From positions 1 to 48,546 of the forward strand of contig JADGJT010000163.1 of assembly GCA_027604005.1 (NCBI GenBank): a DNA stretch of 48,546 nt, in the 5' to 3' direction. Below, one piece after another: positions 1-48,546 of the stretch; position 1 is the first letter of the stretch; each line of letters begins with the position of its first letter. The translations under genes and the position numbers were made by a program. This DNA comes from Dinochytrium kinnereticum. Its lineage: Eukaryota; Chytridiomycota; Chytridiomycetes; Chytridiales; Chytridiaceae. The notes beneath the pieces were generated by a model. That model made no database searches, was not told the origin of the DNA, and was given only the letters and a program-made list of their open reading frames with translations.

Positions 1-175
1 TTAACTTTAACCTTAAACTAACCTACCCTTAATCCTAACCCTAACCTTAACCTTAACCCTAACCCTAACCTTAACTTTAGCCTTAGCCTTACCTTAACTT
101 TATCTCTAACCCTAACCCTAACCCTAAGGGAGGCCCTTGTAACCTTAACCTTAACCCTAACCTTAACCCTAACCA
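1..175. repeat. Degenerate telomeric repeat tract (CCCTAA/CCTTAA)
   Basis: The tract consists of CCCTAA units mixed with many variants (CCTTAA, CTTTAA, CCTTAG). An interruption of unrelated sequence lies at about 128-140. The C-rich strand reads 5' to 3' inward from the left end, which is the orientation expected for a chromosome terminus with TTAGGG telomeres. The variant-rich composition suggests proximal telomere or subtelomere rather than freshly synthesised telomere. Apparent open frames across it are by-products of the 6-bp period. Confidence 0.85.
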
Positions 176-177
176 CT

Positions 178-904
178 GTGCATGAACGAGACCAACGACC
201 AAGCACAACAAAAGAGAACAAAATGGTTCTGGTGTATTGCTGTGAAGAGCAACAGAGGCCAGAAGCAATGTTCCATGCGTTCTTTTCGTTTTTCCTCCAC
301 CTCCGTCGCGATGCAGGTACTAACACCCCCCCACACACACACCCTGCTCCGGTTGAACAAAAGAAAGAAAAGAAATGAAATCCCCCCATCCCAAATCTCA
401 GCAGCAGTGGATTGAGTCTACAACTTTGGCTTTACCGGAAACAAAAGGAAAGCTGACCCCTCATGCAACCCAACCCAAGCTTGGAAATGACGAGGTGACA
501 TCTTATTTCTATTAATCAAGTTAATGAAGATGGCTTGTCTTGGATGAGCGAGAAGGCCTGTCTTCGTGCTTTGACCTTTCCCCCTTCTTGGTCTCGACCG
601 CATTAGGGAAAAAAGTGCCAACCTGCGAATCTCACGTACTCTTCATATCTTGCATGATAGACCAATTGAATACTTTAAATATATTGTTTATTGAAAGAAA
701 TCTTAAGTCTGACAGAACCAATTCAAAGAAGAGACCAACCCCGCGTTAGCCGATGCAAGAGAGAAACCAATAAAGGTAAAGTAAAAGAAGAAAAGTACAA
801 ACTGTGTTAAAGGTGAAGTAAATGAAAAGTACAACAACAGTGTTGGAGAAACGCCAGTAGCGTGTTGGCGACATAACGTCTTTGCCGATTGAGGTCAGAT
901 TGAT
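178..904. other. Subtelomeric spacer without a recognised gene
   Basis: This is the sequence between the telomeric tract and the stop codon of the RGC gene. Several short open frames exist on both strands, but none has a recognisable domain, convincing splice sites or a homologous partner. The last part (about 760-904) would be the 3' UTR and terminator region of the minus-strand RGC gene. Confidence 0.6.
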
Positions 905-2866
905 CTAATTTTTCCCAAGAACCCAGAAAGTATTCATGGTACCCTTCCCCTTAATATTCATCGTCTCAGGCTCACTAATGCTAAAGTTCTTATCCTTGAT
1001 AAGCTTGAAGGTGTTTTCCGAGATATGAATTTTTCCTGGCTTTGAGGTGGACTCCATACGAGAGGCCGTGTTAACGGTGTCTCCTACAATGCACCAGTGA
1101 GGGTTTTGTTCTCCAAGGATACCAGCCGTGATCTTGCCAGAGTTTAGACCCACGCGAGTCTGAATCTTTTCTCCGTTGAGAGTTCTAAAGTTTTCGGCCA
1201 TTTTGATGACGTCTGATGAAAAGGATTTAAAAAAGAATTGATTAATAAAACTTCACATCGAATAGGAGAAGACATAAGAGAAAAAAGAATGTAAACCAAA
1301 AAAGCGTTGATCATACCAATCGCGAAGTTTGTCATTCTCTCGGCATGATCCCTCACACGGTCAGGAGCACCGCAAACACCAAGGAACGCATCTCCGATCG
1401 TCTCAACCTTGTAAACACCCCACCGCTTCGTCAAGACATCGTACTCTTGCCAAAGCTTATTGAGAGTAGCTAACATGTCTTTGGTCTGCAGCCATTATGT
1501 TAGAAATACGTTCATGTTCGTGTTGAAACTTACACTTGATTTGCTCGTCAAAGTCCCAAAGTTGGTAATATCTGAGAAGAAGACCGTGACAGATTCGAAT
1601 TCTTCAGCGCCAGTCGCCTTTCCACTCTTAAGTTGCTCGATCAATCTGCACAAATATGAATCTTGACCATGAACAAAGTAGCAATATGATACATGTAACA
1701 AAAAAGAAAAAAGAAGGAAAAAGAGACGTACCCTGGAGGAATCAACTTTTCCAGAAGCTTGTCGGCCTGAGCCATCTGCTGCTCGAGCTGGTCGTTCAAA
1801 GCCTCTATCTGACTGGCCTTTTGGTTTTGGGTTTCCTCAAGGGTGGCGTTGACGAGAATCAGGGTCAAAAATACTTTGGCAAAGATATCGGAGATGCAGA
1901 ACATAATTTCGCCGACCTCATAGGATACGATTTTGCTGTTAAAATTGTGTTAGTTATGCATGTACCTTCCGCTAGAATAAAGCCCGTTACATAAAAAAGA
2001 GCAACTAACCTTCTTTGAATGTACCAGGTGACAGTGAAGGAAATCCATGCACCAAGGGTAACAATCTGAGCAGATCGAAGAGACCTTGTATCCAAGCGGC
2101 ACTTTGTATCTCCCCTAATGGCCGAGTTGAACATTTCCATGATATTGTTTAGGCAGTGAATGAAAAAGCAAGAAGAAGCTGTTGCCAGTAACTCGCTGTA
2201 GGGCTGCTTTACCGCTGTCGCAACGAATCCAAGAATGAGAAGACTGTAGTCAGATGTGGCGGTCTCATCGGCCATATTCTCATTCTTGGTGATTTCGGAG
2301 ATAAGGTAGATTCTAGGATTGTCGATGGGTATTAGAAGAGAGAAACTAAATGCATGTCCCTCGAAACTTACAGAATAGGGCAAGTGGCAAGCCATTCCAT
2401 GTATCGGCTTGGGTCGACGGGGTGACCCACATAGTCCATATAGGTTGGAGATAACCGAAAGATCTGGATGATGTACGAGGACATCGCGATGGAGTTGACG
2501 GCGCAAAGGACTAAAGCCAGTGACTTTTTGTACCCAGTCTTAGAGGAAGAATAGGCAATGTACGAGTAAACTACTGCAATGCCGAACGCGGCGGCGGTGT
2601 AGGTGTACCAGTCATCAGTAACGCCACGATCGAACTTCTTGACACGATGGTTGTTGAAGACAACATGAATCATACCACCAACAGTGAATATGAACCACAC
2701 GGCAAAGTTGCGCCAGATGTAAAAGCTGGATCCAGCACTCTGCGTGTCCTTCTTCAACAGCCGAAGACGCTCCTGAACGGTCAATTCTGAGAAACTCAAT
2801 CAGTAAACCAGCAAAGACTGAAAGCAATTAAGATCATAACATCAACTTACTCCCGTCGAGAGACAT
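905..2866 (-). CDS. Rhodopsin-guanylyl cyclase (conventional RGC subunit)
   Basis: Light-sensor enzyme: a microbial-type rhodopsin fused to a class III guanylyl cyclase that makes cGMP. Exons complement(905..1212,1317..1485,1534..1645,1732..1935,2010..2312,2372..2786,2851..2866) give 508 residues with all frames closing. An extra N-terminal membrane helix lies at about 27-49, followed by a seven-helix rhodopsin. Helix C carries RYMEWLATCP with E136 as counterion and T140. Helix G has SDIFAK with D261 and the retinal Schiff-base Lys K265. A coiled-coil linker (about 275-310) ends in KLLEKLIPP. The cyclase keeps metal-binding D338 (FFSDITNF) and D382 (ETIGDAF), the guanine-selective E378 and C447 (HWCIVGD), and N454/R458 (NTASRME). 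All catalytic residues are present, so it should be active as a homodimer. The start gives a 16-nt first exon, the same size as in the divergent partner. Whether it equals published R. globosum RGC1 or RGC2 cannot be decided here. Confidence 0.95.
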
Positions 2867-3429
2867 AGTCGTTCCATCTTTGAAACTTAATCATCAGTGG
2901 CAGAATAAATCACAATGCACTTGCCTGTCGCGTTGGATACTTGGTTGTGAAGGCTAGATCCATGGCCGCAAGACTTACACCTCTTGTTTCCGGGTTGTAC
3001 TTCAAACTCTTTGCACTCGCATGAGCGGCAGGTGGTGTATTGAACTTCCATGATGGTGGTCGACTGAGAAATGAACTTTCAACGGAATTTGTTGGGACGA
3101 CTAAAACTGCAGTCGCAAGCCTTCCGATCACACAATCACATCTCCGGTGGACCTCTCATCACAGCCAGAGCGCAAACCCATTGTTGAGTGACTCATTATT
3201 ATCGTGTGCACTTGGCTAAGAACACCGAGCCCGGAATCCAGACGCGCCATTGTTCCATTTTTCAAAAAGTGTTCTGTGTTTCCGTTAACTGGATTCATTA
3301 TTCTCTTTACCATAATATAGTTGAGAAACAAAAACTTGGTCAACTTAAAACCCAAGGCTCCACCCTAAGCAACGATAGCAAGATCATCCTCCCGCTCGCC
3401 AGACTCAGTAGCGCTCTTGATCCCACGAA
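2867..3429. promoter_or_regulatory. Shared divergent promoter of the RGC/NeoR pair
   Basis: These 563 bp separate the two start codons of head-to-head paralogues that are probably subunits of one receptor, so both promoters and both 5' UTRs must lie here. A near-palindrome TGAGTGACTCA at 3185-3195 contains the AP-1/Gcn4-type core TGACTCA and is the most regulatory-looking element I see; its role is only inferred. A minus-strand open frame (2910-3131) crosses the region but does not join convincingly to the RGC reading frame. Confidence 0.6.
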
Positions 3430-5430
3430 ATGTCTTCCGAGAAAGGTGGGTGTAGACAAGGAGACAGGCTAGGTCTAACATCAGCGCGCTATCGCCCTGC
3501 AGCAAAGTCGGTCCGAGACAAGGTCGGAAAGTCCCACGATGATAGCTATGACTTGAAGCCTATGACGTTCCTGTACGTCAACTACAGCGTGTGGGTGTGC
3601 CTCACTCTGACCAATATCTACTTCAAGCTCTTTGGAGGCCTCAAGACAAAGAAGTTTGACCGTGGCGTGGCTGATAACTGGTACAGAGCGACCGCGTTTA
3701 CTTTTGCCATCGCCTGTGCTTTTGCATATCTCGGATATTTTGGAACAAATAGCCGCGGAAAGAAGAATGTTATATTTGGGATGTTTATGGTGTGCTCAGT
3801 TGTAGGCTTTACTTGGTTTCAGCAATCTCTCCGCGCTACCGTCACCTTGGTGGACCATGCTGGTAACCCCTTGGATGTCTCTAGATACATTGAATGGCTG
3901 CACGATATGCCAGCTCTGTGAGTATTCACGTCCTTATGCACATGTTGTTCTACGAATCGCCGCATTGTAATCTAAGACATCCTAAAACAGGTCATACATC
4001 ATTGGAAGAATCACCAGGGCTGACCCCAAGGAGACTTGGGGTGCCATATCCACCTCTTACTGGCTCACAATTCATGGGTTTTTGAGTGCTCTTGCTAGGC
4101 ATCCTTATCACGAACTGTTTGGGACCGTCTCTATGATCTACTTCATGTACACATGTGGAAACTTTGAAAGGATGTTCCAACCCGCTATTGACGGTGAAAC
4201 AGGTTCCAAGCTTGAGCCCGGGGTTCTTAGAAGCCTGAAGTACATCACGCTTGGATCATGGTGGGGAATTACGATTTTCTGGTACATGCAGAAAAGGCAA
4301 GCACTCTTTTCATTCAAACTTTATACTTCCCTTCCTTGGTATGATTTCTGGCTAACGAGAAAAAAAAAGCCACTTTGTCTCCTTTGCGGCCGGTGAAGCT
4401 CTCATCTGCCTTGGGGAGATTTTTGCCAAGATCGTCTTCATGCTTGTTATCGTCAATAACACAATGGAAGAAGCTCAGTCAGAAAAGGTTGCAATCGCCG
4501 AAAGCATCGCCACGGAGCTCGAAAAAGAAGTAGCTGATTCTGATAAACTTCTGGAAAAGATGATACCTCCAAAGTGAGAATTGGGCCGTGTTACTTCATA
4601 AAACCTTTAACACAGTTTTAAGCGTCTTGGAACAGCTTCGAAGTGGAAAGGCGACTGGCACGGAAGAATTCGGATGCGTCACAGTTTTTTTCTCCGATAT
4701 TGCTAACTTTACTGTTATCTCAAGCAGAACATCTGTAAGAGCTTTTTAACCTCTTTGTTCATCTATTCTAACGATTTTGCGAACAGACCCAGGACATGCT
4801 TGCCTCGTTGAATAAAATGTGGGTTGAATATGATGCTATCTCAAAGAGACATGGCATGTACAAGGTCGAGACCATCGGAGATGCGTTCCTTGGAGTCGTC
4901 GGGGCCCCAGACAGAGTGCCAGACCATGCGGAGCGGGCAGCAAACTTCTCCCTAGGTATTGAGCTATCCTCTCTTATTGGGACCGCAACCTCATTGCATT
5001 CTTTTCCTCTTTGAACCTCCCAACATTCCTTATCATACGTATAGAGGTTTCTGATGTCTCTTCCTGTTCTTTTTGTAGATATTATGGTAATGATCAAGGA
5101 CTTCAAGACGGTAACTGGAGAATCAATCCAAATTCGCGCTGGTCTTGCCTCTGGTCCTATCACAGGCGGAATCCTTGGAGAATCTAACCCTCATTGGTGC
5201 ATTGTTGGAGAAACAGTCAATATCGCATCAAAGATGGAGGCCACCTCCAAGCCTATGATGGTTCATATCAACGAACTCACCTGGGATTTGCTTAAGCCCT
5301 CTGGAAAATACACGTTTTCAGAAGCAGACCCCGTTCCACTCAAGGTAAGAAATACATCAGCCATCAATCCATCTCACTCGCTTCCCAGGGAAAGAACCTT
5401 AGGAGTTTCTTCATCACTGGACGAACCTAA
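3430..5430 (+). CDS. NeoR: NeoR-type near-infrared rhodopsin-guanylyl cyclase subunit
   Basis: Rhodopsin-guanylyl cyclase with the spectral-tuning residues of neorhodopsin. Exons 3430..3445,3503..3917,3991..4296,4370..4573,4623..4734,4787..4955,5079..5344,5389..5430 give 509 residues. Helix C reads RYIEWLHDMP (E136, D140) and helix G GEIFAK (E262, K266). The triple-acid counterion and these numbers match published NeoR as I recall it. The first intron (57 nt, a multiple of three) must be removed to obtain that numbering. A coiled coil precedes the cyclase, which keeps D339, E379, D383, C448 and N455, but has K459 where the transition-state Arg belongs, and E452 in place of Asp in the GDTVN motif. 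A homodimer is therefore expected to be weak or inactive, needing the RGC partner encoded head to head. The intron after 4296 has a GC donor. The last intron (5345-5388) has no counterpart in the partner gene. Confidence 0.95.
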
Positions 5431-6527
5431 ACTGGCATTTTTGGGAGGCTGATCGACTTTCTTTTCCGCTTTCTGTTGCAGCGATGCAGTTCCCTCTTTC
5501 ACTCATTCACTTTTTTTGCTTGAAGCCCCTGCCGTAGTTTAAGTTCTGCTTATCCCATATAGTTAAAATAAATACATGTTTTTTTTTATTAAAAACACTT
5601 ATGAAAAACACTGCAAGCCGCTGGATGCAATTGTCATAATTCTGACAATTCACCCAAACTCCGAATGGCGTCCCGCAATTCCCCAGCATTGGGACCCTCC
5701 CAGTGAAGCACCGCTGTCATCTCCGCAAGAAGGCAAGCAACAGCACACGTCTTGCAGAGCTTACAACTACCACAGCAGCTGTCGCTGGAGGTATGGCGGG
5801 CTGTGAGGAAAATCTACTGTCTCATCGTCAGGCAAAATAATAGGTTCTGTCACAGCTTTGTTGGGGCAGAGAAATGTGGGCAAACAATGCCTCTGCCGTC
5901 CAAACTACCCCGACGTGAAGATCTTTGTGTTTGTTTTCTTGAGCACTTATGCCGACATCAAAAGAACGTGGTTGAGGAGGGGGAAGGCGGTGAATTTATG
6001 GCATTAATGGGAGATAGCCATTGTTCTCAAATCGGTGGTATGGCGCATTTCGCCTCCTAAGATCTCTGCCAGCCACACGCAGCTTTGAAGGCAATCAGAA
6101 GGCTCTTTGTTGTGTTGTTTTGGGGGACGGAGCAAGAGGTGGGATCAACAATTCCTTGATTGAGCAGCAGCTTCTCGTTAAAGCAGACGAGCGAGGTCGC
6201 TGAGCTCTGGCTGACTTCGAAAAAGCGAGAAAAATCTGAGCAGCAGGCCGTAGATCCTGTGGAGTACGAAGCAGCCCAATGGGGGCAAAACAAAAACAAA
6301 GAAATGGCAAAAATCAAGGGAGATGAGCGCTGTTGGGAGGAGAAAAACATAGCAGCAGCAGCCAGCAACAATCTTGCTTCAACTCCGCATCCTCGACAGG
6401 GCATCGGCCACCTACCCGCATCGCAGGCACGCTGGGTTCCGCAACGGTGAAGGAAGGGCGAGACAGTCGCCTTCGCGACTCGGAGCCTTACGAGAGGCCC
6501 ACTGGCAGCTCGTCTTCCAAGCGACGC
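5431..6527. other. Intergenic region between NeoR and cyclin genes
   Basis: About 1.1 kb holding the NeoR 3' UTR and the upstream region and 5' leader of the cyclin gene. The cyclin reading frame is open upstream of its first ATG (back to about 6333 and beyond), so a 5' exon with an earlier start is possible. I see no other domain, RNA gene or repeat. Confidence 0.5.
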
Positions 6528-8706
6528 ATGTCGGAATCTTGTCTTCGAAGCACAAAGCGACAGGCTAACATGACCAGTGCCGGCGAGATAGCCTACATCC
6601 ATTCGGTGGAGAACGCGAAGATGCAGCAGCTTCCTATCCAGAGGTCGGCGGCCTCGCCGCTGACGAGCCTTGAATACTCACCGTTTGACCTGCCGTTCCT
6701 ATCGTCCCCATCAGACTATGGACCTTCACCAACATCAGACATTAACAGCTCGTACCGACCACAATTCAATCAGGCTCCAGCGCCCGTCCTGCAATATCAA
6801 CCCATCACACCGTTGTCACCTGAGTTCACACTGAACTCCTCGTTTAACATCACCAACAACTCCAACCCTCCACCACGAGTCACCTCTCTTCTCTTCACAG
6901 ACAACAGCAATCAAAAAATATTCACTCAAACATCCACACCTTCATATCACGCATCCTATCCCTCACTTCAAAGTAGTCACCTTGCGCCCGCCCCCATACC
7001 ACTTCGAACCAGCTCGTTGATCACTTTCCCAACACCTCGGGAAACAGCAGCTTCCGCCGCTGAGGCATCCTCCTATGCGAAAGCAGCTCAGATCGCTCAA
7101 GGGCCAACTTTGCCTCAGAAAAGATACTTCTCCCGCTTTCTAGCAAAGTTTGTGAACATGTGTCGCGGTGGACATCATCACCAAGGAGCACCGGGTTTCA
7201 GTTCGCCATCGATAGCAAAGTCACCATGCTGTCCGGCGGAGAAAGAGTTTGCAGAGTTTATCGGAACAGTGCTTAGCAGTACAGAAGTGGTAAGTTTTTC
7301 GCCTCTCATCCACCATTGTTTTCTTTCATGCCTGAGACCACATATGGGGGTATTTCTTAAAGACTTACTAATAATAATTTTCGTATCAGTCTCGAAGCAT
7401 TGCAATACTGGCCATGAACTTTATCTATCGAGTTTGTAGCATTAGATCTGTGGTCAACAATAAGAATTCGGAAAAAATGGATTTTATTATCGGACTCCTC
7501 TTGGCGAACAAGGTCCTAGATGACCAGTGAGTTTCATAATATTTTCCCCTATTTGTTTCATGACTTGTGTTTATTCTAATGATTCAATTCAATTAGTACG
7601 TTTACAAATCGGACTTGGAGTGATCTGTCTCGAATTGACATTAAAGATATTAATCAAGCTGAAGTAAGGCTTTACATTTTTATTTTTGTACGCTTTATAT
7701 GGACGTTTTTCATAGACATCATATTAATTTGTAATCTGTCTATTTTTATCCACATAAGGTTGAATATCTGTCTCTCCTTGATCATAAGATGGTTCTACAG
7801 CGTGAAGATTACGTAAATTGGGTCGATGATCTTCAAAACAGCTGGAAAATGATGCAGGAAGGGAGGATGCCTTCACTTTTTGATGCGCCCCATCAGTGGC
7901 TTCGAGGCAGCAAAACCTCACCTCATACCCTACCTATCGGTGAAGCGAATCAAATTCCACCGAGGTGGGTTAGCCAACCGATCCCGTACTACTCTGTTCC
8001 AGCGGAACAGCTCAGGCATCAAGAATCCTATGCTGAGTATATGGCCACGCAGTTTAGCCCGGCAGGCAGCTTCCCTCTCTCTTCTATGACCCAACAACCG
8101 CCGACCAGTTCCAATAGACGACACTCCTTCGATGCTGCGGTTTTAGAGCAACTGAGTGGCATTGGCGAGTTTAAGGGCCATACCTATGACGAGTCTTATA
8201 TGGCTTTCCAGTGGGGAACACCGATGACTCACTATAGCGATCCTGATGTTGAGTACCTTCAACACCCCGACCCCTCGCCGTTGCACGCGCCTTCTCACGC
8301 GCCTTTTCACACGCAATCGGTCTTCGCGTCCAATATTCCGTCCTCGACGCCTCTGCAACTTAACTCAGGACCGGCACAGACATTTTCCTATCACCATGGT
8401 AGTGGAGGTATGGCTAGTAGTATGGCCTTTGCGAATGGTGGGGTGCATTCACAACAGCACGGCCATTACACCTATAGACCTCATGAGAGCTCTGGCCAGT
8501 ACCGTCTCCCATCTATCTCGTCGTTCCAGTCGTCCAAGCCGCCCGTGTACCCCACGCAGATGATGCCTAGGTCATCCAGCGACATTCTTTCCGGCAACAC
8601 CCATCGCTATATTCTTGGAACATCGTTGTATTCAGTTCCGCCCACATCGGTAGCTTTCAACGGCTTCGCCCACCAACCAGCACATCTTGGAGGTCCGCTT
8701 CCATAG
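6528..8706 (+). CDS. Pcl/Clg1-type cyclin with long disordered flanks
   Basis: Probable regulatory subunit of a Pho85/CDK5-type kinase. Exons 6528..7289, 7390..7526, 7597..7663 and 7759..8706 give 637 residues. The cyclin box spans the three short-exon junctions (about residues 240-335): EFIGTVLSSTEV, then a helix with AILAMNFIYRV, then LLLANKVLDDHTFTNRTW and INQAEVEYLSLLDHKM. The 'LLAxKxLDDxTFTNxxW' block and the 'E(V/L)EFL' helix are typical of fungal Pcl-like cyclins. The first about 235 residues are Ser/Pro/Thr/Gln-rich, and the last about 280 are His/Ser/Pro-rich, both predicted disordered and likely phosphorylation targets. The start is the first ATG in frame (MSESCLRS); MTSAGE at 6570 is an alternative. 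The cyclin family is clear; the specific orthologue is not. Confidence 0.85.
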
Positions 8707-9384
8707 ATCGAGAATTCTTGCTGATCTGCTTTTTTTCGTATCCTAACTTATTGATGGCATAGAGCGCTAGACGCGATTAATTGATGAAATAAACATATTT
8801 TTGTTTTGCTTCTAATTTGCACATGTGGTAGTGGTCTTTACATCCCCGATCTCGGTTAGGATCTCTCGATCATATCTAACCTGTCAGCCATTATGATTTC
8901 GAATGGCACTCACCGCTTTTTTTTCTCTCGTCCTGATCGATAAAAATAGTGACGGAACGTTATTTTATGCAAGAACTTGTGATAGTGCCAGCGCCTGTAG
9001 GGTCAAAAACTGGACTCATGGTCTGCTTAAGGTATGGTTCCTATTGTTTGTTTGTTTTTTAACGACTGCCTCAAAGATATAATGTTAATATGGGATACAT
9101 AGTCATAGTATCTGCGATGCATTTCAGCGTATCTTCCCAAAATAGATGACTCTCCAATGTCGATGAACACTGCCAATCATATATGGCAGAAGATTATGAA
9201 CCCAATCATCCAACTCGCAAAGCTCGCACAATCGCTTCCTCTTTAGCAGAGCGAATAGGGTCTAAAACATGGTTTAGACGATCCCTGGAGCTGCATAACT
9301 ACTGAGGGTGCAACTTCGACAAGGATACCAACAAGCGTCCCCTGGACGACAACGCGTTTGGTAGCCTGACCTCCTTGGAAAGCC
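8707..9384. other. Intergenic region, cyclin to kinase
   Basis: 678 bp containing the cyclin 3' UTR and the promoter of the Kin1-like kinase. No open frame here has a recognisable domain, and I see no RNA gene or repeat beyond short A/T runs. Confidence 0.5.
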
Positions 9385-11841
<2,457 letters not shown>

Positions 11842-12248
11842 GGTTGCGGGAACGTCTTTTGCCTTAAAGGGCCCCCGCCAACCTCCCCCACTCGACCAGC
11901 GTTTCCGTTTTTGATACTTCTGATGTTCTTTGATACCCAATTAATAAATTGAGCGTAGACGATATTTTAAGCCAAATAGGCTTGCGTTGTTTGGTGTAGA
12001 TTTATCACAATGGGGCTTCTCATACTCATACACCGACCATGGAGGGGTTAAAAAAAAAAAAAAAAAAAGTGTACGGCAAAGTACAACAAAAAAAACAAAC
12101 AAACATCGAAGTAATGCATAGTTTGCAATCAAATTACTAGCCAGAAGAGGGAACGGACCAAATTACTAGGAGCAACCCAGCGACGGCATCGTGAAGGTAC
12201 ATTTCGTTCATGCTGATTTTTAAATTGCTGCAATAACTCATAAGAAGG
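11842..12248. other. Intergenic region with poly-A run
   Basis: 407 bp with the kinase 3' UTR, an A-run at about 12051-12068 and the upstream region of the acidic protein gene. No gene-like signal seen. Confidence 0.5.
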
Positions 12249-14034
12249 ATGACACTCTCAAGCAGCGACGATTCCGACCTCCAGACTTCCGACCCTTTCG
12301 TTATTCGAATCTCACCGACACTGATATCATCTAGATACAGCTCGAATCCAGGCTCACCCCAGCTTTCCGCCTCCAGAGGAGAGGGACGGTCTCGATGGTC
12401 CTCTCACGGCGGAGCAGTTGCTGGGAGGACAAGGAGTAAACTATCGATGCGTGCATTGGATGTTGAGGATGATGAGGAGCAGAGACTAGGGAGAAGAAGA
12501 TCTGGACGGCGAAGTGGAGGTGGTCGATCTGTGAATGGAAGTGTTAGATCAAGCAATCAAGTAATGGTTGAGTTGAGCGATACCGGCAAGGAAGAAGCGG
12601 AGGACGAGGATGATGAAGATGAGAATGATAGTTTTGAAGAAGATGAAGAGCAAGAGGATATGGAGAAAGCCATGTCTGACTTTTCGGATGACGACAGCGA
12701 AGATCAAATACATCGATCTAGACCACAGCAAACGACATCTCGAATAACCCGCACAAATAATGTTTCGACACCATCACCATCAGCTCGCAAGCGATTGAAC
12801 TCCAACGGCTCCCCAGAGTTAACCTCTTATTCACCTAATCCGCGTAAAACCGTGCCCAGCAAAGCCCACCCAAAGAGCCTGTCCCAACGCCAAGAAAGGC
12901 ACTTTCAATTGCCCGACACCACCTTTTCCATTCTACGCCGCTGCCTTGGCTCTCGGATTGCTCACCTAAGTTTAGTCCTTGGGAGAGCCATGGCCATTGA
13001 ACTACAAAATGAGGTCCCCTACTTGTCCGGGCAGGAGACACCTGTTGATGAGGTTGGGAGATGGGCGGATAGAGACCTAGTGATTCTTAAGAATGTGCGT
13101 GCACAATTGAAGTCAAGAGGCCATAGCGGTGATGGCGTGGCGATGAAATGCATTCTAGCCTGTGCTAAGGCTGTGGATTGTTTGGAAGAGCTAAAGGGCT
13201 TTATGTACGTTGATTGTTCTTTTCTGAACATGGCCTTCCCCATAACTATCCACCATATCTTTAGACTTTCAGGTTCACGCGCGTCCCAGTGCATGTCACT
13301 AGTTCAGACTCTTCGTAAATTTGTAGATGCTTCGGCTCATGCGATGATGCTCAACTCTAGTGGAGATGAAGTAAGAGATCCAGAACATGCAGTGTTTGTC
13401 CATCGAGCCTGGTATCTTTTGCTGGCCAGATTTCAAACAAGAGTGAGTCCCTTTGTGCCCTTTTCTAGTTGTGAAGTTTTGCTACCATTTTATTGCATGG
13501 CTTTAGCTTTCTTCAGCATTCGACTTTTTAAGAGACCGCATATTTCCTTTGTTTTACTCTAACTCAGCTTTCCCTGATACATACGGCATTTATTTTCTTT
13601 TGTTTATTGTTTTTATTAAAAGGCCGCTATAGAATGCATGGATTCCGGATCGGAATGGATAACTCGGTATGGGCTTGAAGGACTTGCGACGAGCTGCCTT
13701 GGGGATTTCACTAAAGGCCATCCTGTCTTCGGCGGAGAAAGCCCTCCAAGATTGGAATACTCTTATACGATCTTAGGCGTCAGAAACATGGTGGTAAGGC
13801 TTTCACAGCTTTGGTTTTGTTCAACTATCTCGGTTTGTAGAAAAAGGCATTCTAATTTCTTTGGTGGCGTTTTCATTCAAATAGTTATCACAAGGCGCAA
13901 AAGGTGCGCAATTTCTTCGCGAAAGGTATTCAGATGCTGAAGGAGTTGAATCCTCCATTCTCGAGTTTTTCGAGTTGGTGCTTAATCAAGCGGTTAGAAG
14001 GATGGAAATTGAGGCGCGATCAGAATTTACTTGA
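12249..14034 (+). CDS. Unrecognised acidic protein with helical C-terminal half
   Basis: I do not recognise the family. Exons 12249..13442, 13623..13793 and 13885..14034 give 504 residues with exact phases. The first about 210 residues are low-complexity: Ser/Arg-rich (GRRRSGRRSGGGRS), then a strongly acidic Asp/Glu block (about 115-150), then Ser/Thr/Pro. From about residue 215 to the end the protein looks folded and mainly helical (for example FSILRRCLGSRIAHLSLVLGR, CILACAKAVDCLEELKGF, VFVHRAWYLLLARFQTR). An acidic tail followed by a helical domain is common in chromatin-associated proteins, but nothing here proves that role. The first intron (13443-13622, 180 nt) is longer than most neighbours. 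Confidence 0.75.
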
Positions 14035-14911
14035 TGCTGCCAAGTGGCATCAGGCATCCCTGACACGGTTTTGAGGAAGGAGAGTTGGCGATAAGCCAGA
14101 GGGATGATTTAATTGATTGACTTAGTAAATGCACCCAATCTCCCACTCCCCCATCCGCATCGTATTCCATAGGAGGATAAGAGGGTAGAGTAAAGTACAT
14201 GCTGGCCGCCGTTACCGTTGTCCGTGTCTCCTTCTCCTTTTTCTATGCCCAAAGCCGACCGTTCTCATATTGTCATGTCTTTTTCTACACCACCATTCTT
14301 ACAATGATTGCTTACAAAAGCGAGGATGGACTGATGCAAAGTACATCCTCATGAGTAGAATTATTGCAAATGAGACCTGTGGCGTAGATAGCAAGCGCTG
14401 CTGAAACATGTGCAGGGGTTTGGGGAAACAAATATGGCAAATGAGGGAGGCACAACTGAATGGGGAGATGGGGAGTTGTAAGAAAAGTTGGTTGGTGATC
14501 TTTATTTCCATTGCGATTTCGTTGAGAAAAGACGTTACCAAGTGATGGGGTTCGAACAATGTTTTTAGTTCATTTTTTATGCAGTGGCGATGGAAAGTTG
14601 CTCTTTGACTGACGGTTGAATTGGTTCGCAGCCGTGAAAGAACCAAGTCAATATTGGATGCTTTATTTTCTTATTCCAAGACCTTTATTTTCTAACGGAA
14701 TACAGGGGATAACGATGATACGGAAATGAACCATATTATTAAACACGTCGAGAAGCGATGTCAATCCCAAGACTACCGGGAACTGCTTATACGAGAACTC
14801 TAGCAAGGAAAAAAAAAAAAAAAAGAGTGGGAGCCGAACAAACAAAGGAAAAACCATGCGGGTAAGCGCATGAAAACAAACACCAGTCTCCTACACTCTC
14901 TGAAAGTTCTC
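14035..14911. other. Convergent intergenic region
   Basis: 877 bp between the 3' ends of the acidic protein gene (plus strand) and the T-box gene (minus strand), so it should hold only two 3' UTRs and terminators. An A-run lies at about 14811-14825. Small open frames on the minus strand lack domains. Confidence 0.5.
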
Positions 14912-16945
14912 TCACTTCCACCATGCCCTCCTAGCCAACTCCCTCTTCATCCCCACAATCTCCTCCTCCCTTCTCGTAAGCTCCTCCCACATCCTATTCC
15001 ACCTCTCCCTCTCCTCCCCCTCACTGGTGCCCGAGGCTCTTGCTACCCCCAAAACTGAGCAAAACCCCGCAAGCATCTGAAGAGGGCAATCATCAGGTCT
15101 AGGTGCGATGGCATGAGAAGACGCGTGAGATCGAGCGAGCAGCTCGGAGCAGGGAGGTAAGGTCGGGCGGTTCGGGGTCGTAGAGGGGGTAATATCAAGG
15201 CGAGGTTTTTTGGTGGGTGGTTCGCCAGATAGGGTTGGGGCTGATAAGAGGGGTGAAGGAGTGGTATGAAGCTTGACTGTATCTTGGGTGAATTCATCGT
15301 CCGATTCCAAGTCAGCAGGGTCAGGCATCTCCGTTGGCGCGTCCTCCATCACGATATGATCGTCATCTGGAGCCTCCATTGTCCCGTCATTCACATGCCT
15401 GCCTTGCTGTATAGCTCCGTAAGTAACATCGGCCTCACACGCAGCAAACCCAGCCGATCGATCCCTACGCAACGTCATGAACCCTTCCCTTTCCTGCACA
15501 TTCAATTCATCGACCACTTCGTCGTCACTACCGCCATGAACAGCCTCTTCTTCAGAAGTTAAACCATCGAGATACAGACTTTCCTCATCACTTGACGTAG
15601 TTGGAGACCTGCGCCTTCTCCTGTTCCGACGCTTTGTCTTTGTTCGGGTGGATGACCTCCGAGAACTAGTGACGGGGTAGATGGGTTTCGGGGGCCGTAG
15701 CGTTTGCATAGCTCGCTTTGTGGATTTTGATAAGATGTAGACGCTTGACGCGGAGCCATCTATAGACGACCCATTGAGGGTTGAAGCTATATCGCGAGAT
15801 TCAATCTTGACGCGGTCGTCCTGTTTCATTTTGTTTTAAAAGTCAAATAAAGAAGTTGGATTCTTAAATTACCTTGAACCCCTTCGCATGCGGGTTATGG
15901 TTCTTGATGAGGAGATTAGCGAATCTTTGCAGCAGCGGCCTTATCCCACCTTTTTCAAACAGTTGACTCTATGATTCTGATAATGCGTGACTGCAATAAA
16001 CGACGTCTCACGAAACTCATAGCAAGTGGTAGTATCAACTTCCCCGTGCTCAATCAGATGAATGCGAGGCTGATACATGAAGAAGCTCGTCACGCGGAAA
16101 ACCCCGTCATCTAGTGCTAACGATAATCTGATAAGCAGTATAAAAAAAAATAAAACTCGAACAAAAATGACACGGCGCGCAACCAAAAGCTTCAAGTCCA
16201 CTTACACAAATGCTTTGACTGGTTCGTCAACTTGACCATCTTGAAATCAACAGACGGCCTATCCATCCACTCTGCTCCTTTGAACAACATCAGGAACAGC
16301 ATGACGAAAAAAGCGCGTAGAAATGTTCATACCTGTCAAAGGCGATGAGGCATGAATATGCAAAGACCCACAGGGCCCGTCGTCAAAATCATCCTTCATC
16401 CTCTCATCATGTTTCAGCACCTTCCACTGATCATTCTTGTACCGGTACCGATGCTCTGAGGCTCTCACAATATCAATACCAATAGAATACAATGCGTCAT
16501 TTTTCAGCCCCGTCATCACAAGCTGAACGAAAGGAAATAGGCATCGTCCAGCCTTGGTGATTATCATCTGCATGCATTCTATCAGTCAACCGAGTAACAA
16601 CAACAACAACAAGGAAAAAAAGAGAAAAGAAAAGAGAGGCGATAAGCAACCCAAAAAACTCCCCCTCCGAAAAGGCATGACCAGTTTCCTCACCTCATTC
16701 TGCAAACGATGAAACTTTGTCCACAGATCAACCTCAGAAAGCAACAGCCGCGGCGCCGCGATTTCACTCTGACTTCCATTCCAAAGTGCAACCTTTTTCT
16801 CAGATGTTTGCGGTGGCTTGAGCAAAGAGGGTCTCAGGTGGCGTCCCCCAGCTTCGCGTTTGGTGTTTAGCGTGGTGCTCCGGACTGGTCGTCCTGTATG
16901 AGTTTGGTGAAGGTGGTAAGTTTTGCTGTGGCCATCAAGCGTCAA
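14912..16945 (-). CDS. T-box (Brachyury-like) transcription factor
   Basis: Sequence-specific DNA-binding factor; T-box genes are best known from animals and are found only in a few early fungi and unicellular holozoans. Resolved exons complement(14912..15820,15873..15902,15950..16116,16206..16277,16333..16567,16694..about 16945). The T-box is complete after splicing: LWTKFHRLQNE, MIITKAGRCLFP, GLKNDALYSIGIDIV, HRYRYKNDQWKV, SPLTGAEWMD, MVKLTN, YQPRIHLIEHG, FIAVTHYQN and NHNPHAKGFK. A 47-nt intron (15903-15949) splits the YQN...NPHAKGF segment, and removing it restores the family spacing exactly. The 302-residue C-terminal exon is disordered and acidic, with a basic patch (KTKRRNRRRRR), consistent with a regulatory tail. 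No in-frame ATG exists upstream in the first visible exon, so a further 5' exon is likely; the start is unresolved and 16945 is only the edge of the visible frame. Confidence 0.9.
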
Positions 16946-17427
16946 GAACTGCGGGCAGCAGTCGCGAGTGACGTGTCATGGTCAACCACCGATCGCAAGG
17001 TCAAGAGAGAGCATCGATGCAAGGAGGGATCATGGGCGACTCACCTGACATAACAGGCCCAACAAAAGTGCGATCAGAGAAATATGGGCAGCGAGTGTTC
17101 TCTAATGTTGTTTTTTTCCGTCTCGCAAATATGGAGCGAGCGCGAGGTCCTCGTTAAGTAAAAAAAAGAAGACGACAAAAAATGTCCGTCTCCCCTCACC
17201 TCTTTTTTTTTTCTTTTTCTTCCACTTTTTTCCGTAAAGATCTGCCTCCCTGTACGCGTGTGGATGTGGAGATGCGGCTGCTATTGGACCATTCTCGTGT
17301 TTGACAGTGAAACGAGGAGGCGAGCGCGAGAGAAAAGAACCAGAGCAGCAAAGTAAAAGGAGAGCGCGACAGTGTTTATTGATTCGCGCGCATCGCGTAA
17401 GCGCGACAAGAACAGCGTTCATCGCAT
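16946..17427. other. Upstream region of the T-box gene
   Basis: 482 bp between the first resolved T-box exon and the stop of the METTL25-like gene, both on the minus strand. It should hold the missing T-box 5' exon and promoter. A good acceptor (minus strand CCCGCAG) sits at about 16971 and a GTGAGT donor at about 17042-17047, but joining them did not give an ATG in frame. Confidence 0.4.
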
Positions 17428-19307
17428 TCACACAGCGGACTTTCCCTCCTCATCCTGTCTCATACCAGCATCCAACTTTTCAGCAACAATCACCATATTC
17501 CTGGGAGAATCCACCAGCCCAAACAGCGGAAAGACCCTTACTGACAGTGGCATCATCTTCCCGCCCTTACCCATTACCATCGCGCCATCCACAAAATCCA
17601 CACCTCCAGCTGCCTCCACCAAGAACATGAATCGATCCACAACTATTAAACTCTCTATCGCAGACCCAATCATAGCTCTTAAGGTCCAAACAACCGCAAT
17701 CTCCTTCTCCCTTTCCGCAAACTCATTTTCATACTCGGATAAAACGTCATGGGTGAGGCCGAGCCTCTCAATGTCCACTCCAAGTCTGCCCAAGGCAAAC
17801 TGTGCGTACCATGCAAATCCCTTTGCAAACGCATGAGGCTTTAACCGACCAATAATGAGCCCCTGCTCCCCTGTCTCTGTCATTCGTAGCTCCCCGTCTC
17901 TTTTCTGAACATGAGGAAGAAGACCACGATGGCATATAACGTGCTGCAGGAGAGCCCGGTAATGATGCCGACGGTAAGCGTCCCGCGCCCCATCGTCTGT
18001 TGTCCACCGGCTCGTAGCCTGGCAAGCAAGAGTTCTAGCCGTGAATCCTAATCTGAATCGATCGCCATTGGACCGAAAGTATTCAGACATTGGGTACCCA
18101 TTTTGCTGCCGCTCCTTTACCCTCTCATAATTCAAAGTGGTCGCGACCTGTTCTCTAGCTCGAGTATCTTTGGTTGATTCCCAGACAGGCTGGGAAGGCT
18201 CGGCGTCCTCCGTTAGCTTGTTGTAGCAACATCCGACACAGACAAGTAGGGCGGCGTCACTGTTAAGAAAGTGGTGGAGGGTTGCAGGGGCTTTGGGTGG
18301 GGATTTTACGGTCAGGCTTCTTCCCATAACTTGTTAGCTTACTGAGATCACCGCAAGCATGTAGTCCACAGAGGAGCCATCGATTACATGTCTTTTCAGA
18401 ACTTGAGGCTGATGAGTCTTCCTCCGATTTCAGATCCGCCCGAACTTCCCTCAGCAGGTCCTTGAAGGACTCCTTCGCATCCACTCTGCGATTGACATGG
18501 AACAAATTCCCCTTCTTGACGCCCCCGGCACCCTGCCGTTTCTGCAACGGATCCATCTTGGACTGATGTTGGTATAGTTTATGGAGTTTGTCCGTCCGTC
18601 GCTTCGCCCCACATGTCTGGACGGTATCATCATCGACGCCTATCACTAGTCTGTTGTACTGAAAGGTAAGGACAGAGTCCAAGTACCCCTGACCAGCTCC
18701 AAGATCAAGGACGCCAAGCGTTTTTTCTCCAGGTTGAATGGGAGGCTCTGATTCCGACTCCTCAACCTTGGACGCCAGGTGATCGATGAGGCAGGCCATG
18801 ATTTCCACCTCATGTTGTTTCTTTGGAGACATACCTTGAATCTGATGCTTATCCAGCCGCAATGCTATCCATGTTGGTGAGCTATCACCATCCTTCAACG
18901 GGAAACCCAAACCTCTGGCCTCTAAATCTGCAACGAGTGGGTCGCCATCCGGATTTCTCGGCAACGGCAAGCTCTTCGACTCTTCCACAAACTTCACCAA
19001 CGTCTCTGGCCATCCGTCCTATACGACACCATCGACCATCAGCTCTCTTCTTCATAGGTCATCATCCACAAACCTTAGGCTCTCCTCCAGATCCAAGGTC
19101 TAAAAGCTCCCGGAAAGACAGGTGCTTGAGCATTCTCCATTCCTCGGGAAAGACCATGTCCCAATATCCTCGAGTGAAGAAGTCAACAGCATGATGCTGC
19201 CAGAGAAACCCGTAAGCAGAGATGAACTCTGCGAGGCGTGAGGAGTAGGACCGGCAGGAGGTGAAGCCGTCTGGAAGACGGATGTGGAATTTGGGGGTTG
19301 AAGGCAT
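17428..19307 (-). CDS. METTL25-family methyltransferase-like protein
   Basis: Putative SAM-dependent methyltransferase of the METTL25/METTL25B (RRNAD1) family; the animal members are linked to RNA or ribosome function. Exons complement(17428..18290,18343..19018,19074..19307) give 590 residues. The N-terminal part has the family pattern DFFTRGYWDMVFPEEWR. MSPKKQHEVE precedes motif I, VLDLGAGQGYLDSVL (about 180-194), then GVDDD. Exon 2 ends at CGLHACGDL and splices to TPATLHHFLNSDAALLVCVGCCYN, which rebuilds the family's 'H(A/T)CGDL...GCCYN' core. The C-terminus has LFGLVDSPRNMVIVAEK. The start is the first ATG (MPSTPKFH). All three exons join in frame and length matches the family. Catalytic activity is not shown by the sequence alone. 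Confidence 0.9.
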
Positions 19308-20229
19308 CACCACATCATTTGTCTTGTGAATGGAAGCAATTTAACAGGCGACCCGGATGGACGTCGAGACACAGCTCACTTTGGCACAGGCCGGCGCTCC
19401 AGCGGAAATGCTGGGGCTCTTCATTAGATGTGCTCTTTGCGTTATGCTCTAAAATAGTGCGAGAGTACACAAGTTCCTCAAGCTATGAGGACTGTTGATC
19501 TATCTGCTATTGTTTTAAAGCGGACGCCAAATCGATCAGTCGCGCTGGCTCTCTTTCTGCAGAGAGAGCAAAAGGGCCTTTCGCTCGCTCGCACACACCT
19601 TCCCCATATGAAAGCACTGAGCAGTGCAGATCTTACACAAGGTTCTTACCTGCAAGAGTACTGAGGGGCGATGGGGAATACATTCATGATCGCAATAACC
19701 CACCTACATCAGTCGTCCTCAAGCGCAAAGTCACTTCAGGCACCTGCCGTGATTGAAGCTAGCAAGCAGTGGCATGTAAACGGCTGTGCAGAGAATGTAC
19801 GATGTCAATATCGCCTCTCTCATTGTTGATGCTCTCTGTATTCAGCATATGCACTGGCATCAACTCCACATCCTTCAACTCGCACCTCTCCACCTCTCCT
19901 CCTCTCCACCCACCCATCCACCCATTCACCCATCCACCCACCCATCCACCCATCCATCCACCCATTCACGCATCCATCCATCCATCCATCCATCCATCCA
20001 TCGGACATGCAGCTCGTTGCCGTTCGCTCCCGTCGTGATTTCAAACGTTCGGAGGTCGGCCAGCTGGTGGAACCTTTGAGATTTCGCATCCTGCTGAATT
20101 TGCCGTTCCGCTGCCCTGTATAAAGCAGAGCTTTTGGAATTGACTGACCTTGTCAACGCTCCTCTGCCTCTGCTCGCCTCTGCCGCGCTGCCCTTCAACC
20201 ATCCCTGACAGCACCCTGACAGACTGCAA
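19308..20229. other. Divergent intergenic region with a minisatellite
   Basis: 922 bp between two genes transcribed away from each other, so both promoters lie here. It contains the CCATCCAC-type tandem repeat listed separately (about 19905-20002). A TATAAA-like element at 20118-20123 (ctgTATAAAgc) is suitably placed, about 110 bp before the FSP1-like ATG, to be its core promoter. Confidence 0.5.
19905..20002. repeat. CCATCCAC-type short tandem repeat
   Basis: Roughly 98 bp of CCATCCAC/CCATTCAC/CCACC units end in a pure run of CATC tetramers (about 19972-20001). It is open in several frames on both strands, as simple repeats of this kind are, and gives Gly/Trp/Met-rich or His/Pro-rich translations. 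It lies in the divergent promoter between the METTL25-like and FSP1-like genes. Confidence 0.9.
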
Positions 20230-21672
20230 ATGGCCTTGACAAGGATCGTCGTCGTTGGCGTAAGCACCACCACCACCCACACGTCCCGCATCCCTAACAC
20301 TCATCTTCTGTCACGAATCACCATGATCCTCTTCTTCTATCACGCACCACCATGATGCACTTTTTCCGCAGGGCTCAAACGCTGGCGTCTCCATGTGCAC
20401 AGAACTCGACAAAGCCCTCGGCGACACCGCAGACATCACTCTAATTGAGGAAAAGGAAGCCTTCTACAACTCTATCGCGTCGATCCGTTCCGTGGTGGAG
20501 CCTGGATACTCGGACAAACTCTGGGTGCCTTACACCAACCTGTTTCTGAAGAACAAGAGGTCAAAGGTGGTTCAGGCAAAGGGAGTGGAGGTGGACGCTG
20601 AGAGAAAGAGTGTTAAGCTTTCGAACGGGGAGGAGGTTGAGTATGATTATTTGGTCGTCGCGACTGGGACGAGGCTGCCGCCTCCTGGAAAGACCGATAA
20701 ATTGACCAAAGCAGAGGCGAAGGCTGACGCAGAGGCTATTGTTAACGCTGTTAAGGCGGCATCGGCAGTTGCGATCATCGGTGGTGGTGGTAAGCCTGCT
20801 CCCTTGTCATTTTTGTCCTCATCCTCCTGACTTCTGCGTCCCCGCCCCTCCCCATCCTCCCCCAAAAAAGTTGTTGGCATCGAACTGGCCGGAGAGATTG
20901 CCACCGACTACCCCAACGTCCAAGTCACCCTCATCCATTCCGGTCCCGAGCTCCTCCACAACACCAAAGTCGCCTCCCCCAAACTTCGCAAGACTCTTTT
21001 GGACACCCTCAAATCCTTCAAAAACGTCCAAGTGATCCTCGGTGAACGTGTCGCCGGTGGCCCCGACATCCTCCCAGGAGGCGTCGGGTTCCATTTGGGG
21101 AAGCACACGATCAAGACAGAAAAGGGGACCGAGGTTGTTTCGGACGTGCAGCTGATGGCGACCGGGAGGCAGATTCCGAATTCAGATTTGGTGAAGGGGT
21201 TGGGTGCCGTTGATGAGAAGGGATTCATCAAGGTGAAGCCAACTGGCCAGCTTCTGGAGCACCCAAACATCTTTTCGCTTGGGGACGTGGCAACGCTTGA
21301 TGATCACAAAGTTGCTTGTGAGTCTTCTTCTCTCTTCTTTTCTTCCTCAGAGAATCAAAGCATGAAATCATCTTCTAATGCCTTTTCCCCCCCGCAACAG
21401 TTATCATCGGCATGTCACAGGCCCCCCTCGTCTCCAAAAACATCATCTCCCTCATCAAAACCCCTACCGCCACTTTAAAAGACTATACTCCCATTTCCAG
21501 CTGGTCAACAGCAGCCCCCCTAGTCATCTCAGTCGGTCGCAACGCCGGCGCAACCCAGCTTCCCATGTTTGGAGTGTTTGGAAGCTTTCTGACGAGAAAC
21601 ATAAAGTCCGGAGATCTGTTTGTGGCGAAACCTTGGGCCATGTTGAACGCTTCGGATAAGTTTATGAAATGA
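20230..21672 (+). CDS. FSP1/AIFM2-like FAD-dependent NAD(P)H oxidoreductase
   Basis: Pyridine-nucleotide-disulfide oxidoreductase of the AIFM2/FSP1 type, expected to reduce quinones using NAD(P)H with FAD. Exons 20230..20259, 20372..20789, 20871..21317 and 21401..21672 give 388 residues. The N-terminal FAD-binding fold is [14 protein letters not shown] (5-18), with the first intron inside the glycine motif. A second nucleotide-binding fold lies at [14 protein letters not shown] (145-158), split by the second intron. [10 protein letters not shown] and the C-terminal FAD motif FSLGDVAT are present. No CxxxxC redox disulfide is visible, which fits the AIF/NDH-2-like branch. No clear N-terminal signal or myristoylation site (MAL start) is visible, so location is open. 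Confidence 0.9.
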
Positions 21673-22039
21673 GAGTGTTGGGGTGGGTTAGGAGGGTCGT
21701 TGGGAGGCTCTTTGCGATTTTTTTTTCTTCATTATTTGTGATGGTGGTTTTCTCTTCTTCCTTTTTTCCTTCCTTGTCTATGAGATATTGAATTAGTTCT
21801 TACCCACAACTGGAATAATATTAAATATTTTGTTCTAATTGACGAGTCCAAAGAGCGCTTTTTTACTGTAATTGGTATTAAAAAAATGGGGAGGGTCTAA
21901 TGAAAGAAAGACTGAAAAGTGTATTCCTAAAGATAACATAGAAAATAAGCATTCCTACAAGCCGTTGTCCTGCACTGGGCTTTCTTTCTTCAAATATCTA
22001 TGCTGAGATGGTGATCTTTGACGTTTTGAAAGCTCTGCC
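21673..22039. other. Convergent intergenic region
   Basis: 367 bp between the 3' ends of the FSP1-like gene and the AhpD-like gene. It is AT-rich with a T-run at 21719-21727; only 3' UTR and terminator sequence is expected. Nothing else seen. Confidence 0.5.
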
Positions 22040-24524
22040 TTATGATGTCCTCCCCGCGCTACACCATATGCTAACCTCGTCACCAACACTACCTACCCCC
22101 ATAACCCCTGCATCTTCCAAAGCAACACCAACCTCCGCACCCTCCCTTCGAACCCACTCCTCAACCTCCCCCTCAAACTCCCCAAAAGGTTCCGGCAAAA
22201 CCATCCCAACAATTCGATGCAAACAATTAAACAGCGCAATGGACCCGCAAATCTCAACAACCGGAGCAGGACTTCCCCCAAAGAATTCAAACAACGCCTT
22301 GGTAAGTTCACCCGGGTAGATCCTAGACGTCGTAGAAGCAGCTCGAAGAACAAGTAATGACACAAGGTTAAGCTTGCCAGGCAACAGATGAGTCGCAGGG
22401 TCATCCACGGAGACTCGTCTGGCCACATTCAAGAGATCAATGCCACAACCAAATCTCCTGGCCAAAAACCCCGCATGAGCCTTCAGATAAGCGTCACCGG
22501 CCTTCCCACAAAACATGTACCAAAGCAAACATTTCTCCCAATTCTCCCAAACGCTCGCAACATCCCCAACGCACGGGTCAGCGAAATTCAAAGGCCTGCT
22601 AAGAAATTGGTGGATCAAAAAAACGACTGAACGTTTTTGGTCAAGGTCGCGAAGGACTGTCACATAGGTAGGTTGAAAGCCGAGGTGATCAGTAAGGAAT
22701 TGATGGATTGCTCGATGATTAGTAGGGATGGGTGCGGACCAGGTGTTTGACTGTTTCGTTGCTTCAGAAAGGTCTTTAAGAAGGGTCTTGTAATCCAATA
22801 AGCGTTTAAGACCGGTTCTAGGTGCGAGTTTTCTCTGTTTTGATTTCGCAAGTAGAAATTACGATTAAACGGCAGGCCTCTAAGGGATCAGACGTTACCT
22901 GCTCCTCGAGCTGCCGCTCATAAAGTTCCTCATCCCTTTCCCCTGTCTCCGGGTTGTACCCAATTTTCGGAGTATGATGGGCGACCCTCCAATCAGAATA
23001 TGGGGCCAGAAAAGTGCTGGCAAACTCCAAATCAGGTAGGTTAAGCTGGAAGCCAAACATGTCCTAATTAATACCAATAAAGGGAAAACGGATAAAGGTT
23101 AGAAAATCATACATAAAAAAAACAAGTACACATAAAAACAGCAATGAAAAAAAGGAGTATAAATCTCAAGAAACAAAGAACCAAAGCATGCTCAAAGCAA
23201 AACAAGGATCAACTCACAGTTAGTACGTTCGAATACCCTATCATCCCAACCATTAGTGCCAAAGACTGCACCCCCTCCGCCCCTACCCCCCCCAAGGCCT
23301 TCTTCTTCAGCTCCGCTGTAACTCTCGCTGGAATTCTCGTGGCAGCCGTTACAAGCATAAGCGCATCCCTATCCTTTTCAGCAAGTCTCTCATCCAAGGG
23401 CGGTTGTTTAGGCTTCAAAGGGTTGGCATAGAGGTGATTGACTGGTAGGTTTAGCGATCGACAAGAGCTTGTTGAGAGACGGGTTTGATCGGTGGGTTGG
23501 AGGAGGGATTTCGTGGAGGTCGTAGTGGCCGAAATGGGTGGCGAGGGGGGCGCGAGACAAGAGGCGGAGATGGATGGGGTGGTTCGAGGCTTTAAGAATG
23601 ATGCTTGTGATTTCCATGAGCCTCGCAAAACATCTCCTCCGGTCGCTGCTCTAACCGCACAATAATACCTTTTTTTTTATGTAATGTGGGGACGAAAACA
23701 AAAAACATGAGACAACCTTTCCTTTATACAAGCCCCGTCCCTGATGGAAATGCCGAAGAAGCCCCACTGCTACGATTGAAAGAAGGGAAAAAAAAATCAC
23801 GCCCTTACCCTTGATACTGAATGCAGGCGACGAGAAGTGCTGCTCTTCTCAACTCAACAGAAATAACGCTCCTCCCAAAATCAATCTTGGGGACAGAATA
23901 GAGGTTGGGGAGCGCAACCTGATACGCCCTCAGAACTGGAGGCCAGAGAGAGTAATAGGGGAAGGAAGGAGGATCCGATCCCAAGACCCACATATTCAGT
24001 GTGTAAAAAGGCTTAATTGCATGAGTTAGAATACGCATTATCCAATATGAGGGCAGTCATGGTAAGAGTAATAAAACATCAATCTCTGCAATGAAAAGAG
24101 AGACACTCACAGCATACTCCTTTCGAGTTTGCTCCAATATCTCATCCACAAAAGGTTTGAAGAGCTGTTCAAACGTGGGTTGATTGGAAGCCGTATCCTG
24201 TTCACCAAGGCGCGAAGCAAGGGTGGAGGGATGCGGATGATCCGTAACTCCCAGGGATGCCAGCGTCTCAACAGGGTTTTGGAACATGCCAGTGGTGATA
24301 GATCTTGCGTTGGTGGGTGGCGCCGTCATTCCAACCTCGAAAGCCCGTGCCTCGACGGAAAGAGGAGCCGCCACTGCAATATCTCCCTCAAGCCCTGCCC
24401 CAGCCACCCCGTCCTCCACATCCGCGTCGACTCCATTGCCTCCACGGCCGTTGGCAGTGCCGGCACCATCATCAGGCATGACGGCGTCGTCTCGCCTTAT
24501 CTGGGCGACACCACTGTCAGCCAT
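22040..24524 (-). CDS. AhpD/carboxymuconolactone decarboxylase-like fold protein
   Basis: Putative AhpD-like helical protein; function not assigned. Exons complement(22040..22834,22899..23063,23218..23668,23809..24011,24111..24524) give 675 residues with exact phases. The first about 138 residues are low-complexity and acidic. Exon 2 onward has RRAALLVACIQYQG joined to YYCAV, resembling the redox helix of AhpD-like proteins (usually CxxC...H), but with only one Cys and no nearby His, so peroxidase activity is doubtful. Further helices read LALMVGMIGYSNVLT and DMFGFQLNLPDLEF. The C-terminal exon has VVEICGSIALFNCLHRIVGM, a second AhpD-like helix. The intron at 23669-23808 (140 nt) may hide an extra exon. 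The gene is divergent from the CDF transporter with only 156 bp between starts. The exon model is good; the family name is tentative. Confidence 0.7.
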
Positions 24525-24680
24525 TTGTCAAAAAAGCAAAGAAAATCCAAGGAGCAACAAATCCCTCAGAATATCCCCACCACACGTCAAAAAAACCTGG
24601 CTGTTCGTGGGTCTGTTGCGAAAAAAAGTTGGACGCCAGCCGATTCCCCTCGTTCATTCCGACAGCTGCTGCGAAGAAGA
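24525..24680. promoter_or_regulatory. Compact divergent promoter (AhpD-like / CDF transporter)
   Basis: Only 156 bp separate the start codons of the AhpD-like gene (minus) and the CDF transporter (plus). The two promoters must overlap or extend into the neighbouring coding sequence, so co-regulation is plausible. I see no clear TATA element or named motif. Confidence 0.45.
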
Positions 24681-27367
24681 ATGCCACACCGTCACCGCCA
24701 GAGAGCGACTCCATCTGCCGTCGCCCCTCAAGCGACCGAAGAAGGCCAGCATGCTGACGACGCTGCTGCGGGCCTCTCTCATTCCCATCACCACCACCTC
24801 CACCACCACCACCAACACCCGTCCTCATCCCCTTCCCTCCCTTCCAGCCCAGCCAACGGACCAGCCGAGTCAATTGAATCCGATACTGAGCCTCTCCGTA
24901 GCAGCAGCAACCCGAAAACGCTTGCGACTCAAACATTTCTCTCGATTGGCGGGTCGCTCACCTCCCTTCACGCTCACTCACACCCTCATCCACATCATGA
25001 GGCTGCGTCGGAGTCTGCTGTGGTCTCGGTGCCTGTGTCAAGGGAGCCCGTGAGTAGACCCAAGACGGAGGAGGAGAGAGAAGCCGATGCGAATTTGAGA
25101 AAGTTGACCATTGCCACTGTGCTTTGCTTTGCGTTCTTTGCCGTTGAGCTTATAGCTGGGATTTGGTCAGGTATGCTTGGTCATTGCTCGGACTATTTGC
25201 TGGTCCTATTCAACCAGTATTATCCTTTTTTTGTTGGGCGGGGGCGATGAAGATGCTTTTGGCGCATTGATTGTGGCCGGCCTCTCCAGCTCTGTTATCT
25301 CATTGGCATTTTTGTTCTTTGCCGTCTCCAAAACAACCCAAGTGCCAATCCTCTAACCCACGCATCCTCCAATCTCTCATGCAGGCTCCCTCGCGATACT
25401 GTCAGATTCTTTCCACCTGCTCTCCGACATTGCAGGCTTTGGGATCTCCATAGCCGCTCTTTACATGGCTCGCAAGCCTCCTACATCTCGCCACTCATTC
25501 GGATTTGCTCGCGTCGAAATCCTTGGTGCCGTGCTTTCAACATTCTTAATCTGGGTGCTTACCGCTTACCTCGTTTATGAAGCGATCCAGAGGATCCGCG
25601 ACCCACAACCCATTGACGGGCGAGTCATGTGCGCGACAGCGGTGGTCGGGGTGCTCGTCAATTTGGTTCTGGGGGCGACGCTGCATGGTGAGCACGGACA
25701 TCATGGACATTCGCATTCACATGGAGGTCATTCTCATGGACACTCGCATGGAGGTCACCATCATGGTCATTCTCATGACGAGGAGGAGGGGCACGACCAT
25801 GACCACGACCACGATCATAGCCACGGGCACGAGAACAATCATGACGGGCACGTGCATCAACATAGTCATGGCCACGACCATGGACACGGACACGACCACG
25901 CACACGGTGATAGCCACGGTCATGACCACCCTGTACGTGTGAACGAGGTGACGCCCCTTCTCGCACCTAAGACGGCCACGCCAAACAAGCCAAAGAAGAA
26001 ACAGCCCACCAACATTAATGTGCAGTCGGCGGCGATACACGTGATTGGCGACCTGATCTCCTCGATTGGGGTGCTAATCTCGTCCATCATTATTTTGATC
26101 TGGCCAGAGATGACGATTGTGGATCCCATCTGCACTTTTATTTTCTCGGTGTTTGTGATTCTGACGACTGTGACGCTCATGAACAATAGCTTGGGGGTGT
26201 TGATGGAGGGTGAGTCCTTTGCTTTACACACTTCTGTTTTGCTTTTTTTTTTTAATTATTATTATTATTATTACTTTTGTTTATTCGTTCTTTCTTGAGG
26301 GTTTTGTTTGTTTTTTCTTCATTCGCCGCTTATTGGGTGCAAATGGGGATGACTGTGTGCAAACACAGGGCATGTTCCAGCGGATCTTCCTTGAAATATT
26401 TGAGATGCCTCTCCATTTGTACCACCTGTTTTGTGGGGTTTTTTTCTCGCTCCGAGCGATTTTGCACTTTTCATGTCTAACGCCTTGCGCTACGCGAGAT
26501 GTTGTTCCATGCGGATGCTTGTCCGCCTTTCTCTCCATTTCCACATTGCTGCGCGTTTTTGATCTACCCTGCTTCACTCAACTTTCTCCCCTTTTTGACC
26601 TACCCTCAACGCCATCTGTTTATGAATATTGCCCGTGGTCTCTTGCGTCACTTTTTGTTGTTTTTGCCGGTTGCCCTTTGCTTTACTTTTTGTTGTTTCT
26701 TTATGAATTTTACCCGTGGTCTTTTACTTCGTCTTTCATCATTCGTTTCTTTCGTTTATTCTGCTTTTATCCCACCCATTTTGACGCGTTCTCAAATCAC
26801 CTGAATAACCTCATCATCCATCTAGCAACTCCTTCGGATATGGATCCCACTGCTATTGAGCGCTCACTCCTCACCGAGATCCCTAACGTTATCGACGTTC
26901 ACGACCTCCATATCTGGACTCTCACCCAAGGCAAAGCTATCCTGACCGCCCACATCGTCTTTGTCCTCCCCACCGCAGCATCCTGTGCCGCCTCCTCCAA
27001 AGGCGGCAGCCTTCCCCCCTCACCAACGTGTCGAGACGCCAGCACGTCTCCAACACGTGATGGCCGCCTCGCACCTGATGATGAGATAACCTCCCAAACA
27101 TTAACGCATTCGGCTCAGCATCATTTAAGATGCGGGGATCTGCATCGAATGGTGCTGAAACGCGCTCAGGAGATTGTGAAGAGGTATGGGGTGCATCATG
27201 CGACTTTCCAGGTTGAGCCTGCGAGACAGGCTGTTGGTAGTGAAGAAGAGAGTTCTGGTGATGAGGAGGTTGAGATCAGAGGGAGGGCTACGGAAAGAGG
27301 TGTTAAGGGTTCCAGGGGAGAGAGTGGAGGCTGTGGGGTTCCAGAGATGTGCAGGGGAAGGTGCTGA
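24681..27367 (+). CDS. Zrc1/Cot1-type zinc transporter (CDF family)
   Basis: Cation diffusion facilitator that moves Zn2+ (possibly Co2+) out of the cytosol, usually into the vacuole, by proton exchange. Exons 24681..25170, 25385..26209 and 26826..27367 give 618 residues. A His/Ser-rich cytosolic N-terminus leads to the first helix (TIATVLCFAFFAVELIAGIWS). Membrane metal-site residues are H174/D178 in DSFHLLSD and H382/D386 in HVIGDL. Between helices 4 and 5 there is a very long His/Gly/Asp loop (about 264-346) of HGHSH/HDHDH units, much longer than in yeast Zrc1. The C-terminal domain starts LMEATPSDMDP, continues VHDLHIWTLTQGK and ends in an acidic tail. The His at the first and third metal positions points to zinc. 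The second intron is 616 nt, about ten times the local norm. Confidence 0.93.
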
Positions 27368-28129
27368 TATTGATGAAGGCGACTACGCCTCGTTTGGCTT
27401 TTTTCCTTCCTGTTTTCACCATCTTGGACCCATTTTCGTCTCTTTTTGATTTCTTGAGTCAGCCTGTTTGTTTAGTTTCATTGGAATTTTGTTGAATTGG
27501 GTTTTGGAATCCAGCCTTTTCTTATTTCTCTATTTACTACCTTGACTTATTCCTGCCCTTTCCCTCCTATCAGGATATTGCAGTTTCAATCTATTTGCAG
27601 TCCCCTCTTCCCCTTTTTTTTATTTCCTTTCTCTCTTTTGTTCACGTGTCTGTTTCGAGACTTGGTTATTGTTCCCTTTTCGTTTTTTTTTTTTTTTTTT
27701 TGAATAATCCGGCAGTCACCTTAAGTTTGCGTCCTCTGAAAGTGGCTGCCCTTATCTTAGTTAATTATTAAACCTGAGCTCGTAAATGGTAACGAACTTT
27801 GGCATCCGTTCACCGTGTGTTGACCTCAGTATGGCTCAGAAATGAAACGCAACACGAGGCGAAACTTGGGGGCACTGCACTCAAATATGAAATTAATAAT
27901 ACCGAGTCTTTTCACTCCAAGCCTCACTCAGCATTGCTGGCTGTCCCTTGGGCTCACGTTGAAGGGAGGCCCCCATCATTTGAACTGGATGTACTCTCTC
28001 TCACACGCCATTCGTTTGCAATAAATAGTGCTGTGTAACAACAGTAGAAAATTGAACCAATCAGCTTTGTCCGAGATAGCTCAATTTTACTTAGAATATA
28101 TTTTACCAGACATTTCACTTTATATAAGC
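27368..28129. other. Intergenic region before the tRNA pair
   Basis: 762 bp, T-rich in its first half with a T-run at about 27685-27701. It contains the CDF gene 3' UTR and the upstream flank of the tRNAs. A TATATAAG element (28121-28128) lies directly before tRNA-Thr. Short open frames at about 27800-28040 have no domain. Confidence 0.5.
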
Positions 28130-28203
28130 GCCTTCCTAGCTCAGTTGGTTAGAGCGTCTGCCTAGTAAGCAGGAGGTCACCAGTTCGACTCTGGTGGAAG
28201 GCA
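28130..28203 (+). tRNA. tRNA-Thr (anticodon AGU)
   Basis: A 74-nt cloverleaf without intron. The acceptor stem GCCTTCC pairs with GGAAGGC. The D arm is AGCTCAGTTGGTTAGAGC. The anticodon loop CTAGTAA sits between TCTGC and GCAGG, giving AGT (AGU). The T arm contains GTTCGACTC. A-box (TAGCTCAGTTGG) and B-box (AGTTCGACTCT) promoters are internal. A discriminator A follows at 28203. Confidence 0.96.
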
Positions 28204-28211
28204 GTTCCTAC

Positions 28212-28284
28212 GGGCCTGTGGCAAAATGGTTACCGCGCTTGACTACGAATCAAGAGATTGCAGGTTCGACCCCTGCCAGGCTCG
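28212..28284 (+). tRNA. tRNA-Arg (anticodon ACG)
   Basis: A 73-nt cloverleaf only 8 bp after tRNA-Thr on the same strand. The acceptor stem GGGCCTG pairs with CAGGCTC with one G-T wobble. The anticodon loop CTACGAA lies between CTTGA and TCAAG, giving ACG. The T arm has GGTTCGACCCC. Pol III stop signals follow (TTTT at 28286, T-rich runs to 28323). tRNA-Thr lacks a T-run before this gene, so the two may be transcribed together as a dimeric precursor. Confidence 0.95.
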
Positions 28285-28491
28285 CTTTTCTTTTTCCATA
28301 TTGTAACATTTTTTTCTTTTTTTAAGTCTTGATTGCATGCACATTTTTACAAGTGACAGTGTTTTTCGCCGAGTGCCGTCTGGACTTCGTAAAAGGTCGC
28401 CTTCATCACTAAATCCATTCCGCCTCCAACGACTCTCTTCTCCAACTTTTTGCCACAAAAAGCTGACCTCGTGAGATAGGTGATGATGAAC

Positions 28492-28590
28492 GGTTGGCAT
28501 TAAAGCAGGGGATTCCTGTGCTTAAATATCATTCCTCTGCTTAACTATCACGGTGGCATTAAAGCAAGGGATTCCTGTGCTTGACTATCG
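28492..28590 (-). repeat. Hairpin repeat cluster, left copy (inverted)
   Basis: On the minus strand the order is long unit, short unit, long unit. The long unit reads about GATAGTTAAGCACAGGAAT-CCCCTGCTTTAATGCCAAC (41 nt), and the short unit stops after AAGCAGAGGAAT. Within the long unit AAGCACAGG and CCCCTGCTT are near-complementary around AAT, so each can form a hairpin. The same elements recur in the opposite orientation at 30769-30929, bracketing one gene. Confidence 0.85.
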
Positions 28591-28701
28591 CTCCCATTCA
28601 ACGCTCAGCCAGTTTCACGTCCAAGCCTGCACCAGATTCGGCGGCTTGTGCCTTTGGTGCTTGTGTTTGTCCCACTGCGAAGCTCCCAAACTCTCTCCAA
28701 C

Positions 28702-30194
28702 ATGCCTTCATCGACAGCTCCAACAGCGTCCTCCCGTCAACGCATCGATGTCTACCCAGAGCTCTCTACGCTCTCCGTCAAGTTTCTGGGAATGGCCTTT
28801 ACCTTCACCCTGTCGGACCCCATTCCCATCCCTGGAACGGAGCCGCAAGAGTACCGCACAGCCGTGTGGTTGACTTCACCTGCGGGGGTGAAAAGCTTGG
28901 CAAATGTGTCGTTGCCGCTGACGTTTGGATCATTGATGCCTTATGATCCCGACTTTTATGAAAAAAAGGTGAAGGAGTATCGGAGGGGAGTGTTTAGAAA
29001 GGTTGCCTGGAGCTTGGGTGGGTTGCATTAATTTCATCTTGTTGGTGAGGAGGGTATGGTTGCTAACAACATGGCTCACCTTTCTTCTTCCGTCTTTTTG
29101 AACATTCCCATATAAATAGCTATGCTCACCCTGCTCATCGTCCCAATCGCTGGCATCATCTGGTTCACGAAAAACTCGCCTTTTAAATATGAATACCCAC
29201 GCTTTATCACCACTGATATCCCCGTACCTATACGTTTACCAGTCTGGAACAAACATTTGTCGGTTAGCCGGGCCTATGGAAACAGTAAATCGCACGCTGG
29301 AATGGCGTTTTTCGACCACTATCCCACCGAGTACAAGGACAGTGCCTTCACGCAGAGTCTCGAGGTGGCTTCTTCTTATAGCAGCTCGGCTAGCACTGAG
29401 ATGTCCGATTTGTCCAGCAATGTGAGAATGTTTTTGTTGCTGATAACTCATTACTAAATCGTTACTTTTCTTTTAACAGTACATTGATATGTCTTTTGAT
29501 ATGAAACCTGTTAAAGGTTTCAGTCTAATACTGTTTACGAATCCCAAAGATCCACAAGTCAACATAACAGATTACCTCATGACTACAAACTCGACAACCT
29601 ACCGCCACCACGTCAAGTCAGCATCGACCTATTTTCATTTTAAAGCATTTCACCAGCGTTCGATAGGATACACAGAGCTAAACTGGATCATAACCTTGAA
29701 GTGGGTACCTTTTTTTGAATTCCGTCATAATTGCAGCATAGATTCAATTGAAAGAGCTGCCTAACATCCCTTCTTTCTTAAGTTCTACTAAGCACATGGT
29801 CGATACCTCTACGGCAACATACGTTTGCCCCCCCAAAACCTCTCCATGCTCCTTCGACCTCCATGGTATTCATAGGTCCTATATTGTTGTAAACAGCACC
29901 GACTATAACCTCTTCAATGTCGTTTATTCCGTTCGTTGGGCGACCGTTATCTGCTTCTTCGGCACCATCACCTTTTTCCTTCTTGCTGCTCTTCACGGAT
30001 TGATCTCCATCTGGTGTTACGATATTTCCCCTCTCGATCGCTACAAGGGGTTCCGAGGATGGGTGTCGGGACGACGGACGGTAAATGATGACGAACGCGC
30101 GCCAATGTTGGGGGAGGATGAGGCTGAGGGAGAGGATTTTGAGGACCGCGTCACGGGTGGATCGAGTGGGCCTATACGGGAAGGTGATATTTGA
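28702..30194 (+). CDS. Two-pass membrane protein of unknown function
   Basis: Family not recognised. Exons 28702..29017, 29120..29421, 29480..29700 and 29783..30194 give 416 residues with exact phases. A cytosolic N-terminus (about 105 residues) leads to a first membrane helix (MLTLLIVPIAGIIWF). A large, probably extracytosolic domain follows, with N-glycosylation sequons (for example NIT, NST) and paired Cys (VCPPKTSPCSF). The second helix is ATVICFFGTITFFLLAALHGL, followed by an acidic C-terminal tail (RAPMLGEDEAEGEDFED). This in-out-in topology suits a surface or organelle membrane protein. The whole gene sits between two inverted hairpin-repeat clusters. Start is the first ATG in frame (MPSSTAPT). 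Confidence 0.8.
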
Positions 30195-30768
30195 AGCTGA
30201 TTAATTGGCTTGACCTTCTTTTGTGGGGGAGGGCTTCTTATGGATCATATTGGAGTCTCTCGCTGATTGGAGTTTTCACTTTTCACTAAAATCTCCTCAC
30301 TCTTTGTTTGCCTTAATCTTTTTTTGAGTTGTACTTCTACTACCGCTGTGATCTCTTTTTTTTTCTCTTTCTTTTCTTTAACGAGCAGTGTGATTTCTTT
30401 GTTCTTTCATAATAAGCAGTACTTTTCTTTTCTACTTTGACAAGTTGTTACTTTTTTTTCTCACCCTCTTATTTCTTTCTTTTGGCTCTGTTGTTCTCAC
30501 GATGCTTGATTTCTGTACCGGCCCTTTCTAAGTCTTTTCATTGTAGCCAACCTCCCCCTACCCCAACCCCTTTTTTTTTGTAATCGGGTGTTTGTTTTCA
30601 TTGTTTTCATCTCCTGAGACTTTTATGATTATCACAACAAAAAAAAAAATACGCGGTACTTGACTTTGTTGGTAGTTTTTTTTGTTCGTGCTGGTACTTT
30701 GAGATGAACGAGGAGGAAATACGGAGACCATCAACAGGAAGAGAGTCGAAGAAAGAGTCAACAAAAGA
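30195..30768. other. T-rich 3' flank of the membrane-protein gene
   Basis: 574 bp of strongly T-rich sequence with many CTTT/TTTC runs (30340-30480), containing the 3' UTR. No gene-like signal. Confidence 0.5.
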
Positions 30769-30929
30769 GTGATAGTTGAGCACAGGAATCTCCTCTGCTA
30801 ATGCCAACCGTGATAGTTGAGCAGAGGAATGATAGTTAAGCACAGGAATCCCCTGCTTTAACGCCAACCGTGATAGTTAAGCACAGGAATCTCCTCTTTT
30901 AATGCCAACCGTGATAGTTGAGCAGAGGG
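30769..30929 (+). repeat. Hairpin repeat cluster, right copy
   Basis: Five tandem elements start GTGATAGTT(A/G)AGCA(C/G)AGG. Long units (about 30769, 30830 and 30870) continue through a near-complementary second arm (TCCTCTGCT or CCCCTGCTT) to AATGCCAACC. Short units (about 30810 and 30911) stop after the first arm. Inverted copies lie at 28492-28590. In the long units AGCACAGGA-ATC-TCCTCTGCT is an obvious imperfect palindrome. Confidence 0.88.
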
Positions 30930-31227
30930 TTGATGGAAGACCAGCCAACTGTGTTATTCTCAGCGCAGTGATGCATTGCAGGTAGGAGATGAACGTGCCG
31001 CGCAGCCTCCAGACGCGTAGATGGATGGGCTGATTGATAGAGTGACACCCGTGTCGGTGTATGAAAACCTCACGCCATGTCGGTCCAGAGTCATTTTTGC
31101 ACATCGCAACAACAATCCAACGACGAGCGATCCGCCGAGTTCTTCGCCTTCAGATCGCTGACTTCAGAAGGCAGTCATCCGTGCATCCGCATCCTCTCTC
31201 ACTTCCACTCCCAGACAGCAAGCAGTG
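30930..31227. promoter_or_regulatory. Upstream region of the ERG3-like gene
   Basis: 298 bp from the repeat cluster to the ERG3-like start codon. It must contain the promoter and 5' leader. I see no clear TATA element or sterol-response motif I could defend. Confidence 0.35.
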
Positions 31228-32373
31228 ATGGCCGACCTGCTGCTCAACATCACCGACTCGCTGGTCCTGGACTCGCTCTACAGCGCACTGCCAGACACCA
31301 TCCAGCCCTACGTGGGTTCCCGTGATGCCACCCCGCGCCAGATCTTTTCCCTCTGGCTTGTCCTGTTGTTGGGAGGCACCACCCTTTACTTCCTCGGAGC
31401 GGGCATCAACTATCACTTCTTCTTTGACAAGGAGACTCTGAAGCACCCAAAGTTTCTTCCGAACCAGATTCAAAGGGAAATCTACCTCTCATTGTCGTCA
31501 CTGCCTGGAACGGCACTGGTGACGGTGCCTTGGTTCTTCTTCGAGTTGAAAGGGTACTCGAAGCTCTATGATGATCTTGAACACTGGTGGCATGTCCCAT
31601 TGCAGATGCTTTGGTTCTTGGCCTTCACAGATTGCTTTGTTTATTGGATTCATCGTGGGTTCCATCACCCGGCGATTTACTGGTGGCTCCATAAGCCGCA
31701 TCACACCTGGAAGGTGACCACGCCTTTTGCCGCATTGGCTTTCCACTTCTTGGTATGGAGGTTTTTTGTTTTTTCGTCCGTTGAATTGCTTTTGTTTTCT
31801 GGGTTTCTGATGTGCTTTTTCTCAATATCTATTGCAGGATGGATACGGACAGTCAATTCCTTACCATGTTTTCGTTTACATCTTCCCGATGTGGAAGCCT
31901 CTCTACCTCTTCATGTTTGTCTTTGTCCAGCTCTGGACTATCAGCATCCACGATGGGTGAGTAGCGACTAGGCCTTTGTCTTTCGCTACGCTCGTTTTTA
32001 CTCTCTAACGTTTTATGACCACCAGAGTGTATATCTCAGATGATGAGGTCTTGCTCTCTGCCGCTCACCACAACATTCATCACCTAGAGTTCAACTACAA
32101 CTATGGGCAATACACGACTCTCTGGTTGGTATTTTAGTTCATTCTACAATCCTGATTTTAGAAGTTATTCCTTTTTGGCAGTGCGCGCACCTTACATTTT
32201 TGAATCACACTCCACGCTCTTACTACAGGGATCGCATTGGTGGCAGTTACAAGCGACCCGACAAGGAGTACTCGAACGAGATGTTCTTTGACAAATGGAG
32301 ACGGAGGAAGAACGTCACCGAGAAGTCGTCTGTTAAGGGCGAGAAAAAGTCCATGGGTGTGAAAGAAGAGTGA
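31228..32373 (+). CDS. ERG3: C-5 sterol desaturase (ERG3-like)
   Basis: Introduces the C5-C6 double bond in ergosterol synthesis, acting in the ER membrane with a di-iron centre and cytochrome b5. Exons 31228..31752, 31838..31956, 32026..32124 and 32229..32373 give 295 residues. The three histidine clusters of the fatty acid hydroxylase family are HRGFHH (142-147), HKPHH (155-159) and HHNIHH (229-234). The C-terminal block [22 protein letters not shown] is characteristic of Erg3 rather than Erg25. Membrane helices occur at about 41-60, 90-105 and 185-210. The tail is Lys-rich. Start is the ATG of MADLLLN. The gene is slightly shorter than yeast Erg3, mainly at the N-terminus. Confidence 0.93.
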
Positions 32374-33098
32374 TTTTGGGGGAGGTACACTCCGGTTGGT
32401 GAGCCTTCTTGGTTATGGACGCCTTGACGCATTTTAATAAACAATCATCGTGCTGCTTCCTGCAGGTAAAGAAAGAAAGAAAGCAAGGCATTTGTCAACA
32501 GCAAGTTGGTGACATTGAACATGGCCTAAACTTGTTTTTTAATGTGAAGGAATTCGTTGCCACAGAGATCCTCGTGCGATAGCAACCTCAGCCGTCGACT
32601 CGTCACCAACGCTTCAACCTCAAACATGGGAGAAAAGGCAGTCGAAAGAGACTTCTTCTTGGTGGCATTTCACCGACAACTTTGCTGTCAAGGAGCTTGG
32701 TTTACCTTCCCTCCCATCGGGCCCGGCTTTCACAGGCGATGAGGGAGGTCGGAAAAGTCTTGCTCATAGTCCTTGCCCATGTATATCCCAAAGGCTTCTT
32801 CTATCTTTGCTTCTTTCCCAGCTGAAATGCTTGAGGTTGGAACGGCAGAGGGGCGTGGGGAGACTTCAGCCTGGACTGACGGGGGTTAATGCGTTCTTTC
32901 ACAAGAGCGTTTGACGAAGCCACACCGTCCATCTCAACGCGAGTATCCTCGAGATATCGCTTTGAGCGGGAGGCCATGTGAAAAAGCTCTGTGGGAGACA
33001 GCACAAAATCCTGTTTGCTTGCGACTGTGCATTTCCTTTACATCCTAGAATTTGCTGTGACGACGACGGTAAACGCCACTGGAGCACTTACAAAAGCA
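32374..33098. other. Intergenic region or unresolved 5' exons of the helicase gene
   Basis: 725 bp. Stretches at 32620-32760 (frame reading SSWWHFTDNFAVKELGLPSLP) and 32890-32977 (frame reading AFDEATPSISTRVSSRYRFE) look coding-like and may be 5' exons of the downstream helicase gene, but I could not join them in frame. No RNA gene or repeat seen. Confidence 0.35.
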
Positions 33099-36000
33099 AT
33101 GCTCCCCCTCCGAGGAAAACAGGCATCTTCAGTCACTGTCGACAGGATCCTCTATTTGCCACGGAAACAACTGTTCACCGAGGAGAGGCCCTTCACGGAA
33201 CTTGCAGCGATTCCAGCCACATTCAACTCGTGGAATGATTACCTACGAGCATTCATAAACCCATGTCTTGAAAACGCCCGTGTCGAGCTGATTCGTGCCG
33301 CAAAGGAGCCCAACCGTACATTCTTTCGAATGCGGATCGTGAAGATGAAGATGATACCACGTCAGAACCTGTGGTTTTTACGGGCCACGAAGACGAAGCG
33401 CTGAAGTTCGGCGACATCTGCTTGGTGTCAAACATAGATAGTTCAGGGCTGCAGAATCCGTACGTGGAGTGCGGCTGGATGGTGGTTCGCAACGTTAAGA
33501 GCATGCCCGACGATAATGAGATTCTATACACGTGTACTGGCTGGAACCTTCCCCAGCCATCCAGCGTAGTTTATTGCTCAGTTTTGGGAACTGCGATACC
33601 TACCGAGAGAGTTTTGGATTCTCTTTGCTCGCCGGAAACACGTTGTCACATCCATTCGAACATTCGTAGTACTGTTTTCAAGGGCCGCAGTGGTTTGGAG
33701 CTTGAATGGGAAGACTTTGACGAGTATCTATTTTCATCGCAGCAATTCAACGGGTTGAATGATTCACAGAGAACGGCCTTAGTGGAGTCGTTTCGGACAG
33801 TTCGGAATGGCGGCATTCAGCTAATTCAAGGTATGCCTCTCCTAGATTGATATGATTCTCTTGCCTATCATTGCACACCAACTAACTTACAACCATGAGG
33901 TCCACTTGGCACCGGGAAAACTCACGCGATCGTCGCGTTGCTCTCTGGCCTTAGCGCCTTCGAAGTCGACAAATCGATACTCCTTTGCGCCCCGACCAAC
34001 GTGGCAATGTCGGACGTGGCAAAGAAGTTTATTGACAAGAGACCTTCGACAATCTCAGATCTTGAAATCTTGATCGTATGCTCGGCAGAACGGGCTCTTG
34101 AACACCTCCCAAAACCTTACCAGGATTTCAACCTTCATTTCCGTGTAAGAAGCGTTGCAATCAAGCTAGATGAACTCCGTATGAGACTTGAGACCGAAGT
34201 TATCCAGTTTGACGACGAGGTGAATGAGGAGAGTACGAGGCTTGAGACCGAAGTTATCCAGTTTGACGACGGACTTAATGAGGAGGATTCTTTCTTGATA
34301 GATAGGAGGCGACTTATTGAAACAAGGTTTTGCAATTTGTACAGAATTGCAAAGGAGTTTCATCCGGTCTTCCTTCACCTGAGTGACTGCGAGGCAAAAT
34401 TGATCGCTGAGGTATATGCTCTTTTGAATCATGGAGTTTCGTCGCATAGTCGTAATCTTGGCAATCAGCCTGCAATGGCAAAAGACCTCATCAAGTGTCA
34501 GGAAGTCTGCCTTAAAATCGCAAGGCTTATCTCCTTTGATAAAAAACGAGACTTGAAGCTCAGGCATGAGACGCAAAAGATTTTTGTTAGGAATCTTCAA
34601 GCATTTTTTCTTCGCAGTGCCCGAGTTTTCTTTTCAACAATCAATGGAGCCATGTCAAAGACGATGTTGAATATTGACTTTAGTGTCGTGGTTATTGACG
34701 AGGCTGCCCAGGTTTGTCCTTAAATTATGTTTTCTGATTTCTCGTTTATGGCACTTGTTTCATAGCCGTACCTAACCTTTGGCTCCTTCGCTGGAAATAG
34801 GCAGTTGAAGCAGAGACGACCTGCATACTTCGAAATAGAGTTGAGGCCGTAATTTTAGTGGGCGACACGAAACAACTTAGCGGGACGGTTTTCTCGAAAG
34901 AATCAATTGAAGTTGGCTACAAGCGGAGTCTGTTTGAGCGTCTCGAAAAGCTGGGTCACCCCGTCCAGATGCTTACGATTCAATATCGAATGCATCCGGA
35001 TATATCAAGGTTCCCCTCGGGAACATTCTATGGGAAAAGTCTCCAGGATAGCTCTGTGGTTCAGGCGAATGTAAAGCCGTGGTATAATCTCTTCCCCCCT
35101 GTCGAGTTTGTGGTTTATAAGCCGACCCAATCTTCCGTCGTCAACGACCAAGGGAGTAGTAGTAATATCGACGAGGCTGAGATGGTCTGCATCCGCCTTT
35201 TTAGCTTTTTATGGACAGTCAAAGACAATTTGACTATTGGAGTAATTTGTCCTTACAAGGCGCAGGCAGAGATATTGCAGAGTATGGTCGAAAGTACCCT
35301 TAACGAGTACAAGAAGAGGATTACGGTCAACACCGTCGATGGCTTTCAGGGACAGGAACGAGATATAATAATTCTTTCTCTTACGAAGACTAGCTATGCT
35401 GGGAGTTTCGTCAACGACGCTCAGAGAACGAACGTATCGATCACAAGGGCAAAGTATTGCCTCTGGGTTTTTGGAGCCTCTAATGCTTTTGAGAATGCGA
35501 AAAGCCATTGGGGGGATTTCGCAAGATACGCAAAATCAATAGGGTTCTATGATCTGCGTCAAAATTTACCGTCTGATATTGATAAGTTCCTAAAGCGTCT
35601 GAGGAAAGACTCTGTCAGCTCTCAAAAACGCCCCGACAAAGGTGAGCTTATTGCGAATCTTCGGCGCTTTGCTCCATATCATTCTTGGAGTGTTATCATC
35701 ACTGAAGACCTCCTGCATGATTTGCGGAACTGTGGAGGGGATGTTCGTTCTTACCTCCTCTCTGCCATTGAAGACATCAAGCTGGGGAGATTCAAATCCT
35801 CAGTAAGGCTTTACCAGAATACTCATCCTGCCGGGAAGTTGTTCTATTCCCGGAGGCTTGATGGTAAGAAGGCCTTGGTCTGGACCATTGAGATTCGACG
35901 AGGTCGGCAAGTTGCTTGCCTCTTGCGGATGGTTCATTCGAGTGGCGTTGCTGAGGTCTGGGAAAGATTCAAAGCCGCGTTTAACCGCCTTTCACCCGAT

Positions 36001-39000
36001 TACGTCGATGTCTGTACTATGAAGGGGGGATTGGTTTCAGAAACCGGTTTCACTCGGCCTCTAGAGGGCGTTAACGTCCCCGATAAGTTTGACTCTTTTG
36101 CAAGGACAGTTTCAGCATCTACAAAAGTCTTTGATGTGACATCGTCAGCGCTGCTTCACTGCCTGCTGCAAGAAACCGAGGAGCACCAAGACCCCAAAGA
36201 ACGGTCTATCGTTTCTCGCCTCTCCCTACCATACCTTCTTGATGATCATCAGGAGGCTGCTATGGATCTCAACGGCTCCGTGGTCATTATCGGACGCGGC
36301 GGCACTGGCAAGACATCGGTGCTGTCGAGAAAACTATCGCTGGTCCATGAGACTTCCATGATAAATGATATGCCACCTCCACGTCAACTCTTTGTGACGC
36401 AGAGTAGAGCTCTTGTAACTGCTATTCGATCCGAATATTTAAGTCTTATGAAGTCTTTTAGACGGGTTCATGAGACGGTTAAAGAAATTGAAACTATCTC
36501 CGAGTCTAATATCATCGAAAAGCCATCTGAGGTTGATAAATCCAGAGGGCATAACGAGGCACCTCAGTTTCTCTCTTTCCTAGATCTTACTATTTTTGTC
36601 GACGATCTTCTTGGAGGAAAGAGGCTTTTTAAAAACGTCGACGACGAGAATCGAGCTGATAGGGAGGCTCTACTGAATGCATCCTCAACTGCATCACTCG
36701 GGATTTCTACAAACGATATCGTGGATTTTCGGTGTTTTGAGCAGGTTTATTACAGGTTCGCATCGGACGACCTGCGCCGAAAGTTCTCCGCAAGTTTTTT
36801 GATGACCGAAATCATGTTCTCTATCAAAAGGGTCGATGACGGTGGACGAAAAAAATATATGTCAAAGACGGAATACGTGGAGCTTGGCTCTCGTACTGAT
36901 GTCAGGGCAGGCTTGCGTGAGCAGATATTCTCATTTTATCTTCGATATGAAGACGAAAAGAGGAAGAGGAACAATATTGATTTACCTGACGTTATGGCTA
37001 ATATTGTGGAGAGGGTTTCGACGTCGAACATTAAAATTCCTCCGATAGACTTCATCTACTTGGATGAAGTACAGGATCTCATGCCAGCCCAATGGCTGTT
37101 GTTTAAATCTTTTATAGGGCCACAAACTCGTTTAACATGTTGCGGAGATCAAGCTCAGGCGATCACCGCAGGGAATCGATTTCGATTTAGTGCGTTGAAA
37201 GATTATCTCTTTAAGGTTTCGGGAGGTCAGGTTCCTGTAGAGCACCAGTTAAGGTTCAACTATCGGACGACCCCGACTATTCTCACGCTGTCAAATTGTG
37301 TTTTAAGCCTCATTCGCCACTTTTTCACGAACGAGATTGATAACATTGCAGATGAGGTCGGGACGGGGTCAGGGATCTTTGTGAAGCCAAGATTATTGCG
37401 CGAGAGCGGCGAGGCTGCTATAAGATTCTTGTTTTCTGAACATCCAGAATTTTCGGCTCATCAGGCTATTCTCGTCCGTGGCCAGGAAGAAAAAAAACGC
37501 CTTGAGGAGATGTTGGCAAAACTTGATTATTCTGCCACTGTCTTGACGGTTTTGGAAGCGAAAGGTCTCGAGTTTAACGATATTGTTCTTTTCAATATGC
37601 TTCAGCATAGCAAGTGTGGGGAGAGTCGGGTGCTATACGGCTTCGACCCCATCTCTGGAATGCGAGTTTCTGCGTTCGATCCATTGAAGCATGGAGGAAT
37701 ATGCCAAATGCTAAAAGAACTTTATGTCGCAGTCACTCGTGCCAAACTTCGTCTTCTTTTTGTTGACGAAAGTGAAGACCGAGAGGTTTACAAGCACCTT
37801 TTTGGTGACGCGCTAGAGTGGACAAGCTTTTCGACAGAGTTACCTATCGCCCAAAACTCCACTAGCACGAAAGAGGAGTGGAATGAGCGCGCTGCTCAAT
37901 ACCTAGCCTCAAATCTATTGAATGAAGCGAGAACGGCTTATGAAAGAGCTGGTAATATTCTTGAGGCGACGAAGATCGGCGCTAAGCTCCTTAGAGAGAA
38001 GTTTGAGTACTCCTTAAGGCCCGAGGACGCTAAAGCCTGTGCAAAGATTTATAAGGAGATTGGAGAGCTGAAGCAGGCCGCCGATCTGCTATTCCGAGTG
38101 CACGAATTCAATGGAGCCGCTGAACTGTACGAAACACTCAAAGATCCTGTGCGCGTGCTTCGTTGCTACAGCGAGGGGAAACTATTCGAGAAGCTTTACG
38201 ATGCAATTGAAAAGCACTCGGATGCAGTTGGGGCTGGCATTGCAGATCGACTGTACGAAAATTGTGCAGCTTACTTTTGCGGATTCAATCCTGTCAGGAC
38301 GATAAAATGCCTGAATGCTATTAGTAATTCTGAAAGAGCTGCAACATTTTTAGAGGCGCGTTTCACAGGGAGAAGTAAGACGGATATTTCTTCAGATATG
38401 TTATTGAGGTTTTACGTCCAAAAAAGCCAACTGAAGCGTGGGCTATTGTTTTTGCATGGTATTGGACGGGACGACTTGGGGTATAAGTTGATTTTTGACT
38501 TTCCAGAAATCGACCAGTCCAAAGCAGAAAAGGAGCAGATAAAAGTGAAGCTTGCATACTTTGATTCGGAACTGAGTGCGACTATCAAGCGGTTCAATGA
38601 GTCAAATACCCTCCTGGCTTTGACTTTTGAGGAGATTGTTGATACGATGCTAGAGGAGGCCAGCAAGCATATCGGGCAGAAGCTCTTTGGTGACGTTAAG
38701 CATTTTAGAGCATCTATCCGAAGCTTCAAACAAGGCGTTAAGGTCACGAGAGGAAGTATAGGGGCTCTCATGGCGTTCATTTTAGTCTCCCGTTTGCTTC
38801 TTTACCTTGGGAATATGCGTAGCCGTTCGAACCTAACGATCATGGTCCTCTGCACTAAGTTCATGAATTGCTTTATGGAGGCCAATACTAGCTACAAACC
38901 CTTGCTTCCTTTCACTCCGAAAGATTCGTTGAAGGGAATGTTGGATTCTAATATTAAGCTGCTGGAAAGGCTACAGAGCATTGAAAATGCCGCATTGAAT

Positions 39001-39561
39001 TGGACAAAGGACGCACGCGAATTTTCATGGTCGGTTCCTGGCTTTTTCAAGGATATCGTACAAAAAGATATCGCTAGGATCGGTGCGGCAATGGTCTTTG
39101 TTTGCAAGCCTCAATTGAAATCCATCCCATCAGCGCTTGTTGAGCCGAAAGTTTTAAATTACAGAGGCCTTCGATTGCCGCTTTTTGATCAGTTCAAAGA
39201 GGTTTATACTTATTTGTTTTCTGCTGAGGGCGGAGTAAGTAAAGACGCACAGAAGGCCTTTTGGGAGGCTGGATTGAATCATTGCGGTTCGTTTATGCTT
39301 ATGAGCTCTTTGGTATCCATGTGTGTGAATGATATTGAACGTTGGGATGACCTGGAAATTGATGCTCTGGCAGCATTCTACAAGCGAGAGTTTAAAGGTA
39401 CATCTTCTCTTTTCCCTCTATTTACCGTATTTTCTTCCTTCTTCCTTTTGGAGTTAACCTTTGTTCGACATTACTGATAATTCATAATGCAAGGCGATAA
39501 CGTTCAAGAACGCCGAAACAGCGTTTTTTGTTTCTCACAAGATCCGTCGATGCTCAAGTAG
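33099..39561 (+). CDS. Tandem SF1 helicase: UPF1/SEN1-like plus UvrD/TRANK1-like
   Basis: Probable ATP-dependent nucleic-acid helicase of about 2050 residues with two unrelated SF1 modules. Model: 33099..33315, 33366..33830, 33900..34711, 34801..39397, 39494..39561. Module 1 (SF1B) has Walker A GPLGTGKT (228-235), DEAAQ (494-498), GDTKQL, QYRMHPDIS, VDGFQGQERD and NVSITRAK. Module 2 (SF1A) has GRGGTGKT (996-1003), DEVQD (1253-1257), GDQAQAI, NYRTTP, LEAKGLEF and VAVTRAK, resembling TRANK1-type helicases. A helical-repeat (TPR-like) region follows (from about 37870). Both ATPase sites look intact. The 5' end is uncertain: two frames are open at 33049-33238, the 50-nt first intron is inferred from a frame change, and no upstream exon could be fixed. 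If the last intron is retained, the protein ends at 39477 instead. Confidence 0.85.
34187..34294 (+). repeat. 54-bp tandem duplication inside the helicase coding sequence
   Basis: Two adjacent 54-bp copies (34187-34240 and 34241-34294) share an identical first 30 nt. They encode LETEVIQFDD followed by a diverged acidic segment. The unit is 18 codons, so the frame is kept. It lies between the Walker A and DEAAQ motifs of module 1, in an insertion that is probably a coiled coil. Confidence 0.9.
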
Positions 39562-39765
39562 TCCGATGTTGCCTTATATCCGTTGCCATTGCATGGCTCG
39601 ACGCGTGCATCTCCTGATGGATGAGAGCAGAGCGTATTGTCAGATACGTTGCAATAAAGATTGCGGTTAGCCTTGGCTCCATCCTCATCTCACAGCGCTG
39701 GATATCGCATCGTCATCGAACAGCTGATGGGTGACAATTTTCTTTTCTTCTCACTTTTCCAACAT
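39562..39765. other. Short spacer between helicase and PPR genes
   Basis: 204 bp holding the helicase 3' end and the PPR gene promoter. The PPR frame is open through the second half, with an in-frame ATG at 39727 that could extend the protein by 13 residues. Confidence 0.5.
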
Positions 39766-42700
39766 ATGAAGGTCCTGCAGACATTGCGATGGGCGAGATC
39801 GCTGCCGACATGGCAGGCCCACCTACCCGTCGTTCGATACATGGGCGTCATGACGGCTTCATCCACCGTTCCCCCTTTGAGGCTGCATCGGCTATCCGCA
39901 TCATCGCTGCTCATGCGGCAACAGCGTGCTCGCATGGCATCCACCGAGATTGCACAAGTGGAAATGGATGCGGAGAGTGGAGCGCCGTCGCTTCCGAGGG
40001 AAACTGAGGCTGCAGCTCAAGGGTTGCTGAATGCACTAAAGGACTTCTCCGAACACCAAATGAAGGCGGAAGACTTTTCTGAGCAGTGCGTGAAGTTGCT
40101 GAAGTCTATACGCGACGGCGAGCCATTGCTGGAGAATTTGACTTCGGCCAACTGGACGGCGATCATGTCGGTACTGGCTTCAGAGGCCTTTTCGCGGAAG
40201 GATGTCAGGCTTAAGGTGTCAACCATGAAGCGAGCATGGTTGCTCATGTCATCAATCAATAGCGGTCCGAAAGTTTCAGATGAATCTGTCGGGATGTTTG
40301 TGCGGACAATGGTTCATGCCGGACGGGTTGTGAACGTTGAAGGAGTGGAAAATATCTATCAAATGTTATTAAATACCCCGGGTATGACCTCGAAACTGAT
40401 GAGGATAGCTTACGTTTCCCTTGGCTTCGGGCTGGCCAAGAACAAAAACTGTATCCTTGGTTGGGATGCCGTGCAGCAGGGATGGAGGCATTTTGTAGAT
40501 CTTAAGGAGAAGTCTGCTTTGCTTGATGACGAACAGAAAATGCTGAGAATGTTCAACAACCACAAAGATTACGATGAGTTCCTTACTTACTTCCTCGAGG
40601 TCAATTATCAGAAGGAGGCTTCCGTTAAGCCAGCGAAGATTCGAGTCCAAGACATTCTTACTCAGAAGGCGAAAGAGGGCCACAAAGTCACCATTCGAAA
40701 CCTTGGGATCCTTGCTCATCTCACTCTTGCGCCAACGGAGATCCGCCAATTTCTGGACGTTATATATAACGAGTATAAGCTGGAGCCAGACAGCGCCATC
40801 TTTTCCAAGCTAACGCGAAATGCCGTTTATGCGGGAGATATTGATCTTGGCTGCGAGCTTCTAGTCCGTGCCGCTAAAACGCCTACGCTGCGTTATCGAA
40901 CGGGAATAGTCAGGCATAGCCTCCGGCACGTCCCAGGCGGTGATGTGAAAAAAATCATGCGGCTTATCAACTCAGCGCTTGAAGTGGACCCGAGCCTGAA
41001 TGATAATGCTGAGCTATCCGCAGAGTTGGTCGAAATTGTAGCATCAAACTGCAAGCCGGGCTCACGAATGGATCAGGCCAAGTTAATTGATGTGTGGGAG
41101 TCGATACCACAGGACACAATTAAAAAACTCCCGGCGGCTACTTTCTGTAAGGTTATTCACGTTCATGTCGAATGCGGTGCCATTCGTCAAGCCTTGGATA
41201 TCTACCGAGAGGGGAGGCCACAGATTCTAGATTACTTGTCAAACCCGCCAGGAAAGGAGGACGTGGCTCCCAGTAAGTCAGAAAGGTCACGCCAACTCTC
41301 GCAGGTAAAGGAGGAGCGGAAGAAAATAATGGCCACTGTTGATAGCCTTCTTCTGGAATGCTGCCATAATATCTCAGTGAGCGCGAAGTCTCTGTATGAT
41401 GAGCTCCGCTTTGTCGGTTTCGTCCCCTCCACAAATGTTTACACGGCGCTTGTGAGCATACTTGGCTACTTTAGTCCTGACGAGATTACGCGCCTCCTTT
41501 CGGAAATGCGTGCCCACAACGTACCCCGCAGCGAAAAGTTTTACACCTCTATCCTTACCATCCTATCAAAGAGCGCCAGAATGGGTGCCACTATTCTTGA
41601 CGAAATGGCGAAAGATGGGATCGCGCCAAATGTCTACACCTATAACGCACTCATATCTGGACTCCTCAAGAATGGGGAGATGCAAAAAGGAAATGAACTG
41701 ATGGAGATGATGAAGAGTCAGGGGATCCAACCGGACGTCGCAACCTTCAATATTCTTTTGGAGGGATGTCTCTCTCGAGGGAAGTGGAGAGAGGCTAATA
41801 ACGTGCTGAATGATATGGCCGCTGCGGATATCAAACGGGACGTCGTTACGTTCAATACTTTGATTAGTGCTCACGGACGCCGAGATGGGGGGGACCCTAA
41901 GCAAGGCAAGGTCCTGTTCGATGCTATGCAACGCCCTCCATACAAGCTGAAGCCCAGCCGGAATACGTTCAATGGTCTCATTCGCTGTCACTTGGCTCTC
42001 AGAGAGTGGGCTGAAGCCGAATCACTCCTGAAAAGTCTCGAATCACATCCGTCCCCGAACATGCGCCCCGATGCAAGGATATACGATACCTACCTCCGTA
42101 ACCTCGCCGACGAGTCTGCGACATCCATTCAGCCTGCCCCATTGGTAGCTCAGATCGATCGTGCCCTATCCTTGATGCAGTCAAGAGGCATCATGGCCCA
42201 GACGACGACCCTATCCGCCCTGATTCGTTCCGCCGGGAAGCGTCAGAATATCGATGACGCGAAGCGGTACCACTCGCTCCTCGCTAGCCAGATGCTTTTC
42301 CCCGACTCAGATGGTGTAAATAGCGCTATGATCTCTGCCTTCGATTCTTGTGGGGACTATGCTGGAGCTATTGCATGGGCAGATTCTCAGGTACCTGGAA
42401 GCGGAAGTGGGCGGGCAGACGTAGACGCGTTAAAGGGAAATGGGAAAGTCATTCGCATTGGTAGGGCGTCGACCTACGCTTTAATGGTCTCGCACGGGAA
42501 GGCAAGGAACGAGCAGCTAGTAGATGCCGTGTGGGAGCAGTTGAAGCGGTTAGAAGAAGTTCAGGCCGGAGTATTAAAGGAGATCAAAGGAAAAGGAGGA
42601 TACGGCATGAATGAGATCAATGTCTTTATCCAGGTCTACAATTACCTGGGGAACCTAGACAAAGCGATGGCAATGTGGAGATCCAGCTTCACTGTCCCCG

Positions 42701-43197
42701 CTATTCGGCCAGAAAATGCAAAATCCGAAGTTGAGCAGACCAGACCAGCCGAGCTAACTACCACCAACCGCGTTGTAAAATCATCTTCAGCCGCTAAAGG
42801 TCTCGTCGACCTCTATGGTGTCGACCGCATCACTGTGTCCTTGATTATCGACACTGTTGGCGCAAATAGTACCCTCCCAGCCCTCCAGTCACTGTGGTCT
42901 GGACTGGTCGCGTCGGGATTCCCGATGGATTTGAATAACTGGATATCATATCTCGAGGCTTTGGCAAGGTTGGGGGCGAATAAAGAGATGTTGGAGTTAG
43001 TAAAGTCGTCGGACGGGATAAGAAGCCAGTTTACCATCACCGAGAAGGTCTTCTGGTCTGTGCTTCCAAATATGAGGGATCGTGAGCGTGCGAGGGAGTT
43101 CTGGGAGATCTTAAAGACGGATTTCCCGGAACTAGAAGGAGGAGTAAGGGTTAAGATGGCCAGATTTTTGACGTCAAATCCTTGGTTAGAGAATTGA
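39766..43197 (+). CDS. Mitochondrial pentatricopeptide-repeat (PPR) protein
   Basis: RNA-binding helical-repeat protein, expected in the mitochondrial matrix to act on organellar transcripts or translation. It is a single exon of 1143 residues from the ATG at 39766, chosen because MKVLQTLRWARSLPTW is a typical basic amphipathic mitochondrial presequence; the upstream in-frame ATG (39727) would mask it. The clearest PPR motifs are NVYTYNALISGLLKNGEMQKG (from residue 622), DVATFNILLEGCLSRGKWREA, DVVTFNTLISAHGRRDGG and SRNTFNGLIRCHLALREW. Weaker repeats flank these. The N-terminal about 250 residues are helical without clear repeats. No endonuclease, SMR or RNA-polymerase domain is visible. It is the only complete intronless protein gene in the window, which stands out beside intron-rich neighbours. 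Confidence 0.92.
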   Translation: MKVLQTLRWARSLPTWQAHLPVVRYMGVMTASSTVPPLRLHRLSASSLLMRQQRARMASTEIAQVEMDAESGAPSLPRETEAAAQGLLNALKDFSEHQMKAEDFSEQCVKLLKSIRDGEPLLENLTSANWTAIMSVLASEAFSRKDVRLKVSTMKRAWLLMSSINSGPKVSDESVGMFVRTMVHAGRVVNVEGVENIYQMLLNTPGMTSKLMRIAYVSLGFGLAKNKNCILGWDAVQQGWRHFVDLKEKSALLDDEQKMLRMFNNHKDYDEFLTYFLEVNYQKEASVKPAKIRVQDILTQKAKEGHKVTIRNLGILAHLTLAPTEIRQFLDVIYNEYKLEPDSAIFSKLTRNAVYAGDIDLGCELLVRAAKTPTLRYRTGIVRHSLRHVPGGDVKKIMRLINSALEVDPSLNDNAELSAELVEIVASNCKPGSRMDQAKLIDVWESIPQDTIKKLPAATFCKVIHVHVECGAIRQALDIYREGRPQILDYLSNPPGKEDVAPSKSERSRQLSQVKEERKKIMATVDSLLLECCHNISVSAKSLYDELRFVGFVPSTNVYTALVSILGYFSPDEITRLLSEMRAHNVPRSEKFYTSILTILSKSARMGATILDEMAKDGIAPNVYTYNALISGLLKNGEMQKGNELMEMMKSQGIQPDVATFNILLEGCLSRGKWREANNVLNDMAAADIKRDVVTFNTLISAHGRRDGGDPKQGKVLFDAMQRPPYKLKPSRNTFNGLIRCHLALREWAEAESLLKSLESHPSPNMRPDARIYDTYLRNLADESATSIQPAPLVAQIDRALSLMQSRGIMAQTTTLSALIRSAGKRQNIDDAKRYHSLLASQMLFPDSDGVNSAMISAFDSCGDYAGAIAWADSQVPGSGSGRADVDALKGNGKVIRIGRASTYALMVSHGKARNEQLVDAVWEQLKRLEEVQAGVLKEIKGKGGYGMNEINVFIQVYNYLGNLDKAMAMWRSSFTVPAIRPENAKSEVEQTRPAELTTTNRVVKSSSAAKGLVDLYGVDRITVSLIIDTVGANSTLPALQSLWSGLVASGFPMDLNNWISYLEALARLGANKEMLELVKSSDGIRSQFTITEKVFWSVLPNMRDRERAREFWEILKTDFPELEGGVRVKMARFLTSNPWLEN

Positions 43198-44047
43198 CTG
43201 AAGGCAGTTTGACCTTTCAGAATTTGTGTTTTGCTTTTTGGATGGTTGACTGCATTGAGGCACATGCCTGCTTTTGACTCGTAACCGCATGTTTTATTTG
43301 TTTCGCTCTTATTCTGGTTTATCTTGCCCGCTTTTTAATATTGGATATGTATTTATGGCATTCATTATTCACTTATAAGCCTTTTTTCTCTCAGTCATGG
43401 TGTTTCAAACGAGGTTCTAATGGAGGCAATAGTATATGATAAAATAATAAGAAGCACTTAACGCTTATGAAAATCTCCCTCGGAATGCCTGAACATTAGA
43501 TTACGCGTATTGAGCTCCTGCTCAGCGGCTCCCACGGCAACACTTGTTGCTCCGAAGCAAGACGCAAACTTTTTAACTTTTTTGGCCAATATCGATTACT
43601 TGGTCTTGCTTTAGCGGAACTTCGGTGCTAACGCCTTCATTCTCTTAACTGCGGTGGGTTGAGGCGGGTAATTGTCCAGCTTCATCTGAAGCTTGCTTGC
43701 TCTCGACAGAATCTTGAGATAGTTCTCTTTGTGGGTCTTTCACGTCCTCCCCACCTGAGTTGGACGCGAAGGATCATTGAAGTTAACGTCAACGGGGATG
43801 GGATGGCAGGCTTTGATGTCAGGGTATAGGCATTGAATCGCGGGATGGAACGCGAGAAGGGTATGGTTTCTACTTCCTTGGCAAGTAGAAGCATTCTTTC
43901 ATCGTTTGCAAGATACGCAATGGTTATTGCATGGTTGAAAATCAAGAATAGACGATTTCTGTTTTATAACGAAGCACTACTGATAGCAAGGTTGTTGTTG
44001 TTTTATTCATACTTCAAGGATTGAGTGACTCTTAATTATTACTGCAT
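43198..44047. other. Convergent intergenic region
   Basis: 850 bp between the 3' ends of the PPR gene and the RalGAP gene. Only short open frames without domains; AT-rich near 43320-43450 and 43950-44050. Nothing else seen. Confidence 0.5.
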
Positions 44048-47000
44048 CTACAACGAATGATTACTGATAGCAGCTGATGATGTCTCTCCCCCCCTTCCTG
44101 CTAGCCCCCCAGCAGCCCCATTTTCATCTGAATGAATCAACACCGTCTCAACAAACTTTTCAAACGTCCATTTCGCCACGCGATGTCTGGACGTCACCAT
44201 CCTTATATCCGCGCATCGCTGAGAATAAGCATGCTGATGTGTCAACCCCTGATGTCCTGTGTGGATCGCGGAACGATAAGCGTGGAGAGCCGTGAGTCTC
44301 ACAAGAGGCCCTAAAGTTCGTTTGGATACGACCATCTTGTTCTGAAGAGGGCCAAAACTGGGAACCTGTTTTTTTTGTCATTTTTGGGTAAAGGTAGGAG
44401 GCATCGATGGGTTAAGAGATTACCTTTGCATCTCGCATCACGTCGATGGTGTACAACCCGCTACTCATTGGCGTCACGACAACCTGTGCATTTCCAAAGT
44501 CACCGCCAATCGTGTTTTTACGATAATCACGATAATGCTCGTTCCAAACAATATGGATATGATCATTCCCAATATGCCTTTTCTGTTTTTGTTTTCTTCT
44601 CAGTTAACGAAGAGAAAAAGAGGTATGAAGCATAGAAAATAAAACCCCACCTTCTTTAATTGCTTTGGATCCATTGGGTCAGTCGGCATCTTTGTCACAT
44701 CATGAAACACAATCTCCATAGTGGAATCACAGAAATATGTCGCCTTCACCCCTGTGGCTTGACTCCGTTCAAGTCCACCAAGGTACCCAGGGTGAGTGCT
44801 TATATCAATCTAGGCATAACAGTAAGAGTAAATCCCAAACCAAAGAAAAAAAGCAAAGACGGGGACCCAAAAAAAAAAAACAAAAAAAAAAAACCTACCT
44901 CCCACCCCAAACTCGACACAAACTCCTGATACTCAAAACTGCCCCCTACATTCTTCAAAAGAGTCTGCTCATCCTCTTGACCAGGCCCAACATAAATAAC
45001 CGCAATCTTCAAAGTTTCCCTCCCAAACTTCTTATCCAACCCCTTAATATCCCTATAAAGCGCCGGAGATTTCGCTAGCAGATGGAAATAATCCTCCTTC
45101 AACCCATCAAAATTCATATGACCAAAATGGCTCAAAAACAGCCGTGATCGTCCAAAAGGCGTCGTCTTGCTGTTACTGGCGGCTGGTCTCGCATGCTTGT
45201 AGGTTTTCATCAATGGGTCAATCTTTTGAGTAGGGGTTAGGGGGGCCTCCATCGAGAGGATGGAGACATTATGGGTAGATGGGAAGCGAGACGAGGTGAC
45301 TGTTTCTTCTTGGAGGAGTTTGAGGGCGGCTTTCGAGGCGACTAATGTGGTTTGATAGGGAGATTCAAATTGAAGCTGCTGGTCCATAAGGAGAGACATT
45401 TCTTTGATATCTTCGATTACTCTAGCTTTAACATCTTGGGGTATGTCGATAGGGATATGTGGGCTGATTAAACATTCTGGGTGTTTCTTGCCAATACTGA
45501 GAGAAAAGAAAAAGGATCAGGGAAATGGTAAAGTCTCCAAATCCTTACTATTTTAAAAGCTCCCCAAGCATATCAACATCCTTTAAATCTTTATCAGCGC
45601 AGTAAAGTGGAACCTCATCCTCCCCAAAAACCTGTCTCTTCTCACGTCTGATACGAGGGGAAAATAGCTCAGAGAAATCCTCAATCCCAAGAGGCAAAGC
45701 AAACCAAAAATAACTGGAAAACCTACGGCGCGACCGGCTCTGGCTCATCATCCACATCCACAGACAACTTGTACTTCAACCCCTTGTCGACCCCTCTTCC
45801 ACCCTTCACCCCACCCTCGTCATCCCTAACAACAATAATAGGCCCACCTTCTTTCCCACCTGATCCCTCAAAGACCCCCTCCCACCGCTCAATACGTCTC
45901 TTCATCTTACTCAAGTTCTCGTAAAACAGGTAACTATCCCAGACGTACTTCCCAGTCAAATCTCTGGCGATCAATCGGGATCTCGTCTCTACACCATCAT
46001 AAACCGAATGAATCGTGAGTCAGGCTGAAAGATGAAAGGAATGAGTCACCTAATGGAGTAGCCCCCGGGATCTCGATTAACGTGATAAGAGTAGTATCGT
46101 TGAAGGTAAAATAAAGACTTTTTTCATCATCTTTAGGGTCTTCCACAAACGTCGGGTCAACAATCTGGCTGCTTTGCAGTGCCGGACCATGACTGTTTGG
46201 AAAGTTATCAATGTGGTGAATGATATGCAACAGAACATTTTCAGCGGCCTCCTAAACAACACTATTAGACTCCACTTAAGCAAAAACAGCCGCACCCTCC
46301 ATTTCAAAACATACCTTGATAACACTCTCACACCCCTCCTCATCCCCGCCGGAATTCTCATTCTTCAAATGCAGACTTCCATGTCTCTGCACAAACCCCT
46401 TGATCCCAAGGTTAGTGGAGCTCGACGCCGAGCTCTCCGTTCCTATCTTCATCGCCTTAAGTCTCACCGACCCAGGATTAGAATGATTTGTTGCTGCGGT
46501 CGTTGTGGTGGGTGATTGACCTGACGCGTCGTCAGTTGCAGTGGTAGAGATATTGACGGCATTTTCGATGACTTCAAAGACAAGAAGACTGAGTTTTGGA
46601 GAAGAGAAGAGGGGTGTGGGAAGCGCTAGGACCCAGTCTAGAAGGTGGTAAAGGAGTCGCGAGATGATTTGACCTACGAATAATGATAAAATATTGGTGA
46701 GTGTCGTTGTTTTTTGATAAAGAGATGAGGTTTCGTCAAACTCTCCCAATATCCCAACAAACCTCTTATCTCCTTCCCCGTGACCCCACTCTGAAACATC
46801 AACTGCTCCGTAATGGCTCCAACAAGCTTATGAATAATGTTGGAAAGAATCGACGCGTCCATGTATGGTAGAATTTTGCTGTTCTTCGCGAAAAGCGTCA
46901 ACCCGTCGATCGCTGCGTTGATAACCTTCAGGTTCGATAACGTCAGGTGATCTAGCAGGGCATTGATACAGTCATCGATGATTTCTTTCAGGGGGCTGCG

Positions 47001-48349
47001 GATTGTTTGGAATTATCGCCATGATGATCAATTTGAATGATGCTCTTATGAAACCCAAAAGGAAAAAACAAACCGCACTCACTTTCTACTGGCTACCATC
47101 TCATCAAACGCCATCACCGCAACCCCCCATAAAAGCATAGCATGCGTTTCAGGACTCTTCTCCCCCCTAACAGGCTCCCTCTCCCAATCCAACAAAAACA
47201 ACAACGTATCCTTCAAATGCCCCTTCAACTCCACAAACTGCATCTCGCTAACATCTCCCTCCCCCTCCCCTACCCCCAACGCCGACGACGAAAAGAGATG
47301 AAACGTCGATGAAAGCGTCGATAACTTTCGTGAACCATGGATTTCTGCAGCTGATTTGGATAGGGCGTCGGTGCTGCTAGTGGATAGCAAGCTTGCCGCG
47401 CTTCCTTTTCTGGATTTCTGTGGAAGGGGTGGAAGGGATGGAAGATCCGTGACAGAAACATCCTGGGGAGGGTGATCAAGGTTCGTGAAGTGATTCGAGA
47501 CACCGATAAGGGAGAAGAGGATGGTGATGGCGTTTTGGCGGACTAGGTCAGGGATTTTGGAATCCTTGACAGCTCCTGAAAACTGTGGACAATTTAAGTT
47601 CAAAAAAAAAGAAAAAAAAAAAAGCAAGAAACAAACGAAAATTACGATTCTATTACCAGTTTCTTGATGCATTTAAGAAACGTCGGAATCAAGATGCTGC
47701 TCCCTGGAAGGCAGGACGCGAAAATCGACGTACAGTTATTGATGATCGCATAGATAAGTTTTAAATCGTCTCCAGGCAACTCCTGTCCAACAAAGCAGGG
47801 TGTCAAAAAAATATTAACCTCCAACTATGAGCGCCATAATAGCAGCAAGCACAGACACTAAACAATCCCCATCCCCATCCCTCCAAAAAAAGAAGAAAGA
47901 AAAAAAGGGAAAAAACAAGCAAACACCAGATAAAAAAAAACCAAGAACAACAAATTTCTCCCCCGAAAACACCTTCGTCAAAAATAGAAGAGAGAACCCC
48001 CCAAAACCTCCCCCATCAAACTCACCTTAAACAAAATCTTGTAAAAATGCGGAAGAAGATCCTCAGGCATAGGCTGATCATGACGACGGCAGATAAGCCT
48101 ACACAAACACCCAACAGCGGCCGACCTACATTCACTCATCTCGCTAAAACAGAAGACAAAAAAAACAAAAAGAAATTGACAGGAGTCAGCTCCCAATCAC
48201 ATTTCTTAAATCTTTCGAGGGGATGGAAGTGGGACACTTTTTAATATAAGGATGACTTACGCTGAAAGGTCGGCACATTTAATGAACCAGGCGACAAAAT
48301 CGAACAGATAGGGCATGGGAACCCCATCAAAGGGTTGTAGACTCCTTGT
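44048..48349 (-). CDS. RalGAP-alpha-like GTPase-activating protein (5' end outside window)
   Basis: Large Rap/Ral-type GAP that would speed GTP hydrolysis on Ral/Rheb-like small GTPases; animal RalGAP-alpha works with a beta subunit. Exons complement(44048..44365,44424..44582,44651..44809,44899..45496,45549..45647,45727..45988,46050..46251,46315..46673,46763..46995,47083..47582,47657..47782,48026..48143,48261..48349) give 1073 residues, all in phase. The N-terminal visible part is helical solenoid (LPYLFDF, HFYKILFK, ILIPTFLKCIKKL). IARDLTGKYVWDSYLF precedes the GAP domain. The C-terminal Rap-GAP domain has LKIAVIYVGPGQEDEQTLL, GSFEYQEFVSSLGWEV, HPGYLGGL, KRHIGNDHIHIVWNEH (the Asn of GND is the expected catalytic 'Asn thumb') and FGPLQNKMVVSKRTLGPLVR. 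With 13 exons it is the most intron-rich gene here. Exon 48261..48349 begins after an acceptor, so more exons lie beyond the right edge. Confidence 0.92.
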
Positions 48350-48546
48350 CTGAATGAAAAATGAGAGATGTGTACAATACAGTTAATATCACTTCAACAT
48401 GAATAGAAAAAACAAAAAGTAAACCCTCTCCCCCGTCTACACCTCGCCTTCCCGTACCCAGAAAAAAAATAAAGTAAAAAGCCAGCACCAGTCCCCCCCC
48501 CCACCCCCCCCCCAAAAAAAAAAAAAAAAAAACCAAACCAAAAACC
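48350..48546. other. Intron or edge sequence with C- and A-homopolymers
   Basis: Probably intron of the RalGAP gene. It ends in long C-runs (48496-48513) and an A-run (48514-48532), then ACC/AAACC. This is low-complexity sequence at the window edge and may mark an assembly break rather than a chromosome end; no CCCTAA units are present. Confidence 0.5.

What the first reader, a model, noticed from the sequence alone, without database searches (positions are those of the whole stretch)
905..5430. Head-to-head rhodopsin-guanylyl cyclase pair forming a likely heterodimeric near-infrared photoreceptor
Two paralogous rhodopsin-cyclases are transcribed divergently from one 563-bp region. One is a conventional RGC (E136/T140/D261/K265), the other a NeoR-type subunit (E136/D140/E262/K266). 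From published work I recall that NeoR needs an RGC partner for activity; here the genome places the two subunits as a bidirectional pair, which would keep them co-expressed in equal amount. Which RGC (1 or 2) is adjacent is not something I can recall as described.
Basis: partly seen in the sequence, partly recalled or inferred. Interest (0 to 1): 0.9.

Follow-up and report, generated by a model that had tools for sequence, protein, structure and literature searches.

The report
Head-to-head neorhodopsin and rhodopsin-cyclase genes
In the chytrid fungus Dinochytrium kinnereticum, a gene for an ordinary rhodopsin-cyclase and a gene for a neorhodopsin-type partner lie head to head, 378 bases apart; together they likely make a two-part light sensor of a kind already described in related fungi, so this is a further example rather than a new system.

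Summary
Window 905-3051 (-) encodes a 554-aa conventional rhodopsin-guanylyl cyclase (gene A); 3430-5430 (+) encodes a 509-aa NeoR-type subunit (gene B) with E136/D140/E262 and K266. The window is a Dinochytrium kinnereticum contig. A 49-row tree puts B with NeoR-type proteins and A with NeoR-partner RGCs, each 100/100. This arrangement, and the idea of bidirectional transcription, are already in print (PMC8815786; PMC12264004). Three details go beyond the passages I read: (1) a third RGC, gene C, on another contig, belongs to the homodimer-type lineage and is not an RGC2; (2) gene A has an N-terminal Cys/His module shared with Blastocladiella RGC and not found in 17 of 17 NeoR-type proteins; (3) gene B keeps N455 but has K459, half of the published NxxxR loss. 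Co-expression, pairing and absorption are untested here. The key survey (Broser 2023, PNAS) is not held, so these details may already be published.

The parts
905..3051 (-). Gene A: conventional RGC, 554 aa, exons 3051-2925, 2877-2851, 2786-2372, 2312-2010, 1935-1732, 1645-1534, 1485-1317, 1212-905; counterions E182/T186/D307, retinal lysine K311, cyclase D384/E424/D428/C493/N500/R504
   Evidence: Spliced translation without stops; residues from the alignment; Pfam rhodopsin and guanylate cyclase; partner-RGC group 100/100
3430..5430 (+). Gene B: NeoR-type subunit, 509 aa, exons 3430-3445, 3503-3917, 3991-4296, 4370-4573, 4623-4734, 4787-4955, 5079-5344, 5389-5430; E136/D140/E262/K266, D339/E379/D383/C448, N455/K459
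   Evidence: Spliced translation without stops and residue numbers; NeoR-type group 100/100 (run with the earlier 528-aa model)
3052..3429 (.). 378-bp region between the two start codons; would hold both 5' leaders and any shared promoter
   Evidence: Length and sequence; promoter function inferred from position only
2947..3030 (-). N-terminal Cys/His module of gene A (CRSCECKEFEVQPGNKRCKSCGHGSSLH), predicted metal-binding
   Evidence: Pattern scan; six Cys/His invariant in 15 sequences chosen because they carry the motif; AlphaFold2 mean pLDDT 82.9, no significant fold match
3446..3502 (+). 57-nt in-frame intron of gene B, kept as coding in the public model P0001
   Evidence: Comparison with C. 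lagenaria P0002 and P. planicorne P0003
4297..4369 (+). GC-AG intron of gene B, at the same column and phase as a GT-AG intron of A
2878..2924 (-). GC-AG intron of gene A after the exon that holds the Cys/His module

Best explanation
The two genes likely encode the two subunits of a heterodimeric rhodopsin-guanylyl cyclase, in which the visible-light subunit A would switch on cGMP synthesis and the NeoR-type subunit B is predicted to complete the catalytic site and tune the response with a far-red/UV-switchable retinal. Shown here: both genes are intact and divergent, with 378 bp between start codons; B has the NeoR counterion triad and retinal lysine and groups with NeoR-type proteins; A has conventional counterions and a complete set of cyclase residues including N500 and R504; B has Lys in place of the transition-state Arg. 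Inferred from R. globosum: obligate pairing, one productive active site (base-recognition residues E424/C493 from A, metal aspartates D339/D383 from B), far-red absorption, and a role in zoospore light orientation. Inferred from position alone: that both genes are driven from the shared region.
For: B has E136/D140/E262/K266 at the R. globosum NeoR numbers. NeoR-type 16 rows and partner RGC 16 rows each form one side of a branch at 100/100 in a 49-row tree. Lys at the NxxxR Arg, as in R. globosum NeoR. Only three microbial rhodopsin loci were found in the assembly. A NeoR-type protein and a partner RGC lie on contigs of equal length in 6 of 8 species with both classes retrieved, D. kinnereticum included. 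Head-to-head clusters and obligate heterodimers are published for R. globosum (passages).
Against: No transcript, spectrum or activity data for this fungus. In 2 of 8 species (Phlyctochytrium bullatum, Chytriomyces sp. MP71) the two classes are on contigs of different length. B's cyclase is slightly closer to gene C (64%) than to A (60%). B keeps N455 where R. globosum NeoR has T455. The isolated cyclase domain of R. globosum RGC1 is active without NeoR, and photoswitching NeoR gave no significant activity change at saturating GTP, so both obligate pairing and tuning may be weaker than stated. A search for words shared by the A/B gap and the 500 bp upstream of C gave no excess over shuffles.
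Confidence: 0.8

Rival explanations
1. A works as a homodimer, like Blastocladiella RGC, and B is a separate or merely modulatory sensor that lies beside it.
For: A has every catalytic residue checked, including N500/R504, and the Cys/His module of homodimer RGCs. The isolated R. globosum RGC1 cyclase domain is active alone.
Against: A groups with the NeoR-partner RGCs and not with the homodimer-type lineage. Full-length R. globosum RGC1 and RGC2 are reported active only with NeoR.
Confidence: 0.08
2. B's main partner is gene C on contig C491, not A.
For: B-C cyclase identity 64% against B-A 60%.
Against: C groups with Blastocladiomycota RGCs and other C-type proteins and lies on another contig. 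A four-point identity difference says little about pairing.
Confidence: 0.05
3. The head-to-head position is a relic of an old inverted duplication and carries no shared regulation. This concerns co-expression only and does not exclude the heterodimer.
For: A and B share five intron positions, so they arose by duplication; no shared regulatory words with gene C were found.
Against: Equal contig lengths in 6 of 8 species, in both NeoR subgroups of the tree, suggest that linkage has been kept. R. globosum transcripts of all three genes peak in zoospores.
Confidence: 0.25

Closest known systems
NeoR / RGC1 / RGC2 cluster of Rhizoclosmatium globosum (PMC7655827, PMC8815786, PMC12264004)
   Same: NeoR on the opposite strand to a partner RGC; same counterion triad; same residue numbers in NeoR; Lys at 459
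   Different: One partner RGC here, two in tandem there; N455 here, T455 there; a C-type RGC on another contig here, not mentioned for R. globosum (three RGCs reported)
NeoR P0003 and RGC P0009 of Phlyctochytrium planicorne (public proteins, no paper seen)
   Same: 79% (B) and 76% (A) identical rhodopsin parts; both on a contig of 57,334 bases; N and K in the NeoR cyclase; Cys/His module on the RGC
   Different: Orientation and gap there were not seen; no DNA was fetched
Homodimeric RGC of Blastocladiella emersonii (BeGC1/BeCyclOp, P0050)
   Same: Rhodopsin-cyclase fusion with E/T/D/K residues and NxxxR, as in A and C; N-terminal Cys/His module, as in A
   Different: A groups elsewhere; gene C is the D. 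kinnereticum member of the same broad lineage; [quoted passage not shown]

Membership tests
Neorhodopsin (NeoR), gene B | Counterion triad E136/D140/E262 with K266 | tested here: met
   same numbers as R. globosum NeoR
Neorhodopsin (NeoR), gene B | Groups with NeoR-type proteins | tested here: met
   16 rows, 100/100. R. globosum NeoR itself was not retrieved; Rhizoclosmatium sp. JEL0117 P0032 stands for the genus
Neorhodopsin (NeoR), gene B | NxxxR motif lost in the cyclase (T455/K459 in R. globosum) | tested here: inconclusive
   K459 met, but N455 is kept; P. planicorne P0003 and JEL 0842 P0006 also show N and K
Neorhodopsin (NeoR), gene B | Far-red absorption, bistability, strong fluorescence | not testable with these tools
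   Needs purified protein
NeoR-partner RGC (RGC1/2 kind), gene A | Conventional E/T/D/K residues and a complete cyclase set with NxxxR | tested here: met
NeoR-partner RGC (RGC1/2 kind), gene A | Groups with R. globosum, Obelidium and Chytriomyces confervae RGCs | tested here: met
   16 rows, 100/100; one R. globosum RGC (P0014) was retrieved, not both
NeoR-partner RGC (RGC1/2 kind), gene A | Inactive at full length without NeoR | not testable with these tools
   Needs expression
Homodimeric RGC (Blastocladiella kind), considered for gene A | Groups with Blastocladiomycota RGCs | tested here: not met
   A is in the partner group; C, not A, groups on the Blastocladiomycota side
Bidirectional, co-regulated gene pair | Divergent genes with a short shared 5' region | tested here: met
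   378 bp between start codons
Bidirectional, co-regulated gene pair | Correlated transcription from the shared region | not testable with these tools
   No expression data for this species

The most novel reading that the evidence does not exclude
The heterodimer is asymmetric outside the membrane too: the visible-light subunit keeps an ancestral N-terminal metal-binding module inherited from homodimeric RGCs, the NeoR subunit has lost it, and this single copy per dimer sets which subunit activates, keeps dark activity low or anchors the receptor in the zoospore eye. The same fungus keeps a homodimer-type RGC as a second, NeoR-independent light input.
Probability: 0.25. Interest if true: 0.5.

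Novelty: new member of a known kind. Interest (0 to 1): 0.25.

Why it matters
It gives a complete NeoR/partner pair from Chytridiaceae, with corrected gene models that could be expressed directly. Equal contig lengths in both NeoR subgroups suggest that the linkage is old. The NeoR here has only half of the published catalytic loss, which separates the effects of N455 and K459 in a natural protein. An N-terminal Cys/His module, missed by the public model of gene A, is present in partner and Blastocladiomycota RGCs and was not found in NeoR-type proteins; deletion tests of it would bear on what the N-terminus does in light regulation, which the papers leave open.

Tried and rejected
Naming A as RGC1 or RGC2: set aside as ill-posed (identities).

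Gene C as the missing tandem RGC2, split off by the assembly: not supported. The tree puts C in another lineage, and by eye the C491 end upstream of C has no telomere-like repeat. Chromosome positions of both contigs stay open.

Shared regulatory words between the A/B gap and 500 bp upstream of C: 22 shared 7-mers against a shuffled mean of 21.9, 3 shared 8-mers against 5.9, no 9-mer (single-base shuffles).

Known fold or family for the N-terminal module: no Pfam match near its cut-off (best on that part E 0.17 in P0009 and 1.2 in A); PDB profile search best E 0.073, RNA polymerase subunit RPB12; Foldseek best E 0.67, top rows mostly rubredoxins, none significant. PDB sequence search with B's first exon only (old, unspliced reading): rhodopsin-phosphodiesterase at E 0.0019.

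Print on a zinc or cysteine N-terminus in RGCs: searches (listings only; several hits, among them papers that mention zinc, were not opened); the word zinc has 0 hits in the main text of PMC12264004, PMC8575461, PMC8815786, PMC4569695, PMC5967339 and PMC4046227. Supplements were not looked at.

Full report
What is there. The window is contig C163 of a 22.4-Mb assembly in 558 contigs. It is a Dinochytrium kinnereticum contig: two proteins of that species lie on a contig of exactly 48,546 bases and match the two genes over the queried regions, P0008 at 100% and P0001 at 96%. NCBI taxonomy places the species in Chytridiales, Chytridiaceae.

Gene models. Gene A (minus strand, 905-3051) has eight exons and 554 aa. 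Gene B (plus strand, 3430-5430) has eight exons and 509 aa. My first B model had 528 aa. Comparison with C. lagenaria and P. planicorne showed a 57-nt in-frame intron at 3446-3502; with it removed, the key residues are E136, D140, E262, K266, D339, E379, D383, C448, N455 and K459, at the same numbers as those given for R. globosum NeoR. The public models differ: P0001 keeps that intron, has one Cys in place of 13 residues at a GC-AG intron and ends early, and P0008 lacks the first 46 residues of A. The alignments, tree and identity figures used the 528-aa B model.

The gap. The conserved first exon puts A's start at 3051, so the start codons are 378 bp apart.

Classification. The three protein searches returned 70 different proteins (7, 19 and 48 rows, four of the last already seen; one search scored only the 7994 candidates sharing most words). 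I put 61 of the 70, with my three models, into one alignment of 64 rows: P0001 and P0008 were replaced by my models, and P0064-P0070 (255-283 aa) were left out. For the tree I dropped 15 of the 64 rows (fragments, a synthetic construct, the public duplicate of gene C and some rows of unnamed sources), leaving 49. NeoR-type (16 rows), partner RGC (16) and C-type (7) each form one side of a branch, with support 100/100, 100/100 and 100/99; C-type, three Blastocladiomycota and six rows without a named species form one group (100/99). Groups were set from residues and search matches before the tree was made, and seven rows were in no group. The root is at the midpoint, for drawing only.

Residues. 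In one search, the 17 NeoR-type rows have E or Q at 136 (Q in P0007, P0035, P0041, P0051), D, S or T at 140 (S in both C. lagenaria proteins, T in P0051) and E at 262. At the NxxxR Arg position, 15 of 17 have Lys; C. lagenaria P0002 aligns a Thr because its model skips that part, and P0051 has no cyclase. The Asn position varies (N, S, V, T, A, or a gap). B has N455/K459, so it keeps half of the motif reported as absent in R. globosum NeoR. Lys at that Arg is not confined to NeoR-type proteins: P0022 and P0048, with conventional counterions, have it too.

Other rhodopsins in the genome. A Bac_rhodopsin search found three loci: A, B and gene C on contig C491. Gene C (519 aa, spliced) has conventional counterions and a full catalytic set and groups with the homodimer-type lineage. 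It lies on a 14,010-base contig, so 'unlinked' means only 'on another contig'. A second C-type protein labelled D. kinnereticum (P0028, contig of 41,772 bases) is not in this assembly: a search with it returned A, B, C and weaker cyclases. Carotenoid oxygenases match at three contigs, SQS/phytoene-synthase-family genes at two, and cyclic-nucleotide-binding domains in 28 matches; none was examined further.

Linkage in other species. No DNA of other species was fetched, so I used equal contig length within a species as a proxy. Of 8 species with both classes retrieved, 6 match: D. kinnereticum 48,546; P. planicorne 57,334; C. lagenaria 396,785; Chytridiales sp. JEL 0842 65,336; Chytriomyces hyalinus 89,022; Entophlyctis luteolus 122,389. 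Two do not: P. bullatum (35,882 and 10,095) and Chytriomyces sp. MP71 (190,912 and 58,084, the latter an RGC fragment). Orientation was seen only in D. kinnereticum.

The N-terminal module. Gene A begins with a Cys/His motif whose C8, C11, C13, C25, C28 and H35 are invariant in 15 sequences that I chose because they carry it, among them Blastocladiella RGC and one Allomyces. By a looser pattern on the first 110 residues it is present in 11 of 17 partner RGCs, 3 of 3 Blastocladiomycota, 2 of 7 C-type and 0 of 17 NeoR-type proteins. Five of the six partner RGCs without it begin downstream of its start or are fragments, so absence there may be annotation; two NeoR models also begin inside the first membrane helix. 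For this fungus it is clearer: an uninterrupted six-frame scan shows the pattern in the 48.5-kb window only in gene A, and not in 7 kb around gene C; a motif split by an intron would be missed. A search of the assembly with A's 42 residues found only gene A. AlphaFold2 gives mean pLDDT 82.9, but no fold match is significant, so metal binding is a prediction. In print, removing residues 1-43 of Catenaria RGC is said not to impede but to increase activity, and removing residues 1-90 of Blastocladiella RGC raises dark activity and lowers light-induced activity. In BeRGC P0050 the motif ends at residue 39, so both cuts would remove it if Catenaria has it at the same place, which I did not check.

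What is known. Passages of PMC8815786 state that the three R. globosum genes are clustered, RGC1 and RGC2 in tandem and NeoR on the complementary strand, and propose concerted bidirectional transcription. Passages of PMC12264004 repeat this, call the arrangement common for heterodimeric RGC genes in various chytrids (citing Broser 2023), and report transcript levels peaking in zoospores. I read the Introduction of PMC12264004 in full and section 10 of PMC8815786 in full; PMC7655827, PMC9616733, PMC8575461, PMC4569695, PMC5967339 and PMC4046227 were seen as passages, and all others as listings. Broser 2023 is not held, so I cannot say whether it covers this species, the C-type receptor beside the pair, or the N-terminal module. 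A search for 'Dinochytrium' listed four papers, none with a title about rhodopsins; they were not opened.

Verdict. A real, intact NeoR/partner pair in the arrangement known from R. globosum: a new member of a known kind. The additional observations (C-type receptor on another contig, asymmetric N-terminal module, partial NxxxR loss) are modest and testable.

Noticed in passing
window 1-172: Degenerate CCCTAA/CCTTAA repeats at the contig start, about 0.7 kb beyond the end of gene A, so the pair may be near a chromosome end. An 18-base telomere-like pattern occurs in 7 contigs of the assembly, this one among them.
   Followed up: partly
G000 contig C491, 10249-12419 (-), read as L009: Third RGC (gene C), homodimer-type lineage, without the Cys/His module that its relatives in P. 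planicorne (P0029) and C. lagenaria (P0046) carry.
   Followed up: yes
protein P0028: A second C-type RGC labelled D. kinnereticum, 84% identical to gene C over the matched part, not found in this assembly; perhaps another isolate or assembly.
   Followed up: partly
proteins P0002 and P0005 (Chytridium lagenaria); P0007, P0035, P0041, P0051 (Chytriomyces): NeoR-type proteins with natural changes in the counterion triad: S at 140, Q at 136, and Q with T in P0051; Chytriomyces sp. MP71 has four NeoR-type proteins on contigs of one length, 190,912.
   Followed up: no
proteins P0022 and P0048: RGCs with conventional counterions but Lys at the NxxxR Arg, as in NeoR; P0022 branches near the NeoR side of the tree, unresolved. 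It might show that the cyclase changed before the chromophore pocket.
   Followed up: no
window 3178-3254: In the shared gap, CCATTGTT twice (3178, 3247) and one TGACTCA, a bZIP-like site (recalled), at 3189; may be chance.
   Followed up: partly
public models P0001 and P0008: Both public gene models of the pair have errors: a kept intron, a skipped stretch at a GC-AG intron and an early end in B, and a missing first exon in A.
   Followed up: yes
window 34801-39477: Open frame of 1558 aa that looks helicase-like by eye; not searched.
   Followed up: no
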